DNA from: a candidate division BRC1 bacterium ADurb.Bin183 | GTDB taxonomy: Bacteria > Sumerlaeota > Sumerlaeia > MWCT01 | Length of the DNA: 64,000 nucleotides | Reading direction: 5' to 3' | NCBI GenBank assembly: GCA_002070185.1 | Contig: MWCT01000003.1 | Span: forward strand, 62,001-126,000 | Shown: positions 1 through 64,000 of the stretch, piece by piece | Position numbering within the stretch: the first letter of the stretch is position 1 | Layout: every line of letters starts with the position of its first letter | Made by a program: the position numbers and the translations under genes | The notes under the pieces: generated by a model | What the model saw: only the letters and a program-made list of their open reading frames with translations | What the model was told of the DNA's origin: nothing | Database searches by the model: none

Positions 1-1
1 A

Positions 2-1093
2 AAAGAACCCCCCTCCTGTATTCTTGCCGGGTTCTCTATTTTGAATGGAGAAAACGCCCTAACCTTCGGCTCCGGCGGCGGTATTTGCGGCAAAGGAACC
101 CGCGCCACCATCAGATATAACATCATTGCCGAAAATAACGCATTCTGGGGCGGCGGCATCGCCGAATGCGGCGGCTTGATTGAGCACAACACAATTGATA
201 AGAACAACGCCGAGCAGCTCGGAGGCGGGCTCTACCTTTGCAATGGGACTATCAAAAATAACGAAATCACAAAAAATGTTGTTGTGATGGACAAAGGCTG
301 CGGCGGCGGACTTTACGGCTGCGGCGGCAACATCTCCTTCAATATTATTGAAAACAACAGAGCCAGAGGTTTGCTGGGGCAGGGCGGCGGACTTTTCAAC
401 TGCAATGGCGTTATTGAAAAAAATAGTATCATAAGCAACTACGCAACATCGCAAGGAGGCGGTATCAGCACCTCCTTTGCTCAAATCATCGGCAACCGGA
501 TTACCAACAATCAAGCGGCGGATAATCAAGGCGGCGGGCTTTTCCGATGCCACGGGAAAATATCGGAAAATTTCATCATTGGAAATACTGCCGGCACAAA
601 TGGCGGCGGCATGGCGCGGTGTTCCAGCTTTGCCGCAAACAATATCATTCATTCGAACAGCTGTTCCGGCAAAGGCGGAGGCATTTTCGATTTCCGCGGA
701 TTGCTGGTGAACAACACGATTTATGGCAACACAGCCCAAGTCGCCGGCGGCGGGCTTGCCGATTGCAGCCATTTTATCCGCAGCTGCATCGTCTGGGGCA
801 ACAACGCCCCGCAGTCGCCGGGGGCTCACAATTCAAAACACTTTTCCTATTGCGACCTCCAAGAATTAGATGGCAGAGGCTCCCACAATATTTCCGCGGA
901 TCCCCTGTTTGAAAATGTCTTGAACGGCGATTTCCATCTTTCGCCCCTCTCCCCATGCATTGACGCCGGCGGACGTTTCCCCGATGTGACCATTGACTTC
1001 GAGGGCGATCCCCGACCTTTTGACGCCATTCCGGAGCACAGCGGCGATGGGTATAATTACGACATCGGCGCGGATGAATTCATCGGGAAGTAA
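2..1093 (+). CDS. Parallel beta-helix repeat surface protein, 3' part only
   Basis: The reading frame is open from the first bases of the window, so the gene begins upstream and the TTG at 41 is only an internal codon. The visible part is a series of short repeats built on GGG(I/L) turns and N-x-I-x-x-N strands, such as GGGIAECGGLIEHN and GGGLFRCHGKISEN. This pattern is typical of right-handed parallel beta-helix (PbH1, polymorphic-outer-membrane-protein-like) proteins. It ends with a segment carrying DPLF, SPCIDAG and DIGADEF, the usual C-terminal cap of such secreted proteins in many environmental bacteria. An extracellular or surface role is expected from the family. Ligand and anchoring cannot be told because the N-terminus is missing. 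A strong terminator follows at 1137-1176. Confidence 0.8.
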   Translation, partial: KEPPSCILAGFSILNGENALTFGSGGGICGKGTRATIRYNIIAENNAFWGGGIAECGGLIEHNTIDKNNAEQLGGGLYLCNGTIKNNEITKNVVVMDKGCGGGLYGCGGNISFNIIENNRARGLLGQGGGLFNCNGVIEKNSIISNYATSQGGGISTSFAQIIGNRITNNQAADNQGGGLFRCHGKISENFIIGNTAGTNGGGMARCSSFAANNIIHSNSCSGKGGGIFDFRGLLVNNTIYGNTAQVAGGGLADCSHFIRSCIVWGNNAPQSPGAHNSKHFSYCDLQELDGRGSHNISADPLFENVLNGDFHLSPLSPCIDAGGRFPDVTIDFEGDPRPFDAIPEHSGDGYNYDIGADEFIGK

Positions 1094-1136
1094 AGTTTAG
1101 ACGCCGCATGCGGCTTTGAAATGTTTACCTTGATTC

Positions 1137-1176
1137 AAATCGGCGGGAGACTGGAATCTCCTGCCGATTTCTTTTT
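1137..1176 (+). terminator. Intrinsic terminator after the beta-helix gene
   Basis: A 14-base-pair stem (1137-1150 with 1157-1170, one G-U pair) with a 6-base loop is followed by CTTTTT. It lies 44 bases after the stop at 1093 and separates this gene from the glycosyltransferase operon. A small palindrome, GCCGCATGCGGC, sits between the stop and the terminator. Confidence 0.85.
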
Positions 1177-1277
1177 CATTGAATTCTATTATTAGATTAT
1201 GAATATTTTTTAATAATTTATTTCGCGAATGGATTTTATTCTAACTAAAATCATTTATTGCCGGCGGAAAAAATAAA

Positions 1278-1991
1278 ATGAACGAATGCGCCATCAGCGT
1301 TATTGTTCCCTGTTTTAATGAAGCGGAAAACGTGGAACCGCTTTATCGGGAACTGGCTGAGGTTTTGATGCCGATGAATAAACCGTTTGAGATTTTGTTT
1401 GTGGACGACGGCAGCGCGGATGAAACGCCTCATAAAGCGCGCGCAATTGCCGCGGTTCATCCCGAAGTCCGGCTCCTCCGCCACAAGCGCAACTTTGGTC
1501 AGAGCGCCGCTTTCATGACCGGATTCGAAAACGCCGCCGGCGAAATCATCATCACAATGGATGCCGATTTGCAAAACGACCCGCACGACATCCCCCGATT
1601 GCTTGCCCAACTCGAAGGTTGCGACATCGTCTGCGGAATCCGGGCAAAGCGCAAGGACACATGGCTCCGCCGCCAGTCCACCAAAATTGCCAATGCTGTT
1701 AGGGGTTGGATTCTTAAAGACGGGATACGAGACGCCGGATGCGCCTTCCGCGTTTTCCGCCGCCTCATTCTCCGCCAGTTAATCTGTTTCCGCGGTTTGC
1801 ACCGCTTTCTGCCGACGCTGTGCGTCATTCACGGTTTCCGCGTGTGCCAGACTGAAATCAATCATCGCCCCCGCATGAGCGGCGTCTCCAAATACGGCAT
1901 CGGCAACCGCCTCTTTGTTGGCATTCACGACCTTTTTGCCATACGCTGGTATCGAAAACGTCATTTCCCCATCAACCGGCTGGAAGATTAA
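1278..1991 (+). CDS. Family 2 glycosyltransferase (DPM1/GtrB/ArnC-like)
   Basis: The 237-residue protein has the GT2 fold signatures: an N-terminal SVIVPCFNEAENV strand and nucleotide loop, FVDDGSADET, a KRNFGQSAAF segment and TMDADLQNDP with the metal-binding DxD. The end (SGVSKYGIGNRL, then a basic amphipathic stretch) matches polyprenyl-phosphate glycosyltransferases of the ArnC/GtrB group. The two C-terminal transmembrane helices common in GtrB are absent. The expected reaction is transfer of a sugar from a nucleotide donor to undecaprenyl phosphate at the inner leaflet. The next gene begins 7 bases downstream and encodes LAB_N and GT39 domains, so the pair likely makes and then uses a lipid-linked sugar to modify lipid A, glycan or protein. 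The sugar cannot be predicted. Confidence 0.85.
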   Translation: MNECAISVIVPCFNEAENVEPLYRELAEVLMPMNKPFEILFVDDGSADETPHKARAIAAVHPEVRLLRHKRNFGQSAAFMTGFENAAGEIIITMDADLQNDPHDIPRLLAQLEGCDIVCGIRAKRKDTWLRRQSTKIANAVRGWILKDGIRDAGCAFRVFRRLILRQLICFRGLHRFLPTLCVIHGFRVCQTEINHRPRMSGVSKYGIGNRLFVGIHDLFAIRWYRKRHFPINRLED

Positions 1992-1998
1992 ATCACAG

Positions 1999-4176
1999 AT
2001 GGATATCCTTCGCGACAAATGGGTCTGGTTTGGAATGGCGGGAAATCTAATCTTCTCCGCCCGTGTGATTATTCAATGGTTCGCAAGTGAAAAGGCAAAA
2101 AAAAGCGTCGCGCCGCGCATCTATTGGTGGATTAGCCTCATCGCAGCCGCCATCCTTATCGCATATAGCCTCCACCGCTCCGCAGACCCCAAATACAAAA
2201 ACGACCCGAACGCCCTCCCTATTTTGGTCGGATTGATTGTCTCCCTTGTGCCATATATTCGCAATCTGATGATTAGCTATAATGCGCGGCGGCGTTGGCA
2301 TATCTTAAGCTATTTTTTCTCCGCTTGCGTTTTCATCATCTGCATCATACTTCTTACACGCGCCAAACCGCATATCACATGGACGCCGGTCTTCTTTATC
2401 GGATGGCTCGGCTCCATCATCTGGTACACTCGGTTCCTCTGGCAGTGGATTTATTCCGAGCGCTCCCGCGAAAGCGCCTTTCCCATCTCCTTTTGGTATT
2501 TGAGTCTCGCAGGTCTGACGCTCATAAGCATTTATATCATTATCATGAAAGACCCAGTTTACATTCTGGGCAATGTTTTTAACATCATCCCCATCAGCCG
2601 GAATATTCTGATTATGAAAAAAATCCGCGTTCTCCATGCAATATTTCAATCGGCGGAAAAACGCCCTTATCTGACGGCGGCGATTATCGTCCTCGCGATT
2701 CTTCTTCTGCCCGCGTGGTTGCGCCCCCCGCAGCTGCCCGATGAAGGACGTTATGCCGAAGTGGCGCGCGACATGCTTGTGAAAAATAATTGGCTGACGC
2801 CGGAATTGAACGGCGTTCCCCATCTGACAAAGCCGCCGCTTTTTTACGCTTGCGCCGCCGCCATGATGGTGCTTGTTGGACAACATATCTTCGCCGTTCG
2901 CCTCGTTTCCATCCTCGCTTTTCTCGCAGGAATATTTGCCGGAATTCGCTGGGCGCGGCGTCATGCGGGCGTTCGCGCCGCAGGTCTGGCGGCAATCTTC
3001 GGCGCCGCCATGCTCCAATCGCTTTTTGTGGGGCATTTTGCCGACTTGAATTGCCTCTTTACATTTTGGCTGACGTTGAGCCTTCTTTGTTTTTATAACG
3101 CGGCAAGCAATCCAAAAGACCATTGGGCTTGGGCGGGGGCATGGCTCTTTTTTGCGCTCGGTTTTAATACCAAAGGACCGCCCGCATTGATGATTATTAT
3201 CCTGACGCTTGTTGCCTATAGATTCGTTTCAGGGAAACGTTATGCCTTCCCATGGACTAAATGGCTCTGGGGCATCGCGCTCTATCTTGCCGTATCGCTG
3301 CCGTGGTTTATCTGGATTGTTATTAAAGAAGGCGAGCGGCTAATTTCATTTTGGGGGATTGACATCTTTCGCAGAACCGCGGCGGGCGGAAGCGAGTCGG
3401 AGGGCGGGTTGCCCGGTTTTTATATTCTGGTATTTTTTATCGGCGGACTCCCTTGGTCTTTCATGATAGTCCATCATCTGATTAAATCGCTTAAAGGCGC
3501 GCCCAAAAGTTTCCGGGCGTTGCTGATGAGGGCTCGCGGGATGCCGCCCCCGCAGCTCTGGCTTTTATGCTGGTTTCTGGCGACGATGCTCTCTTTTTCG
3601 CTTCTTATGTCCAAAATGATAAGTTATGTGCAGCCCGCCTATCCCGCCTTTTCTCTCCTGCTGGCGCTTCTCTATGCGGACATGCCAAAGGAAACCGAAA
3701 ATAAACTCCGCATCCCGCTGCTTGCCGCCATCGCCGTCCCTGCGCTTTTGTTATGGGGTTGGGCGTTTTACGGAAATCATCTGGTCAAAAAGGAAAAGCC
3801 CGATATCCCTCGGCTGGCGTCAAAAATCATCGAACCCAACTGGATTGCCAACCGCTTGGCGCAGATGCGGGAGCGTCCTTTCATGCTTGTGCAATATCGA
3901 GATTTTGAGGAAATTTTCAATTTTGCCGCGCGCCGCGATTCCGAACTCATCCGCAGCGCCGTTCATCGCGAATGGAAAGTCCCTCGCCCGACGAGAGAGC
4001 ATCTTATGGATTTGAATCGCTGGGTGGATGAGGGGCGCCCCATTGCGCTGGTTTGCGAGGTTGATAAATATGATGAAGGCTTTCCTGAAATTATGGCAAA
4101 ATTGACCCCGCTTTTTATTGGACAGCGCTTTGCATTTTTAGTATCTCAATCAGTATTAACTGGCGCGGCGGAATAA
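1999..4176 (+). CDS. Fusion of two LAB_N membrane domains to an ArnT-like GT39 glycosyltransferase
   Basis: ATG 1999 is chosen because it follows the GT2 stop by 7 bases and opens directly on the first domain; the frame is open from 1915. The product has 725 residues. Residues about 5-75 and 124-200 are two copies of the LAB_N domain (lipid A disaccharide synthase N-terminal region), each with the pattern WFGMAGN/FIGWLGS, ARVIIQW/TRFLWQW, SE-K/R and a following hydrophobic helix. From about 215 to the end is a multi-spanning GT-C protein with LPDEGRYAE near residue 246 and a TKPPLFY loop, as in ArnT and other GT39 enzymes that use polyprenyl-phosphate sugars. The usual arrangement is separate genes (GT2, a LAB_N protein, GT39). 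Here the last two are one polypeptide, suggesting that flipping or positioning of the lipid-linked sugar is coupled to transfer in the periplasm. Role inferred from family and context. Confidence 0.8.
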   Translation: MDILRDKWVWFGMAGNLIFSARVIIQWFASEKAKKSVAPRIYWWISLIAAAILIAYSLHRSADPKYKNDPNALPILVGLIVSLVPYIRNLMISYNARRRWHILSYFFSACVFIICIILLTRAKPHITWTPVFFIGWLGSIIWYTRFLWQWIYSERSRESAFPISFWYLSLAGLTLISIYIIIMKDPVYILGNVFNIIPISRNILIMKKIRVLHAIFQSAEKRPYLTAAIIVLAILLLPAWLRPPQLPDEGRYAEVARDMLVKNNWLTPELNGVPHLTKPPLFYACAAAMMVLVGQHIFAVRLVSILAFLAGIFAGIRWARRHAGVRAAGLAAIFGAAMLQSLFVGHFADLNCLFTFWLTLSLLCFYNAASNPKDHWAWAGAWLFFALGFNTKGPPALMIIILTLVAYRFVSGKRYAFPWTKWLWGIALYLAVSLPWFIWIVIKEGERLISFWGIDIFRRTAAGGSESEGGLPGFYILVFFIGGLPWSFMIVHHLIKSLKGAPKSFRALLMRARGMPPPQLWLLCWFLATMLSFSLLMSKMISYVQPAYPAFSLLLALLYADMPKETENKLRIPLLAAIAVPALLLWGWAFYGNHLVKKEKPDIPRLASKIIEPNWIANRLAQMRERPFMLVQYRDFEEIFNFAARRDSELIRSAVHREWKVPRPTREHLMDLNRWVDEGRPIALVCEVDKYDEGFPEIMAKLTPLFIGQRFAFLVSQSVLTGAAE

Positions 4177-4199
4177 AAAACCTCCCCGGATTCATTGAA

Positions 4200-5909
4200 A
4201 TGACATCCTCGCCCTTAGCCGTCATATTCAAAGCCAAGCACCGCATGGTTGATAATTACATCCAAGCGATGAAAAACCATATTTGGATTCACGCCATCAT
4301 GGCGCTCCTTGTTGTCATCATCCTTGTGGGCGGAGGTTCGGGCTTCTTTTATGTGCTCTTTGATTTTCTCCTTTCGGAAAACCTTCAACCATTCGGCGGC
4401 GACCTGCTGAACTATTTAATAGGAATGATATTTCTGACCTTTTTTTCCATGCTCATTTTTTCGAATATCATTATAACACTTTCCACAACTTACATTTCCC
4501 ATGAGCTTGATTTTTACATGGCGCTGCCCATCCGGCACAGAAGCCTCTTCGCCGTCAAACTGGTCGAGTCCGTCATATACAGCTCTTGGGCATTTGCCAT
4601 CCTCGCCGTGCCGATTTTCTTCGCATACGGAGCGGCGGGCAAACTTCCATGGATTTATTATCCGCTGACAATCTTGATGGTGATGCCGTTTTTGATTCTG
4701 CCGGGCGCGCTTGGCGCAATCATCACCATGCTCATCTCCGCCTATCTCCCCGCCAGAAAAACGCGCGCCATATCCATCGTCCTTGCCGCCGGCAGCATCG
4801 CAGTCACGGTGATGACGGTTCGGATTCTCGGCTTCCGCCAGATATTCAGCCTCTCCGATGTTAAAAATTTCAACGAGATTATGAACTTCCTCCGTATGGG
4901 CAACGAACCCGCCCTTCCCAGCTACTGGGTAACTCAAGGGCTGATTTGCGCCGGCAAGGGCGATGTGCGCCAGTGGTTTTACTGGTTCTGCGTTCTGCTT
5001 TCCTCCGCATTGATGGCGCTGCTAATCTGCTGGTGGATGGCGCCGACTCTATACTATAAAGGGTGGTGCCTTTCAAAAGAATCAGGAACGCAATCCACAG
5101 CGGGCGGTCGCCTTTCGCCGTTGAATATAACCGAATCCTTCCTGCGCTTTCTCCCCGCGCGCACCCGCGCCCTCGTCGCAAAGGATATCAAAACATTCTG
5201 GCGCGATCCGGCTCAGTGGACGCAGATTATCATCCTTTTCGGTCTCCTCTTCATCTACATCGCCAACCTACGCAGCGCCTCCCGCTATACAGGCGCAATT
5301 AACATTTTCATCCCGCGATGGCAGATGCTCCTCTCCTTTTTTAACCTTGGCGCAACCTGCTTTATCCTTTCGATTATCACAACCCGTTTCATCTATCCGA
5401 TGCTCTCATTGGAAGGAAAGCAGTTCTGGCTGATAGGGCTTGCGCCTATGGATCGCTGCCACATCGTCTGGGAAAAATTTTGGCTCAGCGCAATCACATC
5501 CCTGATTATGGCGGAGGGGATGATGTTCTTTTCCAATTACATCCTCAAGGTGGACACGCTCATACGGATTGTGTCCGCCTCAACGATTTTCATCATGAGC
5601 TTCGGATTGACGAGCCTCTCAGTCGGGCTTGGCGCATACTCGCCGGACTTCAAAGAGGATAACCCCGCCCGCATCGCCAACGGTCTCGGCGGAACGCTCA
5701 ACGTCATTCTCAGCCTCATCTATACAGGCATTGTGATTGCCTTTGAACTTTTCCCGCTGTATCTGGATGCCATTGGAAAACGCCCCCTTAAAAGCTGGCA
5801 TATCCAATACGTCCTCCCCTATGCAGCGGCGTTTATCCTCATCAACGCCTTAATACTTATTCTGCCGATGAAGTTGGGACTCAAACGCTGGCGAAAGATG
5901 GAAATGTAA
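4200..5909 (+). CDS. ABC-type exporter permease (ABC-2-like)
   Basis: This 569-residue polytopic membrane protein has two similar halves, each with about six hydrophobic helices, and a cytoplasmic segment near the middle (residues about 290-330). The first half carries the phrase LDFYMALPIRHRSLF and the second half KQFWLIGLAPMDRCHIVWEKF. This is the coupling-loop pattern seen in permeases of large ABC exporters that pair with a separate ATPase. No ATPase is adjacent. The only free ABC ATPase in the window is at 52566-53297, and whether it pairs with this protein is unknown. The gene starts 24 bases after the GT39 fusion and ends 18 bases before the 1,642-residue repeat protein, so it lies in one transcription unit with them. 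Substrate unknown. Confidence 0.7.
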   Translation: MTSSPLAVIFKAKHRMVDNYIQAMKNHIWIHAIMALLVVIILVGGGSGFFYVLFDFLLSENLQPFGGDLLNYLIGMIFLTFFSMLIFSNIIITLSTTYISHELDFYMALPIRHRSLFAVKLVESVIYSSWAFAILAVPIFFAYGAAGKLPWIYYPLTILMVMPFLILPGALGAIITMLISAYLPARKTRAISIVLAAGSIAVTVMTVRILGFRQIFSLSDVKNFNEIMNFLRMGNEPALPSYWVTQGLICAGKGDVRQWFYWFCVLLSSALMALLICWWMAPTLYYKGWCLSKESGTQSTAGGRLSPLNITESFLRFLPARTRALVAKDIKTFWRDPAQWTQIIILFGLLFIYIANLRSASRYTGAINIFIPRWQMLLSFFNLGATCFILSIITTRFIYPMLSLEGKQFWLIGLAPMDRCHIVWEKFWLSAITSLIMAEGMMFFSNYILKVDTLIRIVSASTIFIMSFGLTSLSVGLGAYSPDFKEDNPARIANGLGGTLNVILSLIYTGIVIAFELFPLYLDAIGKRPLKSWHIQYVLPYAAAFILINALILILPMKLGLKRWRKMEM

Positions 5910-5926
5910 TTGTAAGGATAAAAGAT

Positions 5927-8900
5927 ATGAAAAAAACAATCGAGATTTTTCTTACTTTGATTATTTTAGCAATCCTCTTATGGGGAGGCGCCGTATGGTA
6001 TTTCAAATATCAAACCCTGCCGCAGTCTGAAATCAAAAAACCGGCGGCGGTAAAAACTCCAGCGCCCAAACCCGCGCCATCAGATGAAACCCAATCGTCC
6101 ACCCAGCCGACTCCCACGCCGGCGCCGACGCCTGCGCCCGCTGCGTCGCCTTTTTCGCATTTCAGCGGACGTTTCATTGATGAAACAGGGAATCCAATCA
6201 GCGATGCGGAAATCAGGCTTTATGCCAAAACGGATATCTTGTTCATATCCATCATCAAGGAAAACGAGCTGGAAACATCCCCGACCGCCACAGTCATAAC
6301 AGATGCCGAGGGGCGCTTTGCCTTTGATTGCCTTGAACCGAATACTTATTTTGTGGAGGCGCGGCGCAATCAGTCGCATTCGCTCTGGCTTTTGCACCCT
6401 TTGAGTTTCGCCGCCGGCAAAGATTTCACCGGCTTCGATATCCCCATGCCGGCGGGCGCTCCGCTGAAGGGCGCCGTTCTTGATGCGCAATCAAAACCAA
6501 TCGCGGAAGCGGATGTGTTTTTATTTGGAGACGTTTACGCGCGCAAATTTTTCAGCCGCATTAAAACAGATGCGCATGGCGAATTCCAATTCCCAGACGC
6601 CCCGCGCAACACAAACCTTGTCCTCGCTTCCAAAAAGGCGGGTTATGCCTATACCTTCCGGACAGGACTTCGCATCCCCGCCGCCGAAACCAGCGGAACT
6701 ATCAAACTCCACCTTGATGAGGAGCTCTCCATCAAAGGCGCCGTCTTTGCTCCGGATGGCAAACCTGCCGAGGGCGCGGAGATTTTCTGCAAATTCGTTC
6801 CCGATAACGCCGAAAAATTTCCTGTAACACTTAAATCAGTCAAAACTCTATCCGATGGCTTATTTGAATTTCACAACCTCGGCGCGGGCAGGGCATATCT
6901 TTCTATCATCGGAACAGGCGAGGAAAAAATCCTGTCCCGCATAATCCTAATCGAAAAAGGCAAATCGCCGGAAACCCTCTCGCTCAAACTTGAACAAGGC
7001 AGAACAGTCTCAGGCGTTGTGGTTGATGAGGAAGGCACATCGCAGACCAAAACGCGCCTTTATTATTTTGATATCACAGGGCATGTTGTTTCCGCATGGA
7101 CGGATGCCCAAGGGGAATTCACTCTTAAAGGTTTGGGCGAGGGCGGCATTTATATCAAGGCGCTTTCTGCCGATAAACCCGAAATTGGAAAGATGCTCTC
7201 TGCCGATGGCAGACGGGAGCGCATCGTGCTCAAAAAAGGCGCATCCATTATGGGCAAGATTTTTCGAGCCGATAACAAACAACCCATCCCTCTGGCTATA
7301 TTTAGCGTCAGAAATCACGGCGAATGCCTGACCAATTCCCGCGGCGAGTTTCAGTACCATTACCTTTCCGAAGATAAAACCGCTTACACCTCCGCCAATG
7401 CGGAAAACCTTGCCAGCAAATACGGACCCATCCTGCAATTAAAACCCGGCAGCGCGCATTATGGATTAGATTTCGCCCTAAGCAACGGAGGCACTGTCAG
7501 CGGGTATGTCTTTGACGAAGGAACAAACAAGCCCATCATCGGCGCAAAGGTCTTTTGCACCATCCCGGATATTGAACCTGTTTATACCGATGAGAACGGG
7601 CATTATAAATTAACAAATATGCCCGAAGTTGACCTGATGCTCAGCGCTTCCGCCGAAGGATATTCAACCGCCAAAGAACAACTGGCGCACCCCAAAGAGG
7701 GCGAGGAATTAACCAAAATCAATTTCTATCTTAAAAAGGCGGCGCAGATTAGCGGCGTGATAAAAACCAAAGCCGGCGAGCCCGTTTGCGATGCCGAAGT
7801 CGGCGCCGCATGGGGACGCTTCTCCTCCTTAATCAAGGATTTCAACAATGAAACCGCAAAATCCGGCAGCGACGGGCAATACACCCTTTCCGATATTCCG
7901 GCGGAAGAGCCCATCTCCCTCCGCGCAAAACACGACGACCATGCCCCAACGTTTTTAGGACCTCTCTATTTAAAGCCCGGCGAAAAACGCCAGAATGTGG
8001 ATTTCATTATGACCGAAGGCGGAAGCATCGCCGGCGCGGTCATGGATGAAAACGGCAAGCCGCTCCCCGAAACGGAAGTTGCCGCAAACCGACCCACCAA
8101 CAAGCACATCATGTCCTCCTTTGTGGACATCGCCAGCACGATGGAAACAGCAAAATTTGTATCCGCCGATGAAGAGGGCAAATACGAAATAAAACACCTT
8201 GCGCCCGGCGACTACCTTGTTCTGGCAAGAGCAAAGAAAACCGCAAAACCCCAATTCGTTTATGATTTGAAAAAAAACATTGTAGTGGTTGAAGAGGAAA
8301 CAACCGCAGGCGTTAATTTCAAACTCAAGCGCGCGGCGGCTCTTGCCGGATTCATCCGCGACGACACCGGCAAAGGCATCGAAGGCGCACGCATCGCCGC
8401 CTTCCAGATGAACTTTGAAAAACCCATGATGCAATTTGACAGTTCAAAAAACGACGGCGCATTTCGCATTGATGGTCTTCCCGCCGGCGGATACATGCTC
8501 ACGGCTGAAAAACGCCCCCATCCGCAAATAATGAAAACGAACGTTATTGCGCCGAATGAAAACCTTGAATTGATTATGGAATCAGGCGGAACCATTCGCG
8601 GAATCGTCCTGGATAAAAAAACAAAAAAGCCTATCGCCGATTACAAAATCATCGCCGAATATGCATCCGCCGGTTTGATGCCGGGGATGGGCATGAACAT
8701 TGAACGGCAAAACAACCGCTCGCAAGATGTGCGCAATGATACCGGAACGTTTGAAATCACCGGCTTAAAATCGGGCAAATATAATTTGAAAGTTCGAGCC
8801 GCATCGTATGCCTCTGGGCAAAAATCCGGCATCAAGGTTGAGAGCAATAAAACGGTTGAAGGAATTGTGATTGATATGGACGTTGGCATTGCCATCAAAG

Positions 8901-10855
8901 GACGCGTTGTGCGCGCGCTGGATAAAAGCCCCGTGAGCGGCGCCAGCGTCCGCGTCGCCGGCGGCGAGCCCAACATGTTCGGCATGGACATGGACATCTT
9001 TGATTTTCGTCCCAAGGATTCAGCAAGTCTTTCAGACGAACAAGGTCAATTCACACTCGAAAATCTTACCGGCGGGTTGAAAAATATCGAGGCAAAAAAG
9101 GAAGGCTTCCTCAAAGGCAAAAAAAGCATATTCGTTCGCGAGGATGTCCCCAATGAACCCGTAGAGATAGAAATGGCACAAGGCGGAACGGTCTCAGGGC
9201 GCGTGATTTTGAAATCCTCCGGCGAGCCCCTCTCCGATGCCGAAATCACATTCGCCGGTCAGGGGTTGATTCCCGATATGGTGCCCTTTCTTGCCGCAAA
9301 TGTCAAAAGCGATAACGAAGGCAGATTCTCATTCAAAAACGTTCCCGCTGGCAAACAAACCCTCAAAGTCTCCCACAAGAGCGCCTCGCCCGCTATGGTG
9401 GAAAATATTGAAGTGAATGAGGGCGGCGAGCTGGACGTGGGCGACATCGCCCTTACCGCCGGCGGCAGCATCGCGGGCGTCGTGCTCGACTTGGGCGGCA
9501 AGCCTATCTCCGGCGCCTTCATCGTCGCCAACGCCTCAACCGGCATTTTCCATAACGCAACCAATGAGCAGGGCGAATACTCCATCAATGAACTTGCGCC
9601 CCAAACCTATACAGTCAGCGCCATGTTGAGCCATGATATGTTTTTTTGGGGTCAAACCGGCAACGTCCAACAACAGCAGGCGCTCGTGGAGGAAGGCAAG
9701 GTTACGGAACTGAATTTCACTATATCGCCGGGCTACAACCTCTCCGGACGAATCACGCAAAACAATAAACCCTACACAGATGCCACCCTCAATTATTCTT
9801 TGAACGACCCTTTGCAACCTATGCAAAATACGGGAAATATCCGCGCCAATTCCGACGGTCGCTATATTGTAAAAGAAATTCAACCGGGATTATATAACAT
9901 AAACGTCATGCGCGGGCAACAAAGACCCGGACAAATACCCATACCTGTTTTCACCGGCAGCGTTGAAGTCCGCAATGACACTGTGTATGATATTGAAATC
10001 CCGACTGCCAGCATCGAAGGACGCGTCATTGATTTCCAAACCGGCGAGCCTATTGCCGGCGCAAGCCTATCCATTATCCGAAGCACGGACGCCCAAACTC
10101 TGGAAGAGGTTGTCCGCACAGGACGATTTGGATTGTTCGGCGATTCGAGCGATTCGGATGGACGCTACCTGCTGGAAGATGTCCAAGATGGAGATTTGAC
10201 GGTATTCTGCCAACATGAAAAATACACTTATGAAAGACACTCAATGTCTATTACTGCGGGCGAAAAGATAACCAACGTTGATTTCCTATTAAAACCCGGA
10301 CTCGCCCTTTCGGGGAAAGGCGTTATGAAAATGGGCGGCGCGCCGATTGCCCGGCTGTTTATCAACATGCGGGATGCCGGCGGCGCAATGATTTACAACA
10401 GTTTCGTCCCAATGGCAAGCGATGGACAATTCACAATCACCGGTTTGAAGGAGGGCGATTACACCCTGAACGCATATCCTCAAAATGCCGCGCCGCTTTA
10501 CAATACGCGATGCGCAATCAAGGCGGGAACATCTAACAACGTTCTCCTCGAATTCTCACAAGGGGGAACGTTGATCGCCAACGTCGTCGGCGATGATGAC
10601 AAACCCGTTGCCAAAGCCAAAGTTGACATCATTGATTCAACAGGCAAGACACTTGAACTTCCCGCAACATTTGACAACATGATGGCTTATAATTCGCTTG
10701 CCTTCACAGATGAGAAGGGACGCCTCGAGCGCAAAAACATCCCCGCAGGCTCATACGCCGTCCGCGTTCAGGCGTTCAACTACAAGGATGAAACCGTTGA
10801 TGCGCGGATTGAAGAGGGAGAGCAAACCTTGAGCGCCATTAAATTGAGCCGTTAA
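5927..10855 (+). CDS. Giant membrane-anchored carboxypeptidase-regulatory-like repeat protein
   Basis: 1,642 residues. An N-terminal membrane helix (about residues 5-25) with no clear cleavage site is followed by a Pro/Ala/Thr-rich stalk (about 35-75). The rest is a run of about 15 or more beta-sandwich repeats of roughly 85-100 residues. Repeats show G-x-V-x-D-x-x-x-x-P-I-x-x-A, then T-D-x-x-G-x-F/Y, then L-x-P/A-G-x-Y, characteristic of the CarboxypepD_reg/CarbopepD_reg_2 (transthyretin-like) family, for example GGSIAGAVMDENGKPLPETE and GGTVRGIVLD-type starts. No enzyme domain is visible. The expected location is the inner membrane with a long periplasmic rod. The ribosome binding region AAGGATAAA precedes ATG 5927. 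The 3' end overlaps the convergent deacetylase gene by 17 bases. Function unknown; a scaffold or adhesion role is inferred only from architecture. Confidence 0.75.
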   Translation: MKKTIEIFLTLIILAILLWGGAVWYFKYQTLPQSEIKKPAAVKTPAPKPAPSDETQSSTQPTPTPAPTPAPAASPFSHFSGRFIDETGNPISDAEIRLYAKTDILFISIIKENELETSPTATVITDAEGRFAFDCLEPNTYFVEARRNQSHSLWLLHPLSFAAGKDFTGFDIPMPAGAPLKGAVLDAQSKPIAEADVFLFGDVYARKFFSRIKTDAHGEFQFPDAPRNTNLVLASKKAGYAYTFRTGLRIPAAETSGTIKLHLDEELSIKGAVFAPDGKPAEGAEIFCKFVPDNAEKFPVTLKSVKTLSDGLFEFHNLGAGRAYLSIIGTGEEKILSRIILIEKGKSPETLSLKLEQGRTVSGVVVDEEGTSQTKTRLYYFDITGHVVSAWTDAQGEFTLKGLGEGGIYIKALSADKPEIGKMLSADGRRERIVLKKGASIMGKIFRADNKQPIPLAIFSVRNHGECLTNSRGEFQYHYLSEDKTAYTSANAENLASKYGPILQLKPGSAHYGLDFALSNGGTVSGYVFDEGTNKPIIGAKVFCTIPDIEPVYTDENGHYKLTNMPEVDLMLSASAEGYSTAKEQLAHPKEGEELTKINFYLKKAAQISGVIKTKAGEPVCDAEVGAAWGRFSSLIKDFNNETAKSGSDGQYTLSDIPAEEPISLRAKHDDHAPTFLGPLYLKPGEKRQNVDFIMTEGGSIAGAVMDENGKPLPETEVAANRPTNKHIMSSFVDIASTMETAKFVSADEEGKYEIKHLAPGDYLVLARAKKTAKPQFVYDLKKNIVVVEEETTAGVNFKLKRAAALAGFIRDDTGKGIEGARIAAFQMNFEKPMMQFDSSKNDGAFRIDGLPAGGYMLTAEKRPHPQIMKTNVIAPNENLELIMESGGTIRGIVLDKKTKKPIADYKIIAEYASAGLMPGMGMNIERQNNRSQDVRNDTGTFEITGLKSGKYNLKVRAASYASGQKSGIKVESNKTVEGIVIDMDVGIAIKGRVVRALDKSPVSGASVRVAGGEPNMFGMDMDIFDFRPKDSASLSDEQGQFTLENLTGGLKNIEAKKEGFLKGKKSIFVREDVPNEPVEIEMAQGGTVSGRVILKSSGEPLSDAEITFAGQGLIPDMVPFLAANVKSDNEGRFSFKNVPAGKQTLKVSHKSASPAMVENIEVNEGGELDVGDIALTAGGSIAGVVLDLGGKPISGAFIVANASTGIFHNATNEQGEYSINELAPQTYTVSAMLSHDMFFWGQTGNVQQQQALVEEGKVTELNFTISPGYNLSGRITQNNKPYTDATLNYSLNDPLQPMQNTGNIRANSDGRYIVKEIQPGLYNINVMRGQQRPGQIPIPVFTGSVEVRNDTVYDIEIPTASIEGRVIDFQTGEPIAGASLSIIRSTDAQTLEEVVRTGRFGLFGDSSDSDGRYLLEDVQDGDLTVFCQHEKYTYERHSMSITAGEKITNVDFLLKPGLALSGKGVMKMGGAPIARLFINMRDAGGAMIYNSFVPMASDGQFTITGLKEGDYTLNAYPQNAAPLYNTRCAIKAGTSNNVLLEFSQGGTLIANVVGDDDKPVAKAKVDIIDSTGKTLELPATFDNMMAYNSLAFTDEKGRLERKNIPAGSYAVRVQAFNYKDETVDARIEEGEQTLSAIKLSR

Positions 10856-11768
10856 AACGCCGCAGATAATCCCGAGCGCGCTGAACGTCAAAGTTGCCGG
10901 CGATATAATCTATAATACGCTCCGCAAAGGCGAGTTTATTTTCAATCGGCTGGTTAAAAAAAGACGCGCCGCGGCGCGATGGCACAAGCATCAAATGCCG
11001 AGCATCCACAAAATCAACCCCGTGAAAAAGATATAAAAGCGGAATGCCGCGCCGCAAATAGCCGTCCGCGCACCGTCGGAAATAATCAAACCCGCGCAAA
11101 AAAGCGACGCCAAAATGAAAGGGCAGCCGCAAAATCGGCGAAACGCTCACAGGGAATTCCCACAAATCCGCCGCCTTAACCCGATGCGGCGCAAGCAGTT
11201 TTAACCCGCCCGCAAATGTCCCGTATTGCCTTTTGCCGCTGAATATCCGCCCGCTGATGTAAGCATCCATCAACCTCATCGCCCCGCCCCACCAAGTCGG
11301 AAAGATTGATGAATCATAAAGAAATCCCAATTCAGCCGCCGCGTGCAAAACCCTCGCATCGGCATCATATCCCGGCGAGCGAAACCCGACAGGATAATGC
11401 TCTTTCCCCCATCCGCCTTTTTCCAAAAGGCTGGTAATTGCTGATTGGGCTTTGGAAATATTATCTCGGATTTCCAATTCGGAAAGACGCGTCAGACCCA
11501 GCGTGTGGTCAAATGAGTGATTGCCGATTTCATGACCGGCTTTTGCAATTTGTCCAATAACGGGCGCCTTCGCCGCAACTTGAGCGTCCCGCCCAACCAC
11601 AAAAAAAGAGGCGGGAACCCCCTTGCGGCGGAACAATTCAAGAAAGCGCAAAACGCCCTCTTCATAAACAGGGTCGCGCTCGATATAATCATCTTCGGGC
11701 AGTCCGTAACATTTACGAACCGCCCAAATGCCATCAAGGTCTATCTGGATAAAAGCGGCGGGATTCAA
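10839..11768 (-). CDS. Polysaccharide deacetylase (NodB-homology) family protein
   Basis: The 309-residue protein starts with IQIDLDGIW, the Asp-rich first motif of NodB-type deacetylases, and has GHEIGNHSFDHT, the metal-binding H-x3-H second motif, followed by VGFRSPGYD, the third motif. These support a metal-dependent N- or O-deacetylase acting on a carbohydrate. No signal peptide is present, so it may be cytoplasmic, as are deacetylases that act on lipid-linked sugars or nucleotide-sugar-derived intermediates. The start is TTG 11768, chosen because GGGAGA lies 5 bases upstream and because the first motif begins at residue 8. It is 26 bases downstream of acyP and probably co-transcribed with it. 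Substrate unknown; the LAB_N/GT39 genes nearby on the other strand make an envelope glycan plausible. Confidence 0.8.
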   Translation of the reverse strand: MNPAAFIQIDLDGIWAVRKCYGLPEDDYIERDPVYEEGVLRFLELFRRKGVPASFFVVGRDAQVAAKAPVIGQIAKAGHEIGNHSFDHTLGLTRLSELEIRDNISKAQSAITSLLEKGGWGKEHYPVGFRSPGYDADARVLHAAAELGFLYDSSIFPTWWGGAMRLMDAYISGRIFSGKRQYGTFAGGLKLLAPHRVKAADLWEFPVSVSPILRLPFHFGVAFLRGFDYFRRCADGYLRRGIPLLYLFHGVDFVDARHLMLVPSRRGASFFNQPIENKLAFAERIIDYIAGNFDVQRARDYLRRFNGSI

Positions 11769-11794
11769 AAAAATCTCCCAATTTTTTTAATCGC

Positions 11795-12067
11795 TCATGT
11801 TTCAAGTGTGAACGTGCGATAACCCTTCTCATCGTCGAACCATTCCGTCTCTACGTTTTTGACTTTGGCGCATATAGGACCTCTGCCTAAATCCTCAATT
11901 AATTGCTCCAACATTAGCTTGTCGCCTTCCGCCTCAACTTCCACATCCCCGTCAAAGCAATTGCGCACATATCCGCGCAGCCCGTATGCGGTCGCCTTGC
12001 GAATGACAAAATAACGGAAGCCCACGCCTTGCACAATGCCGCTCACCCTTGCCATGATTCGACTCAT
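11795..12067 (-). CDS. acyP: Acylphosphatase
   Basis: At 90 residues this is the standard length. It contains the acyl-phosphate loop GIVQGVGFRYFV with the catalytic Arg, and the strand GYVRNCFDGDVEVEAEG with the catalytic Asn. Acylphosphatases hydrolyse carboxyl-phosphate bonds such as acetyl phosphate or 1,3-bisphosphoglycerate in the cytoplasm. AGGAGT lies 6 bases upstream of ATG 12067. The deacetylase gene follows closely on the same strand. Confidence 0.95.
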   Translation of the reverse strand: MSRIMARVSGIVQGVGFRYFVIRKATAYGLRGYVRNCFDGDVEVEAEGDKLMLEQLIEDLGRGPICAKVKNVETEWFDDEKGYRTFTLET

Positions 12068-12245
12068 TTTGAACTCCTCTTCACAGGCAAATTAGCATGA
12101 TGATAATCGCAATCGTTCCCCGCGCGGGTCAAGCAATATCGCCCGTTCTAAATCAATCAAACGCTTGCGCCGCAATGGCGGCAACCTTTCCTCCGAACCG
12201 CCAATCCCCGCCCGCGTTTTATCTCAATTATTGCGTCATCAATCC

Positions 12246-12275
12246 TTGACATAAATCCAGCGCATTTTCTATGCA
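12246..12275 (+). promoter_or_regulatory. Candidate promoter of the alanine racemase gene
   Basis: A perfect TTGACA (12246-12251) is followed after 18 bases by TATGCA (12270-12275), a weak -10 match. It lies 40 bases before ATG 12316 in the 250-base region between divergent acyP and alr. Apart from this the region shows only a short GC-rich hairpin near 12165-12185. Confidence 0.35.
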
Positions 12276-12315
12276 TCCGATTAATTCTATTATTTTGCTC
12301 TGTCAGGAAAAACTC

Positions 12316-13437
12316 ATGATAATTTATCGCCCGACAATCGCCGCAATTTCGCTCGATGCCGTCAAACACAATATCCAAGCCATTCAAAAAAAAGTCGGCG
12401 CCGCATGCCAAGTTATGGCAGTGGTCAAGGCAAACGCCTACGGTCACGGCATGGCGCAGGTGGCGCAGGCATCGCTGGAAGCAGGCGCGGCGCGGATTGG
12501 AGTTGCCACAGTGGATGAGGCGGCGATTCTTCGCGATTTAAAAATCAAGGCGCCCATCCTTGTCATGGGACCCGCGCTCCTTGAACACGCGGAGTTCTTT
12601 ATAGCCAGAAACATCTCAGCCGCCGTCGGCTCGATAGAAGCAGCGCGCGCTTTCGGACGCGCGGCGCGCAAACTCGGCAAAAAGGCGCGCATCCACATCA
12701 AAACGGATACAGGCATGGGACGCTTTGGATTCTGGTGGGAAAACCTCGCCGCCCTCCTTCCCGAAATCAAAAAAATTCGCGGACTTCATCTTGAAGGATG
12801 CTTTACCCATTTTGCAACATCGGACATCGCCGATTACGCCTACACTAAATGGCAGCATGAAAATTTCAAAAAATTGCTCGATTCTGCCGCGCGGCAAAAG
12901 ATTCGCTTTGATATCATACACGCCGCAAATTCCGGCGCTATCATGCAACACCCGGAAACATATCACGACTGCGTCCGCGCAGGCGTCATGCTCTACGGCA
13001 TGCTCCCCGACCAAAAAACCAAGCCCACTGTCCCCATTAAACCTGTGATGACCTTGACCACGCGTCTGGTGGAAATCCGCCAACATCCCAAAGGGCGCTG
13101 CATCAGCTACGGCTGCACATGGCAGACGCCGCGCGCCTCGCGCATCGGCATCCTGCCCATCGGCTATGGCGACGGATATTCCCGTAAATTCTCCAACAAA
13201 GGACAGGTTCTCATCCGCGGACGCCGCGCCCCGATTGTCGGACGCGTCTGCATGGATCAGACGCTTGTTGATTTGAGCGCCATCCCCGAGGCGCAAATCG
13301 GCGACCGCGTCCTCCTTTGGGGCGAAAACGAACTCGGCGTCCTAAAAGTGGAAGAAGCCGCCAAATGGATGGGCACAATCACATACGAAGTTACCTGCGC
13401 GCTCGGCGCCCGCATCCCAAGAGTGTATATCAAATAG
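12316..13437 (+). CDS. alr: Alanine racemase
   Basis: The enzyme interconverts L- and D-alanine for peptidoglycan using PLP. The 373-residue product has the PLP-lysine motif VVKANAYGHG (Lys38). It also has the second catalytic base Tyr265 in ISYGC, at the same number as in the Geobacillus enzyme, and the active-site strands LPIGYGDGY and VGRVCMDQ. The frame is open from 12271, but ATG 12316 is preferred because AGGAAAA precedes it and because homologues begin near the YRPT...I-L-A strand. It stands alone: acyP is divergent upstream and the secretion operon follows after 250 bases. Confidence 0.95.
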   Translation: MIIYRPTIAAISLDAVKHNIQAIQKKVGAACQVMAVVKANAYGHGMAQVAQASLEAGAARIGVATVDEAAILRDLKIKAPILVMGPALLEHAEFFIARNISAAVGSIEAARAFGRAARKLGKKARIHIKTDTGMGRFGFWWENLAALLPEIKKIRGLHLEGCFTHFATSDIADYAYTKWQHENFKKLLDSAARQKIRFDIIHAANSGAIMQHPETYHDCVRAGVMLYGMLPDQKTKPTVPIKPVMTLTTRLVEIRQHPKGRCISYGCTWQTPRASRIGILPIGYGDGYSRKFSNKGQVLIRGRRAPIVGRVCMDQTLVDLSAIPEAQIGDRVLLWGENELGVLKVEEAAKWMGTITYEVTCALGARIPRVYIK

Positions 13438-13459
13438 AACAAGCAACCGCACCGCAATT

Positions 13460-13486
13460 TCACAAATCGAATTGTGAGATCACAAT
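13460..13486. promoter_or_regulatory. Palindromic operator-like site upstream of the secretion operon
   Basis: ATTGTGAGATCACAAT (13471-13486) has 7-base arms that are perfectly complementary around a 2-base centre. A third half-site, TCACAA, lies at 13460-13465. It has the form of a helix-turn-helix regulator site, and no T-run follows, so it is not a terminator. It sits 34 bases after the alr stop and about 200 bases before gspE. The regulator is unknown. Confidence 0.35.
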
Positions 13487-13521
13487 CATCAAATCGCCGA
13501 TGGAAAATATATTTTTCAAAT

Positions 13522-13567
13522 TCGGCGCAAATGCCAAACATTTTACCCATCCGCCGAGTTATTTTTT
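13522..13567 (+). terminator. Possible terminator after alr
   Basis: TCGGCG (13522-13527) pairs with CGCCGA (13552-13557), with additional partial pairing CAAATG/CATTTT inside, and is followed by a T-rich run at 13562-13567. The loop is large and asymmetric, so the call is weak. Confidence 0.3.
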
Positions 13568-13597
13568 GTAGATTCAACGTTTTCAAATGCTAAAACT

Positions 13598-13629
13598 TTG
13601 CCGCATATCCAGCCTGATTCTGGTATGAT
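13598..13629 (+). promoter_or_regulatory. Candidate promoter of the type II secretion operon
   Basis: An extended -10 element TGGTATGAT (TATGAT at 13624-13629) lies about 60 bases before gspE. A TTGCCG 20 bases upstream is a poor -35, but extended -10 promoters tolerate this. It is the only convincing -10 in the gap. Confidence 0.4.
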
Positions 13630-13687
13630 TCTGGCATATATGAAATTGTCGTATTGGAATTTATAAAAAACACGAGGCTTTTATGGC

Positions 13688-15427
13688 ATGAAACATACCA
13701 CCGAACTCCCTCTGGGGCAGATTCTTGTCAATAACGGCAAACTCGACCCCGATGATTTGGAAATGGCGCTGCGCGAACATCGAAAAACCGGCGAGCGCAT
13801 CGGAGAGATTCTCGTCAAGATGAACCTTGTCAGCATCGAAGATGTGCTCAAAGGCGTCGCCTTCCAACTTGCCATGCCGTATATCAAACTTAGCGAGATT
13901 AAAATCCCCAAAGAGGTTATCGAACGCATCCCCGCCAAACTCGCCACACACTATAACCTCATCCCCGTCGAGATGAGCGAAGGCATCCTCCGCGTTGCCG
14001 TCAGCGATCCGCTGGATATCCACACGTTGGACGACTTGCGGATGCTCCTTAAAGTGGAAGTCGAACCTATCGTCAGCGCGCCAAAAGAAATCGAAGACGC
14101 CATCCGCAAATATTACGGAATCGGCGCGGAGACCGTCGAAGAGATGATGGATGAAAGCGCCGCCACCCAGTCTGTGGAGGTGGAAACGCACGACATCGAG
14201 GACATAGACGAAATGGCTGAGGACGCCTCTATCGTCCGATTTGTGAATCAGATTATCAGCGAGGCATTCCGCGACCGCGCCACAGACATCCACATCGAGC
14301 CGCTGGAAAATGAACTCCGCATCCGCTACCGCATTGACGGCGTGCTTTATGAGGCGGCAATCCCGCCCGCCATCCGCCGATTCCAAAACGCCATCATCTC
14401 CCGCGTTAAAATTATGGCGGATATGAACATCGCCGAACGCCGCCTCCCGCAGGACGGCAAGATAAAAGTCAAAATGGGCGAAACAGATTACGACCTCCGC
14501 GTCTCCTCCGTGCCCACGCCCTACGGCGAATCCATCGCCATCCGCATCCTCTCCCGCGACTCCGAACTGTGCACGCTCGATAAACTCGGCTTCGACCCGG
14601 AGCATATCAAAATCCTGCGCGAATTGATTTTGAAACCCCACGGCATCATCCTCATCACCGGACCAACAGGAAGCGGCAAATCAACCACCCTTTACGCCGC
14701 CCTTTCTGAAATCAATTCCGTAGATAAAAAAATCATCACCATCGAAGACCCGATTGAATACCGCATACCCGGCGTCACACAGATTCAGGTCGTCCCGCAA
14801 ATCGGACTCACATTCGCCCGAATCCTCAGAACGCTCCTCCGCCAAGACCCGGACGTCATGATGGTGGGAGAAATCCGCGACCAAGAAACAGCAGAAATCA
14901 CCATACGCACCGCCCTCACAGGACACTTAGTCTTCTCCACCATCCACACCAACGACGCCTGCGGAGCGGTAACACGCCTGCTGGATATGGGCATCGAACC
15001 GTTCCTCGTCTCCTCATCGGTGGAAGGGCTCATCGCCCAACGCCTCGTGCGCGTCCTATGCCCCGAATGCAAAGCGCCCTATACCCCGCGCACGGAACTC
15101 ATTGAGCGTCTGAACACACGGCGCGAAGACATCTCCGACGCCACATTCTTCCGCCCCGTCGGATGCGAAAAATGCCGCTACACCGGCTACCACGGGCGCA
15201 CCGCTGTTTATGAACTTATCAAATTAAACGAAACCTTCCGCCGCCTTATCATCAAACGAGAACCTGCAAACGTCCTGCGCATAGAAGCCATGAAAGACGG
15301 CATGAAACCTATACGGCTGGACGGCTGGCACAAAGTCAAACATGGCATCACAACAACAGACGAGGTTATGCGCGTGACTATGGAGGATGAATTCGATTCA
15401 CCAGACATGGAAGAAAAAACTCAATAA
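13688..15427 (+). CDS. gspE: Type II secretion / type IV pilus assembly ATPase GspE
   Basis: The 579-residue product has an MshEN/T2SSE N-terminal domain (about 10-150, with QILVNNGKL and GEILVKM) and a hexameric secretion ATPase domain. Walker A is GPTGSGKST at 325-333. A Walker B-type segment (389-398) contains VGEIRD, and the aspartate box is present (RATDIHIEP-like, DRATDIHIEP). A zinc-binding tetracysteine is formed by Cys458, Cys461, Cys493 and Cys496, as in GspE and PilB. It powers pseudopilus extension at the inner membrane. It is the first gene of the operon; gspF starts 24 bases later. The pseudopilin and GspK/L genes downstream favour secretion over a pilus, although the boundary is not sharp in non-proteobacteria. 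Confidence 0.93.
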   Translation: MKHTTELPLGQILVNNGKLDPDDLEMALREHRKTGERIGEILVKMNLVSIEDVLKGVAFQLAMPYIKLSEIKIPKEVIERIPAKLATHYNLIPVEMSEGILRVAVSDPLDIHTLDDLRMLLKVEVEPIVSAPKEIEDAIRKYYGIGAETVEEMMDESAATQSVEVETHDIEDIDEMAEDASIVRFVNQIISEAFRDRATDIHIEPLENELRIRYRIDGVLYEAAIPPAIRRFQNAIISRVKIMADMNIAERRLPQDGKIKVKMGETDYDLRVSSVPTPYGESIAIRILSRDSELCTLDKLGFDPEHIKILRELILKPHGIILITGPTGSGKSTTLYAALSEINSVDKKIITIEDPIEYRIPGVTQIQVVPQIGLTFARILRTLLRQDPDVMMVGEIRDQETAEITIRTALTGHLVFSTIHTNDACGAVTRLLDMGIEPFLVSSSVEGLIAQRLVRVLCPECKAPYTPRTELIERLNTRREDISDATFFRPVGCEKCRYTGYHGRTAVYELIKLNETFRRLIIKREPANVLRIEAMKDGMKPIRLDGWHKVKHGITTTDEVMRVTMEDEFDSPDMEEKTQ

Positions 15428-15451
15428 CCGATTAGGAGGCGTTAACCGCTC

Positions 15452-16678
15452 ATGCCGATTTTCACTTACAAAGCCAAAGACACAAAAGGCGAAACCATTC
15501 AAGGCTCTATGGAAGCCGATACGCAGGCGATTGTCATCAATCGTCTCCAATCTATGGGATTTTTCCCGCTTATGGTTCAGGCGGATCTGTCAGCAAAGAA
15601 AAAAACAAGCGGATTGAACCGCATCTTCCGCGCGCGCATCAAAAACACCGACCTCACATCGTTCAACCGCCAGCTATCCGACCTGATTTCCGCCGGCATC
15701 CCGCTTGTCAAAGCGCTGACCATCATCGTCAATCAAACCGCCAACGAAAGCCTCCGCGAAATTGTCGCCACAGTTAGCAGCGATGTCCAAGGCGGCGACA
15801 CCCTTGCCGCCGCGCTTTCCAAACATCCAGCGGTTTTTTCCAAACTATATTGCGCTATGGTCAAAGCGGGCGAAACGGGCGGCATGCTCGATGCCATTTT
15901 GGAGCGCCTTGCAGAATTTTCCGAAACGGAAGATGAAATCAAAAGCAAAATCAAATCCGCTATGGCATACCCGGCGATTATGCTCGTTGCCGGCATGGGC
16001 GCGATTGTCATCCTGACAACGGTCGTCATTCCAAAAATTATGGCAATCTTCAAAGACTTGAATCAGGCGCTGCCGGGCATCACCCAGCTCCTTATCAACA
16101 TCATAGATTTCTTCAGTTCCTATTGGTATATGATTATCGGCGGCGGCATCGTCGGCGGCATCATCATTTATAAATTCCTTCACACAGACGAGGGCAAAAC
16201 ATATTGGCACACACTGCAAATTAAAATACCGATGGTCGGCAATGTGATAGTCAAACGCGAAGTCGCCCGATTCGCGCGAACGCTCGGCTCCCTTCTCAAA
16301 AACGGCGTCTCCATACTCTCCTCGTTGGAAATCACGCGCGAAGTCATGGCAAACAAACTCGTGCAGGCGGAGATTATCAAAGTTTCGGAAAACATCACAC
16401 AAGGCTCCGGCATAGCCGCGCCGCTCAAAGGCAGCAAAATCTTCCCCTCCGTTGTCGTGAACATGGTCGCCATCGGCGAGGAGACCGGTCGCCTTCACGA
16501 TGTGCTGCTTCGCATCGCCTCATCTTATGAATTGCAAGTTGACCGCTCCATTAAAACGCTGACCTCCCTCATCGAACCGCTGATTATTCTCCTGATGGGC
16601 GCGGTCGTGGGATTCGTGGTTATCGCCATGCTCCTGCCCATCTTCACCATAGACCCCACAAAAGACACCGGCATGTGA
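15452..16678 (+). CDS. gspF: Type II secretion inner-membrane platform protein GspF
   Basis: 408 residues, the usual GspF/PilC length. The start MPIFTYKAKDTKGETIQG is the canonical GspF N-terminus. Two T2SSF four-helix domains follow (about 70-195 and 270-400), each before a transmembrane helix, with the conserved L-x-x-G-x-x-L-x-x-(A/S)-L patterns (SAGIPLVKAL and KNGVSILSSL) and GEETGRL. It forms the membrane platform bound by GspE. AGGAGG at 15434-15439 precedes the ATG. Confidence 0.93.
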   Translation: MPIFTYKAKDTKGETIQGSMEADTQAIVINRLQSMGFFPLMVQADLSAKKKTSGLNRIFRARIKNTDLTSFNRQLSDLISAGIPLVKALTIIVNQTANESLREIVATVSSDVQGGDTLAAALSKHPAVFSKLYCAMVKAGETGGMLDAILERLAEFSETEDEIKSKIKSAMAYPAIMLVAGMGAIVILTTVVIPKIMAIFKDLNQALPGITQLLINIIDFFSSYWYMIIGGGIVGGIIIYKFLHTDEGKTYWHTLQIKIPMVGNVIVKREVARFARTLGSLLKNGVSILSSLEITREVMANKLVQAEIIKVSENITQGSGIAAPLKGSKIFPSVVVNMVAIGEETGRLHDVLLRIASSYELQVDRSIKTLTSLIEPLIILLMGAVVGFVVIAMLLPIFTIDPTKDTGM

Positions 16679-16701
16679 GTTTTGGAAAGGCGCGTTTCAA
16701 G

Positions 16702-17295
16702 ATGCGGAAGATGATAGAACGAAATAAACATATCGCGGCGGATAATACGGGAATGACGCTCATCGAAACTATGATTGTCGTCGTGATTCTCTCCACGCTG
16801 CTCATCTTTGCCGTCCCCAATATGCGCGGGCTGCATGAGCGGAACAAATTAATCACCGCCTCCCGACAAATCGCCGGACTAATCCGCTACGCCCGCGCCG
16901 AAGCCATCACCGGCGAACGCGAGATTGAACTCAATATTGACATAGCCAACCACGAATATAATCTCGACCTCAAAAAATACGCCAGAGTTCTCGGCTCCGG
17001 CGACCGCAAGGCGCAAAAGCCCGAAAGGATTGAGGAGACGCATGAACTGCCGCAATTTGTCTTTTTCAAAAAAGTGGAAACAGAAGACGACCCAGACGGA
17101 CGCGAAAAGGAAACCACGCTCACCTTTTATCCTGACGGCTCGGCAACAGGCGCGCGGATTATCCTCGAAAATATAACCCCGCGCAGCAAAACACCATCCT
17201 TCATGTCCGTCGAAATCTCCCGCGCGACCGCGCTGCCCGATGTGCGCAAACTCTCCGCCAGCGAAATGGGACTGCCCGTCGAGGAGGAGGATTAA
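16702..17295 (+). CDS. gspH: GspH-like pseudopilin
   Basis: 197 residues from ATG 16702, which has GGAAAGG 11 bases upstream. A GTG at 16675 overlapping the gspF stop (GTGA) is the alternative start. A type III prepilin signal is seen, cleaved between Gly and Met of TGMTLIE, then a hydrophobic helix VVVILSTLLIFAVPN with the conserved Glu at position 5. The next segment, SRQIAGLIRYARAEAI, is typical of GspH/FimT minor pseudopilins and not of the short major pseudopilin GspG. GspH caps or primes the pseudopilus. Cleavage would need a prepilin peptidase, which is not in this window. Confidence 0.8.
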   Translation: MRKMIERNKHIAADNTGMTLIETMIVVVILSTLLIFAVPNMRGLHERNKLITASRQIAGLIRYARAEAITGEREIELNIDIANHEYNLDLKKYARVLGSGDRKAQKPERIEETHELPQFVFFKKVETEDDPDGREKETTLTFYPDGSATGARIILENITPRSKTPSFMSVEISRATALPDVRKLSASEMGLPVEEED

Positions 17296-17296
17296 A

Positions 17297-17815
17297 ATGA
17301 GAACGCCTTTTTTGCGATTGCCGTCCGGACGCGGTTTTGTCCTGCTGGAAGTCATTTTGTGCATCCTGATTCTCGGACTTTCTATGGGGGCGTTCCTCCG
17401 CTCATTCACCGTCTCGCTCAACACCGCGCGCAAATCGCAGATACTCACCACCGCCACGCTGCTCGCCCAACAGGTTCTTGAAGAATACGAAGTCATCCCC
17501 CCGCAGGGAAATCATGAAGAAGGCTCTTTTGTGGGAAATGAGGGTGATTACGACGAAGACAACTTTCCCAATCTTGAAAAGGCGCAATATAAAAACTACT
17601 ACTGGAGCGTGGACATGGAGGAGATTCGAGTCGAATATCCGGATGCCTCCTTTGAAGGCGATACAAAAGATTTCGAAAATCTGACCAAAATGACCGTCTC
17701 CATAATTTATAACGATAAAAACCTTCGGCATTTCATACCCATCAAAGTTACCACCTATCTGACCAATGCCGAAAAATTCACAAATAACAGCAAAAGGGAA
17801 AACAAACTTTATTAA
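17297..17815 (+). CDS. gspI: GspI-like pseudopilin
   Basis: 172 residues from ATG 17297, immediately after the gspH stop and preceded by GAGGAGGA. The prepilin motif is RGFVLLEV, with cleavage after Gly and Glu at +5, followed by a hydrophobic helix. The following LLAQQVLEEYE fits the GspI helix, where A-x-x-x-A-x-x-x-L is replaced by this sequence in distant homologues. Together with GspJ and GspK it would form the pseudopilus tip. It is longer than typical GspI (about 125 residues), with an acidic insertion at about residues 65-95. Confidence 0.75.
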   Translation: MRTPFLRLPSGRGFVLLEVILCILILGLSMGAFLRSFTVSLNTARKSQILTTATLLAQQVLEEYEVIPPQGNHEEGSFVGNEGDYDEDNFPNLEKAQYKNYYWSVDMEEIRVEYPDASFEGDTKDFENLTKMTVSIIYNDKNLRHFIPIKVTTYLTNAEKFTNNSKRENKLY

Positions 17816-17821
17816 ACGAAA

Positions 17822-18805
17822 ATGATAAAACGCCGCCGCAAATTACAACCCGGTTTCACACTTTTGGAAGTGCTGTTGGCTGTGTCCATCTTTGCCATGC
17901 TCATCTCCGCGCTCTACACAACCTTCCGCGTCGGACTGCGCGCCTATGACATCGGAGAAAAGGAAATAGACCAGATGCAGCACGCCCGCGTCATCTTCGA
18001 CACCATGAGCCGCGACCTGCGCAGCGTCTATTATCAAGCGGAAACCTCATACAACAACAACCTCCGCCGTATGCTCGCCCAGTATGAACAGCAGCGCCTT
18101 AAAGCGGAGCTGGACGGCACTCTTGATGAATTCCTCTACGGCAGAGGCTCTAACGAAGAAGACACCGGCGTCCCCAACCCCTATGACAGCTATATCGAAA
18201 TCAACCTCGACTTCAAAGCCGATAATGCGGAAAGAGCGGATTCCATGACCTTTGTCCGATACCAAATAGACGACGGCATTTCGCGGACGCAGCCTTGGGC
18301 GCTCGGACGCATCTCCTACTTTGTTGAAAACGGCGAACTCATCAGAACAGAAGAGGATATCTTCCAGCCCGGAAAAGATAAAGAAGGCAACGAGATTGAG
18401 GAAAAAATACCGCGAAGGGAAGTGCTTGCTAAGGGCGTTGTTAAATTCGACCTCCACTTTGGTTTCTTCAGAGAAGACGACTGGATGGAAGCGCCTGACT
18501 GGGATTCCAACGCCCGCCGATACCGCAACCCTGCCCGCGTCATTGAAGAGGATGACCCCAATTATCAGGAACTCATTCAAAAAGAGGCGCGAAAACCGGT
18601 GGACGGACTCCCCGCCTTTGTCCGCGCGGCTATCATCATCGAAGAAAAAAGCAAAAGAAGAATCAAATCCGCGGACGCCAGTATTGAGCCCGGCGGCAAA
18701 GCCGGCTCCGGACGCCGCTCCTTCTCCTCTTTAATCCGCGTCCCATGCGCTGAAGAAAACTACACACCGTCGCTCTGCGAGGATGAAGATAATGATGAAA
18801 AATAG
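17822..18805 (+). CDS. gspJ: GspJ-like pseudopilin
   Basis: The 327-residue product has the prepilin signal PGFTLLEVLLAVSIFAMLIS and then HARVIFDTMSRDLRSVYYQ, the hallmark of GspJ (R-x-x-x-x-M-x-R-D-L). The family is usually about 200 residues; here an acidic middle and a C-terminal extension with Ser/Gly/Arg make it longer. GspJ binds GspI and GspK in the pseudopilus tip. The 3' end overlaps the gspK start. Confidence 0.85.
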   Translation: MIKRRRKLQPGFTLLEVLLAVSIFAMLISALYTTFRVGLRAYDIGEKEIDQMQHARVIFDTMSRDLRSVYYQAETSYNNNLRRMLAQYEQQRLKAELDGTLDEFLYGRGSNEEDTGVPNPYDSYIEINLDFKADNAERADSMTFVRYQIDDGISRTQPWALGRISYFVENGELIRTEEDIFQPGKDKEGNEIEEKIPRREVLAKGVVKFDLHFGFFREDDWMEAPDWDSNARRYRNPARVIEEDDPNYQELIQKEARKPVDGLPAFVRAAIIIEEKSKRRIKSADASIEPGGKAGSGRRSFSSLIRVPCAEENYTPSLCEDEDNDEK

Positions 18806-20096
18806 ACGGACATATCCCCAAAGCCGCGCCCGCCGCGGGGTCATCATCATCTTGACCCTCTGGCTGGTCACCGTCCTTGCGCTCATCGCATACTCCCTTG
18901 CTTATGAAATGCGCATCGAGGCGCGCCTTACTAAACTAAAAAAAGATCAACTCCTCGCCTACCAACTCGCAAAAGCAGGCGTTGCCAAAGCTATCTGCGA
19001 CCTCAAAAACGACATGCTCATGGAACGCCAAGAAAAATCACAGATACTGGACGCCGAAGGCGACGTCTGGAAAAACCCCGAAGATAAAGTTGAGATTGAA
19101 ATGGGCGCGGGCAAGTTCACCGTTCGAGTGATTGACGAAGAAAGCCTCATTAATATCAATACCGTCAATCCAACCGTCATTTCTAAAGCCATCGAATATT
19201 TCGTCGGCGATGACGCCAAAGATGAAAAAGAGGCAGCCCGCATCGAAAGAATCGGACTCGCCGTTCTCGACTGGCGCGACGCCGACGACGTCCCCGCCAA
19301 CAGCGGCGAAGCCACCGAAAGGGAACTATACGATAAACTCATCGCCGAAGACGAAGGAATCGAATATGACAAAAATTATGAATCCGGCTATAAATTGAAA
19401 AACGACGTCTTCACCTCCGTTGAGGAACTCCTTTCCGTTTATGGCATCGAGCCGGAATTTTTCTACGGATTCACGCCGGAAGAAAAAAAAGAACAGCAAT
19501 ATCTGGAACGAATGCAAGGCGAACGCCGTCTAAACCGACACATCATGCGAAGCCATACCAGCGAAAAATCCAAATGGCAAGACTGGGAACCCGAAGGTCT
19601 GCGCGACATCCTCACCGTCGTCTCCACCGGCGAAATCAACGTCAACACCGCCGGCGAAGCGGTTCTCACAGCCATCCTCGCCGCCGCCAATATCAACGAC
19701 CCCAACCCAGAAGAAGTCGCGCAGGCGATTATCGAGTACCGCCGCGACGGAAAAAAAGATAAATACGATAACGATAAAGCATTCCGCAACCCTATGGAAC
19801 TCAGCCAAGTGGAAGGACTCTCCGGACCCCTTGTGCAACAAATGATGGCAATGCAGCGGCTCACAACCGTCTCCACTCATTTCCGCATCATCGCCGAAGG
19901 CAAATCTGGACGCGCCCGGCGCACCATTGAGGCGACCGTGCGCAGAACATGGGAGACGTTCACTGTTGAAAAGGATGACAAAGACTTTGACCCGCGGACG
20001 CGGGCGCGCGTAAAAAGAATCAATGAAGATGACGACAACAGCCCCCTCGTCGTGGAATCGCCGACTGTCCGCATCGTCCGCTGGCGCGAAAGATGA
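18792..20096 (+). CDS. gspK: GspK-like minor pseudopilin
   Basis: 434 residues. It lies within the end of gspJ. ATG 18792 is preferred to 18783 because GAGG lies 9 bases upstream. The N-terminus RRGVIIILTLWLVTVLA is the GspK-type prepilin segment, without Glu5 as in other GspK. The body has LININTVNP and a second INVNTA motif, the two helix-hairpin-helix-like SAM domains of GspK, and a central VLDWRDAD. GspK is the bulky tip of the pseudopilus and limits its length. Confidence 0.88.
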   Translation: MMKNRRTYPQSRARRGVIIILTLWLVTVLALIAYSLAYEMRIEARLTKLKKDQLLAYQLAKAGVAKAICDLKNDMLMERQEKSQILDAEGDVWKNPEDKVEIEMGAGKFTVRVIDEESLININTVNPTVISKAIEYFVGDDAKDEKEAARIERIGLAVLDWRDADDVPANSGEATERELYDKLIAEDEGIEYDKNYESGYKLKNDVFTSVEELLSVYGIEPEFFYGFTPEEKKEQQYLERMQGERRLNRHIMRSHTSEKSKWQDWEPEGLRDILTVVSTGEINVNTAGEAVLTAILAAANINDPNPEEVAQAIIEYRRDGKKDKYDNDKAFRNPMELSQVEGLSGPLVQQMMAMQRLTTVSTHFRIIAEGKSGRARRTIEATVRRTWETFTVEKDDKDFDPRTRARVKRINEDDDNSPLVVESPTVRIVRWRER

Positions 20097-20144
20097 AAGA
20101 AAGGAATTCGATTATCTCTATAGAAAGAATAGCGGGTAAAGATT

Positions 20145-21752
20145 ATGACAAACACGTTCACAGCCTTTGAAATGATGGAAAGCGAATGCCGCGTCCTCCA
20201 AATGAAACAACTCAAAACCGGTTTGAAAATCGAAAAATTCTTCGCCGTTCCCTTTCCCTCAAAATCAGGAACGGATGCCGCCCTTCATCAAAAGGCTAAA
20301 ACGGACGCCCTCCGCGCGGCTATCAAAGAACGCAGCCTCGAAATCGGAGAAAGCACCCTTATCCTCCCCAAACAATACGTCACCGTCCGACACGTCTCCC
20401 TTCCGTCGGTGGACAATATTGAAATCGCCCAAATGGCGCGCTTTGAGGCGGAAAAGCACATCCCGTTCAACGTCGAACGGCACAACATCTCACACCATAT
20501 CATGAAAAAAGAAGGCGTCAGCGGCTCCCATGTGCTCATCGCCGCCGCAGATTCCCCCGTTGTGGATGAACCGCTGGCGATACTTTCCGCGCTGGGCATC
20601 CAACCCGCCGTCGCAACCGTATCAACCGTCTCCCTCTACAACATATTCCGCCATCTGAATCCCGCCTTCCCAGAAGAAGCAACCGTCGCGCTTTTGCATA
20701 TTGGAATGATTAACATAGACCTTGTCATCATAAATAAAGGATTCCTTGTCTTTACACGCAGCACGTCGCACGGCGTTTCAAAACTATTTCAGGAAATGAA
20801 CGAGCAACCCAACAGGACAAAACCCCTTGGATTGGAAGACATCAAAAATATTGATTTAATGAAACTGGAACAGCCGATGCAAACAAACGGCGAAACCGGC
20901 GGCTCCCCCGCGATTGCGGATTTTTCAGAAAACGACATCGCGCTTATCGAGCAATGGAAAAACAAACTCCTCCAATCCATCCGACAAACCCATGATTTCG
21001 CCCGAAGAGAATTTGAATGCCCGATGATGGAGCGCATCTTCATCTCCGGAGAGGCGGCGGCGTTCCCATCCATCGAAGAATACATGACATCCGCGCTCGG
21101 CATCGCCGCGGAAAAAATCAACGCCGCGGGACACCCCATCGAGGGCATCGCCCAATTGCCCTCCGCCTATCTCCCCTGCCTTGGCGCCTTGATTGAGTTA
21201 ACCAATCACAACGCCATCCGTCTGAATCTCTTGCCTGAGCGCTACATCGTGGAAAGACTCTCGCGCCAAAAACGGCAGAACATCCTCAGCCTTTCACTCA
21301 TGATAGGCGGCGTGTTAATCCTCAGCATCCTCTACCTGCAGGCATACACCATGCGGCAGGATCGCCTTACGGAATGGTATAACAAACAAAACGAAAAACT
21401 CAAACCCGAAGTGGCGCGGTTGATGGACATGCAGAAAAAAACGCGCATCATCTCCGATTATGTCCGCGACCCGCGCAATGCCCTTGCCATCCTTGACTAC
21501 ATCAGCACATTCCCCTACATGCCCCGCAGCGTCTCCGTGATGGAATTCAAATACACAAAAGGCTCCATCGTTGAAATCTCTGGACACGCGCTGGACATCA
21601 AAGACTTAAATCTTTTTATCGGCGACCTTGAAAAATCGGGATTCTTCAGCGATGTGAAAATCAAACAACGCCCATGGATACCACTTTCCGGCAACCGACC
21701 AAAAGTCCTCAATTACACACTTACTTGCGCATTCGAAGGAGAGAAAAAGTGA
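20145..21752 (+). CDS. gspL: GspL/PilM-type inner-membrane assembly protein
   Basis: The 535-residue protein has an actin-like cytoplasmic domain (about 1-350; LPKQYVTVRHVSLPSV, MARFEAEKHIPF and ATVSTVSLYNIF resemble PilM/GspL), a single transmembrane helix at about 378-400 and a periplasmic ferredoxin-like domain. It thus has the arrangement of GspL, equal to PilM fused to PilN. GspL recruits GspE to the membrane. It precedes gspM with a GTGA overlap. Confidence 0.85.
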   Translation: MTNTFTAFEMMESECRVLQMKQLKTGLKIEKFFAVPFPSKSGTDAALHQKAKTDALRAAIKERSLEIGESTLILPKQYVTVRHVSLPSVDNIEIAQMARFEAEKHIPFNVERHNISHHIMKKEGVSGSHVLIAAADSPVVDEPLAILSALGIQPAVATVSTVSLYNIFRHLNPAFPEEATVALLHIGMINIDLVIINKGFLVFTRSTSHGVSKLFQEMNEQPNRTKPLGLEDIKNIDLMKLEQPMQTNGETGGSPAIADFSENDIALIEQWKNKLLQSIRQTHDFARREFECPMMERIFISGEAAAFPSIEEYMTSALGIAAEKINAAGHPIEGIAQLPSAYLPCLGALIELTNHNAIRLNLLPERYIVERLSRQKRQNILSLSLMIGGVLILSILYLQAYTMRQDRLTEWYNKQNEKLKPEVARLMDMQKKTRIISDYVRDPRNALAILDYISTFPYMPRSVSVMEFKYTKGSIVEISGHALDIKDLNLFIGDLEKSGFFSDVKIKQRPWIPLSGNRPKVLNYTLTCAFEGEKK

Positions 21753-22429
21753 ATTTATCAAAACGAGAAAAAATGCTCGGCATAACCATCGTCGTCATAA
21801 TCGCCGGTTGGTTAATCGGACGATACGGCGCCTATGAAATATACCAATCCCTTTCCACACGCGCTGTCGAGCTCGCCTCCGCGCGGGAAACATATCAAGA
21901 ATACGCCGAAAAAATGAAACAAAAAACGGAAATCGAAAAAGCCTATGATGAGATTGTCGGCAAAGATAAACTCGCCGCATCAACCAGCAGCGAAGAGGCT
22001 GACCCGTCCAAAGAGTTCAGCGTCTTCGTCTCCGAACTCTGCCGCCGGCTCGGGTTTGCCTACCCCAGCATTGACAAACATAAAACCGAACCCATCGAAG
22101 GCGTGAACGATTATTCTTTCATCACCCTCCCCGTCAACACCAGCGGCGAAATGCAGAGCATCGCCAAACTGCTCAAAGGATTTGACAAAGAAGCCGTGCT
22201 GATTCGCAGCCTCCACCTGCGCAGCAGACTTGATAATCCCATCATGGATGTCACCATCACCGCCGCTAAAATCGTTCAAGAAAAACCAAAGGCGCAAACC
22301 AAAAAAAGGACAACCCGCAAAAGCTCCGCCGCGCCCTCATCCCCTTACAAAACCCTCACCCCGCGCGTCTCCGCCAATCCCGATGAAAAAATGCTAACCC
22401 AAATTTCCGAAGGAGCCGATAATGAATAA
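21749..22429 (+). CDS. gspM: GspM/PilO-like inner-membrane protein
   Basis: 226 residues from GTG 21749, which overlaps the gspL stop and has AAGGAGAG just upstream; the longer open frame from 21674 is not needed. A short cytoplasmic N-terminus and one membrane helix (LGITIVVIIAGWLIG) are followed by a coiled-coil segment and a ferredoxin-like periplasmic domain, the architecture of GspM and PilO. Its partner is GspL. An Ala/Lys/Ser-rich tail follows the domain. Confidence 0.8.
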   Translation: MNLSKREKMLGITIVVIIAGWLIGRYGAYEIYQSLSTRAVELASARETYQEYAEKMKQKTEIEKAYDEIVGKDKLAASTSSEEADPSKEFSVFVSELCRRLGFAYPSIDKHKTEPIEGVNDYSFITLPVNTSGEMQSIAKLLKGFDKEAVLIRSLHLRSRLDNPIMDVTITAAKIVQEKPKAQTKKRTTRKSSAAPSSPYKTLTPRVSANPDEKMLTQISEGADNE

Positions 22430-22976
22430 CACGAATAAAAAAATAGTAATACTCAACATGGTCTTCCTCTTCCTTATACTCTTCCTCGGATATCTCGTCG
22501 CAACCACGCGATTCATCCCGCCGGAAGAGGAATTCGACGCAGACGGCGGCATGACCCTCACCCCTACGCCCGCGCCCTCGGATTTGAACCAATCAGAAAC
22601 CGAATACAAAGCCCCGGCGCCGCCCAAACCCGCCGTCGTTGCCGATGCGGATAAATACCCCCGATTCGGCAAAAGCCCCATCTTTGACACTATCATCCCC
22701 AGACCGACACCGCCGCCCACGCCCACCAAAACACCCGAGCAACCGCCCAAAATTGAGGACATCACCAACCAGTGGCGCCTGACCAGCATTTTTGAAAATA
22801 CCGCCTCCTTCCGCCATGCCCAGTCCAACAAAGAATGGGACATGACCGTCGGGCAGACATATTCGGAAACCTATCGCGGCAAGGAGTGGCAGATTAAATT
22901 AGACCGCGTTGATGAAGACAACCTGCAAGCAATCATCTCATTCCAAAATCAAACGCGGGCTATCGGCATGTTTTAA
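22422..22976 (+). CDS. GspC/PilP-like periplasmic bridge protein
   Basis: 184 residues, overlapping gspM by 8 bases. One N-terminal membrane helix (VILNMVFLFLILFLGYLVA) is followed by a Pro/Thr-rich linker (about 45-110). A small C-terminal beta-domain, starting at QWRLTSIFEN and ending QAIISFQ, has the pattern of the GspC homology region or PilP. By family this domain contacts the N0 domain of the secretin and links the inner and outer membrane complexes. Its position between gspM and gspD supports this. No PDZ domain is present. Confidence 0.7.
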   Translation: MNNTNKKIVILNMVFLFLILFLGYLVATTRFIPPEEEFDADGGMTLTPTPAPSDLNQSETEYKAPAPPKPAVVADADKYPRFGKSPIFDTIIPRPTPPPTPTKTPEQPPKIEDITNQWRLTSIFENTASFRHAQSNKEWDMTVGQTYSETYRGKEWQIKLDRVDEDNLQAIISFQNQTRAIGMF

Positions 22977-23072
22977 TGTTTTTTGATGGAGTTTGCTGAA
23001 TTATTTCGTTGAAAAAAAGAGAAAGTTATTTGAGAGCTTTCCATAATCTTGAGTCCAAAGGAGACACATCGA

Positions 23073-25439
23073 ATGGGATTTTTTAAAAATAAAAGGGGAA
23101 TTTCTCTTTTCCCGCTGATTGCGCTTTGCGCGCTGCTGGCATCCGCGGCGCTCTTTTCAATCCCCGCCTCCGCCCAACCTGCTGATGGCGACGAACAAAC
23201 CGCCCCTAATCCAGATATGTCCAACCTGCCTCCGCCTATGCCTCCCGACAGTTCGGAGCCGCCGTCGGATTCGCCGGAAGTCCCGCCGATGGACGCGGCG
23301 TCCATCCCTAAACCGATAATTGCCGCCGCTTCCGGGCAGGAACCGATTGCCACATTAATTTTTAAGGGCGGCTCGTTGAGCACCATCCTTGCCCAGCTCA
23401 AAAAACAAACCGGCGTCAACGTCGTGCCGCGCGGCGCAAAAATAATGGACCTCAAAATGGATCTTGTCGCGCAGAAAGAACCTGTGAGCCAGATTCTTCA
23501 AAAAATCGCCAGCAGCAACAACCTCTATCTCCATCAGTCAGACCCCGCAAACTGGGAACTCATGGATGAAAAAACCTATAAAACCGAATTCCTCCCCAAA
23601 CAGGTCATCCGCAAAATCTTCGTACTCAAATACATCAAAGCGGAAGAAGCGCGCAAAGCGCTTGAAAACGTCAAAACAAAAGACATCGGACAGATGGCGG
23701 CTGACCCCAGAACTAATAAACTCATCGTCACAGACCTCCCGCAGGTCGTCGAACTCATTAAAAGAATGCTCGATGAAATTGACGTCCAGCTCATGACCCG
23801 CGTCTTTTACATACGCCACGCCGATGTTGGCGACATCGCCGATAAAATCCAAAATTACAAATCCGCGCCCGGAACCATTGACGTTGACGCCAAATCCCAT
23901 CAGATTATCGTTTCGGACATCTTTCAAAATATTAAACGGATGGAGATGTTGATTGAGCTCCTTGACGTAGGTCCGGAATTGCGCGTGTATGACCTGAACA
24001 ATATCGGCACCGGCGGCAAAGGCGCCGACGAACTCAGCAAAGCCATCGAACAGGTCATCACAAAAAACGCCGACGTATTCTGGCAGATTGACGAAAAATC
24101 CGGCACGTTGATTGTTCAGGATGTGCCCGAAGTCCATGAACGCATTGAGCAAATCCTTGCCGCGCTCGACCGCCCCATCAAACAAGTGCTCATATACGCC
24201 GAGCTCATTGACACTAATTTCAACAAGACCTATGATCTGGGCATCAACTGGGACGCCAGCGAGGATTTTTTCTCCGCCGTCCGCGACAACCTTTTCGCAG
24301 GCGGGGAGGGAACCAACCGCATCCCCACCGGCACATCCGGCGACCTCACCAAAAATCTTGGCTTCCTGAATCTGGATGAAGAATTCCCCGTCTTCACAAT
24401 GGACGGCAGCAGCCTTGCCGTCGGATACCTGAACAAATATTTCCGCGCCACGCTCAAAACCGCCCTCAGCCGCTCAGACACCAAAGTCCTCCTCCAGCCG
24501 CGCATGATTGTCAAAAATCAGGAAGAGGCGTCGGTCAAAGTCGGCGGCAACAAACCATACCGCACAACAAATTATTACACAGACAACCGCTGGCAGAGCT
24601 CCGGTCAGAGCACCGTCCATTACGGTCTTGACGTTACGTTGAAACCGACGATTTCAAACACCGGTCTCATCGAAATGGAAATCAATTTCACAAACAGCGA
24701 CGCCAGCTTTGTGGGCGACCCGACCAAAGACCCCCTTGTTGAAACAACCGAAGTCGTCGCCAAAACAAAACTCATCATCCCCACAGGCGAAACACGCGTC
24801 ATCGCAGGCATGCTCAACAACAACAAAACGGAAACCCGCGGCGGCATCCCACTTCTCTCCGAATTGCCTATCGTCGGTCCCCTCTTTGGCGCATACAACC
24901 AAAAGGATGGGACACGCAATATTCTCTTCTTTATCACCCCGACCATTATCGAGGAAAAGCCGAATAAAAAAGATCACTATCGCGGCAAGAGCATTGATGA
25001 ACTGATGGAAGCAGGAGCCGCCCTCCCCGCTTACATCGAAGATCTGACATCCCAAACACTTGCAGCTTCGCCGAAAAAATCGGAAATGGAAACCGAAGGA
25101 GAACCCGCGCTGCAAAGCGATATGCCTATTGAACTTAAACGACTCCTGAAAGACTCCTCCAATCTGGACGCACAGAACCTGCGGCAGCAGCGCCAGGACG
25201 CGCTCGCCGGTCCCAGCGGAACATTCACAGATACAACAACCGCCGTCGCCGCTCGACCCGCCCCATCCGCCGAGGCTTCGGGTCGCCCGCCCATCACGGC
25301 AATCACCCCGCCGGTAGGCAAAGAAGGCGAAACGGCGCCGCCGCCGCCGCCCCGTCCATCGGAAGAAGAGCTGAGAAGATTCGAGTCGGATCGCCCGCGA
25401 AAACCAGTATCTCCCGGCGATACAGAAACCAAGTATTGA
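23073..25439 (+). CDS. gspD: Type II secretion secretin GspD
   Basis: 788 residues from ATG 23073 with AAGGAGA 10 bases upstream. A signal peptide ends near PASAQP and is followed by a Pro/Ser-rich linker. An N0/STN domain (about 95-165) precedes two or three secretin N domains (for example DPRTNKLIVTDLP and DAKSHQIIVSD). The C-terminal secretin domain contains TRVIAGMLNNNKTETRGGIP and PIVGPLFGA, the secretin signature. It forms the outer-membrane gate. A Pro-rich C-terminal extension of about 160 residues replaces the usual pilotin-binding S-domain. It is the last gene of the operon. Confidence 0.93.
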   Translation: MGFFKNKRGISLFPLIALCALLASAALFSIPASAQPADGDEQTAPNPDMSNLPPPMPPDSSEPPSDSPEVPPMDAASIPKPIIAAASGQEPIATLIFKGGSLSTILAQLKKQTGVNVVPRGAKIMDLKMDLVAQKEPVSQILQKIASSNNLYLHQSDPANWELMDEKTYKTEFLPKQVIRKIFVLKYIKAEEARKALENVKTKDIGQMAADPRTNKLIVTDLPQVVELIKRMLDEIDVQLMTRVFYIRHADVGDIADKIQNYKSAPGTIDVDAKSHQIIVSDIFQNIKRMEMLIELLDVGPELRVYDLNNIGTGGKGADELSKAIEQVITKNADVFWQIDEKSGTLIVQDVPEVHERIEQILAALDRPIKQVLIYAELIDTNFNKTYDLGINWDASEDFFSAVRDNLFAGGEGTNRIPTGTSGDLTKNLGFLNLDEEFPVFTMDGSSLAVGYLNKYFRATLKTALSRSDTKVLLQPRMIVKNQEEASVKVGGNKPYRTTNYYTDNRWQSSGQSTVHYGLDVTLKPTISNTGLIEMEINFTNSDASFVGDPTKDPLVETTEVVAKTKLIIPTGETRVIAGMLNNNKTETRGGIPLLSELPIVGPLFGAYNQKDGTRNILFFITPTIIEEKPNKKDHYRGKSIDELMEAGAALPAYIEDLTSQTLAASPKKSEMETEGEPALQSDMPIELKRLLKDSSNLDAQNLRQQRQDALAGPSGTFTDTTTAVAARPAPSAEASGRPPITAITPPVGKEGETAPPPPPRPSEEELRRFESDRPRKPVSPGDTETKY

Positions 25440-25457
25440 CGATAAGAGCATTGCCTT

Positions 25458-26678
25458 TTGGATGAGCCGATAGTCCATAAGATTGAAACGCTTTCCCTTG
25501 CCGATGCCCAGCGCGAGATGGAACGCATCGGCGTCCACCCCGATGGCGTGCGAATCATGGCGCCCAAAGCCGTCTTTAGCGTCCTTAAAATTTATCGCCT
25601 TTCTCCCTATCATGCCAACGTTCTCAAACAGGAGATGCTCTCCATCGGCGCCGAAGCCGCCACAGCCGCCGGCTGCATTGACTGCTCCCGAGCGGAAAGC
25701 GATGTCATCCTCATGGGCACGCTTTCCCATTACCGCAAACTTTTTGAAAAGCTAAAACAGCAGCCGCCATCTTTCCATCCGCTGGCGCAAAAAATACTCG
25801 AAGCCGCGCAAACGCCATCCCCCAGTTTTAACCTCAACTGGAATTTCGGCAACCGCAAAATTTCGTTCAACCAACGCCGCATCCTCATCATGGGCATCCT
25901 CAACGTTACCCCTGATTCATTCAGCGACGGCGGGCAATTCTTCAAAACAAAAGACGCTGTCGCCCAAGCGTTAAAAATGGAGGAAGCTGGAGCGGATATT
26001 TTGGACATCGGCGGCGAATCGAGCCGCCCGGGCAGCCAGCCCGTCTCCGATGATGAAGAAATGGTGCGCGTCCTCCCCGTCCTCCAAGAGCTGCTCGGCA
26101 AAACCGCTTTCCCCATTTCCATTGACACATACAAAGCGGATTTAGCGGAGGCGGCAATCAGCATGGGCGCGGCGATAGTCAACGACATCACCGCCTTGCG
26201 CAGGGATCCCCGCATGGCGTCTCTTTGCGCGGAAAGAAAACTCGGCGTGGTTTTAATGCATATGAAAGGCGAGCCCAAATCTATGCAGGATGCGCCCCAT
26301 TATGAGGACGTCGTTGCCGAGGTCTCTGATTTTTTTGAAGAGCGCATCAAAGCCGCCATTGCCGCCGGCATCCAGCGCGACGCCATCGTCCTCGACCCCG
26401 GCACCGGCATCGCATTCGGCAAAAATCTGGAACATAACATCGCCCTCATGCGCGCCATCCCTCATTTCATCGAGCGGCATCAGCGCCCGATTATGCTCGG
26501 CGTCTCACGCAAAAGATTCATCGGGGAACTCACCGGAAAAAATGTGCGAGACAGACTCGGCGGAACAATCGCCGCCGCCGCCTTTTGCGCGCTCAAGGGC
26601 GCTTCCATTCTCCGCGTTCATGACGTTGCGGAATGCCGCGACGCTATTAAGGTTGTTCAAGCCTTGAATGATTTATGA
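25458..26678 (+). CDS. folP: Dihydropteroate synthase with N-terminal extension
   Basis: The enzyme condenses 6-hydroxymethyl-dihydropterin diphosphate with p-aminobenzoate in folate synthesis. The 406-residue product carries the two family signatures GILNVTPDSFSDGG (from about residue 146) and DIGGESSRPGS, plus DPGTGIAFGK and GVSRKRF. Residues 1-140 are an extra domain absent from the usual 270-residue enzyme. Similar extensions occur in FolP of some anaerobes, but I do not recognise its function. The frame opens at an in-frame stop at 25443, so the start must be TTG 25458 or an internal codon. Confidence 0.9.
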   Translation: MDEPIVHKIETLSLADAQREMERIGVHPDGVRIMAPKAVFSVLKIYRLSPYHANVLKQEMLSIGAEAATAAGCIDCSRAESDVILMGTLSHYRKLFEKLKQQPPSFHPLAQKILEAAQTPSPSFNLNWNFGNRKISFNQRRILIMGILNVTPDSFSDGGQFFKTKDAVAQALKMEEAGADILDIGGESSRPGSQPVSDDEEMVRVLPVLQELLGKTAFPISIDTYKADLAEAAISMGAAIVNDITALRRDPRMASLCAERKLGVVLMHMKGEPKSMQDAPHYEDVVAEVSDFFEERIKAAIAAGIQRDAIVLDPGTGIAFGKNLEHNIALMRAIPHFIERHQRPIMLGVSRKRFIGELTGKNVRDRLGGTIAAAAFCALKGASILRVHDVAECRDAIKVVQALNDL

Positions 26679-26694
26679 TAAAGGGATGCTTTTC

Positions 26695-28476
26695 ATGAAA
26701 AAAATTAATTTATTTATTACCGCAGTTATCCTTCTGGGTTTGCCGCTTGCCGCCGTCCAGCCATCCGCGGCGATGGAATTGAATCTCCCTATGCCCCTTG
26801 AAATTAAAGGCTTCGACCCATCGCAGGCAAACGACCTCTATTCGATGACCGCCCTTATGCAGATTTACGAGCCGCTTTATCAATATGCGTATTTAGAGCG
26901 CCCGTATAAACCGGAGCCCCTCATTGCGGAATCGCTGCCGGAAATCTCCGCCGATAAACTCGTTTACACAATCAAACTCAAAAAAGGCGTCCGCTTTCAG
27001 GATGATAAATGCTTCAAGGAAACAAAAGGCAAAGGGCGGGAACTGACCGCACAAGACTTTATCTTCTCCTTCAAGCGCATCGCCGATAAAAAGGTCAACT
27101 CCAACGGATGGTGGATATTCCGCGACCACATCATCGGGCTGGATGAGTTTTACGAAAATTCCGGCGAGGCGAAGGATATGAAATATTACGACACGCCGGT
27201 GGAAGGGCTCGCCGCGCCCGACCCGCACACGCTGGTCATCCGCCTGAAAAAACCCTACCCCCAACTCTCTTGCATACTCACCATGCCCTACACATGCGCC
27301 GTCCCGCGCGAAGCGGTTGAATTTTACGGCGAGGAATTTTTGAACCACCCGATTGGGACCGGACCTTACAAACTTGAAAAATCTATTCGCGCCTCCAAAA
27401 TCACATACGTCCGCAACTCAACCTTCCGCGGCGAAACATACCCTTCAAAAGGCGCGCCGGAAGATGAACAAAACGGAATGCTCGCCGATGCGGGAAAACC
27501 CGTCCCTTTTGCTGACCGGCTCACATTTCACATCATCAAAGAATCATCCGTCATGTGGCTGCAATTCCTCTCCGGCAACCTTGACCGCGCCGGCATCCCC
27601 AAGGACAGCTACGACGCCGCCATTGACGAGAATAAAAATCTGCGCCCCAAACTTGCTGAAAAAGGCATACAACTCCTGATTACGCCGGATCTCGACCTCA
27701 CCTATGTCGCCTTCAACATGGAAGACTCTATCGTCGGCAAAAGCCCCGCACTGCGCCAAGCGCTCAGCCTCTGCCTCGACCGCGAACAACTCATCCACCA
27801 CTTCTATAATAACCACGCCATCGAGGCAAAAGGTCCCATCCCGCCCGGTCTGGCGGGATACGACCCCGACCTCCAAAATCCCTTTGCGCGCTTTGACATG
27901 GCAAAGGCAAAAGAAAAAATGGCGGAAGCGCGGCGCGAACTCGGTCTTGCCCCAGACTCGCCCATCGAACTCACATACGACTCCCAGAACAATGACATCA
28001 CATCGCGCCAGATAGACGAATTTTATACGGACGGTTTCAAGCAGCTGGGCGTTAAAATCAATTACAACGTCAACACTTGGCCCCAGTTCCTCGACCGCAT
28101 CAAAAATAAAAAAGGGCAGGTCTGGGGACAGGCGTGGGGCGCCGATTACCCCGACGCCGAAAACTTCCTACAACTCCTCTACGGTCCAAACGCCTCCCCC
28201 GGCGATAACAACGCCAATTACAAAAACCCCGAATTTGATAAACTCTACGAACAAATGAAACTGATGGAGGACTCCCCAGAGCGGCGGGAAATCATCAAAA
28301 AAATGGTCGCCATCGTCATCAAAGATTCACCGTGGATTTTTTGCACGCACCGCATCCGATTCAACGTCAACCACGGCTGGCTCAAAAATTACACCTACCA
28401 CAGCCTCGGCAGTAATTATTGCAAATATTACCGCATTGATGAAACAGCAAAAAAAGAACTCAAAAAGAAACTGTGA
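26695..28476 (+). CDS. Peptide/oligopeptide ABC transporter substrate-binding protein (SBP_bac_5)
   Basis: 593 residues from ATG 26695 (AAGGG 9 bases upstream). It has a cleavable signal peptide ending at PSAA and no lipobox cysteine, so it should be periplasmic and soluble. The family-5 fold is shown by FDPSQANDLYSMTAL, VRFQDD, LTAQDFIFSFKRI, HPIGTGPYKL, ALSLCLDREQ and the terminal half. These proteins capture peptides or other oligomers for DppBC/YejBE-type permeases. No permease is adjacent; candidates are the YejB/YejE-like genes at 56628-58782. It overlaps the next gene by 4 bases. Confidence 0.88.
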   Translation: MKKINLFITAVILLGLPLAAVQPSAAMELNLPMPLEIKGFDPSQANDLYSMTALMQIYEPLYQYAYLERPYKPEPLIAESLPEISADKLVYTIKLKKGVRFQDDKCFKETKGKGRELTAQDFIFSFKRIADKKVNSNGWWIFRDHIIGLDEFYENSGEAKDMKYYDTPVEGLAAPDPHTLVIRLKKPYPQLSCILTMPYTCAVPREAVEFYGEEFLNHPIGTGPYKLEKSIRASKITYVRNSTFRGETYPSKGAPEDEQNGMLADAGKPVPFADRLTFHIIKESSVMWLQFLSGNLDRAGIPKDSYDAAIDENKNLRPKLAEKGIQLLITPDLDLTYVAFNMEDSIVGKSPALRQALSLCLDREQLIHHFYNNHAIEAKGPIPPGLAGYDPDLQNPFARFDMAKAKEKMAEARRELGLAPDSPIELTYDSQNNDITSRQIDEFYTDGFKQLGVKINYNVNTWPQFLDRIKNKKGQVWGQAWGADYPDAENFLQLLYGPNASPGDNNANYKNPEFDKLYEQMKLMEDSPERREIIKKMVAIVIKDSPWIFCTHRIRFNVNHGWLKNYTYHSLGSNYCKYYRIDETAKKELKKKL

Positions 28477-29633
28477 AGATAATGGGACAAAACGTCTTCA
28501 AACCGCGAATCCTGATGATTAACTCCGCGCGCAAATGGATCGGCGAAGCGGCGCACACCATCATACTTGTCGAAGGACTCCGCGCGCGCGGCATCCCCGT
28601 CGTGCTGGTCTGCCGCAAAGATTTCGCCCTTCATCAAAAAGCCAAAGAAAAAAATATCCCATTTTACAACCTTGCCATGAAAGGCAATTTCAACGGCGTC
28701 AACGACCTCCTTGACTTGACGGCTCTCCGCCGCATCATCAAAGAGCATCAAATAGACATCATACACGCCCATCGCGGCAAAGACCATTGGTATTCCGCAT
28801 GCGTCCGCCTCCTGCCGGGGCTCCCCGCCCGACCTTTCGTGATTCGCACGCGCCACGTGACCGTACCCGTAAAAAACCACATCTTCAACCGCTGGCTTTA
28901 TCAAAAAGGAACGGATAGCGTGATTGCCGTCTCCCAAAAAGCGGCGGAAAGCCTGCAAGGCGTGCCGATGAAAAATAACCCCGCCGTCATTTACGCGGCG
29001 GTTGACACGGCAAGATTCACCCCTGAAAAACGCTCCGACGAAATGCGCCGCGCCTGCGGAATCTCCAATGTGGCGCCGGATGCCCCCCTCATCGGGCTGG
29101 TTGCCCGTTTCCAGCGCGTCAAAGGACAAGCCATCCTTCTGGAAGCCATCCCAAAAATCCTACAATTCCTCCCCGATGCCCGATTCGTTTTCGCAGGACA
29201 GGGCAAGGAAGGCAACCGCCAAACACTCATTCAAAAAGTTCAAGAATCGAACATCGCAAACCGCGTCCAGATTTTAGGATTCCTTCCCGATATCGAAACA
29301 CTCATTGCCTCCCTTGACGCCGGCGTCGTGGCTTCGCTCGGCTCGGAAGGCTCCAGCCGCATCACAATGGAATACATGGCATCCGGCGTGCCCGTCATCG
29401 CCACCAGCGTTGGCGGCATCCCCGAGCTCCTTGAATGCGGAAGGCTGGGAAGGTCAGTGGAGCCGAACAACGCCGAAGAACTGGCGCGCGGCATCATTGA
29501 AACGCTGCTTGCGCCGCACGCCTCCCGCGAAAAAGCCCGCCTCGCCCTCGAAAAAGCGCGCTCCTCTTTGAACTCCGACCGCTTCATTTCCGAAACCCTG
29601 CGCGAATACCAAAAAGTCATGTGGAAAAGTTAA
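28473..29633 (+). CDS. GT4 family glycosyltransferase
   Basis: 386 residues from GTG 28473; ATG 28482 is an alternative. The GT-B fold is indicated by an N-terminal KWIGEAAHTIILVEGLR region, HAHRGKDHW, VIAVSQKAA, VIYAAVDTARF (NGVD-like) and the C-terminal donor-binding LGSEGSSRITMEYMASGVPV with the E-x7-E motif. It would transfer a nucleotide sugar to a lipid or glycan acceptor at the cytoplasmic face. The 4-base overlap with the binding-protein gene implies co-transcription but gives no functional clue. Confidence 0.85.
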   Translation: MKIMGQNVFKPRILMINSARKWIGEAAHTIILVEGLRARGIPVVLVCRKDFALHQKAKEKNIPFYNLAMKGNFNGVNDLLDLTALRRIIKEHQIDIIHAHRGKDHWYSACVRLLPGLPARPFVIRTRHVTVPVKNHIFNRWLYQKGTDSVIAVSQKAAESLQGVPMKNNPAVIYAAVDTARFTPEKRSDEMRRACGISNVAPDAPLIGLVARFQRVKGQAILLEAIPKILQFLPDARFVFAGQGKEGNRQTLIQKVQESNIANRVQILGFLPDIETLIASLDAGVVASLGSEGSSRITMEYMASGVPVIATSVGGIPELLECGRLGRSVEPNNAEELARGIIETLLAPHASREKARLALEKARSSLNSDRFISETLREYQKVMWKS

Positions 29634-29682
29634 TCTTGATTTCGCCGAAAAGACTTTGTTAGTTTCTATTCATCATAGATAA

Positions 29683-29688
29683 TATAAT
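29683..29688 (+). promoter_or_regulatory. Candidate -10 element before the diguanylate cyclase gene
   Basis: A perfect TATAAT lies 24 bases before ATG 29712 in an AT-rich gap. No good -35 is found at the expected distance. Confidence 0.4.
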
Positions 29689-29711
29689 CGCGGAACTATG
29701 AAAGTGTTGCC

Positions 29712-30644
29712 ATGCTTCGCGTCGCTTCACAATTAAAATCCCTCAAAATGCGCCTGCTGATTGTAACCATCTGCAACACTATCATCTCGCTTTGCGCCGT
29801 CATCGTTTTCTTCCTCATCTTGCAATATAAAACGGAAAGCGGATGGAACATATTCTGGAAGGAGTTCTTCCCCTTTTTATTCATATTTTTCGGGCTTAAT
29901 GCCGCGCTGAACCTTTTCACCACAAAGGTTATACTCAACCCCATCAACACACTCACACGTGAAATTAAAAACTTGGCGGACTCCGGCTCTCTTAATGATT
30001 TGAGCGCGGCGCACTATCCGGAGATGGAACTCCTTATCAAGTCCATAATAGACCTCGTCACCTTTGCCAATAAAGAACGCGCCTTCGCCCTCATGCTCAA
30101 AGAGGCGTCCCGCAGCCGCAGCAAAACTGCGCAGGTGGACTCCCTGACCGGTCTGCGCACCAGAGAATACATGGATATGTTTCTGCCGGAGGAAATCGCC
30201 CGCGCCGGACTGCTTAATGTTTCGCTTTCTATTTTGATGCTGGATGTGGATGACTTCAAATTTTACAACGACACAAACGGACACCCCGAAGGCGACCGCG
30301 CCCTCAAACAGGCGGCGGCATTGCTCCAAAATAACACGCGCAACCATGATATCTGCATCCGCTACGGCGGCGAGGAGTTCATGGTTATCATGCCGCGCAC
30401 GCCCCTTTATCAAGCCAAAGATGTGGCGGAACGAATCAGGAAAGCATTTTTTGAGACGCACTTTGATTTTGAACACAAACAACCGGGAGGAAAACTCACC
30501 ATCTCCATTGGCGTGGCGACATTTCCCGAACACGCCGCCGAACACGCCGCTCTTATTAAATGCGCAGACGTCGCCCTTTATCAGGCGAAACAAAAAGGCA
30601 AAAACATGGTCTGCGTGTTTGAACCAAATCCTATAACTCAATAG
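29712..30644 (+). CDS. Membrane-bound diguanylate cyclase (GGDEF)
   Basis: The 310-residue protein has two membrane helices (about 13-38 and 50-72) and a HAMP-like linker. The C-terminal GGDEF domain has DSLTGLRTREY, LDVDDFKFYNDTNGH and the catalytic GGEEF at 219-223. The inhibitory I-site RxxD is present as RNHD (210-213), so product inhibition is likely intact. It synthesises cyclic di-GMP. No separate sensory domain is seen between the helices (loop about 12 residues), so signal input would be through the membrane or a partner. It converges with the oxidoreductase gene with a 14-base overlap. Confidence 0.9.
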   Translation: MLRVASQLKSLKMRLLIVTICNTIISLCAVIVFFLILQYKTESGWNIFWKEFFPFLFIFFGLNAALNLFTTKVILNPINTLTREIKNLADSGSLNDLSAAHYPEMELLIKSIIDLVTFANKERAFALMLKEASRSRSKTAQVDSLTGLRTREYMDMFLPEEIARAGLLNVSLSILMLDVDDFKFYNDTNGHPEGDRALKQAAALLQNNTRNHDICIRYGGEEFMVIMPRTPLYQAKDVAERIRKAFFETHFDFEHKQPGGKLTISIGVATFPEHAAEHAALIKCADVALYQAKQKGKNMVCVFEPNPITQ

Positions 30645-31626
30645 CCTTATTTGTGCGGGCGGATTCCATTAAAGCAAACGCCAGACGCGCCGCATTAAAG
30701 GCGTCGGCGGCGCCTGCCAGCGGCTTTGCGCCTTCCTGCACGCACTGGATAAAATGACGCATTTCCTTCTGATAGGGGCTTTCGGATGAGGGCGATTCGG
30801 GAACGATTGTCCCAGAGGCAGAGCCCGCAGCCTTCTTCTTTTCCGCAAACGTCAAAGTCGCGGCGTCCCGCATGTCATACTCCAACATCCCCTCCGTGCC
30901 GCTCGCCTCAAAGCCCGTCAAGAACGAGCCATCCGGCTCCGCCCAGCTCGCCTCAACATGCGCCAGCACGCCGTTTTTGAATTTGATAATCCCCAGACCG
31001 TAATCCTCCGCAATCCCTTTCGAGCCGAGATTCTGTCCGAACACCCTTGCCGCCGCGCCGAACGTCCATAAGAGCCAATCAAGGTCGTGAATGGCAAGGT
31101 CAAGGAAAACGCCGCCGCTTCTTTTGTAATCCAGATACCAATTATCTTTTTTATCAAAGCTGGCGGGTTTGCCGCAGCAGCGTGAGAGGCGCACAATCCC
31201 CGCCTTGCCGATGCCGCCGGAAAGAATCGTCTCCCGCGCATGGGCATATTCCCAGAAAAATCGCACCACATGCCCCGCCATAAAAACAGGCTTGTAATTT
31301 CTCGCAGCGTCGCGGATGGCTTGCGCCTCTTTCAGATTTGAGGCAAGCGGCTTCTCGCAAAAGATATGCTTTCCCGCCGCCATATATTTTTTGATAAAAG
31401 GCAGACGAAACGGCGTGGGTATGGCGTGAATAACCAGCTCGGTTTCCGCATCTTTAATAACGTCGTCAATACTCGGCGACCAGCGCGCGCCGATGGCTTT
31501 TGCCAGTTTGCCGCCGCGCGTCTTATCCCTGTCCACGATCCACTTAATAGACGCCTCGGGCATCTTCGACAAATTTACCGCATGTATGGTGCCCATCAAA
31601 CCCGCGCCAACTACCGCTGCCTTCAT
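30631..31626 (-). CDS. Gfo/Idh/MocA family NAD(P)-dependent oxidoreductase
   Basis: 331 residues. An N-terminal Rossmann domain with VVGAGLMGTIHA, the sugar-oxidoreductase motif CEKPLASN (catalytic Lys of EKP) and GGVFLDLAIHDLDWLLW, with the G-x-x-x-D-x-x-x-H-x-x-D pattern, support a sugar or inositol dehydrogenase. The exact substrate (inositol, scyllo-inositol or another polyol) is not predictable. AAGGGG precedes ATG 31626. It may share a transcript with the upstream lipoprotein gene only if read from that side, as it lies downstream of it on the same strand, 80 bases away. Confidence 0.88.
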   Translation of the reverse strand: MKAAVVGAGLMGTIHAVNLSKMPEASIKWIVDRDKTRGGKLAKAIGARWSPSIDDVIKDAETELVIHAIPTPFRLPFIKKYMAAGKHIFCEKPLASNLKEAQAIRDAARNYKPVFMAGHVVRFFWEYAHARETILSGGIGKAGIVRLSRCCGKPASFDKKDNWYLDYKRSGGVFLDLAIHDLDWLLWTFGAAARVFGQNLGSKGIAEDYGLGIIKFKNGVLAHVEASWAEPDGSFLTGFEASGTEGMLEYDMRDAATLTFAEKKKAAGSASGTIVPESPSSESPYQKEMRHFIQCVQEGAKPLAGAADAFNAARLAFALMESARTNKAIEL

Positions 31627-31705
31627 ATTTTTCCCCTTATCATAATTTAATTATTAAGTAATCATCAATTTATAATCCCTAATTACTAACTCTTAATTAA
31701 TCGCC

Positions 31706-32803
31706 CTATCTCCTCCCCCCGCCTCTGGGCATGGGCGGCATACCGCCGCCGCGGCGTCCACCGCGTTCCGGCTGCGCCGCCCCCTTTTTTTTCGTTCCGG
31801 ATGTTTCTTCATCGGGGACGTCCAGCTCTGGGATGTTGAATTTGATTTTGATATCCTCCGGACTCATAGCGGGCTGACGCTCCACCTTCACCGCTTCGCC
31901 CTGCTCCAGAATCGAATAGCGATTCCCCGGCTTGAAGTCTATCGTCCAACAGGATGAGAGCCTGTCTCCGCTGACAACAACCGTTGCGATGCGGTAAGGA
32001 CCGGCGGCGACGTCCACGCTTCGGCTCTCATAGGGATTGAGCGGCATGCTGCTGCTTTCCTCTCCCGAAAGATAAAAGATGACCTGCTGCCCGCTGCCGT
32101 TCAAAAGGCTGACGCGCGGGCGCGCCTGCGGAATAACTCCGAGCAGCCGCACGGTGTCCGAGGAGTTATGCTCCATTGCAAACACCTCATCCACAATCTT
32201 GTCAATCTTCTCTTCCTTTTCCTTATCTTCCTGAGTTCCCCACCGCCCTTTGAACGGAATCAAACCCTTTTTCGTCATTTCCTCGACTATGGCGTTCTGC
32301 CTCCCCTCGGCGGTCATCCATTCCCCGTTGTGCAGCACAAGCCCTTTATCTTTCTGCTCAGCGGCAAACTTCATCTCCGGCGTCATCCAGATATCCTTGT
32401 ATTGAACCAGCCCCGCCTCTTGCGGGTTGACCCATTTATCATTGTAACGGACCAAGCCCTGCTCTTTGTATTCCTGCTCGATGAGGGCGGGCGTCTTTTC
32501 CAACGAGAATGAAATGCTCTCGCGGTTTAGAACATACGTTTCCACCAGTTTGGGATGCGTCGGATGGTAGCCCTCTTTTTCAAGCCGAATAAAAAAGGCG
32601 CTGCGCGCGGCTCGCTGAGCGGAACAGGGCGTCAGTATTGGATGGCTGCCGCCCAAAACGCGCCATGGTCCTTGAATGTTATCCGAATAAAGAACCGTTG
32701 CGCCCGGCGGGTCGGATTCAATGTGAACCTTGCCATTGCACCCCGACAGCGCCAACGCCAGCGCCACAACCATCGCGACTAAAAACCATTTGAAATTTTC
32801 CAT
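31706..32803 (-). CDS. Lipoprotein with PEGA-like domain and W-x-x-x-E tandem repeats
   Basis: The 365-residue protein has a signal peptide with lipobox LSGC (Cys22) and a PEGA-like beta-domain (KVHIESDPPGATVLYSD). Residues about 110-200 hold four tandem copies of a 20-25-residue motif, G-L-(V/I)-x-(Y/H/F)-x-x-x-W-x-x-x-E: GLVRYNDKWVNPQE, GLVQYKDIWMTPE, GLVLHNGEWMTAE and GLIPFKGRWGTQE. Then comes a beta-rich region and a Gly/Arg/Met-rich tail ending MPRGGGRR. The repeat motif appears in uncharacterised proteins of several planctomycete-like phyla, where its role is unknown. No enzyme domain is visible. Confidence 0.7.
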   Translation of the reverse strand: MENFKWFLVAMVVALALALSGCNGKVHIESDPPGATVLYSDNIQGPWRVLGGSHPILTPCSAQRAARSAFFIRLEKEGYHPTHPKLVETYVLNRESISFSLEKTPALIEQEYKEQGLVRYNDKWVNPQEAGLVQYKDIWMTPEMKFAAEQKDKGLVLHNGEWMTAEGRQNAIVEEMTKKGLIPFKGRWGTQEDKEKEEKIDKIVDEVFAMEHNSSDTVRLLGVIPQARPRVSLLNGSGQQVIFYLSGEESSSMPLNPYESRSVDVAAGPYRIATVVVSGDRLSSCWTIDFKPGNRYSILEQGEAVKVERQPAMSPEDIKIKFNIPELDVPDEETSGTKKKGAAQPERGGRRGGGMPPMPRGGGRR

Positions 32804-32835
32804 AATCTCCGCCTGATTTTACAATCTTATCGAAA

Positions 32836-32876
32836 CCCCGCACTCGGCGGGGAATTCCTTAGCCTGATGAGCCGAG
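32836..32876. other. Two mutually exclusive stem-loops in the lipoprotein leader
   Basis: CCCCGC (32836-32841) can pair with GCGGGG (32847-32852), or CTCGGC (32843-32848) can pair with GCCGAG (32871-32876). The two stems share bases, so only one can form. On the minus strand this lies about 35 bases upstream of the lipoprotein start. No terminator T-run follows. It may be an RNA switch or coincidence. Confidence 0.25.
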
Positions 32877-33220
32877 CAGCTCCTAAAAAAACGGTTGAAA
32901 AAATTGTCCCCTTTGGCGACCCGCCCATCTTTCAAACCCAAATAAAACGCGATATATTTAGCAAGCATAAAGAGCCCTTTGCAAAATTAAGAACCTTGTT
33001 TTTTGAATTAAAAACAAAATTTCTATGAATCCTTTCCATATCCATCGTCAATAAAATGTTAAATCGCCGCGATGGATATGCCGCGTTGGAAAGCAGTAAT
33101 GCGCCGGCGTGAGTGCGGAATATCCTTGACGGCGGCGGGTGTCTTTAACGAAAACCTCATAAAAGAACGGTTTGCAAAAATTTTATAAATAATCTATCTT
33201 TGAGCAGATCCTAAAAACGG
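32874..33220. repeat. Direct repeat pair in the intergenic region
   Basis: Copies at 32874-32894 and 33202-33220 share GAGCAG(C/A)TCCTAAAAA...ACGG and lie on the same strand 300 bases apart. The second copy also forms the left arm of the inverted repeat at 33209-33283. Between them is the perfect 11-base inverted repeat at 33037-33080. Confidence 0.4.
33037..33080. repeat. 11-base perfect inverted repeat
   Basis: CATATCCATCG (33037-33047) and CGATGGATATG (33070-33080) are perfectly complementary, with a 22-base spacer. It may form a hairpin or be a dimeric protein site. It is 226 bases before the aldolase start. The rest of the 500-base gap has an AT-rich hairpin at 32996-33017. Confidence 0.5.
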
Positions 33221-33283
33221 CGCTATTTTTTTGTAGGGCGGGTTGCCAGCCTGCTCCAGCATAAGCAATCAGCGATTTTAGGA
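33209..33283. repeat. Inverted repeat before the aldolase gene
   Basis: TCCTAAAAA (33209-33217) plus CGCT pairs with AGCG plus ATTTTAGGA (33271-33283). The stem begins 23 bases before the aldolase start. The loop holds a GC-rich segment with the common intergenic phrase GGCGGGTTGCCAGCCTGC. Confidence 0.45.
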
Positions 33284-33305
33284 CGGTCTCATAAAGGAAG
33301 CCGCT

Positions 33306-34331
33306 ATGGCTCTTGTGAATTTAAGAGATATTCTCGCCGACGCCCGCGCTAATAAATATGCCGTGGGCTCTTTTAATGTTGTTGACCTTGCCAGCCTTGA
33401 GGCGATTTTGGAGGCGGCGGAATTCATGCAGTCGCCCGTCATTCTTTCCATCGCCGAAGTCCACTTCAAATACGTCAACCTTGAAAACATAACCCCCGCC
33501 ATAAAGGAAGTGGCAAGACGCTGCTCCTGCCCCGTCGCTTTGCATCTGGATCACGGCGAATCCTTTGAAGCCATCATGCGCGCCTTGCGGGCGGGATTCA
33601 CCTCCATCATGTTTGACGGCTCCAAACTCGCCTTTGATGAAAACATCCGGCAGACCGCCGCCATCGTCAAGATGTGCCACGCAGTCGGCGTCACAGTCGA
33701 AGCGGAGCTGGGGCACATTGGCGGCGCAGAGGGCGGCAGCGGCGGCGCGGTTCCTCCGCCGGAGGAGTTTTACACCAAAGTGGACGAGGCGGTTCGATTT
33801 GTGAAAGAGACCAAAGTGGACGCGCTGGCGGTTGCCATCGGCACAGCGCACGGGCTTTACAAAGGCAAACCGCAGCTTGATTTTGAACGGCTCAAGGCGC
33901 TGAATGCCGCGCTAAACATCCCGCTCGTATTGCACGGCGGAACAGGTCTTTCCAACGATGATTTTGCCAGATGCATTGAAAATGGTGTGGCAAAAATTAA
34001 TTTCTACACAGGCATGAGCGTCGCCGCAACGGAGCGTATCAAAGATAAATTAAAAAGCAGCCCCGAAAGTTATGACTATCCCGGTTTGCTTTTAGAAGCA
34101 AAGGCGGGCATTTGCCGGACGGTCTCCGAACAGATTGACATTTTCCGCAGCAAAGGGATGTGCGCGCCGGATAGCTCGCTTTGCAGTTTTTGCTCCGGAT
34201 GTGTGATACCTCGTAAAATTCATGCGCCCGTCGGTGCGCCCGCTCCCGCCGCTGCCGCATCAGACGGCGAAGCCCTCGTGAAAAAAATTGCGGACGCCGT
34301 TATTGACGTCCTCCGGCAGATGAAAAAATAA
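33306..34331 (+). CDS. Class II ketose-bisphosphate aldolase with cysteine cluster and encapsulation-peptide-like tail
   Basis: The 341-residue product has the class II (zinc) aldolase core: HLDHGESFEAI, SIMFDGSKL, VEAELGHIGG, AIGTAHGLY and LHGGTGLSNDDF, matching fructose- or tagatose-bisphosphate aldolase. Beyond the core, residues 285-341 are extra. They comprise four cysteines at 286, 293, 296 and 299 (C-x6-C-x2-C-x2-C), a linker of Pro/Ala/Gly (about 306-319) and a terminal amphipathic helix, ALVKKIADAVIDVLRQMKK. That linker-helix form is what bacterial microcompartment encapsulation peptides look like. No shell protein gene is in the window, so the link is inference. Substrate unproven; it could be fructose- or another ketose-bisphosphate. 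Confidence 0.85.
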   Translation: MALVNLRDILADARANKYAVGSFNVVDLASLEAILEAAEFMQSPVILSIAEVHFKYVNLENITPAIKEVARRCSCPVALHLDHGESFEAIMRALRAGFTSIMFDGSKLAFDENIRQTAAIVKMCHAVGVTVEAELGHIGGAEGGSGGAVPPPEEFYTKVDEAVRFVKETKVDALAVAIGTAHGLYKGKPQLDFERLKALNAALNIPLVLHGGTGLSNDDFARCIENGVAKINFYTGMSVAATERIKDKLKSSPESYDYPGLLLEAKAGICRTVSEQIDIFRSKGMCAPDSSLCSFCSGCVIPRKIHAPVGAPAPAAAASDGEALVKKIADAVIDVLRQMKK

Positions 34332-34449
34332 CCGAATTAAATGCTATTTTTCCATTGCATCGGATGAATGGGGTTATTATGTAAGAGTGTTTTTTTCGTA
34401 AATATTCATAGGATAATTTGAAATACATTAGAAAGGAGCCGGGCCACCT

Positions 34450-34536
34450 ATGGGGAGTATAATCAAGAAGCGCCGCAAAAAAATCCGCAAACACAAATAC
34501 AGAAAACTCCGCAAACGGATGAAATTCCGCCGTTAG
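34450..34536 (+). CDS. bS22/AURKAIP1-COX24-like small basic ribosomal protein
   Basis: The 28-residue product, MGSIIKKRRKKIRKHKYR then KLRKRMKFRR, closely resembles the mycobacterial small-subunit protein bS22 (which starts MGSVIKKRRKRMSKKKHRK) and the COX24/AURKAIP1 domain. It is nearly all Lys/Arg with the conserved MGS-(V/I)-I-K-K-R-R start. AAAGGAG (34432-34438) is 11 bases upstream of the ATG and a terminator follows, so it looks like a real monocistronic gene. It is too short for most gene finders. The family sits on the 30S subunit; function beyond that is unclear. Confidence 0.8.
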   Translation: MGSIIKKRRKKIRKHKYRKLRKRMKFRR

Positions 34537-34562
34537 TTTTCGGTGTATGATACGTTTCTCTT

Positions 34563-34613
34563 AAGCGGCGCGAGAGGAATCCAACCCCTTGGCGCCGCTT
34601 TATTTTATATTTT
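34563..34613 (+). terminator. Intrinsic terminator after the bS22-like gene
   Basis: AAGCGGCGC (34563-34571) and GCGCCGCTT (34592-34600) form a perfect 9-base stem followed by TATTTTATATTTT. It lies 27 bases after the small gene and 15 bases before aroA, so it could also be an attenuator for aroA. Confidence 0.8.
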
Positions 34614-34627
34614 CAATAGGCAATCTA

Positions 34628-35917
34628 ATGGATATCAGAGTATCTCCCTGCAACAGACTGGAAGGGACGATTACCGCGCAACCATCTAAAAACTACACAA
34701 CGCGCTATCTGCTGGCGTCCGCGCTTGCTGAGGGCGAAAGCCTTGTCCGGCGCCCCGCAAAAAGCGACGACGCCGCCGCGCTCATCTCCTGCCTCCGCGC
34801 GCTCGGCGCGGAGATTGTCGAGCAGGGCGACGGCTGCCGAGTTCGCGGGTTTGGACGCCGCCCCCGAAACCCCGGCGTCATCAACCCGCACAATGCGGGC
34901 GCTGTCCTGCGCTTTCTGCTGGGAACGGGCGCGCTCCTGCCCGAAGTTCGCTTCATCACAGATTTTCCCGAATCGCTCGGCAAACGCCCCAATGCGGACA
35001 TCCTCGACGCGCTTGCCCAACTGGGCGTGAAGAGCGAATCCGATAACGGCAGACTGCCCATCACACTCTACGGCGGCAATCTGCGCGGCGGCAAAATCAC
35101 AGTCTCCGGCGAGAAAAGTTCCCAATTCCTCAGCTCGCTCCTCTTCCTTGCGCCGCTTATCGGCGAACGCGTTGAAATCGCCGTCGTCGGCAATCTTAAA
35201 TCGAAGGCGGCGGTCTGGCAGACGCTGGATGTCATTCGCGAGGCGGGCATAGACATCAAGGCGGACGACGCGCTGGCATCTTTCGTCATCGAGGGCGGAC
35301 AGCGTTATCAGCCCCGCGTCTATGAGGTCAACGGCGACTGGCCCGGCTCTGCGGCGGTGCTGGCGGCGGCGGCGGTCTCCCCCGAATCCGATGTTGCCAT
35401 AAACGGACTTTGCGGCGACAGACAAGGCGAGCGCGCCATTGTGGATGTTCTCGCCGCTATGGGGGCGGACATCGCTTTCGAAAACCGAAGCGCGCGCGTG
35501 CGCGGCGGCGGGATGCTTCGCAGTGTTGAATTCGACGGCGACAAAGCCACAGACGCCGTTTTGGCGATGGTCGGCGCTGCGTGTCTGGCGCAGGGGACGT
35601 CCCGATTTTTTAATGTGGAAAATCTGCGCCTCAAAGAATGCGACCGCATCGCCGAGCCGCTTGGCGAACTTGCAAAACTCGGCGTGCGCGCATCCGAAAA
35701 GCGGGATGAGATTATTATCGAGGGCAACCCAGCCGGCTTTGCGGGCGGCATGGCGCTCAATGGACGCGGCGACCACCGCGTCATTATGCTGCTGACTATC
35801 GTCGGGATTCGCACGCAAAAAGGAATCATTATCGAAGGCGCCGAGCATATCGCAAAATCATATCCCGATTTTTTCCGGCATATGGAATCGCTCGGCGCAA
35901 AATTCGAATACATCTAA
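34628..35917 (+). CDS. aroA: 3-phosphoshikimate 1-carboxyvinyltransferase (EPSP synthase)
   Basis: The enzyme joins shikimate-3-phosphate and phosphoenolpyruvate in chorismate synthesis. ATG 34628 is chosen over the upstream open frame from 34589 because it begins with MDIRVSPCNRLEG. 429 residues. The PEP/S3P residues are mostly kept: Lys21 and Arg26 in PSKNYTTR, SSQFLS, ECDRIA and GDHR. The NAGTA-MRP loop reads NAGAVLRF (89-96), so positions equal to E. coli Thr97 and Pro101 are Ala and Phe. aroF starts 19 bases downstream. Confidence 0.88.
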   Translation: MDIRVSPCNRLEGTITAQPSKNYTTRYLLASALAEGESLVRRPAKSDDAAALISCLRALGAEIVEQGDGCRVRGFGRRPRNPGVINPHNAGAVLRFLLGTGALLPEVRFITDFPESLGKRPNADILDALAQLGVKSESDNGRLPITLYGGNLRGGKITVSGEKSSQFLSSLLFLAPLIGERVEIAVVGNLKSKAAVWQTLDVIREAGIDIKADDALASFVIEGGQRYQPRVYEVNGDWPGSAAVLAAAAVSPESDVAINGLCGDRQGERAIVDVLAAMGADIAFENRSARVRGGGMLRSVEFDGDKATDAVLAMVGAACLAQGTSRFFNVENLRLKECDRIAEPLGELAKLGVRASEKRDEIIIEGNPAGFAGGMALNGRGDHRVIMLLTIVGIRTQKGIIIEGAEHIAKSYPDFFRHMESLGAKFEYI

Positions 35918-35936
35918 CAAGAAAGGTATAAACATT

Positions 35937-36965
35937 ATGATTATCGTCATGAAAAAAAACGCCACAGAGGCGGAACTTGAAGCCGTCAAAGACGCCATCA
36001 TACGGCTGGGATACAAACCCCATGCTATTCAAGGCGTAGAGAGAACGGTCATCGGCGCAGTGGGACACGAAGATAAAACCCCGCTGCAAATACTCGAACA
36101 GACAGAAGGCGTGGAAGCCGTCATCCCCATCCTCAAACCGTGGAAACTCGTCAGCCGCGACATCAAACCCGAACGCTCCGTTGTTGATGTGGACGGCGTT
36201 ATCATTGGCGGAAAAGAAATAACAATCATCGCCGGTCCCTGCTCCGTCGAATCCGAAGAGCAAATCATCGAAACGGCGCAGGCGGTCAGGGCGGCGGGGG
36301 CAAAAATCCTCCGCGGCGGCGCCTACAAACCCCGCACATCGCCCTACGCCTTTCAAGGACTCGAAATCACCGGGCTCAAACTGCTGGCTCAGGCGCGCAG
36401 CCTCACAGGGCTTAAAATCGTCACAGAAATCGTCTCCGTCTCGGAAATAGATCTCATCTGCGAATATTCGGACATGATACAAATCGGCGCGCGAAACTGC
36501 CAGAACTACGCCCTCCTCAAACGCGTGGGACAGACGCGCCTCCCCGTCCTCCTCAAGCGCGGCATGGCGACAACCGTCAAAGAATTTCTCATGTCCGCAG
36601 AATATATCATGTCGCAAGGCAATTATCAAGTCGTCTTATGCGAACGCGGCATACGCACTTTTGAAGATTCGACCCGATTCACGCTCGACCTTAATTGCGT
36701 CCCCGTTCTCAATGAACTCACACACCTCCCCGTCATTGTTGACCCAAGCCACGGCACGGGCAACTGGCGCTACGTCACGCCAATGGGACGCGCCGCAATC
36801 GCCGCAGGCGCGGACGGGCTCACCGTTGAGGTGCATCCCAATCCCCGCGAGGCATTCTCGGACGGTCCGCAATCTTTGAAACCTGAAAAGTTCACGGAGT
36901 TCATGAGCGAAGTGCGCAAGATTGCCCTTGCCATGGGACGCGACCTTGCCATACCGAAGATTTGA
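35937..36965 (+). CDS. aroF: DAHP synthase, type I-beta with N-terminal ferredoxin-like regulatory domain
   Basis: 342 residues. Residues 1-75 are the ferredoxin-like domain seen in Thermotoga-type DAHP synthase ([17 protein letters not shown] start), which mediates feedback by aromatic amino acids in that group. The catalytic barrel has [34 protein letters not shown] and VDPSHGTGN. It catalyses PEP plus erythrose 4-phosphate to DAHP, the first shikimate step. The coupling with aroA suggests a shared transcript. Confidence 0.93.
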
Positions 36966-36989
36966 GCATTTTATCAAAGAGGTTGAACG

Positions 36990-38777
36990 ATGAGATTATT
37001 TCCCGCGGGTTTCATGATGTTGACCATTCTATTTGCCGCCTGTTCCAACATACCAAAAAATGCGGCGATTGCCGTCATAGACGACCCCGCCCTTGATGCC
37101 GCCGTTGCCAAAGCCCGCGCGCGTTTAATGGCATCGCGAAAATTCGACCGCTTTGATGTAACGATTCTCATCCGCCAAACAGATGGATCTTGGCGGCGCG
37201 GCTCGTATAATCCCGCCGCCGCTTTTTACCCCGCCAGCTGCGTCAAACTCCCATACCTTACCGCCGCCATGCGATGGTGCCGCGATAACGGAAAACCTTA
37301 TGACCATCTTGATTACTGCGTCCGCCCCATGATAGAAAAATCAGACAATATCCAGACCGGCGTCGTCGTGGACGCTATCACAGGCGCCCCAAATTACTCC
37401 CCCGCCGCCCTTGATGAAACCTATCAAGCATGGTATAAAAAACGCCTTTATACAGAAAACTTTCTCGCCTCTTTTGGACTCCTCGAAAATCAAACCGTCA
37501 TACATAAAACCTACCCATCCAATTCCGGCGAAAGCCCTGTCGGCGCGGAAAAAATCGCACGCGACGAACGCGGCATGAACCTGATGCAACCGCTGGCATC
37601 CGCCATGCTCATGCAAAAAATCATAGACGGCGCAATTGAGCCGGACGCTCTTGCCTACATGCGCGAACTCCTCGCCCATGCCCGCCATGATTCCAATAGC
37701 GCCTTCGGACACTCCCTTCCACCGGGAACAATATTCGAAAATAAAACCGGCATGGCTTATGACACCGTTGAAGAAATCGCTTATGTCATCCTCCCCAACG
37801 GACGCGAGTTCATCATCGCCGGATTTTCCAACGGACGCGATAATCAAGAAAAGCCGCCCTACGACGTCGTCGGCATATCCCCATTTTCAGAAATGATTAT
37901 CGAAGAGCTTGGGCTGGATGACGGCTGCCCCCCAAAAATCAAAATAGATAATACAGACGCGGGATTTTCCGCTTCCGGAGGCTGGCAGGTCGAAACCGCT
38001 CTTGTGGATAAATGGGGAGAAAACTACCTTGCCGCGCCCGCAGAAAGCGGCGCCAAAGCCGCGTGGAATCTCAACGTCCCAGAATCCGGACTCTATGAAG
38101 TTTACATCTGGTATCCGGAAGACCCCGCGCACTCAGCCAGCGCGCCCTTCTCCGTCATCCATGCCGCCGGAACAAGCGATGTCAAAGTCAACCAGCAAAT
38201 ACATGGCGGATTCTGGTATAAACTCGGAGACTACCCATTCGAAAAAGGAGGCGGCGTTATCGAACTCACAAGCGCCAATCTCGGCGTCGTTGTCGCAGAT
38301 GCGGTTATGGCGATTAAGTGGCACGATGCCGTCAGCCCGCAAACAGGCGAGGACGTCATCGTGGATGACGATTACGGCGCGCCCCATTACATCGAAACCG
38401 GCGAATGGCGCTCCGTTAACAACAAAGGTTTTATGGGAGGAAACTTCCGCTATGCTAACATCTCCGACGACGCGACCGCTGTATGGACGGCGAACCTCTC
38501 AACCGACGGATGGTATGACGTTTTCGCGCAATATCGCAGCATGCTCGACGGAGCGGCTATGGCAAAATTCGCAGTTCATTCAGCCGATGGCGAATTCATC
38601 TGCTATGCAGACCAATCGAAAAACATCCTCAAATGGGTTCGCCTCGGCAGATTCCGATTTAACGCCGGCGAAAATAAAATCACGCTCATGGCATCGGGCA
38701 GCTCCGGCGGAATGCGCGTCATCGCCGACGCCGTGCGATTCAAACTCGCAACCCCAGCCGATACCGGCTCTAAATAA
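36990..38777 (+). CDS. Lipoprotein with a beta-lactamase-like serine domain and golvesin-like C-terminal domains
   Basis: The 595-residue protein has a lipobox ending in Cys18. Residues about 50-305 form a serine beta-lactamase/transpeptidase-like domain: S-x-x-K as SCVK (Ser83, Lys86), SDN at 118-120 and KTG at 252-254. The SCVK-to-SDN distance is only 35 residues against about 60 in class A enzymes. No ExxLN omega-loop glutamate is apparent, so true beta-lactamase action is doubtful; a peptidase or esterase is as likely. Residues about 310-440 and 455-590 are two copies of a golvesin-like domain (for example SGLYEVYIWYP, DGWYDVFAQYR, FNAGENKITLM), thought to bind glycans or wall. AroF ends 24 bases upstream. 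Confidence 0.8.
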   Translation: MRLFPAGFMMLTILFAACSNIPKNAAIAVIDDPALDAAVAKARARLMASRKFDRFDVTILIRQTDGSWRRGSYNPAAAFYPASCVKLPYLTAAMRWCRDNGKPYDHLDYCVRPMIEKSDNIQTGVVVDAITGAPNYSPAALDETYQAWYKKRLYTENFLASFGLLENQTVIHKTYPSNSGESPVGAEKIARDERGMNLMQPLASAMLMQKIIDGAIEPDALAYMRELLAHARHDSNSAFGHSLPPGTIFENKTGMAYDTVEEIAYVILPNGREFIIAGFSNGRDNQEKPPYDVVGISPFSEMIIEELGLDDGCPPKIKIDNTDAGFSASGGWQVETALVDKWGENYLAAPAESGAKAAWNLNVPESGLYEVYIWYPEDPAHSASAPFSVIHAAGTSDVKVNQQIHGGFWYKLGDYPFEKGGGVIELTSANLGVVVADAVMAIKWHDAVSPQTGEDVIVDDDYGAPHYIETGEWRSVNNKGFMGGNFRYANISDDATAVWTANLSTDGWYDVFAQYRSMLDGAAMAKFAVHSADGEFICYADQSKNILKWVRLGRFRFNAGENKITLMASGSSGGMRVIADAVRFKLATPADTGSK

Positions 38778-38802
38778 ATCTTAAAAAAGGCAGCGCAAAA
38801 TT

Positions 38803-39546
38803 ATGAAACCTATCATTGGCATCAACGCAAACTTTTTCCGAGACGATGATGAAAACGTTTTCCGCATCTTCATCAGCGCCAACTACACAAACGCCATCCT
38901 AAAATCGGGAGGCACGCCCATCATCCTGCCCGTCGCGCCAGACGCCGAGACAATAGAGCAATACTTGCAGCAGATTGACGGGCTAATGTTCATCGGCGGA
39001 GCGGATATTGACCCCGCGCTTTATGGAATGGAAAAAAAATACCCGCTGGTGAGAACAATGTCGCCGGAGCGGCAAAATTTCGACCACGCCCTCGCCGTCG
39101 CCGCCATCGCAAAAGACATCCCTGTCCTCGGCATCTGCTGCGGTTGCCAGATGCTCAACGTCGCTTGCGGAGGCACGCTCATACAAGATATCGAGCAGGA
39201 AATCCCAGAGGCGCGCATTCGACACTACCTGAAAATTCCGCCCTATTACTTGCCGCATAAAATCCGCATCAGCCCCGATTCCCTCCTTTATAGCATCCTG
39301 CAAAAAGAAAGCATCGAAACCAATAGCGCGCATCATCAATGCGTGTTGCAACTCGGCAAAGGAATTCGCCCGACGGCGTGGAGCGAGGATAACATCGTGG
39401 AATGTATCGAGCGCCCCCAGTCGCGCTTTTTTCTCGGACTGCAATGGCACCCCGAAGCCATTCACGAACGCCCCGAACAATTATCGCTATTCAAAGCCTT
39501 TGTGGATGCCGCTGCCTTGGCGCCCTCCGCCGCCTCATCCTCCTGA
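38803..39546 (+). CDS. Class I glutamine amidotransferase-like hydrolase (peptidase C26, PuuD-like)
   Basis: The 247-residue product has the PuuD/GAT1-like triad: Cys in GICCGCQMLN, and His and Glu in LQWHPEAI. The start MKPIIGIN and DGLMFIGGADIDP fit gamma-glutamyl-GABA hydrolase-type C26 peptidases, which cleave gamma-glutamyl bonds in polyamine catabolism or folate polyglutamate. Its 3' end overlaps the convergent MFS gene by 85 bases. The last residues (after ALAPSAASSS) are low-complexity and may be the overlapped part. Confidence 0.85.
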   Translation: MKPIIGINANFFRDDDENVFRIFISANYTNAILKSGGTPIILPVAPDAETIEQYLQQIDGLMFIGGADIDPALYGMEKKYPLVRTMSPERQNFDHALAVAAIAKDIPVLGICCGCQMLNVACGGTLIQDIEQEIPEARIRHYLKIPPYYLPHKIRISPDSLLYSILQKESIETNSAHHQCVLQLGKGIRPTAWSEDNIVECIERPQSRFFLGLQWHPEAIHERPEQLSLFKAFVDAAALAPSAASSS

Positions 39547-40880
39547 GCCTTTTCGCGGTTCTGGAAAATTGAAAGCATGCAAAGGAGATTCAACGCCGAG
39601 CGCATCGGCAGCGTCAAAAGAGCCAGCGCCACATCCCATGTCTTTGCCGATTTTTTCTCCCGAACCTTTTGAAGCATCATCAACGCCAGCAGCGTCAGAA
39701 CCATATTCGCCATAAAATAATATCCAAACGAATGAAAATAATCCGTCGGAAACTGCGGAATCATAAAACCCCAAAAAAGCGGCGTCGCCCCGCCGAAAAC
39801 ACCAACGCCTGTGTTGAACATCGCAAGCGACATCAGACTGTTCCGCTGCGGCGCCGTCACAAACAAAAGCCGCCATGTGGCAATCCAAATAGTCGCCTTC
39901 ACCATCCCATTATAAATGAACAGACAAATAAGCAGCCATAGATGCGGCTTGAACACACCCTCCGCCAGCATCATCCAAAAACAAAGATAGATGAGAATCG
40001 CCGATAAACAAATCTTCATAACCGGCTTGCTCCCCCACCTATCCAAAAATTTCCCCGCTCCCAAAAGCGCCGCAATCATCGCGCCGGAAGAAATCGCGCC
40101 GAGCCACAAAATCATCCGCTCCGACAACGCCGATTCCTGCCTCAAAAAAAGAACGATAAAAGAATCGAAACCGCTGTTGGAAAGCGTCCAGATAAAAATA
40201 AAAATCAAAAAGCGGCGATAATTCTTATCACGAAAAACATGCCTTACCGCCGGTAAAATCGGACCCCACGCCTCCTCATGCGGCGGAATCTCCACATTCG
40301 GAATACGCCCGAGAAAAAACAAACTCGCCATCCCCGCCGCAAAACTGATAAAATAAATAATCGAAAAACGAAACGCCGTCGGACTCTTGCCGACTATCAA
40401 ACCAGAAAGAAAAAAAATAATCAAACTCATCAACTGAACATAAATATTTTCCCATGCAAAATAACGCCCGCGGTATTGCTCCGGCACCAACCCCCGCAAC
40501 CAAGGAAACCACGACACATTGGCAAGCCCGCGCAAAAATGACCACGTGAAAAGAATCGCCACCAACGCCAAAACCAGATGATTGGAACTCCAAATATTTT
40601 TCAAAAATGGCAAAGCGACAAAACCAAGAATCATCATCGTGCGGCTTGTCCATCCCGCAAGCATCGCCCGACGGTAGCCCAGCCGCGTGATATAACGCGT
40701 GGATGGAATTTGCAAAATCGCCAGAAACGGCATGACGGATGAAACGATTCCCACGGCGCGGCTGCCCCCGCCCAGCCACAACGTCAAAAGAACAATGGGC
40801 GTGCCGAGTATAATCCAGTAACTTAACGCATTAAAGCTCTGGAAAAGATATAAATGCCGTTTAGCGGGAAAATCGGTCAT
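39462..40880 (-). CDS. MFS transporter
   Basis: 472 residues from ATG 40880, where the frame first reads MTDFPAKRHLYLFQSF; the open frame extends a few residues further. Twelve membrane helices in two halves, with the MFS helix 2-3 loop RLGYRRAML and its half-site equivalent KFLDRWGSKPVMK, identify the superfamily. Loops between halves are basic. Substrate not predictable. The C-terminal tail is acidic and low-complexity (EDEAAEGAKAAAS) and overlaps the C26 hydrolase gene. Confidence 0.85.
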   Translation of the reverse strand: MTDFPAKRHLYLFQSFNALSYWIILGTPIVLLTLWLGGGSRAVGIVSSVMPFLAILQIPSTRYITRLGYRRAMLAGWTSRTMMILGFVALPFLKNIWSSNHLVLALVAILFTWSFLRGLANVSWFPWLRGLVPEQYRGRYFAWENIYVQLMSLIIFFLSGLIVGKSPTAFRFSIIYFISFAAGMASLFFLGRIPNVEIPPHEEAWGPILPAVRHVFRDKNYRRFLIFIFIWTLSNSGFDSFIVLFLRQESALSERMILWLGAISSGAMIAALLGAGKFLDRWGSKPVMKICLSAILIYLCFWMMLAEGVFKPHLWLLICLFIYNGMVKATIWIATWRLLFVTAPQRNSLMSLAMFNTGVGVFGGATPLFWGFMIPQFPTDYFHSFGYYFMANMVLTLLALMMLQKVREKKSAKTWDVALALLTLPMRSALNLLCMLSIFQNREKAQEDEAAEGAKAAASTKALNSDNCSGRS

Positions 40881-40999
40881 AAAAATTCGCGAACAGCAAA
40901 GGGCAAATACCAAAATTTCAGATTGGACTATCTACACGCGCCCCAACTCGTCAAGGCTTTTTAAGGCGTAGCGCGCCAACTTCTATGCCGATTTGGAAG

Positions 41000-43099
41000 T
41001 TAAGGCAACATTGCATCTCCGATGTCAACATTGACGTTGTTGCCGGGATGTGCGGCTTTGATATGAACAAGATTGTGCGTTGCGTCCTCAACGGTGATAT
41101 CGTAAATGCCTTGCGGAATATTGAGCAACACAAAGCGTCCATCGGGGAAACTCGTTGTTGTGATATTCTGTCCGTTACCAGTTAAAATAACAGTTGCGCC
41201 GGAGATAGGCAGACGCGTGCCCGCATCAAGGGCGCGTCCGTTGAATGTGTTCGGGTCGGGCGTGAGAAGAATGTCGCCGAGGTTGAGATTGCTTCCCGAT
41301 GTTGCTGTGATGCTTTTCTGGTAGAAACGGTAGGCATAGCCCCACGTCTGGAACAGATGGGTGCCGCCCGTCACATTATATATAATGAAGTCGCCATTAA
41401 GCAAACTGGTCGTAAGATATGGCGTGTAGATGCCTCCATCCATTTGCACAAAAGCATTGTAAACAGGCAAGCCATTGTCAGCATCGAGAAGGCGTCCGTT
41501 GACTGTGCCGCCGATGGGGCGGATGCCGATTTTGCCTGCATCTGTTGCCGCGCCCGAATTTTGCGCGACCGCCGTCTGATTGAATTGATATGCCCAGCCC
41601 CAAGTTTGCAGCTGCCGCACGCCGGCGGGAACGTTAACGAGGATGAAGCGACCGGAGATATTGGTCTTCGTTTCCTTTCCCACGCCGCCGCCGTCATATT
41701 GGACATGGGCGTTCATAATCGGGCGATTCGTGTCCGCATCCACAATCTGTCCGCGAATAGTGTTGGGGACGATGGAAAAATAACGGTTGCCGATATCGGT
41801 TGCGCCGGTCGCGTTGACTGTGATGGGCTGTTCCTGAAAATTATAGGCGTAGCCCCAAGCCTGCAGCGTATGCGCGCCGGGAGTGACGGAGAGGAACATG
41901 AAATAACCCTGCTCGTCTGTGCGAGTGCGCCATTTGCCGCCGCCATCGAGTTGAGCCGTCCCCGCCGCAAGCGGTTCGCCAGTCTGGTTGTCCACCATCC
42001 GCCCCACGACCGTGCCTTTCAATTTTGTCATCAGAATCTCATCAATCGGCGTATCCTTGTAGCCATAAACATTAATGTCATACTGCTTGAAATCATAAGC
42101 AAAACCCCAGACCTGCAATTTGTGATTGCCCGTTGACGCTCCGTAAATTGTGAACTTGCCTTTGGCGTTGGTGTTTGTCTGCAACACGCCGCCATCGAGT
42201 TGGACAATAATACCGTTGATGGGTTTCTGCGTTTGCGCGTCCTTGATGAGACCGGTGATTTTCGCGTTATACCAATCCGCCTGAACAGCGATTGTCCTGC
42301 TCAATACATTGTTGGTTTCATCGGATTCATTCACCGTTTCGTTGGAATCCACGATGACCGTGATGATGTGATTGCCTTGCGAAAGTTTCCCAAGGTTGAT
42401 ACCGGAAATAGTCGTCTGATTTTTTGCTGCAAGGGATGGCAGACTGCCAGACGATACGATGCTGTTATCCACCTTAACCTGATAGGAGCAGGAGCCGGAC
42501 GCCCCATCGCCTTGATTCTTCGCGGTAAATTCGAGCGTGATATCATCTGCCGATTTGGGCGCAGAAGGTGTCCAATTCATCGAGGATACAATTAAATCAG
42601 GTGATGTTAGGGGGGAAGTGCGCCAGAGCCATACTCCATAAGGTCCAGGATCATCGCTCCACGAGCCGCGTCCCTTATAGTAAAAACTCCCCGAGCAGTA
42701 AATTGTCCCATAAATATCCATCATATCTTCCGAAACAGAAAGCGGAAAGCCTGGCATCGTCTGACCCGCAAGCCTCGTGCAATGAAAATTAGAATCATTC
42801 AACGCCCGGATATCTCCCGACCACGTGCCTTTCAAAGTGATTTCATATCTGCCCTGATTGAATGAATAAGTCCCCTTTCCCGATACTGGCGGCATGTCAA
42901 ACTCATAAAAATAATAATAATAGTATGCCCAGTCGCTAATTCTCCAGCTTAATTTTCCATCATTGGAAAAAGTCACGGAAAGAACAATACCACCCATATC
43001 TCCGCGATACGTTCCCTCAAAGGCGGCGGCAATAATTGGTGTCATTAATAGAAAAAAAATAAAGGAAATAAAAACAAAATGCCTGACGTGATTTTTCAT
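41000..43099 (-). CDS. Secreted protein with CARDB domain and six carboxypeptidase-regulatory-like repeats
   Basis: 699 residues from ATG 43099, which has GGGAGGGG upstream and opens directly on a signal peptide (FISFIFFLLMTPIIAAAF). A unique N-terminal region precedes a CARDB-type domain (PDLIVSSMNWTPSAPKSADD to ETNNVLSRTI). About six repeats of roughly 75 residues follow, each with GxxxDxxTxxPIxxAxVQLDGG and then H-x-(L/F)-Q-(T/A/V)-WG-(Y/W/F)-AY-x-F. The LQTWGYAY core is unusually constant between repeats, so concerted evolution or a ligand surface is likely. No catalytic domain is seen. Confidence 0.8.
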   Translation of the reverse strand: MKNHVRHFVFISFIFFLLMTPIIAAAFEGTYRGDMGGIVLSVTFSNDGKLSWRISDWAYYYYYFYEFDMPPVSGKGTYSFNQGRYEITLKGTWSGDIRALNDSNFHCTRLAGQTMPGFPLSVSEDMMDIYGTIYCSGSFYYKGRGSWSDDPGPYGVWLWRTSPLTSPDLIVSSMNWTPSAPKSADDITLEFTAKNQGDGASGSCSYQVKVDNSIVSSGSLPSLAAKNQTTISGINLGKLSQGNHIITVIVDSNETVNESDETNNVLSRTIAVQADWYNAKITGLIKDAQTQKPINGIIVQLDGGVLQTNTNAKGKFTIYGASTGNHKLQVWGFAYDFKQYDINVYGYKDTPIDEILMTKLKGTVVGRMVDNQTGEPLAAGTAQLDGGGKWRTRTDEQGYFMFLSVTPGAHTLQAWGYAYNFQEQPITVNATGATDIGNRYFSIVPNTIRGQIVDADTNRPIMNAHVQYDGGGVGKETKTNISGRFILVNVPAGVRQLQTWGWAYQFNQTAVAQNSGAATDAGKIGIRPIGGTVNGRLLDADNGLPVYNAFVQMDGGIYTPYLTTSLLNGDFIIYNVTGGTHLFQTWGYAYRFYQKSITATSGSNLNLGDILLTPDPNTFNGRALDAGTRLPISGATVILTGNGQNITTTSFPDGRFVLLNIPQGIYDITVEDATHNLVHIKAAHPGNNVNVDIGDAMLP

Positions 43100-43228
43100 A
43101 CCATCCCCTCCCTTTTGAAAAAATGAACGAATACTGAAGAAAAAAATCAAAGTCAAGCAAAACCGCTCATGATTGCCTGATCGCAGAAATAAATGTAGCA
43201 ATAGTGGTCAAAAACAATCGGGGTCATT

Positions 43229-43430
43229 CTCTTCGATTAGCTCGATTTGCAAACCTTGTTATTATTATCTGTTTCCGGCACAAGGATGTAAAATTTCTCG
43301 CCGCACACAACCTTGAAGCAATAACTCAACATTATGAAACTGTAGATTTATCCTAATTATGCGCGCCATTAAATAAATACTTATAGATAAGCGCTAGGCA
43401 CGTCAACAGCAAATCAAGCTAATCGAGGAG
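43229..43430. repeat. 202-base element bounded by near-perfect 21-base inverted repeats
   Basis: CTCTTCGATTAGCTCGATTTG (43229-43249) and CAAATCAAGCTAATCGAGGAG (43410-43430) are inverted repeats matching at 19 of 21 positions. The 160 bases between hold no open frame and are AT-rich. It lies in the 410-base gap between aspS and the secreted repeat protein. Size and ends resemble a MITE remnant or a long hairpin RNA; no target duplication was identified. Confidence 0.45.
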
Positions 43431-43511
43431 TTTGCCCTCAACGAGTTGCCCCAACGGGTCTAAAATTTTGCACTCGAGTTTTTCGTCGGTTAAATGAGAA
43501 TAGAACGCGGT

Positions 43512-45320
43512 TTACTCTTTTATCTCGCGGCGGAGTTGAATGTGGACGTCGCGGAGCTGCTCATCGGTTACGTCCGAAGGCGCGCCGGTCATCAAGCATA
43601 ACCCCGCCTGCGTTTTCGGAAATGGTATCACGTCCCGAATGGAATCGCGCTTCATGAGTATCATCATAATGCGGTCGAGTCCAAAGGCGATGCCTCCGTG
43701 CGGGGGCGCGCCGTAGGATAGGGCTTCGAGCAAAAATCCAAAGCGATGCCGCGCCTCCTTTTCGCCGATGCCGATGGCTTTGAAGACGGTTTCCTGAACG
43801 TCCGAGCGATGGATGCGGATGCTGCCGCCGCCTATCTCTTCGCCATTGAGCGTAAGGTCGTAGGCGCGGGCGCGCACTTTCTCCGGCGCCGTTTCCAATA
43901 GCGGAATATCCTCCGGCATGGGGGACGTGAACGGGTGATGAGCGGAGTCCCATCGGCGTTCGTTCTCGTTCCACTCAAAGAGGGGAAAATCCACAATCCA
44001 TGCAAATTCAAGGGCGTCGGGATTTATAAGATTGAGCGCGCGTCCGAGCCAAAGGCGGAGCTGTCCGAGCGATTCGGCGGCGACTTTGGGTTTATCCGCC
44101 ACGATGAGGATGAGGTCGCCCGCCGCGGCGCCCAGCGCGCTCGCAAGGCTGGCAAGGGTTTCCGCCGCGAAGAACTTGCTGATGTTGGAATTGGGGAGGG
44201 CTGGCTCGCCTTCCATCTTAAACCAAGCTATTCCTTTGGCTCCATAAGTGGCGGCGACTCGCGGGATTTCGCCGCCGGGTTTGAGTTGGGTGTTGGAGAT
44301 TTTCTCCGCCGCCGCCGGCACGCACAGGGCGCGGATGACGCCGCCTGCTTCGATGGTTTCTTTGAAGACTCTAAAATCGCACGAGCGGAAAATATCCGTC
44401 ACATCTTTAATCTCCAAACCAAAGCGCAGGTCGGGTTTATCGGAGCCGTATTTGAGCATCGCCTCGGCATAGGGAATGCGCCTAAAAGGGATTTCAACCT
44501 TTGCGCCTTTGATTTCCTCGAAGATTTTTTTGATAAGGCGCTCCATCGGCTCAAAGAGGTCCTCCGGCGTGATGAAGGACATCTCGATGTCAATCTGCGT
44601 GAATTCCGGCTGGCGGTTGGCGCGGAAGTCTTCGTCGCGGAAGCAGCGCGCAATCTGGAAATATCGGTCATATCCCGCCACCATGAGAATCTGTTTAAAA
44701 AGTTGCGGCGATTGCGGCAGGGCGTAGAACATCCCCTCGCTCATACGGCTGGGGACGAGGAAGTCGCGCGCTCCCTCCGGCGTTGATTTAGTGAGGATGG
44801 GCGTGTCCACTTCGATAAATCCGTTTTCGTGCAGGAACGTGCGGACAACGCGGTAGAGTTTGGAGCGGGTAATGATAATTTCCTGCATCTCTGGACGGCG
44901 GAGGTCAAGATAGCGGTAGCGCAGACGGTTCTCCTCGCTCATATTGGCATATGAATCCATCGTATAAGGCAGCGGCTGCGACGTGTTCAAGATTTCGAAG
45001 CAGGACGCTTTGACTTCGATTTCCCCTGTGGCAAGTTTGGGATTGACCATACCTTCGGGGCGCGCGGCGACTTTGCCCTTAACGGCGATGACAAATTCAT
45101 CGCGCAATTTTTGAGCGGATTCAAAATACTCTGCGGCGATGTTTTTAGGATCCAACTCCACTTGGCACAGCCCGGTTCTATCGCGGATGTCAAGGAATAT
45201 GATCCCGCCATGGTTTCGATGGCTGTGCACCCAACCTTTGAGGATGACTTCTTTGCCGATATCAGATTTGCGGAGCTCGCCGCAATAACAGGAGCGCTTG
45301 GCTTCGGTGAGTTGAGGCAC
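43512..45320 (-). CDS. aspS: Aspartyl-tRNA synthetase
   Basis: 602 residues, bacterial-type length. It has an N-terminal OB-fold anticodon domain (VILKGWVHSHRNHGGIIFLDIRD), the class II motif 2 region (FQIARCFRDEDFRANRQPEFTQ) and motif 3 (GGIAFGLDRIMMIL), plus the GAD insertion expected in bacterial AspRS. GTG 45320 is the start, with GAGAGG upstream. It is the last gene of plsY-nrdR-cimA-aspS. Beyond its stop the same frame continues for 30 protein-like codons to 43422. Confidence 0.95.
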   Translation of the reverse strand: MPQLTEAKRSCYCGELRKSDIGKEVILKGWVHSHRNHGGIIFLDIRDRTGLCQVELDPKNIAAEYFESAQKLRDEFVIAVKGKVAARPEGMVNPKLATGEIEVKASCFEILNTSQPLPYTMDSYANMSEENRLRYRYLDLRRPEMQEIIITRSKLYRVVRTFLHENGFIEVDTPILTKSTPEGARDFLVPSRMSEGMFYALPQSPQLFKQILMVAGYDRYFQIARCFRDEDFRANRQPEFTQIDIEMSFITPEDLFEPMERLIKKIFEEIKGAKVEIPFRRIPYAEAMLKYGSDKPDLRFGLEIKDVTDIFRSCDFRVFKETIEAGGVIRALCVPAAAEKISNTQLKPGGEIPRVAATYGAKGIAWFKMEGEPALPNSNISKFFAAETLASLASALGAAAGDLILIVADKPKVAAESLGQLRLWLGRALNLINPDALEFAWIVDFPLFEWNENERRWDSAHHPFTSPMPEDIPLLETAPEKVRARAYDLTLNGEEIGGGSIRIHRSDVQETVFKAIGIGEKEARHRFGFLLEALSYGAPPHGGIAFGLDRIMMILMKRDSIRDVIPFPKTQAGLCLMTGAPSDVTDEQLRDVHIQLRREIKE

Positions 45321-45348
45321 GCGCGAACCTCTCTTTCAGATTATGATG

Positions 45349-46947
45349 TTAACGGGCGGCTTTTTTGCTTTTCTTTTCATCCTCTTTGAGAAGGACGTAA
45401 TCAATGGAATCCAGCAGAGCTTGCCACGACGCCTGAATGATATTCTCGGAAAGTCCGACCGTTCCCCAAACTTGTTTGCCGTCTGAGGTTTCTATCATAA
45501 CGCGGACTTTTGCGGCTGTGGCGGCTCTGGGGTTGACCACGCGAACTTTGAAATCGGTGAGATTTATCTTTTTCAGAACAGGGTAATGCTGATTGAGCGC
45601 GCCTTTGAGCGCGGTGTCAAGGGCGTGAATCGGACCATCGCCCTCCGCCGCCATAATCTTGACATCGTCGCCGATGCGGATTTTGATGGTCGCCTCAGTG
45701 ATGCACTCCTCCTCCAGCCCGCGCTTTTCCACAATCACGCGAAAGCCGACAAGTTCAAAAAACTTTCGATGTTTGCCCATCGCCTTCTTCATCATGACCT
45801 CAAAGGAGGCTTCCGCGCCTTCAAATTGATACCCTTCGTTCTCCATGTCTTTGATAGTGCGCAGAACGTCCTTCGTTTCATCCTGCGCGGCGGCGACATC
45901 AATTCCCAGCTCGTCCGCCTTAAAGCGCAGATTGCTCACGCCGCTCATCTCCGAAACCAAAACGCGGCGTTTGTTGCCGACGGCTTCCGGTTCAATGTGT
46001 TCATAGGTGGAGGCGTTGCGGAGAACGGCGCTCACATGGATGCCGCCTTTGTGTGTAAAAACGGAATTGCCCACATAAGGCTGGCGCTCGTTTGGAACTA
46101 AATTGGCGATTTCATCAATCGTGCGGGAGAGGCGTTTGAGTTCCCGCACCTTTGCCTTTGGCACACATTGGTAATTCGCCTTAAGGACAAGCGCGGGGAT
46201 AATCTGAATCAAATCGGCATTGCCGCAGCGCTCGCCGTATCCGTTCATCGTGCCTTGCACCTGCGAGGCGCCCAGATGTACGGCGGTGATGGCGTTGGCG
46301 ACTGCCAGACCGGAATCGTTATGCGTGTGGATGCCGAATGGATGGCTGCCGAGAGTTTTGCGCACAGCGGCAAGAATATCATAATATTCAAAAGTCAGCG
46401 TTCCGCCGTTCGTGTCGCAGAGCGTGATGCAGTCCGCGCCCGCTTCCGCCGCCGTTAAAATCGTTTTCAAGGCATATTCGGGATTGTTCTTGAAACCGTC
46501 AAAAAAATGCTCGGCGTCATAAATGACCTCTCTGCCCTTGCTTTTCAGAAAGCGCACAGAATCGGATATCATAGCAAGGTTTTCCTCCGGTGTCGCTTGC
46601 AGCGCCTCGCGCACATGCAAATCCCACGACTTGCCGAAGATGGTGCAGACCGGCGCGCCGGAGGCGATTAAGGCGCACAAGTTTGAATCATCCTCCGGTT
46701 TGATTTTCTTGCGCCGCGTGGATCCAAACGCCGCAAGACGGGCATGTTTCATCTTCACAGACTTCATATGGGCGAAAAACTCATCCGCCTTCGGGTTCGC
46801 CCCGGGCCAGCCGCCCTCCACGTAATCTATCCCGAAATTATCCGCCTCCTGCGCAATGCGGATTTTATCCGGCACGGAAAAGGATATCCCTTCCGCCTGC
46901 TCCCCATCGCGAAGTGTGGTGTCATAAAGAAAGACCCGTCTTCCCAT
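45349..46947 (-). CDS. cimA: (R)-citramalate synthase
   Basis: The enzyme condenses pyruvate and acetyl-CoA to (R)-citramalate, giving threonine-independent isoleucine synthesis. The 532-residue product has LYDTTLRDGEQAEGISFSV, a TIM barrel with EGGWPGANPKADEF, which distinguishes CimA from isopropylmalate synthase, and HTHNDSGLAVANAI with the metal-binding histidines. The C-terminal LeuA-type regulatory domain is present. AAAGGAGT precedes the ATG. nrdR is 12 bases upstream. Confidence 0.93.
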   Translation of the reverse strand: MGRRVFLYDTTLRDGEQAEGISFSVPDKIRIAQEADNFGIDYVEGGWPGANPKADEFFAHMKSVKMKHARLAAFGSTRRKKIKPEDDSNLCALIASGAPVCTIFGKSWDLHVREALQATPEENLAMISDSVRFLKSKGREVIYDAEHFFDGFKNNPEYALKTILTAAEAGADCITLCDTNGGTLTFEYYDILAAVRKTLGSHPFGIHTHNDSGLAVANAITAVHLGASQVQGTMNGYGERCGNADLIQIIPALVLKANYQCVPKAKVRELKRLSRTIDEIANLVPNERQPYVGNSVFTHKGGIHVSAVLRNASTYEHIEPEAVGNKRRVLVSEMSGVSNLRFKADELGIDVAAAQDETKDVLRTIKDMENEGYQFEGAEASFEVMMKKAMGKHRKFFELVGFRVIVEKRGLEEECITEATIKIRIGDDVKIMAAEGDGPIHALDTALKGALNQHYPVLKKINLTDFKVRVVNPRAATAAKVRVMIETSDGKQVWGTVGLSENIIQASWQALLDSIDYVLLKEDEKKSKKAAR

Positions 46948-46959
46948 CTCAAACTCCTT

Positions 46960-47412
46960 TTATTTATTGATTAAAGTCTTCACTTCTTTGGCGAACTCGC
47001 TGACCTCTTTGAAATTCAGATAAACGGAGGCGAAGCGGATATATGCAACCTCGTCAAGCTCCCGCAGACGTTTCATTATCATATCGCCGATTTTCTTCGC
47101 CGAAACCTCCCGCGTCATCTCATTATAGAGACTTTTTTCTATCGCGCTCGCAATCTCCTCGATGCGCTCATAGCCGACATCCCTCTTCTCGCAGGCGCGA
47201 ATCAACCCTTTGATAATCTTCTCGCGTGCGAACGCCTCGCGCCGTCCATCCTTCTTAATCACAAAAAGCGGAATATTCTCAATCACCTCATGCGTGGTGA
47301 ACCGCTTGCGGCATTCCGCGCACTCACGCCGGCGCCGGATGGAATTCCCCTCGCGCGAACGCCGCGAGTTGACCACTTTGCTTTCTTCAAAACCGCAAAA
47401 AGGGCACTTCAT
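46960..47412 (-). CDS. nrdR: Transcriptional repressor NrdR
   Basis: The 150-residue product has an N-terminal zinc ribbon (MKCPFCGFEESKV and CAECRKRFTT) and an ATP-cone domain (FVIKKDGRREAFAREKI). It senses ATP/dATP and represses ribonucleotide reductase genes. No NrdR box was noted in the window. GGGAGGG lies just upstream of the ATG. Confidence 0.96.
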   Translation of the reverse strand: MKCPFCGFEESKVVNSRRSREGNSIRRRRECAECRKRFTTHEVIENIPLFVIKKDGRREAFAREKIIKGLIRACEKRDVGYERIEEIASAIEKSLYNEMTREVSAKKIGDMIMKRLRELDEVAYIRFASVYLNFKEVSEFAKEVKTLINK

Positions 47413-47467
47413 TTTGCCCTCCCAGCATTATAAATTTTGGAATAAATGAATATATTCAAAAACCGCG

Positions 47468-48076
47468 TCAAGAAAATAGTTTGTGCTCCTTCCCCCGCAA
47501 AAGCCTGCCGATATTTGAACGATGCCTGATGATGAGCATTAAACCTATCGCCGCCGTTATGAAAATAAGCAGCGTCCGTTCCGGATAAAACACGCCGATC
47601 AAAACAGGCAGCAGCGCCGAGCCGATTAACGAACCCAGCGATACATATCGGCTGACGGCTATGATAAGAAGGCATACTGCGAGCGTCGGCAGCAACGCCT
47701 TCGGCGCCAGCGCCAAAAAAACGCCCACGCCTGTCGCCACGCCTTTGCCCCCTTTGAACCGCATGAACACCGTGAACATGTGACCCGCAATCGCCGCGAT
47801 GCCCGCAAGCAAAGCCATATCGGCGGACGCCATGACGCCCCCGCCGCCTCTCCATTTTAAAACCAGCAACGTCGGCAGAAACCCTTTTAGAATATCAATC
47901 AATAAAACCGCAACGCCGATTTTCCAACCCAAAACCCGAAAGGCGTTCGTCGCGCCCGGATTGCCGCTCCCGCTTTTGCGCAAATCCACACCGCATAGCC
48001 TCATGCCCAAAATATAACTCGTCGGGATGGAGCCAATCAAATAGGAAACAACCAGCATGATGATTAAAAATAACAT
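47468..48076 (-). CDS. plsY: Acyl-phosphate:glycerol-3-phosphate acyltransferase PlsY
   Basis: 202 residues from ATG 48076; a TTG at 48082 is a possible alternative. Family motifs are SYLIGSIPTSYI, SGSGNPGATNAFRVLG, and GHMFTVFMRFKGGKGVATGVG. It is a multi-spanning inner-membrane enzyme that makes lysophosphatidic acid from acyl phosphate. It is followed by nrdR after 55 bases and is first of the plsY-nrdR-cimA-aspS cluster. Confidence 0.95.
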   Translation of the reverse strand: MLFLIIMLVVSYLIGSIPTSYILGMRLCGVDLRKSGSGNPGATNAFRVLGWKIGVAVLLIDILKGFLPTLLVLKWRGGGGVMASADMALLAGIAAIAGHMFTVFMRFKGGKGVATGVGVFLALAPKALLPTLAVCLLIIAVSRYVSLGSLIGSALLPVLIGVFYPERTLLIFITAAIGLMLIIRHRSNIGRLLRGKEHKLFS

Positions 48077-48147
48077 AAACAAAAATCTGCCTTAAAACAT
48101 AATTGAAAGGAAATCTAACCAAGCGCCAAACCGCGCGTCAAGGCAGG

Positions 48148-48194
48148 ATAAAAAAAATAAATCCGTCCGGAAGGTGAGGCTTTCCGGACGGATT
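48148..48194 (-). terminator. Intrinsic terminator of the Ser/Gly-rich protein gene
   Basis: A perfect 13-base stem (48182-48194 with 48160-48172) with a 9-base loop is followed on the minus strand by a run of T. It lies 35 bases after the stop of the gene at 48229-49155 and insulates plsY from it. Confidence 0.9.
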
Positions 48195-48228
48195 TGCCGA
48201 GATATATATAGAAATGGGAATTGGGGGC

Positions 48229-49155
48229 TTAATACTGCCAGTACCCCGGAACCCAGACATCGCGCGCTACAGTGCGGTAGCAAACCTCGCCCCAAGCGCC
48301 GATGTATTCCTCTGTGTCATAAACCCGATTCCAATATCCCGGAACCCAAACAGGGCGATATGTGTAAGTCAACGTTGTGGCGGGATACGCGCCTAAATAA
48401 ACCCCATACTTGCGGGAGGTATAAGAACCGCTGAAACCCCACCATGGATAACCGTAGTAGAACCCGAGACTATAGTTGCTGCGATGGCGGTCCCGACTCC
48501 AATCACGGCGGTCATATCTGTCATGATCCCGGCGGCTGTAGTCGCGGCGATCCCAATCCCGGCGGCTATGGTCGCGGTTGCTGTAATGCCCGCCGATAGC
48601 AGTATTCCCATCGCTATAGCCAAAACCAAACGAATAAGAACTGGACTTAGAACCCTTGTCGCTGTCGCGGCGATCCCCCGGACGCTGGGCTATGCGATTG
48701 CTTGAAGAAGAACCGCTTTTTGAAGATGAACCGCCCCTTGAAGAATCGCGGGAGCCGAATGCGCTGGAACTTGAACTGCCGGACAAACTGCCCGAACGTT
48801 GCTGGAAGCTCGGAGTGGAAGTCTGCGGCTTGGACAAAGCGCCCGAACGTTGCTGGGTGCGTTGCTGGATGCTCGGAGTGGAAGTCTGAGGCTTGGAATC
48901 GCCCCATACTCGCGGAGAACGACGCTCTTGCACGCTGGAGCCGAACGAGGAGCCGCTGCGAGAACTGGAGCCAAATGGGGCGCTGCCTCTTGAACCGCTG
49001 CCCATGCGCACCGAAGATGGCGAGCCGCCGCCAGCGCTCCCTCTGCTCGAAGCGCCCGACGGAGCCGGTCTCCCGCCCCTTTGCGCAAACGCCAAAACGG
49101 CAACCAAACACAACACCGCAGTCAGGATTAACATCTTTTTATCGAACTTTTTCAT
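48229..49155 (-). CDS. Secreted Ser/Gly/Arg-rich low-complexity protein with WVPGYW motifs
   Basis: 308 residues from ATG 49155; GGGAGGTGG is positioned for this start, and the GTG nine bases upstream lies inside it. A signal peptide ends near AFA. Residues about 25-160 are Gly/Ser/Gln-rich, with a duplicated segment centred on SKPQTSTPS. Residues about 180-220 are a run of Arg-Asp-Ser/Tyr (RRDWDRRDYSRRD). The C-terminal 90 residues are a small aromatic domain with two copies of VWVPGYW, as in short periplasmic proteins of the YXWGxW/DUF3300-like kind. Function unknown; the basic-acidic repeat suggests polymer or metal contact, inferred only from composition. Confidence 0.75.
   Translation of the reverse strand: MKKFDKKMLILTAVLCLVAVLAFAQRGGRPAPSGASSRGSAGGGSPSSVRMGSGSRGSAPFGSSSRSGSSFGSSVQERRSPRVWGDSKPQTSTPSIQQRTQQRSGALSKPQTSTPSFQQRSGSLSGSSSSSAFGSRDSSRGGSSSKSGSSSSNRIAQRPGDRRDSDKGSKSSSYSFGFGYSDGNTAIGGHYSNRDHSRRDWDRRDYSRRDHDRYDRRDWSRDRHRSNYSLGFYYGYPWWGFSGSYTSRKYGVYLGAYPATTLTYTYRPVWVPGYWNRVYDTEEYIGAWGEVCYRTVARDVWVPGYWQY
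48790..48897. repeat. Tandem duplication inside the low-complexity gene
   Basis: Copies at 48790-48834 and 48841-48897 share GCCCGAACGTTGCTGG and GCTCGGAGTGGAAGTCTG.GGCTTGGA. The second copy carries a 12-base insertion, so both keep the reading frame. Confidence 0.8.
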
Positions 49156-49392
49156 CTTAACCACCTCCCTATATCTATTGAACGATTTGACAAAATAATA
49201 TGCAACTCCCGTGCCAAATAATATTCATTATATTCACATAGCTAACTCTAACAAAATCAGCCCTCTGCATTTTACATATTGGCAGCGCGCCGTCCAAAAA
49301 TCCATCTGTTTGTTTATCAAACACAACACCTGTATGATTAGCGGACAACCTCCTTTTATTAGGGCAAAAATCGCTTTTTTCAAGGTTGGGTA

Positions 49393-49420
49393 TTGACGAA
49401 CTATCTTTCTTGGTTATTGT
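49393..49420 (+). promoter_or_regulatory. Candidate promoter of rpiB
   Basis: TTGACG (49393-49398) and TATTGT (49415-49420) with a 16-base spacer lie 51 bases before rpiB. The promoter sits inside an inverted repeat (GGGTaTTGAC...GTCAAaCCC), so a repressor site is possible. The rest of the 317-base gap between the divergent genes is AT-rich and shows nothing else clear. Confidence 0.45.
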
Positions 49421-49471
49421 CAAACCCATCAAATGCCTTCATCAAAATAAATAAATTGAGGAGTTTTTATC

Positions 49472-49912
49472 ATGAAAATTGCAGTTGCGTGCGATCATGC
49501 GGGGTTTGAGTTTAAAAACAGGCTCATTGAATATTTGCGCGAAAAGGGGCACACGCCGCAGGACTTCGGCTGCCAAAGCTCGGAATCCTGCGACTATCCC
49601 GATTATGCCATCCCCGCCGTTCAAAGCGTGGTAGAGGGCAAAAACGACCGCGCCATCCTCATCTGCTCCAACGGACTCGGCATGTGCATGGTGGCAAACA
49701 AGATTGACGGAATCCGCGGCGCGCTCGTCTATAACGAAAACACAGCCTCCATGACGCGGCGGCATCACGATTCAAACGTGCTCTGCCTTGGCGCAAAGGA
49801 ATTTTCCGCCGAGGCGCTCCTCAAATTCGTGGAAATCTGGATGACTACCGACTTTGAGGGCGGACGCCATGCCCGCCGCACCGCCAAGTTCCCGAAGATT
49901 CAAAACTGTTAA
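49472..49912 (+). CDS. rpiB: Ribose-5-phosphate isomerase B family (RpiB/LacA)
   Basis: The 146-residue product has CDHAGFEFKN at the start, DFGCQSSESCDYPD, LICSNGLGMCM (GTGIG-like active loop) and FEGGRHARR at the end, all typical of RpiB. It interconverts ribose 5-phosphate and ribulose 5-phosphate or, in relatives, allose phosphate. GAGGAG is 8 bases before the ATG. A HIT protein and a GH3 glycosidase follow in a tight operon. Confidence 0.93.
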   Translation: MKIAVACDHAGFEFKNRLIEYLREKGHTPQDFGCQSSESCDYPDYAIPAVQSVVEGKNDRAILICSNGLGMCMVANKIDGIRGALVYNENTASMTRRHHDSNVLCLGAKEFSAEALLKFVEIWMTTDFEGGRHARRTAKFPKIQNC

Positions 49913-49929
49913 TCCCGCAAGGGCAAAAC

Positions 49930-50367
49930 ATGAGCGCCATAAAAAAAATCCAATCGAACGCCGGCGCCCTCAACCCTGCAACGCGCAAAAAACGCGGATG
50001 CCTTTTTTGCCAATCGCGATTTCAAAAAAAAGGCTTTGCTGTCAACCAACTCGCATACGCCGTCTTCGACCAATACCCCGTAACGCAAGGGCACGCGCTC
50101 ATCATCCCCCGCGCTCATGCGGCGGATTATTTCGAGCTGTCGGATGCGGAACTGAAATCAATTCATTCCCTGATTATGAAAGTTCGGGAAATGCTTTTGC
50201 AAAAAGACCCTTTGATAGTCGGATTCAATATCGGCGCAAACTGCGGAGCGGCGGCGGGGCAGACTATCATGCACTGCCACATCCATCTCATCCCGCGCCG
50301 CGCCGGAGACATGAAAGACCCCCGCGGCGGCGTCCGCGGCGTCATCCCAAAAAAGATGAAATATTAG
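49930..50367 (+). CDS. HIT family hydrolase
   Basis: 145 residues. The histidine triad HCHIHLIPRR and the N-terminal GCLFC metal/zinc-type motif are visible, as in HinT/Fhit-like nucleotide hydrolases; VTQGHALIIPRAHA is the first conserved histidine loop. Expected substrates are AMP-linked molecules such as AppppA. It lies between rpiB and the GH3 gene. Confidence 0.92.
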   Translation: MSAIKKIQSNAGALNPATRKKRGCLFCQSRFQKKGFAVNQLAYAVFDQYPVTQGHALIIPRAHAADYFELSDAELKSIHSLIMKVREMLLQKDPLIVGFNIGANCGAAAGQTIMHCHIHLIPRRAGDMKDPRGGVRGVIPKKMKY

Positions 50368-50390
50368 CCAACGTTAAAGGAAATCGCCAC

Positions 50391-52556
50391 ATGGAAAAAG
50401 AAAAAAAGTTGCCTTTTCAAAACCCCGAACTTTCCTTTGAAGAACGCGCGGATGATTTGATAGCGCGGCTCGGGCTTGAAGAAAAAGTCTCGCAGATGAC
50501 GCATTTCTCGCCTGCCATCCAGCGGCTGGGAATCCCCGCATACACATGGTGGAACGAATGCCTCCATGGCGTGGCGCGCGCGGGCGTCGCCACCGTTTTT
50601 CCGCAAGCCATCGGACTTGCCGCCGCATGGAACGCCCCTCTGATTCAAAAAGTCGCCGACGCCATCAGCGAAGAGGCGCGTGCCAAACATCACGAGGCGG
50701 CGCGGCGCGGCGACCGCGGCATTTACAAAGGCATCAATTTCTGGTCGCCTAATATCAACATCTTCCGCGACCCGCGATGGGGACGCGGACAGGAAACATA
50801 CGGCGAAGACCCCTTCCTTGCCGGACGCATCGGCGCCGCCTTTGTCAAAGGTTTGCAAGGCGAACATCCGCGATATCTCAAATGCGCCGCAACTCCCAAA
50901 CACTTCGCCGTGCACAGCGGACCCGAACTCCTCCGCCACAAATTCAACGCCGTTGTCAGCCAACAAGACCTGCGCGAAACTTACCTCCCCGCCTTCCGCG
51001 AATGCGTCGTCGAGGCAAAAGCCGAATCCGTCATGGGCGCATACAACCGCACAAACGGCGAACCCTGCTGCGCCAGCCCGACGCTCCTTATCCAAATCCT
51101 GCGAAAAGAATGGGGATTCAAAGGACACGTGGTCTCCGATTGCGACGCCATCTGCGACATCCACGCCAACCACAAAGTCGCCGACACGCGCCAAGAATCC
51201 GCCGCCCTCGCCGTCAAAAACGGCTGCGACCTTAATTGCGGCGAAACTTATAGCAGCCTTCTTGATGCCATACGCGAGGGGCTCATCACAGAAAAAGAAA
51301 TTGATGCCGCTCTAAAAAACATCTTGCTGACGAGATTTCGTCTGGGGCTTTTGGACCCGCCGGATATAGTCCCCTACAGCGCCGTCCCTTTTGAAAAATG
51401 CGACTGCGAAGAGCACCGAGACCTTGCGCGACAAGCCGCGCGCGAATCTATCGTCCTCTTAAAAAATTACCGCAATCTGCTCCCCCTATCTAAAAACCTA
51501 AAAACAATCGCCGTCATCGGACCCAACGCCGACGACCGCGGCGTCCTGCTCGGCAACTATAACGGCACGCCGTCCCAAAGCGTCACCGTTCTCGAAGGCA
51601 TCCGCCGCAAACTCCCCGACGCGCGCATATTCTACGCCCCCGGCTGCCCGCTGGAAGAACTTAGTGAACGCGGACACGTCGGCACGTTCACGCGCGGGTT
51701 TGCTGAGGCGCTTGCCTGCGCCGAGCGCGCCGAAGCGGTCATCATGGTTCTCGGACTCAATTCGTTTTTTGAGGGCGAAGAAGGCGACGGCTCGCTCTCG
51801 CCCGCAGGCGGCGACCGCGTCAATCTCAATCTGCCCGGCAAACAGCAAGAGCTGCTCGAAGCCGTTTGCGCAACGGGCAAACCGGTTGTCCTCGCGCTCA
51901 TGAGCGGCAGCGCCCTCGCCGTCAACTGGGCGCAGGAACGCGTCCCCGCTATCCTTCAGGCTTGGTATCCCGGCGAAGAGGGCGGAACAGCCGTTGCCGA
52001 TGCGATTTTTGGCGATTACAATCCGGCGGGACGCCTCCCTATCACATTCTACAAATCGCTCGACCAACTGCCCCCCTTCGAAGATTACGCCATGAACGGC
52101 GAAAAAGGGCGCACCTATCGCTACATGAAAGAAGAGCCGCTATACCCTTTTGGATTTGGCTTGAGCTACACGCGGTTTGAATACAGCAGTCTGCGCCTTT
52201 CCGCTAAAAAATTGCGCGCAGGCGAGCCGCTTGAAATCAGCGCCAACGTTAAAAACATCGGCAGCCGCGCAGGCGATGAAGTCGCGCAGTTGTATTTGAG
52301 TTACCCAAAGGAAATAGCGTATGCGCCGCTGCGGCAGCTGCGCGGATTTATGCGCTTCCATCTCAACCCGGGCGAATCCCGCCGCATCGCCTTTACGCTT
52401 GCGCCGGAGCAAATGTCTCTCTTTGACCGCGAGGGGAAAATCGCGCTTGCATTCGGCGAATACCAAATTTTTGTCGGCGGCTCCCAGCCGGATGAGCGCA
52501 GCGCGGCGCTCGGCGGCGCAAACGTTCTTGCCGAACCGTTCTATATCGTTCCGTAA
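50391..52556 (+). CDS. Glycoside hydrolase family 3 (beta-xylosidase/beta-glucosidase type)
   Basis: 721 residues from ATG 50391 with AAAGGA upstream; the frame is open further upstream through rpiB and HIT but that is a chance extension. It has the GH3 N-domain (NECLHGVARAG, FWSPNINIFRDPRWGRGQETYGEDP, KHFAVHSGPE), the nucleophile Asp in VVSDCDAI, a C-terminal alpha/beta domain (EEGDGSLSPAGGDR) and a fibronectin-III-like end. No signal peptide, so it is cytoplasmic and would act on imported oligosaccharides. The sequence is closest in style to xylan-degrading GH3 enzymes; specificity not proved. Confidence 0.92.
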   Translation: MEKEKKLPFQNPELSFEERADDLIARLGLEEKVSQMTHFSPAIQRLGIPAYTWWNECLHGVARAGVATVFPQAIGLAAAWNAPLIQKVADAISEEARAKHHEAARRGDRGIYKGINFWSPNINIFRDPRWGRGQETYGEDPFLAGRIGAAFVKGLQGEHPRYLKCAATPKHFAVHSGPELLRHKFNAVVSQQDLRETYLPAFRECVVEAKAESVMGAYNRTNGEPCCASPTLLIQILRKEWGFKGHVVSDCDAICDIHANHKVADTRQESAALAVKNGCDLNCGETYSSLLDAIREGLITEKEIDAALKNILLTRFRLGLLDPPDIVPYSAVPFEKCDCEEHRDLARQAARESIVLLKNYRNLLPLSKNLKTIAVIGPNADDRGVLLGNYNGTPSQSVTVLEGIRRKLPDARIFYAPGCPLEELSERGHVGTFTRGFAEALACAERAEAVIMVLGLNSFFEGEEGDGSLSPAGGDRVNLNLPGKQQELLEAVCATGKPVVLALMSGSALAVNWAQERVPAILQAWYPGEEGGTAVADAIFGDYNPAGRLPITFYKSLDQLPPFEDYAMNGEKGRTYRYMKEEPLYPFGFGLSYTRFEYSSLRLSAKKLRAGEPLEISANVKNIGSRAGDEVAQLYLSYPKEIAYAPLRQLRGFMRFHLNPGESRRIAFTLAPEQMSLFDREGKIALAFGEYQIFVGGSQPDERSAALGGANVLAEPFYIVP

Positions 52557-52565
52557 TATTTTTAT

Positions 52566-53297
52566 TTATCCGGTGGTCAGTTCAAGGAAGAGGTCTTCAA
52601 GGTTGCCCTCGCGGCGGGCAAAGCGGCGCATCTCTTCTAGCGTGCCCAAAAAAATGAGTTGCCCCTTGTGAATCAAACCGATGCGATCCGCCACCTCCTC
52701 CGCCACAGATAAAAGATGTGTGGAGAGGAAAACCGCGGCGCCCTTTTCTGCCGTCTCGCGGAAGAGCCGCTTCACAATCTTCATACTCTGCGGGTCGAGC
52801 CCGACCATCGGCTCGTCAATTACAAGCGCTTTGGGGTCATGCATCAGCGAGATGGACATAACCAGTTTCTGCCTCATGCCATGCGAATAATTCTCAATCA
52901 ATTTATCGCGCGCATCCATCAGACTAAAAATTTGAAAATATTGCTCCATGCGCTTTTCCTGTATGTCGCGCGGGACGCCGAACAGGTCGCCTATAAAACG
53001 GAAAAATTCCACGCCGGAGAGTTTCTCATAAACATACGGATGGTCGGGGATGTAGCCGATGAGGCGCTTTGCCTCGAACGGCTGCTCTTGAATGTCGTAG
53101 CCGCCGATTATGGCGCGCCCCTGCGTGGGACGAAGCAGCCCCGTCATCGCCTTAATCGTCGTGGTCTTGCCCGCGCCGTTAGGTCCCAAAAAAGCGAACA
53201 CCTCGCCCGCGGGAATTGTAAGCGAAAGATTTTTGACGGCGCAAACCTCATCGAAATTTTTAGTCAGGTTTTCAATGCGGATTAAAGCGTTATCCAT
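52566..53297 (-). CDS. ABC transporter ATP-binding protein
   Basis: The 243-residue ATPase has Walker A GPNGAGKTTT, signature YSHGMRQKL (SGG replaced by SHG, as in ABC-2 exporters), Walker B ALVIDEPMVGLDP and H-loop STH. The style (IENLTKNF, GYIPDHPYVYEKLSG) is that of exporters of the ABC-2 group. The permease most like its partner is at 4200-5909, 47 kb away; a local partner was not found. It is the last gene of the minus-strand run beginning at 58782. Confidence 0.9.
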   Translation of the reverse strand: MDNALIRIENLTKNFDEVCAVKNLSLTIPAGEVFAFLGPNGAGKTTTIKAMTGLLRPTQGRAIIGGYDIQEQPFEAKRLIGYIPDHPYVYEKLSGVEFFRFIGDLFGVPRDIQEKRMEQYFQIFSLMDARDKLIENYSHGMRQKLVMSISLMHDPKALVIDEPMVGLDPQSMKIVKRLFRETAEKGAAVFLSTHLLSVAEEVADRIGLIHKGQLIFLGTLEEMRRFARREGNLEDLFLELTTG

Positions 53298-53301
53298 AAA
53301 A

Positions 53302-54207
53302 TTAATGCTCCCCCTTCAAAAAATCGGGAAGGATGGTTGGAATCGGCGCGGAGGGCGCCCCGCCGGAGGGTTTTTGCATCAAATCCTCGACGGCAAACGA
53401 AGGGCGCGGAATCGGCGCGGCAAACTCCTGATTAAGCGCGAGAATCTCCTGCCTGCCCGCCCGCCGCATCACAAGGTCGGGCATCAACTGGCGCATGAGC
53501 GTCGCTCCGGAATTATCCAGCCATGCAATCGTTGTGGAATTATTCAACGTAGTCTCCACGCGCCAAGCGCTCACAGGCTCTGAGCCGAGCGCGATATTCT
53601 CGCGCCGCGCCACCCGCACGACCGCCTCTCCCCCGCCGCCGCCCCAAATTGGGTCATACACCGGTATTCGATAAACCTTCCCGGCTTTGAGTTCAAGATT
53701 GCGTCCGAGATTTGCGCGCGCCGCCTCGAGCAGCGAAGGCGGACGCTTCATCTCAAAATCGCCCGCCGTTGCGCCGTCCTCGCCCGCGACTCTATAAAAG
53801 AGCCGCCCATCGCGATAAGCTCCGTCAATATCCCATTTCTTCCCCTCGCCTCGCATCTTTGCCGCAAATCGCCGCAGGATGAAAGAGCCGTCCAACTCCG
53901 CCCCGATAGTCATCATAATCGAATTTTTGAAAGTCAAAAGTTTGAACTCCATCAACAGCCGCGCCAAAAATACATACCCCGCCTCGCCGTCGCGCGCAAG
54001 GGACACATTCATAGCGCCGACGGACAGACCTTTGTAAAATATGCGCATCCATTCCTCCTGATCTCTCCAATCGGAGGCGGCGTCAAACGCGGCGGTTTGC
54101 AAATCCCGATGGTTCGGCGCGCGCCGAAAAATACGCTCCCTCACAAGCGTGAACATCATGAACACCCAAAAAAAGATAATGGCAAGCTTGATGGCTAGCT
54201 TCTTCAT
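53302..54207 (-). CDS. Single-pass envelope protein of unknown function
   Basis: 301 residues from ATG 54207 (AAAGGA 6 bases upstream). A short N-terminal membrane helix (IKLAIIFFWVFMMFTLV) is followed by a periplasmic beta-rich domain. It includes WMRIFYKGLSVGAMNVSLA and MTIGAELDGSFILRRFAAKM, and resembles the DUF3108/TolA-independent lipid-linked outer-membrane proteins only faintly. A Pro-rich end follows. It overlaps nothing and lies 4 bases before the ABC ATPase, so the two likely function together. I do not recognise the family. Confidence 0.6.
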   Translation of the reverse strand: MKKLAIKLAIIFFWVFMMFTLVRERIFRRAPNHRDLQTAAFDAASDWRDQEEWMRIFYKGLSVGAMNVSLARDGEAGYVFLARLLMEFKLLTFKNSIMMTIGAELDGSFILRRFAAKMRGEGKKWDIDGAYRDGRLFYRVAGEDGATAGDFEMKRPPSLLEAARANLGRNLELKAGKVYRIPVYDPIWGGGGGEAVVRVARRENIALGSEPVSAWRVETTLNNSTTIAWLDNSGATLMRQLMPDLVMRRAGRQEILALNQEFAAPIPRPSFAVEDLMQKPSGGAPSAPIPTILPDFLKGEH

Positions 54208-54289
54208 AGGCAATCCTTTGAAAAGTTAGACGCCCTATTGTAATCAAAAATCAACGCTTCCCGCAAATCCATTATCAGCCGTTCGCCGT

Positions 54290-56587
54290 TCATAAAATGT
54301 TGCGGCAGGCAAGCGCGGAGATGCACAGAGCAAGCCGCTTACGCAAATCGTGAATGCCGATATAGGAGGCGACTGGCAGCGTCCATTGCAACAGCGCCAT
54401 CCAATAAGGAATCATGCTCGTCTCAAATAATGTGGTCACATCGGCATAATGGCGCAGACGGCGAATAACCGCATGGCATTTTTTCACCATCGGGTCGCCG
54501 CCCCTGTAATCAAACGCCGGCTCATCCGATAGAGAACGCTGCCGCAACAACCCCTGCGCATATTCGAGCAACGGTTGCAAATCATCCCCGCTCTCCATGC
54601 GCGGCAACTCAATCAGCATAATCGCCTCCAGACGCGCAAAATCCGAAACAATATTCCGCAGCGCCGTCTCGGAAAAATCAATGACATAAATATTCTCGCG
54701 CTCATCAAGCAGAACGTTTTGCAGATTCAAATCCCCGTGCGTGATGCCGGAATACCAAAGCGTCTGCTCCTCCGCCCGTTTCGGATAGATATGTTTAAGA
54801 ACGTAATACGGGTTGGGCAGCGTTGTTTTGAGCTCGGGGAAATCAATATTTTTCTCATCCAACGAAACGCCCATTTCCGAAACGGCATGCTCCAATAGGC
54901 GCGGGAATAAAATCGCCGACGGCGTGTGCTCGGCAAAAAGGCGCAGAGGCTCCCAACGCGGCTGCCCATACCACGGCTTTAAAATGTTTGTAAAAAGGCG
55001 GTCGAATAACGGCAAAAATTCCTCAATCGGACGGCTCATAAAATGCTCCCGCAGCCAGACAAGCCGGCTCTCCGGTCCCGAAACGCCGAGGAAATTGTAT
55101 GTAATTCCTGCCCATCTGCCTTGCGAGGCGCTGCCTAAAATCACCGCGCCGTTATTGAGTATGTATTTTTGAACATAATTGCGGCAGGCGTTTTCCTCGC
55201 TGCCGATATTGGCAAGCGAGCCGATTTTGCACACAGTCGGAAGCATACGCCTCCCTTCCGCATCGCAGCTCACGGCTGAAAATGTGGTAGCGGTAAAACC
55301 GCCGCTGAGCTTTTTGAGGAGAACGCGGCTGGAGCCTTCATAAAGGCGGCGGATAATCATATCCCATTCATCGGGGATGTCAGCGCCGCAGGGCGGGTTG
55401 ACCCATTCAATTTGCAAACGTTTCTGCGCGGCGGGGCGAATGCTTTGCAGCGGATAGAGCCAGATGCGCGCGCGTAAAATTTTCGATTCCTCCGCCGGAT
55501 ATAAAATCTGCTCCGGTCCTTCGCCGATGAATTCATGAAGGGCAATCTCCGCAGGGTCGTCGCCGACATCCGGCATGGCGGCGTCTTTGAAAAAAGCCCC
55601 AACAGCCCGCAAGGCATCCGGCGTGGTTTTCCCAGATTCCGGAATCATTCCCACAATCAGGAAAACGCCGCGTTCGGGCAGGGCAACCGATTTGAGACGA
55701 CCGGCTTTCAAGTCCGCGCTGTGGGCATAATATGCGCCGGCAACCTCCGGAACTTCCGCAAGAAGGATAAACCCCAGCGGCAAGTTTGCGGCGCCGACGG
55801 CATCGCAATAAGCGCGCAAATCGTTTTTCAAAATCTCAAAGGTTGTCGGTTTTTGCGCCGGCAGCTCCGCCATTTTCTGCGGCGCGCCGGCAAGGCTCGC
55901 CCCGGAAATGATGAAGAGCGGAGTTTCATCAGGTTTTTTGGCGGCAATAAAATCCGGCAGATTATTACCGTCCGCTGGAATGACGCCCGCAAAACAACTC
56001 GCCGTTATCATCAAACCGAGCGCCTCCGCCGCCTGAACGCGGTCGCCGCCGAATCCGCCGACACCAAATGAAAAACCCAACTCAGAGAGCCGCACAGAAA
56101 TCAACGCGCAATCCGCTGACGGCGCTTGCGCTGCCTCGCCCCAGATATCCAAATGAGAAACCTGCGCCGCCGCACCGGCATCCTTTATCAGATAGTCGAG
56201 TCCGGAGGGCGCCCGCCAAAGAGCCGCCGGCGAAACGCCGCTGGCTTTTTGAATTTGTTCATAGGCTTCCTCCTCGCCGCCCGCTGCGCGGAATATTCTA
56301 AGAAGCCCAGCCATCTCAAGAACTGCCATCACATCGGGATTCATACCGAAGAGGAATAAATCCCCGCCTTTGGATTTCACCCTTTTTGCCGCTACCACAA
56401 GCGAGCGAATGCCGGCGCTGGATAAAAATTCCACCTCGGCAAAATCAAGCATCCAAAAAGGCTCGGCGTGCTGCGCTGCAAGATGGTTGAATTCTTTATC
56501 TGCTACCGACGCCCCGAATCCATCAAACCGCCCCGCCAAACGCAAAAGCGGAAAATTCCCCTTCTCCTCAACTTTAATCTCCAGCAT
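54290..56587 (-). CDS. STAS domain fused to an aminoglycoside-phosphotransferase-like kinase
   Basis: The 765-residue protein has an N-terminal STAS (anti-anti-sigma) domain of about 100 residues, with the phosphorylatable serines at 56-57 in FLSSAGIRSLVVAAKR. A middle region of about 105-470 includes FSFGVGGFGGDRVQAAEALG and is not recognised. The C-terminal kinase-like domain contains a Gly-rich loop region (KLSGGFTATTFS) and a probable Lys strand (VCKIG). The catalytic loop HGDLNLQNVLL (His617) and the metal Asp637 in VIDFSE follow. This form resembles TCAD9/APH-like kinases found in ternary conflict and signalling systems. A kinase joined to its STAS substrate-type domain is unusual. It follows the YejE-like gene by 40 bases. 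Confidence 0.75.
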   Translation of the reverse strand: MLEIKVEEKGNFPLLRLAGRFDGFGASVADKEFNHLAAQHAEPFWMLDFAEVEFLSSAGIRSLVVAAKRVKSKGGDLFLFGMNPDVMAVLEMAGLLRIFRAAGGEEEAYEQIQKASGVSPAALWRAPSGLDYLIKDAGAAAQVSHLDIWGEAAQAPSADCALISVRLSELGFSFGVGGFGGDRVQAAEALGLMITASCFAGVIPADGNNLPDFIAAKKPDETPLFIISGASLAGAPQKMAELPAQKPTTFEILKNDLRAYCDAVGAANLPLGFILLAEVPEVAGAYYAHSADLKAGRLKSVALPERGVFLIVGMIPESGKTTPDALRAVGAFFKDAAMPDVGDDPAEIALHEFIGEGPEQILYPAEESKILRARIWLYPLQSIRPAAQKRLQIEWVNPPCGADIPDEWDMIIRRLYEGSSRVLLKKLSGGFTATTFSAVSCDAEGRRMLPTVCKIGSLANIGSEENACRNYVQKYILNNGAVILGSASQGRWAGITYNFLGVSGPESRLVWLREHFMSRPIEEFLPLFDRLFTNILKPWYGQPRWEPLRLFAEHTPSAILFPRLLEHAVSEMGVSLDEKNIDFPELKTTLPNPYYVLKHIYPKRAEEQTLWYSGITHGDLNLQNVLLDERENIYVIDFSETALRNIVSDFARLEAIMLIELPRMESGDDLQPLLEYAQGLLRQRSLSDEPAFDYRGGDPMVKKCHAVIRRLRHYADVTTLFETSMIPYWMALLQWTLPVASYIGIHDLRKRLALCISALACRNIL

Positions 56588-56627
56588 AATCTATTACCTT
56601 TTTTCTCCAAATTGATTAAACTCTTCA

Positions 56628-57696
56628 TCACTCATATTTCGCATACTGCCGCGGGTCAAAGGCTTCGCGCACAGACTCGCCCACCAGCGTCACCAGCACC
56701 AACGTAACGGAGAGTGCGGTAAAGGGCGCAATCGCCAGCCAGATTTTCGAGCGGTTCTGCACCTGAAGCGCCTGATCTATAATCTATAAGCTCGCCCCAA
56801 CTCGGCGTGGGCGGCGGAACGCCGTAGCCCAAATAATCCAGCCCCGTCAGCGCGCCTATCGCCGCCACAATCGCAAAAGGCGTGAATGTGATGAGCGGCG
56901 CAAGGCAATTGGGGAGCAGATGCTTAAAGATGATGCGCGCCTGCGAGGCGCCGTAAGAGCGCGCCGCAAGGCAATACTGCCGCGTCTTTTCCCGATACAT
57001 CTCCGTGCGCATATAAAACGTAATCTGCATCCACCAAAAAAGCGCCATCAAAAAAAGAAGCAGCGTAAAACTCGGCGTGAAAAACGTGCCCATGATGATG
57101 ACAATGTATAAAAAAGGCAGCGTATCCCAGATTTCGATTAACCGCTGCGTGATGATGTCGAACCTGCCCGCAAGGTAGCCCTGCAGCGAACCGACAGCCG
57201 TTCCGACGGTCTGCGAAACCAACACCAGCCCCAACGCGAAAAAGATGGAGACTCTAAAACCGTAAAGCAACCGCGCAAAAACATCCCGCCCCTGCGAATC
57301 CGTGCCTAACCAATGGCGGCGGTCGGGCGGATTCGGCGGCGGTTCTTGATACGCGCTGAAATCATTCTCGTAAGGATTAAAAGGAATCGGCGGCATCAAC
57401 GCCCAGTTCGGCGACCCTTTGAACTGCTCCTTCATAGCGCGGTAATCCGCTTCTGCATCGTCAAACCCGAACTCATCTTTCTGCCCGAATTCAGACATGC
57501 TGTGGAACTTGAACGTCGGAAAATAAAACCGCCCCTCATAGCGGACGATGATAGCGCGGCTGTTGGCAATGTAATTTGAAAAAAGAGAAAAAAATGTCAG
57601 CGTTAAAAGCGCAATAAGCGAATAATACCCGCGCTTGATGCGCCGAAAACGCCCGATTCGCTTCCGCGTGATTGGATTCAATCTAAAAAATCTCAT
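56628..57696 (-). pseudogene. YejE/DppC-like peptide ABC permease, frameshifted near the 3' end
   Basis: The frame from ATG 57696 reads a 346-residue product of the DppC/YejE type: N-terminal membrane helix, HWLGTDSQGRDVFARLLYG and the EAA-like loop SYGASQARIIFKHLLPN. After PSWGELID the frame is broken by a 7-base tandem duplication (56775-56788). It then runs into junk residues, ending at 56656. Removing one copy restores the expected DQALQVQNRSKIWLAIAPF...QYAKYE end and a stop at 56628. The last membrane helix is lost in the frame as read, so function is doubtful unless frameshifting or an assembly error corrects it. Confidence 0.85.
56775..56788. repeat. 7-base tandem duplication causing the frameshift
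   Basis: ATCTATA occurs twice in tandem on the plus strand (TATAGAT twice on the coding strand). The second copy shifts the permease frame by +1 within the codons for GELID. Slippage in such a short direct repeat could be reversible. Confidence 0.9.
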
Positions 57697-57699
57697 CGC

Positions 57700-58782
57700 T
57701 CACTCAAACCTCACTCTGGGATCAACAAACGCCACGCACAAATCAGAAAGCAAATTCCCCAAAAGCATCAGCACACTGCCGATAACAATCATACCCAGCA
57801 CAACCGGATAATCCCGCGATACGATGGATTCGTAAACTAAAAGCCCGATCCCTTTGATGTTGAACACCCGCTCGATGAGGACGGAGCCCGTCAAGATGAG
57901 CGAGATATTATGCCCAAAGCTTGTGGCAATCGGAATCAGCGAATTGCGCAGGGCGTGGACAAACACCGCCCGACGCCACGAAAGACCCTTTGCCAGCGCC
58001 GTCTTCACATAATCCGCGCCCATATTCTCCATCAAACTGTTCTTCATCAACATCGTCATCACCGCAAATGAGCCGACCATATAACAGATAAGCGGCAAAA
58101 CGGCGTGATGAGCAATATCAAGCGCCTTGCCCATATTTGAAAGACTCGCAAAATTCTCCCCGCAAAAACCGCCCAGCGGAAACCAATCGCGCTTCACAGC
58201 AAAAAACACAAGCATAACTGCGCCCAATGCATACCCCGGAATCGCATAGCCGATAAAAATGAAAAACGACGTGATATTATCCAACAAAGCGCGATGGCGG
58301 AGCGCCTTCAAAATCCCCAACGGGATGCAGACAATATACGTCAGAACCGTTGTTACAATACCGTAAAAGATAGAGACCGGCAAACGCTGGGTTATAATCT
58401 CCCGCACAGGCATCGTATAGCGGAAAGAATCCCCCAAATCCAACCGCGCCAGATTCCCGACCCATCGCCCATAACGAATATAAACCGGCATATCAAATCC
58501 GTAATACTCCTTTAAAATCTTCATCTGATCTTCCGGAATGGAAAGCTGGATGCGCTCGCCTCTGCCCGAAACGCCCGCCTCGCCCGCTCCGCCGCCCGCC
58601 AGTTGCAGCCGAATCTGGTCAATCGGACCGCCCGGCACAAACTGACATATCGCAAAAGTCGCAACCGTGATGCCCAAAAGCGTCGGCAGCATCAAAAGCA
58701 TCCGCCGGATGACGTAATTTCTGAGAGCCTTCCCGCGTGAAATTTCCAAAACGCGCCCATCCTTCATCCAAACTTTAATCAA
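57700..58782 (-). CDS. YejB/DppB-like peptide ABC permease
   Basis: The 360-residue protein has six membrane helices and the DppB-type pattern: RRMLLMLPTLLGITVATF, FVPGGPIDQI, and the EAA loop YVKTALAKGLSWRRAVFVHALRN. The insertion QLAGGGAGEAGVSGRGERIQL after the first helix is typical of YejB. It works with the YejE-type permease, starting 3 bases downstream, to import peptides. An ATPase and binding protein are missing locally; the binding protein at 26695-28476 is a candidate. Confidence 0.93.
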   Translation of the reverse strand: MIKVWMKDGRVLEISRGKALRNYVIRRMLLMLPTLLGITVATFAICQFVPGGPIDQIRLQLAGGGAGEAGVSGRGERIQLSIPEDQMKILKEYYGFDMPVYIRYGRWVGNLARLDLGDSFRYTMPVREIITQRLPVSIFYGIVTTVLTYIVCIPLGILKALRHRALLDNITSFFIFIGYAIPGYALGAVMLVFFAVKRDWFPLGGFCGENFASLSNMGKALDIAHHAVLPLICYMVGSFAVMTMLMKNSLMENMGADYVKTALAKGLSWRRAVFVHALRNSLIPIATSFGHNISLILTGSVLIERVFNIKGIGLLVYESIVSRDYPVVLGMIVIGSVLMLLGNLLSDLCVAFVDPRVRFE

Positions 58783-58913
58783 TTATATGCGGCGGCGTTT
58801 TTCATTTTTCAAGGAACAAAATCTTTTACGCAAAATTTTGATTAGATATTGACAACCCATCGCGCCGTTATCATGTCAATTTTACCTATGATGAAAGGTT
58901 GCAAAAAAAATTT

Positions 58914-60374
58914 ATGAAGCATCTGGCAACCCTCCGGATAAAGGCGGACGTGAAACTCATCCCCGCCGCCAAAAGCCTTGCGCGCGAAACGGCGCGCCTT
59001 TTTTTCCCGCAGGAGCAGGACATCCTCAACCTTGAACTCATCACGGAGGAATCCTGCCTCAACGTTATCCAGCACGCCTTTGAGCCGAATGAAAACGGCG
59101 AATACATCCTTGAAATCATACGCGAGCCCGGCGCCTTTGTCATCGCCATAGAAGACCGCGGCATCCCGTTTGACTTCCGCCGCATTCAGGAAAAAAACGA
59201 GCCCGGTATCGGCATGGCGTTCATGAAAAAATTCACAGACGAAATCCGATTCTTTTATATGGGCAGACGCGGCAAACGCATCGAACTCGCCAAAAACATC
59301 GCCTATAAAGATTCCGATTCTTTCCTGACGGAACAAGAACGCGCCCCGGCGGATGCAAAGCCGGACGTCTCCACGCCCGTTTCTATACGCATCATGCAAC
59401 CCGACGAGGCGGTGGAGCTCATGAAATGCATCTATCGGGTTTATGGATATTCTTACACGTATGAGGATGTCTACAAACCGGAAAAAATATCCGAACTGCT
59501 CGCCAGCGGCATGGCAACCGCATGTGTTGCCGTCACGCCGGAAAAACGCATCGTGGGGCACCTTGCCCTCATCAAAGACGCCCCGGAAGACCTTGTCCCC
59601 GAATCGGCGGAGGCGGTGGTTGACCCGCTTTTCCGCGGGCGCGGCATCTTTGAAAAGATGAAGGATTTCATGCGCCAGCAGTCTTTATCGCTCGGATTCA
59701 AAGGGCTTTATAGCCGCGCCGTCACAGTGCATCCCGCCTCCCAAAAGGGCAACCTCAAACTCGGCGCAAAAGAAACCGGCATCATCATCGCCAACTCGCC
59801 CCCCTCCTCCGTGTTCAAAAAGATGAGCCAGACCGATGAGCATCACCGCCGAAGCGTGGTGCTTTATTATATGCCTATCAAGCCCGATGAGCCGACGGCT
59901 GTTTACCCGCCGCTGCATCACAAATCTATGATTGCTAAAATTTATGAGCATAATCAACTGCCGCGGAAAATCGAGGCGTTCAACGCCGCCGCTAACGGCG
60001 TTGCCATCTCCGAACGTTCGCGCATGGACGTCCGCATCAAAGACGAAGTCGGGCTTGCCTTTTTGAACGTTATGGAATTTGGAAAGGATTTCTCCGACCT
60101 GCTCCTCTTCCGCTTGAAAAACCTGTGCCAGCGCAAAATCGAGGTCATCATACTCGACCTGCCGCTAACCCACCCCGCCACCGCCGTCTTCGCCCCCGCG
60201 GCGGAGATGCTCGGCTTTTTCTTTTGCGGCGTCATCCCCAACAAAAATAACGGCGACATCTTGCGCCTTGAATACCTGAACAATGCCGCATTCGACCCGT
60301 CAACGGTTGTCCTCGTCTCCGATTTCTCGAAAGAGATTTTCGATTACATCCTCGCCGCCTCCGGGCTGGCTTAA
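58914..60374 (+). CDS. HATPase (anti-sigma-factor-type) domain fused to a GNAT acetyltransferase
   Basis: 486 residues from ATG 58914. Residues about 1-130 are an RsbW/SpoIIAB-type serine kinase domain with EESCLNVIQHAF (N-box), IEDRGIPFD (G1) and PGIGMAFMKKF (G2). Residues about 155-310 are a GNAT-like domain (PLFRGRGIFEKMKDFMRQQ). The last 150 residues are unrecognised. Such a kinase normally binds a sigma factor and phosphorylates a STAS protein; here a STAS-kinase fusion lies about 2 kb away on the opposite strand. The acetyltransferase may modify an unknown partner. It diverges from yejB across 130 bases. Confidence 0.75.
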   Translation: MKHLATLRIKADVKLIPAAKSLARETARLFFPQEQDILNLELITEESCLNVIQHAFEPNENGEYILEIIREPGAFVIAIEDRGIPFDFRRIQEKNEPGIGMAFMKKFTDEIRFFYMGRRGKRIELAKNIAYKDSDSFLTEQERAPADAKPDVSTPVSIRIMQPDEAVELMKCIYRVYGYSYTYEDVYKPEKISELLASGMATACVAVTPEKRIVGHLALIKDAPEDLVPESAEAVVDPLFRGRGIFEKMKDFMRQQSLSLGFKGLYSRAVTVHPASQKGNLKLGAKETGIIIANSPPSSVFKKMSQTDEHHRRSVVLYYMPIKPDEPTAVYPPLHHKSMIAKIYEHNQLPRKIEAFNAAANGVAISERSRMDVRIKDEVGLAFLNVMEFGKDFSDLLLFRLKNLCQRKIEVIILDLPLTHPATAVFAPAAEMLGFFFCGVIPNKNNGDILRLEYLNNAAFDPSTVVLVSDFSKEIFDYILAASGLA

Positions 60375-60392
60375 AAGAAAGGAACAAAGATT

Positions 60393-62162
60393 ATGAACAC
60401 AAAAGCAAAAATCTTAAAACTCTTCCTCGCGCTTTTCCTCGCGCTCTTTTTTGCCTCCTGCGCCTCAACGCCAATTAACAGCGGCGCAACTCAGCAGCCT
60501 TGCGAATTCAAATTCGCCGTCTGGGGCGACACACAGTTCGACACCCCCGCACAGTTTGATAAAACCCTCCGCGAGACGGAGCTCCTCAAACCGGCATTTG
60601 TCGTCCACACCGGCGACATGATTACCGGCTATTCCTACGACAAGGAAAAAATCCGCAGTCAATGGGCGCGTTTCAAAAAAGATATCGAACCGCTCTCCAT
60701 GCCCTTTTATCCCGCGCCCGGCAACCACGACGTTACCACAACGGAAATTGAGCCGCTCTACATCGAGGCTTGGGGCGAGGGGAATTTATACTATTCCTTT
60801 GACCACAACGGCTCCCACTTTATCATCCTTGACACCAACCTCAACGCCCGCATAGATGAAATACCCGATGAGGAAATGGAATGGCTCAAAAACGACCTTG
60901 AGCAAAATAAAGACGCCATCAACATCTTTTTATTTTTCCACTCCCCGCTCCATCTGGACGCTAAATTCGACTGGCAATCCGTGCATAACCTCCTCCTCCA
61001 ATACCCCGTACGCGCCGTTTTCACAGGGCATGCGCATATTTATGACCACCGCATTATGGACGGCATCCGCTATTTCTGCATCAACACATCAGGCGCTATG
61101 AACAACTCCAACCACATGACCGGTTACTCGCATCATTTCATCTACGTTACCGTTGTGGGAGATAAAACAGATTACGCCGTCATCACAGAGGGGCGCATCC
61201 TCCCGCCGGAAGCCGTCCCGCCGTCGGAATACATGCGCGCAGGCTCCTACTTTCAGGACGACGCCACCTACATCATCCCCGATACAAAAGACGGCGCGGC
61301 GGATATCGCTGTAAACGCCCTCATCAAAAACCGCACCGGCGAAATCCGCACCTTCACGCTCCTTTGGGAAACCGATAACTTCGATTTCCGATTCGACCCA
61401 CTCGGCGCAAAATTTGAACTCCGCGCCGGAACAGAACGCGCCGTCCCGTTCAAATTGCACATCCCAAAAGGCAGCCACAACAGGGAAGAACTCCCCAAAC
61501 TGAAAATCTCCATGCCTTACACCAACGGCGCCGGATACGACACAAACATCGTCTCCTATCACAACCTTTTCTGCCCGCCGCAAACAAAGGCGCTCCCGCT
61601 CAATGGAAAACTGATTCTTGACGGCAGGCTGGATGAAGCCGCATGGCAGGATGTCCCCGCCATCACGCGTCTCTGCCTGAATAAACGCGGCGACCTCGCC
61701 CGCGAAGAAACCATCGTCAAAGTGCTCTACGACGCCGAAAACATCCACATCGGCATAAAAGGCGAAGAGCCGAATCCAGCAGGGCTCAAAGCCGACGCCC
61801 ACGGCGCGCTGCCGCTTGTTTTTGCCGATGATGATTTTGAGATTTATCTGGATACAAAACGCGACTTGAAAAACTTTTACCGTTTGATGGTCAACCCAAA
61901 AGGCACTGTGTTCAGCAGCGGTCCAAAAGGGCTGTTCACATACACCTTTGATGTCAAGACGTTCATCGGGGAAAATTATTGGAGCGCGGAGTTCCGCATC
62001 CCTTACGCCCAGATTGATGCGCAGCCGCCCAAGCCCGGCACGCAGTGGGGGATGAACATCCGGCGCGCCCGCATGCAAACAGACCCCGCCGTCAGCGAAT
62101 GGTCGCGCATGCGCGGATTTCCCGCACAGCCGCAATTTTTTGGCGTTGTGAATTTCGAATAA
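60393..62162 (+). CDS. Metallophosphoesterase lipoprotein with CBM9-like domain
   Basis: 589 residues, with lipobox ending in Cys23. The calcineurin-like phosphoesterase core is complete: WGDTQFD, HTGDMITG, PGNHDV, FFHSPLHL and FTGHAHIY. An Ig-like middle region is followed by a C-terminal domain (about 395-589; LNGKLILDGRLDEAAWQDVPAI, DDDFEIYLDTKRD) of the CBM9/cellobiose-dehydrogenase-like carbohydrate-binding family. A surface phosphohydrolase that docks on glycans is inferred. It starts 18 bases after the HATPase-GNAT gene. Confidence 0.85.
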   Translation: MNTKAKILKLFLALFLALFFASCASTPINSGATQQPCEFKFAVWGDTQFDTPAQFDKTLRETELLKPAFVVHTGDMITGYSYDKEKIRSQWARFKKDIEPLSMPFYPAPGNHDVTTTEIEPLYIEAWGEGNLYYSFDHNGSHFIILDTNLNARIDEIPDEEMEWLKNDLEQNKDAINIFLFFHSPLHLDAKFDWQSVHNLLLQYPVRAVFTGHAHIYDHRIMDGIRYFCINTSGAMNNSNHMTGYSHHFIYVTVVGDKTDYAVITEGRILPPEAVPPSEYMRAGSYFQDDATYIIPDTKDGAADIAVNALIKNRTGEIRTFTLLWETDNFDFRFDPLGAKFELRAGTERAVPFKLHIPKGSHNREELPKLKISMPYTNGAGYDTNIVSYHNLFCPPQTKALPLNGKLILDGRLDEAAWQDVPAITRLCLNKRGDLAREETIVKVLYDAENIHIGIKGEEPNPAGLKADAHGALPLVFADDDFEIYLDTKRDLKNFYRLMVNPKGTVFSSGPKGLFTYTFDVKTFIGENYWSAEFRIPYAQIDAQPPKPGTQWGMNIRRARMQTDPAVSEWSRMRGFPAQPQFFGVVNFE

Positions 62163-62176
62163 AATAAAGACGCCGT

Positions 62177-64000
62177 TCAGACCGCGTTGCACGGAAAGAG
62201 CAGACGCACGCGCGTGCCGCGTCCCGGCTCGCTGGAGATGGCAATCTCCCCGCCGATATTCTGCATGATGCCGTAGGTGACAAAGAGTCCCAAACCGGAA
62301 GACTCGCCCTCTTTTTTCGTTGTGAAAAATGGGTCGAATATATTTTTCATAATCTCTTTTGGAATGCCGCCGCCGTTGTCTTCGATGACCACTTCGATAA
62401 AGCGCCGATTCTGGGCATCCGGCATAAGATGCCGCGTTCGCACTTTTATCTCGCCGCCGCCGCTGATAGCGTCCTCCGCATTGCGCAAGATGTTCAAAAT
62501 CACCTGCCGTATTTGATCCGGCGAAAGCAGCGTTTTGGGAACGTTCGGGTCAAAATCAAGCGAGACGCTGATGCCGTGCCGCTCAAGCGATTTAGCCATC
62601 AACTCAACGAGTTTGCCCGCCTCATAATTTATATCCGTCGGGGCGGGCGTCGGAGCGACGGGGCGATACAAATCCTGCAAAGTGCGCACAATCCGCGCAA
62701 TGCGATCCAGCTCCTCGTTGATATAAGCAAGCGGCTGCATGTTCAGCCCGAGCGATTCAAGCCGCGCCTGATAGCGGCGGACGTCGTCTCTAAAAAGGCG
62801 CAGGTAATTTTTGATAATGCCCAGCGGGTTGTTGATTTCATGGGCGATGCTGGCGGCGAGTTTGCCGCTGGCGGCGTATTTTTCCGCAAGCACAAGGTTG
62901 TAATGCGCATCTTCCAATTGAAGCGTGCGCTCTTTTACCTTCTCTTCGAGTTCATCCGCAAATCGTTTGACTCTCGTAAAAAGGCGGCTATGCTCCACCG
63001 CCACAGATAGCGCCCCCGCCACTTGCTCAATCATAGACATTTCGCGACCGGTGTAAAAATCCGCCTGCTTATGCCCCAAAATCATCGCGCCGAGGATGCC
63101 CGATGTGGAAATCAACGGAAGCGCCAGATAGGAGCGGATGCCGCGCCGCAAAAGGTCAATCTCCTCCTGATAGCGGCTGCTGCGGCTTGCAATGTCGCCC
63201 ACCGTCGCCGCCTTGCCCGTGCGCAGGATTAACTCCGCCACCGAGCCGTCCACCGGCATCGGCGGGTTTGCCTCCCATGAGGATTCAATCTGGGGCCAGG
63301 AAAGCTCCGGCGGCGGCAGAATAACCGCAAGGCGATATTCGGCGGCGTTTTCCCGCAGGAGGGCAATCGCGGCGTAATCGCAATCCACAACCTTTTTCAA
63401 CTCATCCGAAAGCACTTGAAAGATGTTATCCAGATTCAAGTCGGAATTGACCGCCTGCGTTATGCTCTGAATGAGCATAATCTGGTTGGCTTTTTCCTCC
63501 ACGTTGGCAAGGGCGCCTTTCAAATCTCCATACGTCTTTTGAAGCTCTTGCGCCATGCTGTTGAATCCATCAGCAAGGTCCTCGATTTCATCGCCTGTGC
63601 GAAGCTTCACGCGGGCGTTCAAATTCCCCTTTGCAATATCATGCAAACCCTTTTGCAATGTCTTAATAGGGACGACTATTTTATTAGATAGGTAAAGCCC
63701 CAAAAGCAACATCGCCGCCACCATGAGCACCCCTAAAAGCGACATGCGCCAAAGGAGCAGATTCACCACAACGACCACATCGCTCACGTCGAACACCATA
63801 AAGATGAACCACTCAAAATTGCTGCGCCTATCCGCCCATGCCATCCGCAGAAGGCTGATGGAGGAATACGCCACAATATTTTTTGCGTTGACCGCCTCCA
63901 ATGTGATAAACCACCCGCCATATTGGCTGCGCATTTGCGCCGCGTGCGATTCCAAAACGGGGGAAAAAACGGCGGCGTTGCGCGTTGCCAAATGAAGGGC
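62177..64000 (-). CDS. Sensor histidine kinase with HAMP and GAF domains, 5' end outside the window
   Basis: The frame is open to base 64000, so the N-terminus is missing. The part present shows the end of an extracytoplasmic sensing region and a membrane helix (LLGVLMVAAMLLLGLYLS). A HAMP domain, a GAF domain (about 190-330 of the visible part), a HisKA dimer with AHEINNPLG and a HATPase domain follow. The last carries the N-box NILRNAEDAI, EDNGGGIP, DPFFTTK and GLGLFV. It autophosphorylates on the H-box histidine. No response regulator is visible. It converges with the metallophosphoesterase gene, ending 14 bases from it. Confidence 0.9.
   Translation of the reverse strand, partial: ALHLATRNAAVFSPVLESHAAQMRSQYGGWFITLEAVNAKNIVAYSSISLLRMAWADRRSNFEWFIFMVFDVSDVVVVVNLLLWRMSLLGVLMVAAMLLLGLYLSNKIVVPIKTLQKGLHDIAKGNLNARVKLRTGDEIEDLADGFNSMAQELQKTYGDLKGALANVEEKANQIMLIQSITQAVNSDLNLDNIFQVLSDELKKVVDCDYAAIALLRENAAEYRLAVILPPPELSWPQIESSWEANPPMPVDGSVAELILRTGKAATVGDIASRSSRYQEEIDLLRRGIRSYLALPLISTSGILGAMILGHKQADFYTGREMSMIEQVAGALSVAVEHSRLFTRVKRFADELEEKVKERTLQLEDAHYNLVLAEKYAASGKLAASIAHEINNPLGIIKNYLRLFRDDVRRYQARLESLGLNMQPLAYINEELDRIARIVRTLQDLYRPVAPTPAPTDINYEAGKLVELMAKSLERHGISVSLDFDPNVPKTLLSPDQIRQVILNILRNAEDAISGGGEIKVRTRHLMPDAQNRRFIEVVIEDNGGGIPKEIMKNIFDPFFTTKKEGESSGLGLFVTYGIMQNIGGEIAISSEPGRGTRVRLLFPCNAV

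Follow-up and report, generated by a model that had tools for sequence, protein, structure and literature searches.

The aldolase gene and its core

The window (the whole 64,000-nucleotide stretch of DNA that was analysed) lies on contig C3 of a Candidatus Sumerlaeota genome (G000) and contains, at 33306-34331 (+), a single open frame of 341 codons plus a stop. Its 341-aa product, which has orthologues in related genomes, is a class II (PF01116) aldolase with a C-terminal tail that we interpret as an encapsulation peptide (EP). Residues 4-284 (33315..34157, +) form the TIM-barrel core and are spanned by F_bP_aldolase (Pfam PF01116, E 1.1e-96), with 324 bits against a gathering score of 25.5 and model positions 1-276/277 covered; the first-pass annotation, which had described a complete aldolase core ahead of the tail, is correct on this point. 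A Foldseek search matches the core to 8q59 and 7ncc, both class II aldolases, with a target TM of about 0.94–0.95, and its nearest folds are SqiA and other class IIb aldolases.

The catalytic and zinc-binding motif HLDHG occupies residues 80-84 (33543..33557, +), and D82 and H83, together with H182 and H210, are invariant across 13 homologues. From what is known of class II aldolases we take D82 to be the catalytic aspartate and H83 a zinc ligand, with H182 and H210 presumably the further ligands. The second phosphate-loop motif, KINFYTGMS (residues 230-238; 33993..34019, +), departs from the expected form: in alignments that include homologues, 1rv8 has KINTDTDLR and 8q57 has KVNVDTELR at this place, so that N232-F-Y-T-G-M-S238 replaces the N-x-D-T-D/E-x-R of the structurally known FBP/TBP/SFP aldolases. 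N-x-D-T-D/E-x-R is the motif that contacts the distal phosphate of FBP, and the distal-phosphate motif of a fructose or tagatose 1,6-bisphosphate aldolase is thus missing from the window aldolase. The best NCBIfam matches are ketose-bisphosphate aldolases, of which TIGR00167 exceeds its cut-off; the equivalog cut-offs of TIGR01859 (304.7 < 343.05) and NF005284 (361.1 < 406) are missed.

The immediate neighbours of the gene are Gfo/Idh-like, lipoprotein-like, aroA-like and aroF-like (DAHP synthase) genes, and a search within the window for shell, sugar-kinase and isomerase genes near the aldolase found none. The order Gfo/Idh-like, lipoprotein-like, tailed aldolase, aroA-like, aroF-like (30631-36965) is kept in the Sumerlaeota relative G001, and aldolase-aroA-aroF in the relative G002; despite this conserved neighbourhood, the tailed aldolase has no obvious tie to aromatic biosynthesis.

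The cysteine cluster, linker and terminal helix

Beyond the core lies a cluster of four cysteines, C286-x6-C293-x2-C296-x2-C299 (34161..34202, +), a candidate metal site that probably binds Zn or an Fe-S centre in a structural role. It is followed by an Ala/Pro linker (residues 300-319; 34203..34262, +), which is poorly conserved and predicted to be disordered (AlphaFold2 pLDDT <50), and by an amphipathic C-terminal helix (residues 321-340; 34266..34325, +), the putative EP, with the sequence ALVKKIADAVIDVLRQ. The cysteine spacing, the linker and the terminal helix are all as first described. AlphaFold2 gives a confident barrel and a helix whose blocks are at about 70–74; since the model was built from 13 sequences, confidence in the helix is moderate.

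The hydrophobic moment of the helix is 0.58 (shuffle p = 0.002). Because the moment alone separates known EPs poorly, a profile of 13 positions was used instead, trained on 29 EP-like helices from aldehyde dehydrogenases, PduL, PF00596 aldolases and one unassigned protein adjoining a BMC-H gene, with no PF01116 protein included. The window tail scores 9.8 and is beaten by only two of 1277 other, unrelated C-termini; these two (11.3 and 15.1) are identical in score to the pair of tailed PF01116 aldolases at the Actinomycetota locus L243. The tails of G001, G002, L072 and L073 are unremarkable by this profile. With an amphipathic terminal helix of ~15–20 residues, a flexible and poorly conserved linker, and a bacterial microcompartment (BMC) context, the tail agrees in form with the published definition of EPs (PMC8217296, PMC12339742).

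No description of a Cys cluster between an aldolase core and an EP was found in the literature searched. Short Cys clusters (CRGC-x4-C-x2-C, CEQC, CMEC, CSLCKLC) are also seen near the C-termini of PF00596 aldolases encoded in these same genomes (L258, L261, L265 and L269), with an EP-like helix after the cluster in L258 and L261 and none in L265 and L269. A Cys cluster near the EP position recurs in two unrelated aldolase families, PF01116 and PF00596.

Distribution of the tail among homologues

Four orthologues from the same order of Candidatus Sumerlaeota (60–76% identity) keep the four cysteines and the helix, and differ from one another in linker length and sequence. A scan of public genomes finds the tailed architecture in Sumerlaeota, Poribacteria, Bacillota, Latescibacterota and Actinomycetota. 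All four cysteines are invariant in 13/13 aligned homologues from at least five phyla, and across the alignment the linker varies and the helix pattern is kept, a combination that is the hallmark of an EP. The first cysteine is absent from one Actinomycetota subclade.

In the aldolase tree, three label changes are needed to account for tail presence and absence, and the history is compatible with one gain and two losses. The aldolase of a Phycisphaerae relative (L079:4759-5622) stops just past the first tail cysteine (GSGNVCQ stop), as if the tail had been lost; a PfkB kinase gene is next. In an Actinomycetota genome with no PF00936 match (G463), two adjacent PF01116 aldolases with EP-like tails are followed by an FGGY kinase (L243:7415-9487).

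A rival function for such a gene is that of a housekeeping glycolytic FBA whose tail is incidental. In keeping with this, the core has an ordinary class II aldolase fold, and the genes beside it are aroA and aroF (for DAHP synthase) instead of genes for sugar metabolism. We nevertheless consider it very improbable: a second FBA-like gene is present on contig C10 of the host genome, within Sumerlaeota the tailed gene is restricted to one order, the tail is conserved across phyla, and the distal-phosphate residues are missing.

Microcompartment genes of the host genome

The host genome has BMC domains at three places, one of them a fragment at the edge of a contig that is closest to BMC-T, and contains both BMC-H gene(s) and a BMC-P triplet. 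Genes for aldehyde dehydrogenase (AldDH) and PduL lie side by side, both products with N-terminal EP-like helices, and PduS and acetate kinase genes adjoin the BMC-T fragment. Away from the shell genes, contig C2 encodes a PF00596 aldolase whose C-terminus is an EP-like helix, ending QIESIVREVLKKQGIL. Shell genes and the BMC-P triplet are dispersed over contigs C1, C5 and C13, as in FRAG BMCs, and BMC-related genes as a whole over C1, C2, C5 and C13, with the tailed PF01116 aldolase on C3. Judged by this dispersal and by the BMC-P triplet, the host BMC would be a dispersed, FRAG-like one.

Directly after the BMC-H gene on C13 is a gene for a 266-aa protein (L007:17781-18578) with an EP-like N-terminus, MALDRKQIEDIIREEILKYL; it has no Pfam or NCBIfam match and is a candidate BMC cargo. 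BMC-P genes are present in 25/39 other Sumerlaeota genomes (G001-G039), mostly three in each and often on different contigs.

The first-pass annotation had staked its reading on a search of the genome for shell genes and on the tails of close homologues. Shell genes are present, and close homologues (the four Sumerlaeota orthologues and those of other phyla) keep the tail. Its link to PVC-type bacteria needs correcting: judged by its named relatives, the host belongs to Candidatus Sumerlaeota and not to the PVC group, and the aldolase usual in PVC microcompartments is of PF00596, not PF01116; the host carries an EP-tagged PF00596 aldolase as well.

Linkage and co-occurrence with shell genes in other genomes

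Physical linkage of the tailed aldolase to BMC genes is observed at two loci only, both in Bacillota. At the Clostridia DTU080 locus (L073) the genes are BMC-P, acetate kinase, tailed aldolase, two BMC-H, PduL, PduS, BMC-T and AldDH, with ETF and FAD oxidase genes following the cluster; in UBA5435 (L074) they are DeoR, tailed aldolase, BMC-H, BMC-H, PduL, AldDH, PduS, BMC-T and a PfkB kinase. No shell gene was found beside the tailed aldolase in the window or in the Sumerlaeota and Actinomycetota loci read.

Co-occurrence was examined across 397 sampled Actinomycetota genomes, using PF00936 as the shell marker. PF00936 is present in 20/20 genomes with the tailed gene, compared with 31/377 others (Fisher p 3e-20) and with 0/10 genomes that have the closest tail-less homologues (Fisher p 3e-8), both p-values being inflated by kinship, as many of the sampled genomes are close relatives. 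The association has exceptions. G463 encodes a pair of tailed PF01116 aldolases but gives no PF00936 hit; a Poribacteria bin (L072) has the tail and an EP-like PF00596 aldolase and lacks shell genes, a combination suggesting that the bin is incomplete. With these two genomes, the association of tail and BMC is not a strict one. Conversely, 21/35 other Sumerlaeota genomes carry BMC-P but lack the tailed aldolase, so that the association there is one-way only, and BMC genes are also found in the genomes of the tail-less relatives L081, L082, L090 and L118; the shell thus does not require a tailed aldolase.

These exceptions bear on a second reading, in which the tail would be a helix for oligomerisation or for binding a partner, would carry a structural zinc knot and would have nothing to do with BMCs, co-occurring with them through shared ancestry and sugar catabolism. 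G463, L072 and the close kinship of many Actinomycetota genomes in the test are what such a helix would lead one to expect. We nonetheless think this reading rather improbable, as the tailed gene lies inside the BMC clusters of two Bacillota, the tail pattern matches the EPs of AldDH, PduL and PF00596 aldolases, and shell genes accompany 20/20 tailed and 0/10 tail-less genes. The proposal that the tail has the form of a cargo-targeting peptide is upheld by its EP profile, helix, conservation and place in the two Bacillota clusters, and the earlier interpretation of a BMC cargo tail largely holds. That the tailed PF01116 aldolase is BMC cargo is well supported, and we consider it highly probable.

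PF00596 is present in all 16/16 genomes tested, in several with an EP-like tail. PF01116 as a replacement of PF00596 in the part of sole signature aldolase was rejected on this count, and the PF01116 enzyme fits best as an additional, second aldolase.

Possible substrate and products

With the distal-phosphate motif missing, and with FGGY kinase, PfkB kinase and D-lyxose isomerase genes as neighbours elsewhere, we infer a peripheral ketose phosphate aldolase that would yield DHAP and a hydroxyaldehyde. XylB-group FGGY kinases adjoin the tailed aldolase at L076 and L078, with no second kinase beside the gene, and tail-less enterobacterial relatives adjoin D-lyxose isomerase (PF07385) and a PfkB kinase. 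In the tail-less relatives L087 (enterobacterial) and L144 (Tolumonas) a sugar ABC transporter-like gene, D-lyxose isomerase and PfkB form operon-like sets, with an FGGY kinase in addition at L144; these are likely to be lyxose-type sugar pathways.

The FGGY and PfkB kinases near tail-less relatives could also point to a bisphosphate substrate. The window protein would then still be BMC cargo but would act on ketose bisphosphates: a pair of kinases would make a ketose 1,6-bisphosphate, the product would be glyceraldehyde 3-phosphate, or DHAP would be recondensed in the lumen, and AldDH would not be fed. The kinases of L144 (FGGY and PfkB), the PfkB kinase of L074 and the NCBIfam matches to ketose-bisphosphate aldolases, with TIGR00167 above its cut-off, all speak for this. 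They have to be set against the replacement of N-x-D-T-D/E-x-R by N-F-Y-T-G-M-S, the missed equivalog cut-offs for FBP and ketose-1,6-bisphosphate aldolases, the second FBA-like gene on C10 and the lone FGGY kinase at L076 and L078, and on balance we regard a bisphosphate substrate as unlikely.

Possible end products are indicated by two loci. An Actinomycetota BMC locus (L245, G121 C6) contains a PF00596-EP aldolase, PduL, AldDH and PduS; beside it lie genes for the lactate racemase LarA and for an FAD-linked oxidase, suggesting lactate as a product. Together with the ETF and FAD-oxidase pair of L073, the LarA and FAD oxidase genes of L245 suggest a 2-hydroxy acid product.

Proposed role

The window aldolase most likely acts in a metabolosome that oxidises aldehydes, as its second aldolase, with a stereochemistry distinct from that of the first. 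The sequences themselves show the tail and its conservation, the shell and core cargo genes of the host, the operon link in Bacillota and the co-occurrence; encapsulation, substrate, product and metal are inferred. In this scheme the core would cleave a sugar of the ketose 1-phosphate type, releasing DHAP together with a short hydroxyaldehyde akin to lactaldehyde or glycolaldehyde. The terminal helix, on its disordered linker, would bind other cargo and the shell of a dispersed, FRAG-like BMC, and the aldolase would thereby be packed with the CoA-acylating AldDH, PduL and the PF00596 aldolase. Inside the compartment the aldehyde would be oxidised to an acyl-CoA, which PduL would convert to an acyl-phosphate and acetate kinase to ATP and the acid. 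As a whole, this explanation (a metabolosome cargo aldolase, ketose 1-phosphate-type cleavage and aldehyde oxidation) is the best available, with a probability of about 0.7.

PF01116 and PF00596 aldolases differ in C3 stereochemistry. The PF01116 enzyme would therefore probably complement the co-occurring PF00596 aldolase on sugars of the other C3 configuration, which would widen the range of sugars used. A bolder and more doubtful extension is that of a widespread dual-aldolase metabolosome, in which a PF01116-Cys4-EP enzyme might be co-encapsulated with an EP-tagged PF00596 enzyme, cover both C3 configurations and serve as a FRAG-like signature enzyme, with the Cys cluster possibly a metal or redox packaging switch.

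Comparison with known systems

The closest large tail-less family is PRK06801 (Enterobacteriaceae ketose 1,6-bisphosphate aldolase), which shares about 50% core identity and KINFYTGMS with the window aldolase, but ends at about residue 286 without a Cys cluster or helix and is encoded beside D-lyxose isomerase and PfkB. The class II sulfofructose phosphate aldolase SqiA (8q57, 8q59) is the top neighbour of the core in both fold and sequence. Judged by its name, it presumably cleaves a ketose 1-phosphate with a sulfonate in place of the distal phosphate; it differs in keeping the VDTELR motif and in having no tail.

SPU BMCs contain DeoC (PF01791) and RpiB. They are similar to the system proposed here in having an aldolase-type signature enzyme that acts on a sugar phosphate, but the aldolase is of another family, and no DeoC or RpiB was seen in the L073 and L074 operons.

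PVM/PVM-like and ACI BMCs carry an EP-tagged PF00596 class II aldolase (PMC8217296; PMC4207490). They resemble the host system in the aldolase with a C-terminal EP (stated for ACI), the AldDH, the BMC-P triplet (ACI) and the cleavage of a sugar phosphate to an aldehyde and DHAP. They differ in that their aldolase is PF00596, which the host has too, whereas here it is PF01116, the genes are dispersed and the lineage is Sumerlaeota; the contiguous locus that marks PVM BMCs (with PF00596, in Planctomycetes/Verrucomicrobia) is lacking in the host. PF01116 or FBA as BMC cargo was not found in the main text of two BMC surveys or in literature searches. EP-tagged aldolases as such are already known; the variant proposed here is one of the PF01116 family in a FRAG-like metabolosome.

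FRAG BMCs combine a BMC-P triplet with shell genes spread over several sites, and no signature enzyme is obvious in them, a lack attributed in dispersed BMCs to the scattering of their genes (PMC8217296). The host resembles them in its scattered shell genes, BMC-P triplet and AldDH without an adjacent signature enzyme; it differs in that none is listed for FRAG BMCs, whereas the host offers two EP-tagged aldolases as candidates. With an EP-tagged enzyme encoded far from the shell genes, dispersed BMCs gain a class of candidate substrates that is open to direct test, ketose phosphates that yield DHAP, and missing BMC cargo can be recovered by searching genomes for EP tails, not by searching for neighbours. 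If the dual-aldolase metabolosome is real, some of the FRAG-like BMCs to which no signature enzyme is assigned would gain one.

What the first reader, a model, noticed from the sequence alone, without database searches (positions are those of the whole stretch)
56775..56788. 7-base tandem duplication disrupts the YejE-like permease
ATCTATA is repeated. The frame as read loses the last transmembrane helix and gives a false end at 56656; deleting one copy restores the family-typical C-terminus to 56628. This could be phase variation, a real recent mutation, or an assembly error.
Basis: seen in the sequence. Interest (0 to 1): 0.6.

Follow-up and report, generated by a model that had tools for sequence, protein, structure and literature searches.

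The report
Recent 7-base frameshift in peptide permease
A seven-base stutter in the DNA breaks the tail end of an otherwise normal peptide-import gene in an uncultured environmental bacterium; it looks like a very recent ordinary mutation (or an assembly slip) rather than a new kind of genetic switch.

Summary
ATCTATA is perfectly doubled at 56775-56788, inside a YejE/OppC-like ABC permease gene on the minus strand. The frame as written ends at 56656 with a 41-residue polar tail; the other frame after the repeat carries the hydrophobic last helix and ends at 56628. The repeat itself is no rarer than chance: 35 period-7 doublings in 444 kb of this genome, 35.2 expected. Its position is what matters. 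In 42 of 44 distinct related sequences spanning the site the frame runs straight through with exactly seven bases fewer; the other two differ by six, whole codons. The tail keeps a protein-coding substitution pattern in the old frame (9/1/23 changes by codon position against the nearest relative), so the break is very young. A codon-usage scan blind to repeats ranked this site first of three flags; the other two lie opposite apparently intact genes. No relative has the repeat, so an evolved phase-variation switch is unlikely. Best reading: a recent spontaneous slippage duplication that inactivates or cripples the permease. An assembly error remains the main rival; raw reads were not available. 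Low interest.

The parts
56775..56781 (+). ATCTATA, one copy of the 7-base tandem repeat (reads TATAGAT on the coding minus strand)
56782..56788 (+). ATCTATA, the other copy; a 15th base of the period-7 array is at 56789
56656..57696 (-). YejE/OppC-like ABC permease gene as written, 346 aa, ending in a 41-residue non-family tail after the repeat
56628..56780 (-). rest of the permease coding region in the other frame: 50 residues with the last hydrophobic helix and the conserved GESxREAFDP C-terminus, stop at 56628-56630
57700..58782 (-). YejB/OppB-like partner permease, 360 aa, complete over the Pfam profile
54290..56587 (-). next gene downstream: STAS domain joined to a TCAD9/phosphotransferase-like domain, 765 aa, intact; probably cotranscribed (inferred from spacing only)

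Best explanation
A recent spontaneous 7-base tandem duplication, most simply by replication slippage, shifted the frame of a YejE/OppC-like peptide permease gene in the sequenced population of a Sumerlaeota-like bacterium. Shown: the seven extra bases, the frame change, the loss of the last hydrophobic helix and conserved C-terminus from the encoded product, and the undecayed state of the old tail. Inferred: that the DNA is real, that slippage made it, and that the product is non-functional. The loss could be neutral, because a second intact OppB/OppC pair exists in the genome, or favoured, because losing YejE is a known route to resistance against peptide antibiotics that enter through this importer.
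For: Exactly 7 extra bases against relatives: 48 of 50 loci that could be scored (42 of 44 distinct) show no excess and an unbroken frame; the other two differ by minus six, whole codons. The tail keeps codon-position bias 9/1/23 against the nearest relative, like the upstream blocks of the same gene (4/2/25 next to it). The codon-usage scan of 444 kb gave 3 flags with this site first; the other two lie opposite the apparently intact genes at L075:10870-12757 and window 62177-63991. The encoded tail has a best 19-residue hydropathy of 0.25 against 2.32 for the tail in the other frame. A second complete OppB/OppC pair is at contig C5. Frameshifts in YejE or YejF arose in E. coli under corramycin (PMC10099666, passages seen).
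Against: No read counts and no second genome of the species: the nearest relatives held are of another genus in the same family. The scan found only about a quarter of simulated 7-base duplications (162 of 666), so the rate of similar breaks in this assembly is poorly bounded. A young mutation must be at or near majority in the sample to appear in a consensus, which needs drift, a sweep or a clonal sample.
Confidence: 0.58

Rival explanations
1. Assembly or consensus error: two contig ends or read overlaps sharing 7 bases were joined without collapsing the overlap, or a local consensus slip doubled them. The real gene is intact.
For: The old-frame tail shows no decay at all; the gene is unbroken in every relative scored; no other convincing frame break was found in 444 kb, so an isolated break in a conserved gene is suspicious.
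Against: No excess of period-7 doublings in the genome (35 observed, 35.2 expected), as a systematic artefact would give; no gap or N at the site; an isolated exact heptamer doubling is not a typical base-calling error (general knowledge).
Confidence: 0.33
2. Phase variation: the heptamer copy number toggles between one and two and switches the permease on and off in the population.
For: Perfect adjacent copies can in principle be lost by slippage. Spontaneous sequence duplications in capsule genes causing phase variation in pneumococcus are on record (Waite 2001 and 2003, titles seen in the reference list of PMC4022640).
Against: Only 2.1 copies, whereas the contingency tracts that I recall have many; not present in any relative scored; not enriched genome-wide; in Xenorhabdus lrp, mutants that included 26-116 bp tandem duplications were reported as not phase-variable (PMC6786866, passages seen).
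Confidence: 0.06
3. Recoding: the ribosome slips +1 at the rare AGA codon inside the repeat, or hops between the two identical GAT codons, so that full-length permease is still made.
For: The duplication leaves matched GAT codons seven bases apart; AGA is rare here, 4.1 per 1000 codons; the tail is undecayed.
Against: No stable RNA structure around the site (z +1.25, 183 of 200 shuffles fold at least as well); the arrangement is absent from all relatives scored; youth explains the undecayed tail more simply.
Confidence: 0.03

Closest known systems
Spontaneous short tandem duplications in pneumococcal capsule genes (cap3A, cap8E, tts, wchA; gene name cap3A recalled, others)
   Same: an exact duplication inside an open reading frame that disrupts the gene
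   Different: those are titled as high-frequency phase variation; here no second allele is known and no relative has the repeat
YejE/YejF frameshift mutants of E. coli selected by corramycin (PMC10099666, passages seen)
   Same: frameshift in the same type of permease gene
   Different: laboratory selection in E. coli; here no selection is known, and the exact mutations of that paper were not seen
Simple-sequence-repeat contingency loci of Haemophilus and Neisseria (search listing only)
   Same: short unit whose length is not a multiple of three, inside a gene
   Different: two copies only, not conserved, not enriched

Membership tests
Microcin C / YejE permease (NCBIfam NF011596, PRK15021) | score over the curated cut-off of 439 bits | tested here: not met
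   251.7 bits over residues 5-304, best of 17 families listed; so YejE-like by nearest profile, not a filed member
Binding-protein-dependent permease domain (Pfam PF00528) | score over the gathering cut-off | tested here: met
   76.9 bits against 26.4
Binding-protein-dependent permease domain (Pfam PF00528) | complete domain including the last helix | tested here: not met
   profile positions 1-154 of 184 in the frame as written; the intact partner YejB-like protein covers 2-183
Phase-variable simple-sequence repeat | tract of many copies of a short unit | tested here: not met
   2.1 copies
Phase-variable simple-sequence repeat | both alleles present in a population and interconverting | not testable with these tools
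   no reads; one genome of the species held
Programmed ribosomal frameshifting or hopping | conserved shift site | tested here: not met
   seven extra bases absent from all 50 loci scored, 44 distinct
Programmed ribosomal frameshifting or hopping | stimulatory RNA structure | tested here: not met
   z +1.25 for the 131-base stretch folded

The most novel reading that the evidence does not exclude
The two-copy allele is tolerated because the ribosome bypasses one heptamer by hopping between the identical GAT codons that any such duplication creates, so that tandem duplication and translational bypassing together make a leaky, heritable dimmer for an importer that also lets peptide antibiotics in.
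Probability: 0.02. Interest if true: 0.6.

Novelty: new member of a known kind. Interest (0 to 1): 0.12.

Why it matters
It is a clean example of how a very young frameshift can be recognised in a metagenome assembly: an exact short duplication, an undecayed old frame, and intact relatives. If real, it records a recent loss of one peptide importer in a wild population, which might reflect exposure to peptide antibiotics. It does not point to a new system.

Tried and rejected
Rarity of the repeat itself: rejected as evidence, since 35 period-7 doublings were observed in 444 kb against 35.2 expected and 6 against 4.0 in the window.

A generally error-ridden assembly: not supported, three flags in 444 kb, two of them opposite apparently intact genes. 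But the scan detects only 162 of 666 simulated 7-base duplications. Looser thresholds gave 10 and 21 flags with this site still first in both; those further flags were not inspected.

RNA structure for recoding: none. A second copy of the same gene that would make it dispensable: none; the only other OppC-like match is 34% identical, though it is part of an intact pair. Literature: no paper held all five terms of the slippage search; the microhomology search gave nothing bacterial in its 3 listed papers; the searches for YejE with frameshift, tandem duplication with phase variation, heptanucleotide repeat and Sumerlaeota gave context but no report of this event. I make no wider claim about print.

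Full report
What is there. On the plus strand 56775-56788 reads ATCTATAATCTATA; the period-7 array runs to 56789. It is the only exact occurrence of this 14-mer in the 3.41 Mb, 39-contig genome that holds the window. It lies in a minus-strand gene that follows a YejB/OppB-like permease gene. As written the gene runs from 57696 to 56656, 346 residues. Its nearest NCBIfam profile is the microcin C permease YejE (251.7 bits, below the curated cut-off of 439), matching residues 5-304 and stopping at the repeat; Pfam PF00528 matches profile positions 1-154 of 184, whereas the partner covers 2-183. After the repeat, the other frame encodes 50 residues with a strongly hydrophobic stretch and the conserved C-terminus, with the stop at 56628-56630.

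Is it more than chance? The repeat alone is not: 6 period-7 doublings in the window against a mean of 4.0 in 40 simulations, and 35 in 444 kb of this genome against 35.2 expected. Its effect is not chance. I compared the two parts of the protein, kept apart, with 52 loci from relatives. Two (L015, L016) could not be scored. Of the other 50, 48 have no excess between the two parts and two (L013, L014) have minus six, a whole number of codons. By sequence context these are 44 distinct, 42 and 2. The window has exactly seven more. Thirty-seven of the loci come from the named genome collection, and the closest of these are titled Candidatus Sumerlaeota.

How old is it? Against the nearest relative the tail differs at 9, 1 and 23 first, second and third codon positions of the old frame, with the block just upstream at 4, 2 and 25. 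The tail was therefore under selection in the old frame until very recently, is still read in it, or was never broken. A codon-usage scan that did not look for repeats, run on the window plus 19 stretches of the same genome (444 kb), gave three flags, and this site scored first, with the break placed at 56777. The flag in L075 lies opposite the apparently intact genes at 10870-12757, and the one at 63318 opposite the gene at 62177-63991. At these thresholds the scan finds 162 of 666 simulated 7-base duplications, so the absence of other flags is only weak evidence of a clean assembly.

What would it do? The encoded tail has no hydrophobic helix (best 19-residue mean 0.25, against 2.32 for the other frame). 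Loss of the last helix should cripple the permease; this is inference from the family. The genome has one other OppB/OppC-like pair, intact at C5, two substrate-binding proteins, one of them in this window, and four ATPase matches, so the transporter parts are dispersed. In Sinorhizobium, YejABEF and BacA independently import phazolicin (PMC10128002, passages seen), and in E. coli frameshifts in YejE or YejF arose under corramycin (PMC10099666, passages seen). Loss under peptide-antibiotic exposure is thus plausible, but nothing here shows it.

Cause. A recent slippage duplication is the simplest reading (0.58). An assembly error is the main rival (0.33): it explains the undecayed tail equally well, and only reads can settle it. 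Phase variation (0.06) lacks a multi-copy tract, conservation and enrichment. Recoding (0.03) lacks a conserved site and an RNA structure. Short duplications that disrupt genes are known in pneumococcal capsule loci (titles seen in PMC4022640), and tandem duplications of 26-116 bp in Xenorhabdus lrp, where the mutants were reported as not phase-variable (PMC6786866, passages seen). This is therefore an ordinary event of a known kind.

Noticed in passing
54290-56587 (-) and 58899-60374 (+): The permease pair is flanked by a STAS-TCAD9/phosphotransferase-like fusion protein downstream and a divergent HATPase_c_2 (anti-sigma-kinase-like) protein upstream, which look like partner-switching regulators.
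   Followed up: no
26668-28476 (+): An intact SBP_bac_5 peptide-binding protein lies about 30 kb from the permease pair; the ATPase matches are on other contigs, so the importer parts are scattered.
   Followed up: partly
L063:12427-12448: The only exact doubling with a unit of 9 to 40 bases not divisible by three found in the 444 kb sample, an 11-base unit; whether it lies in a gene was not checked.
   Followed up: no
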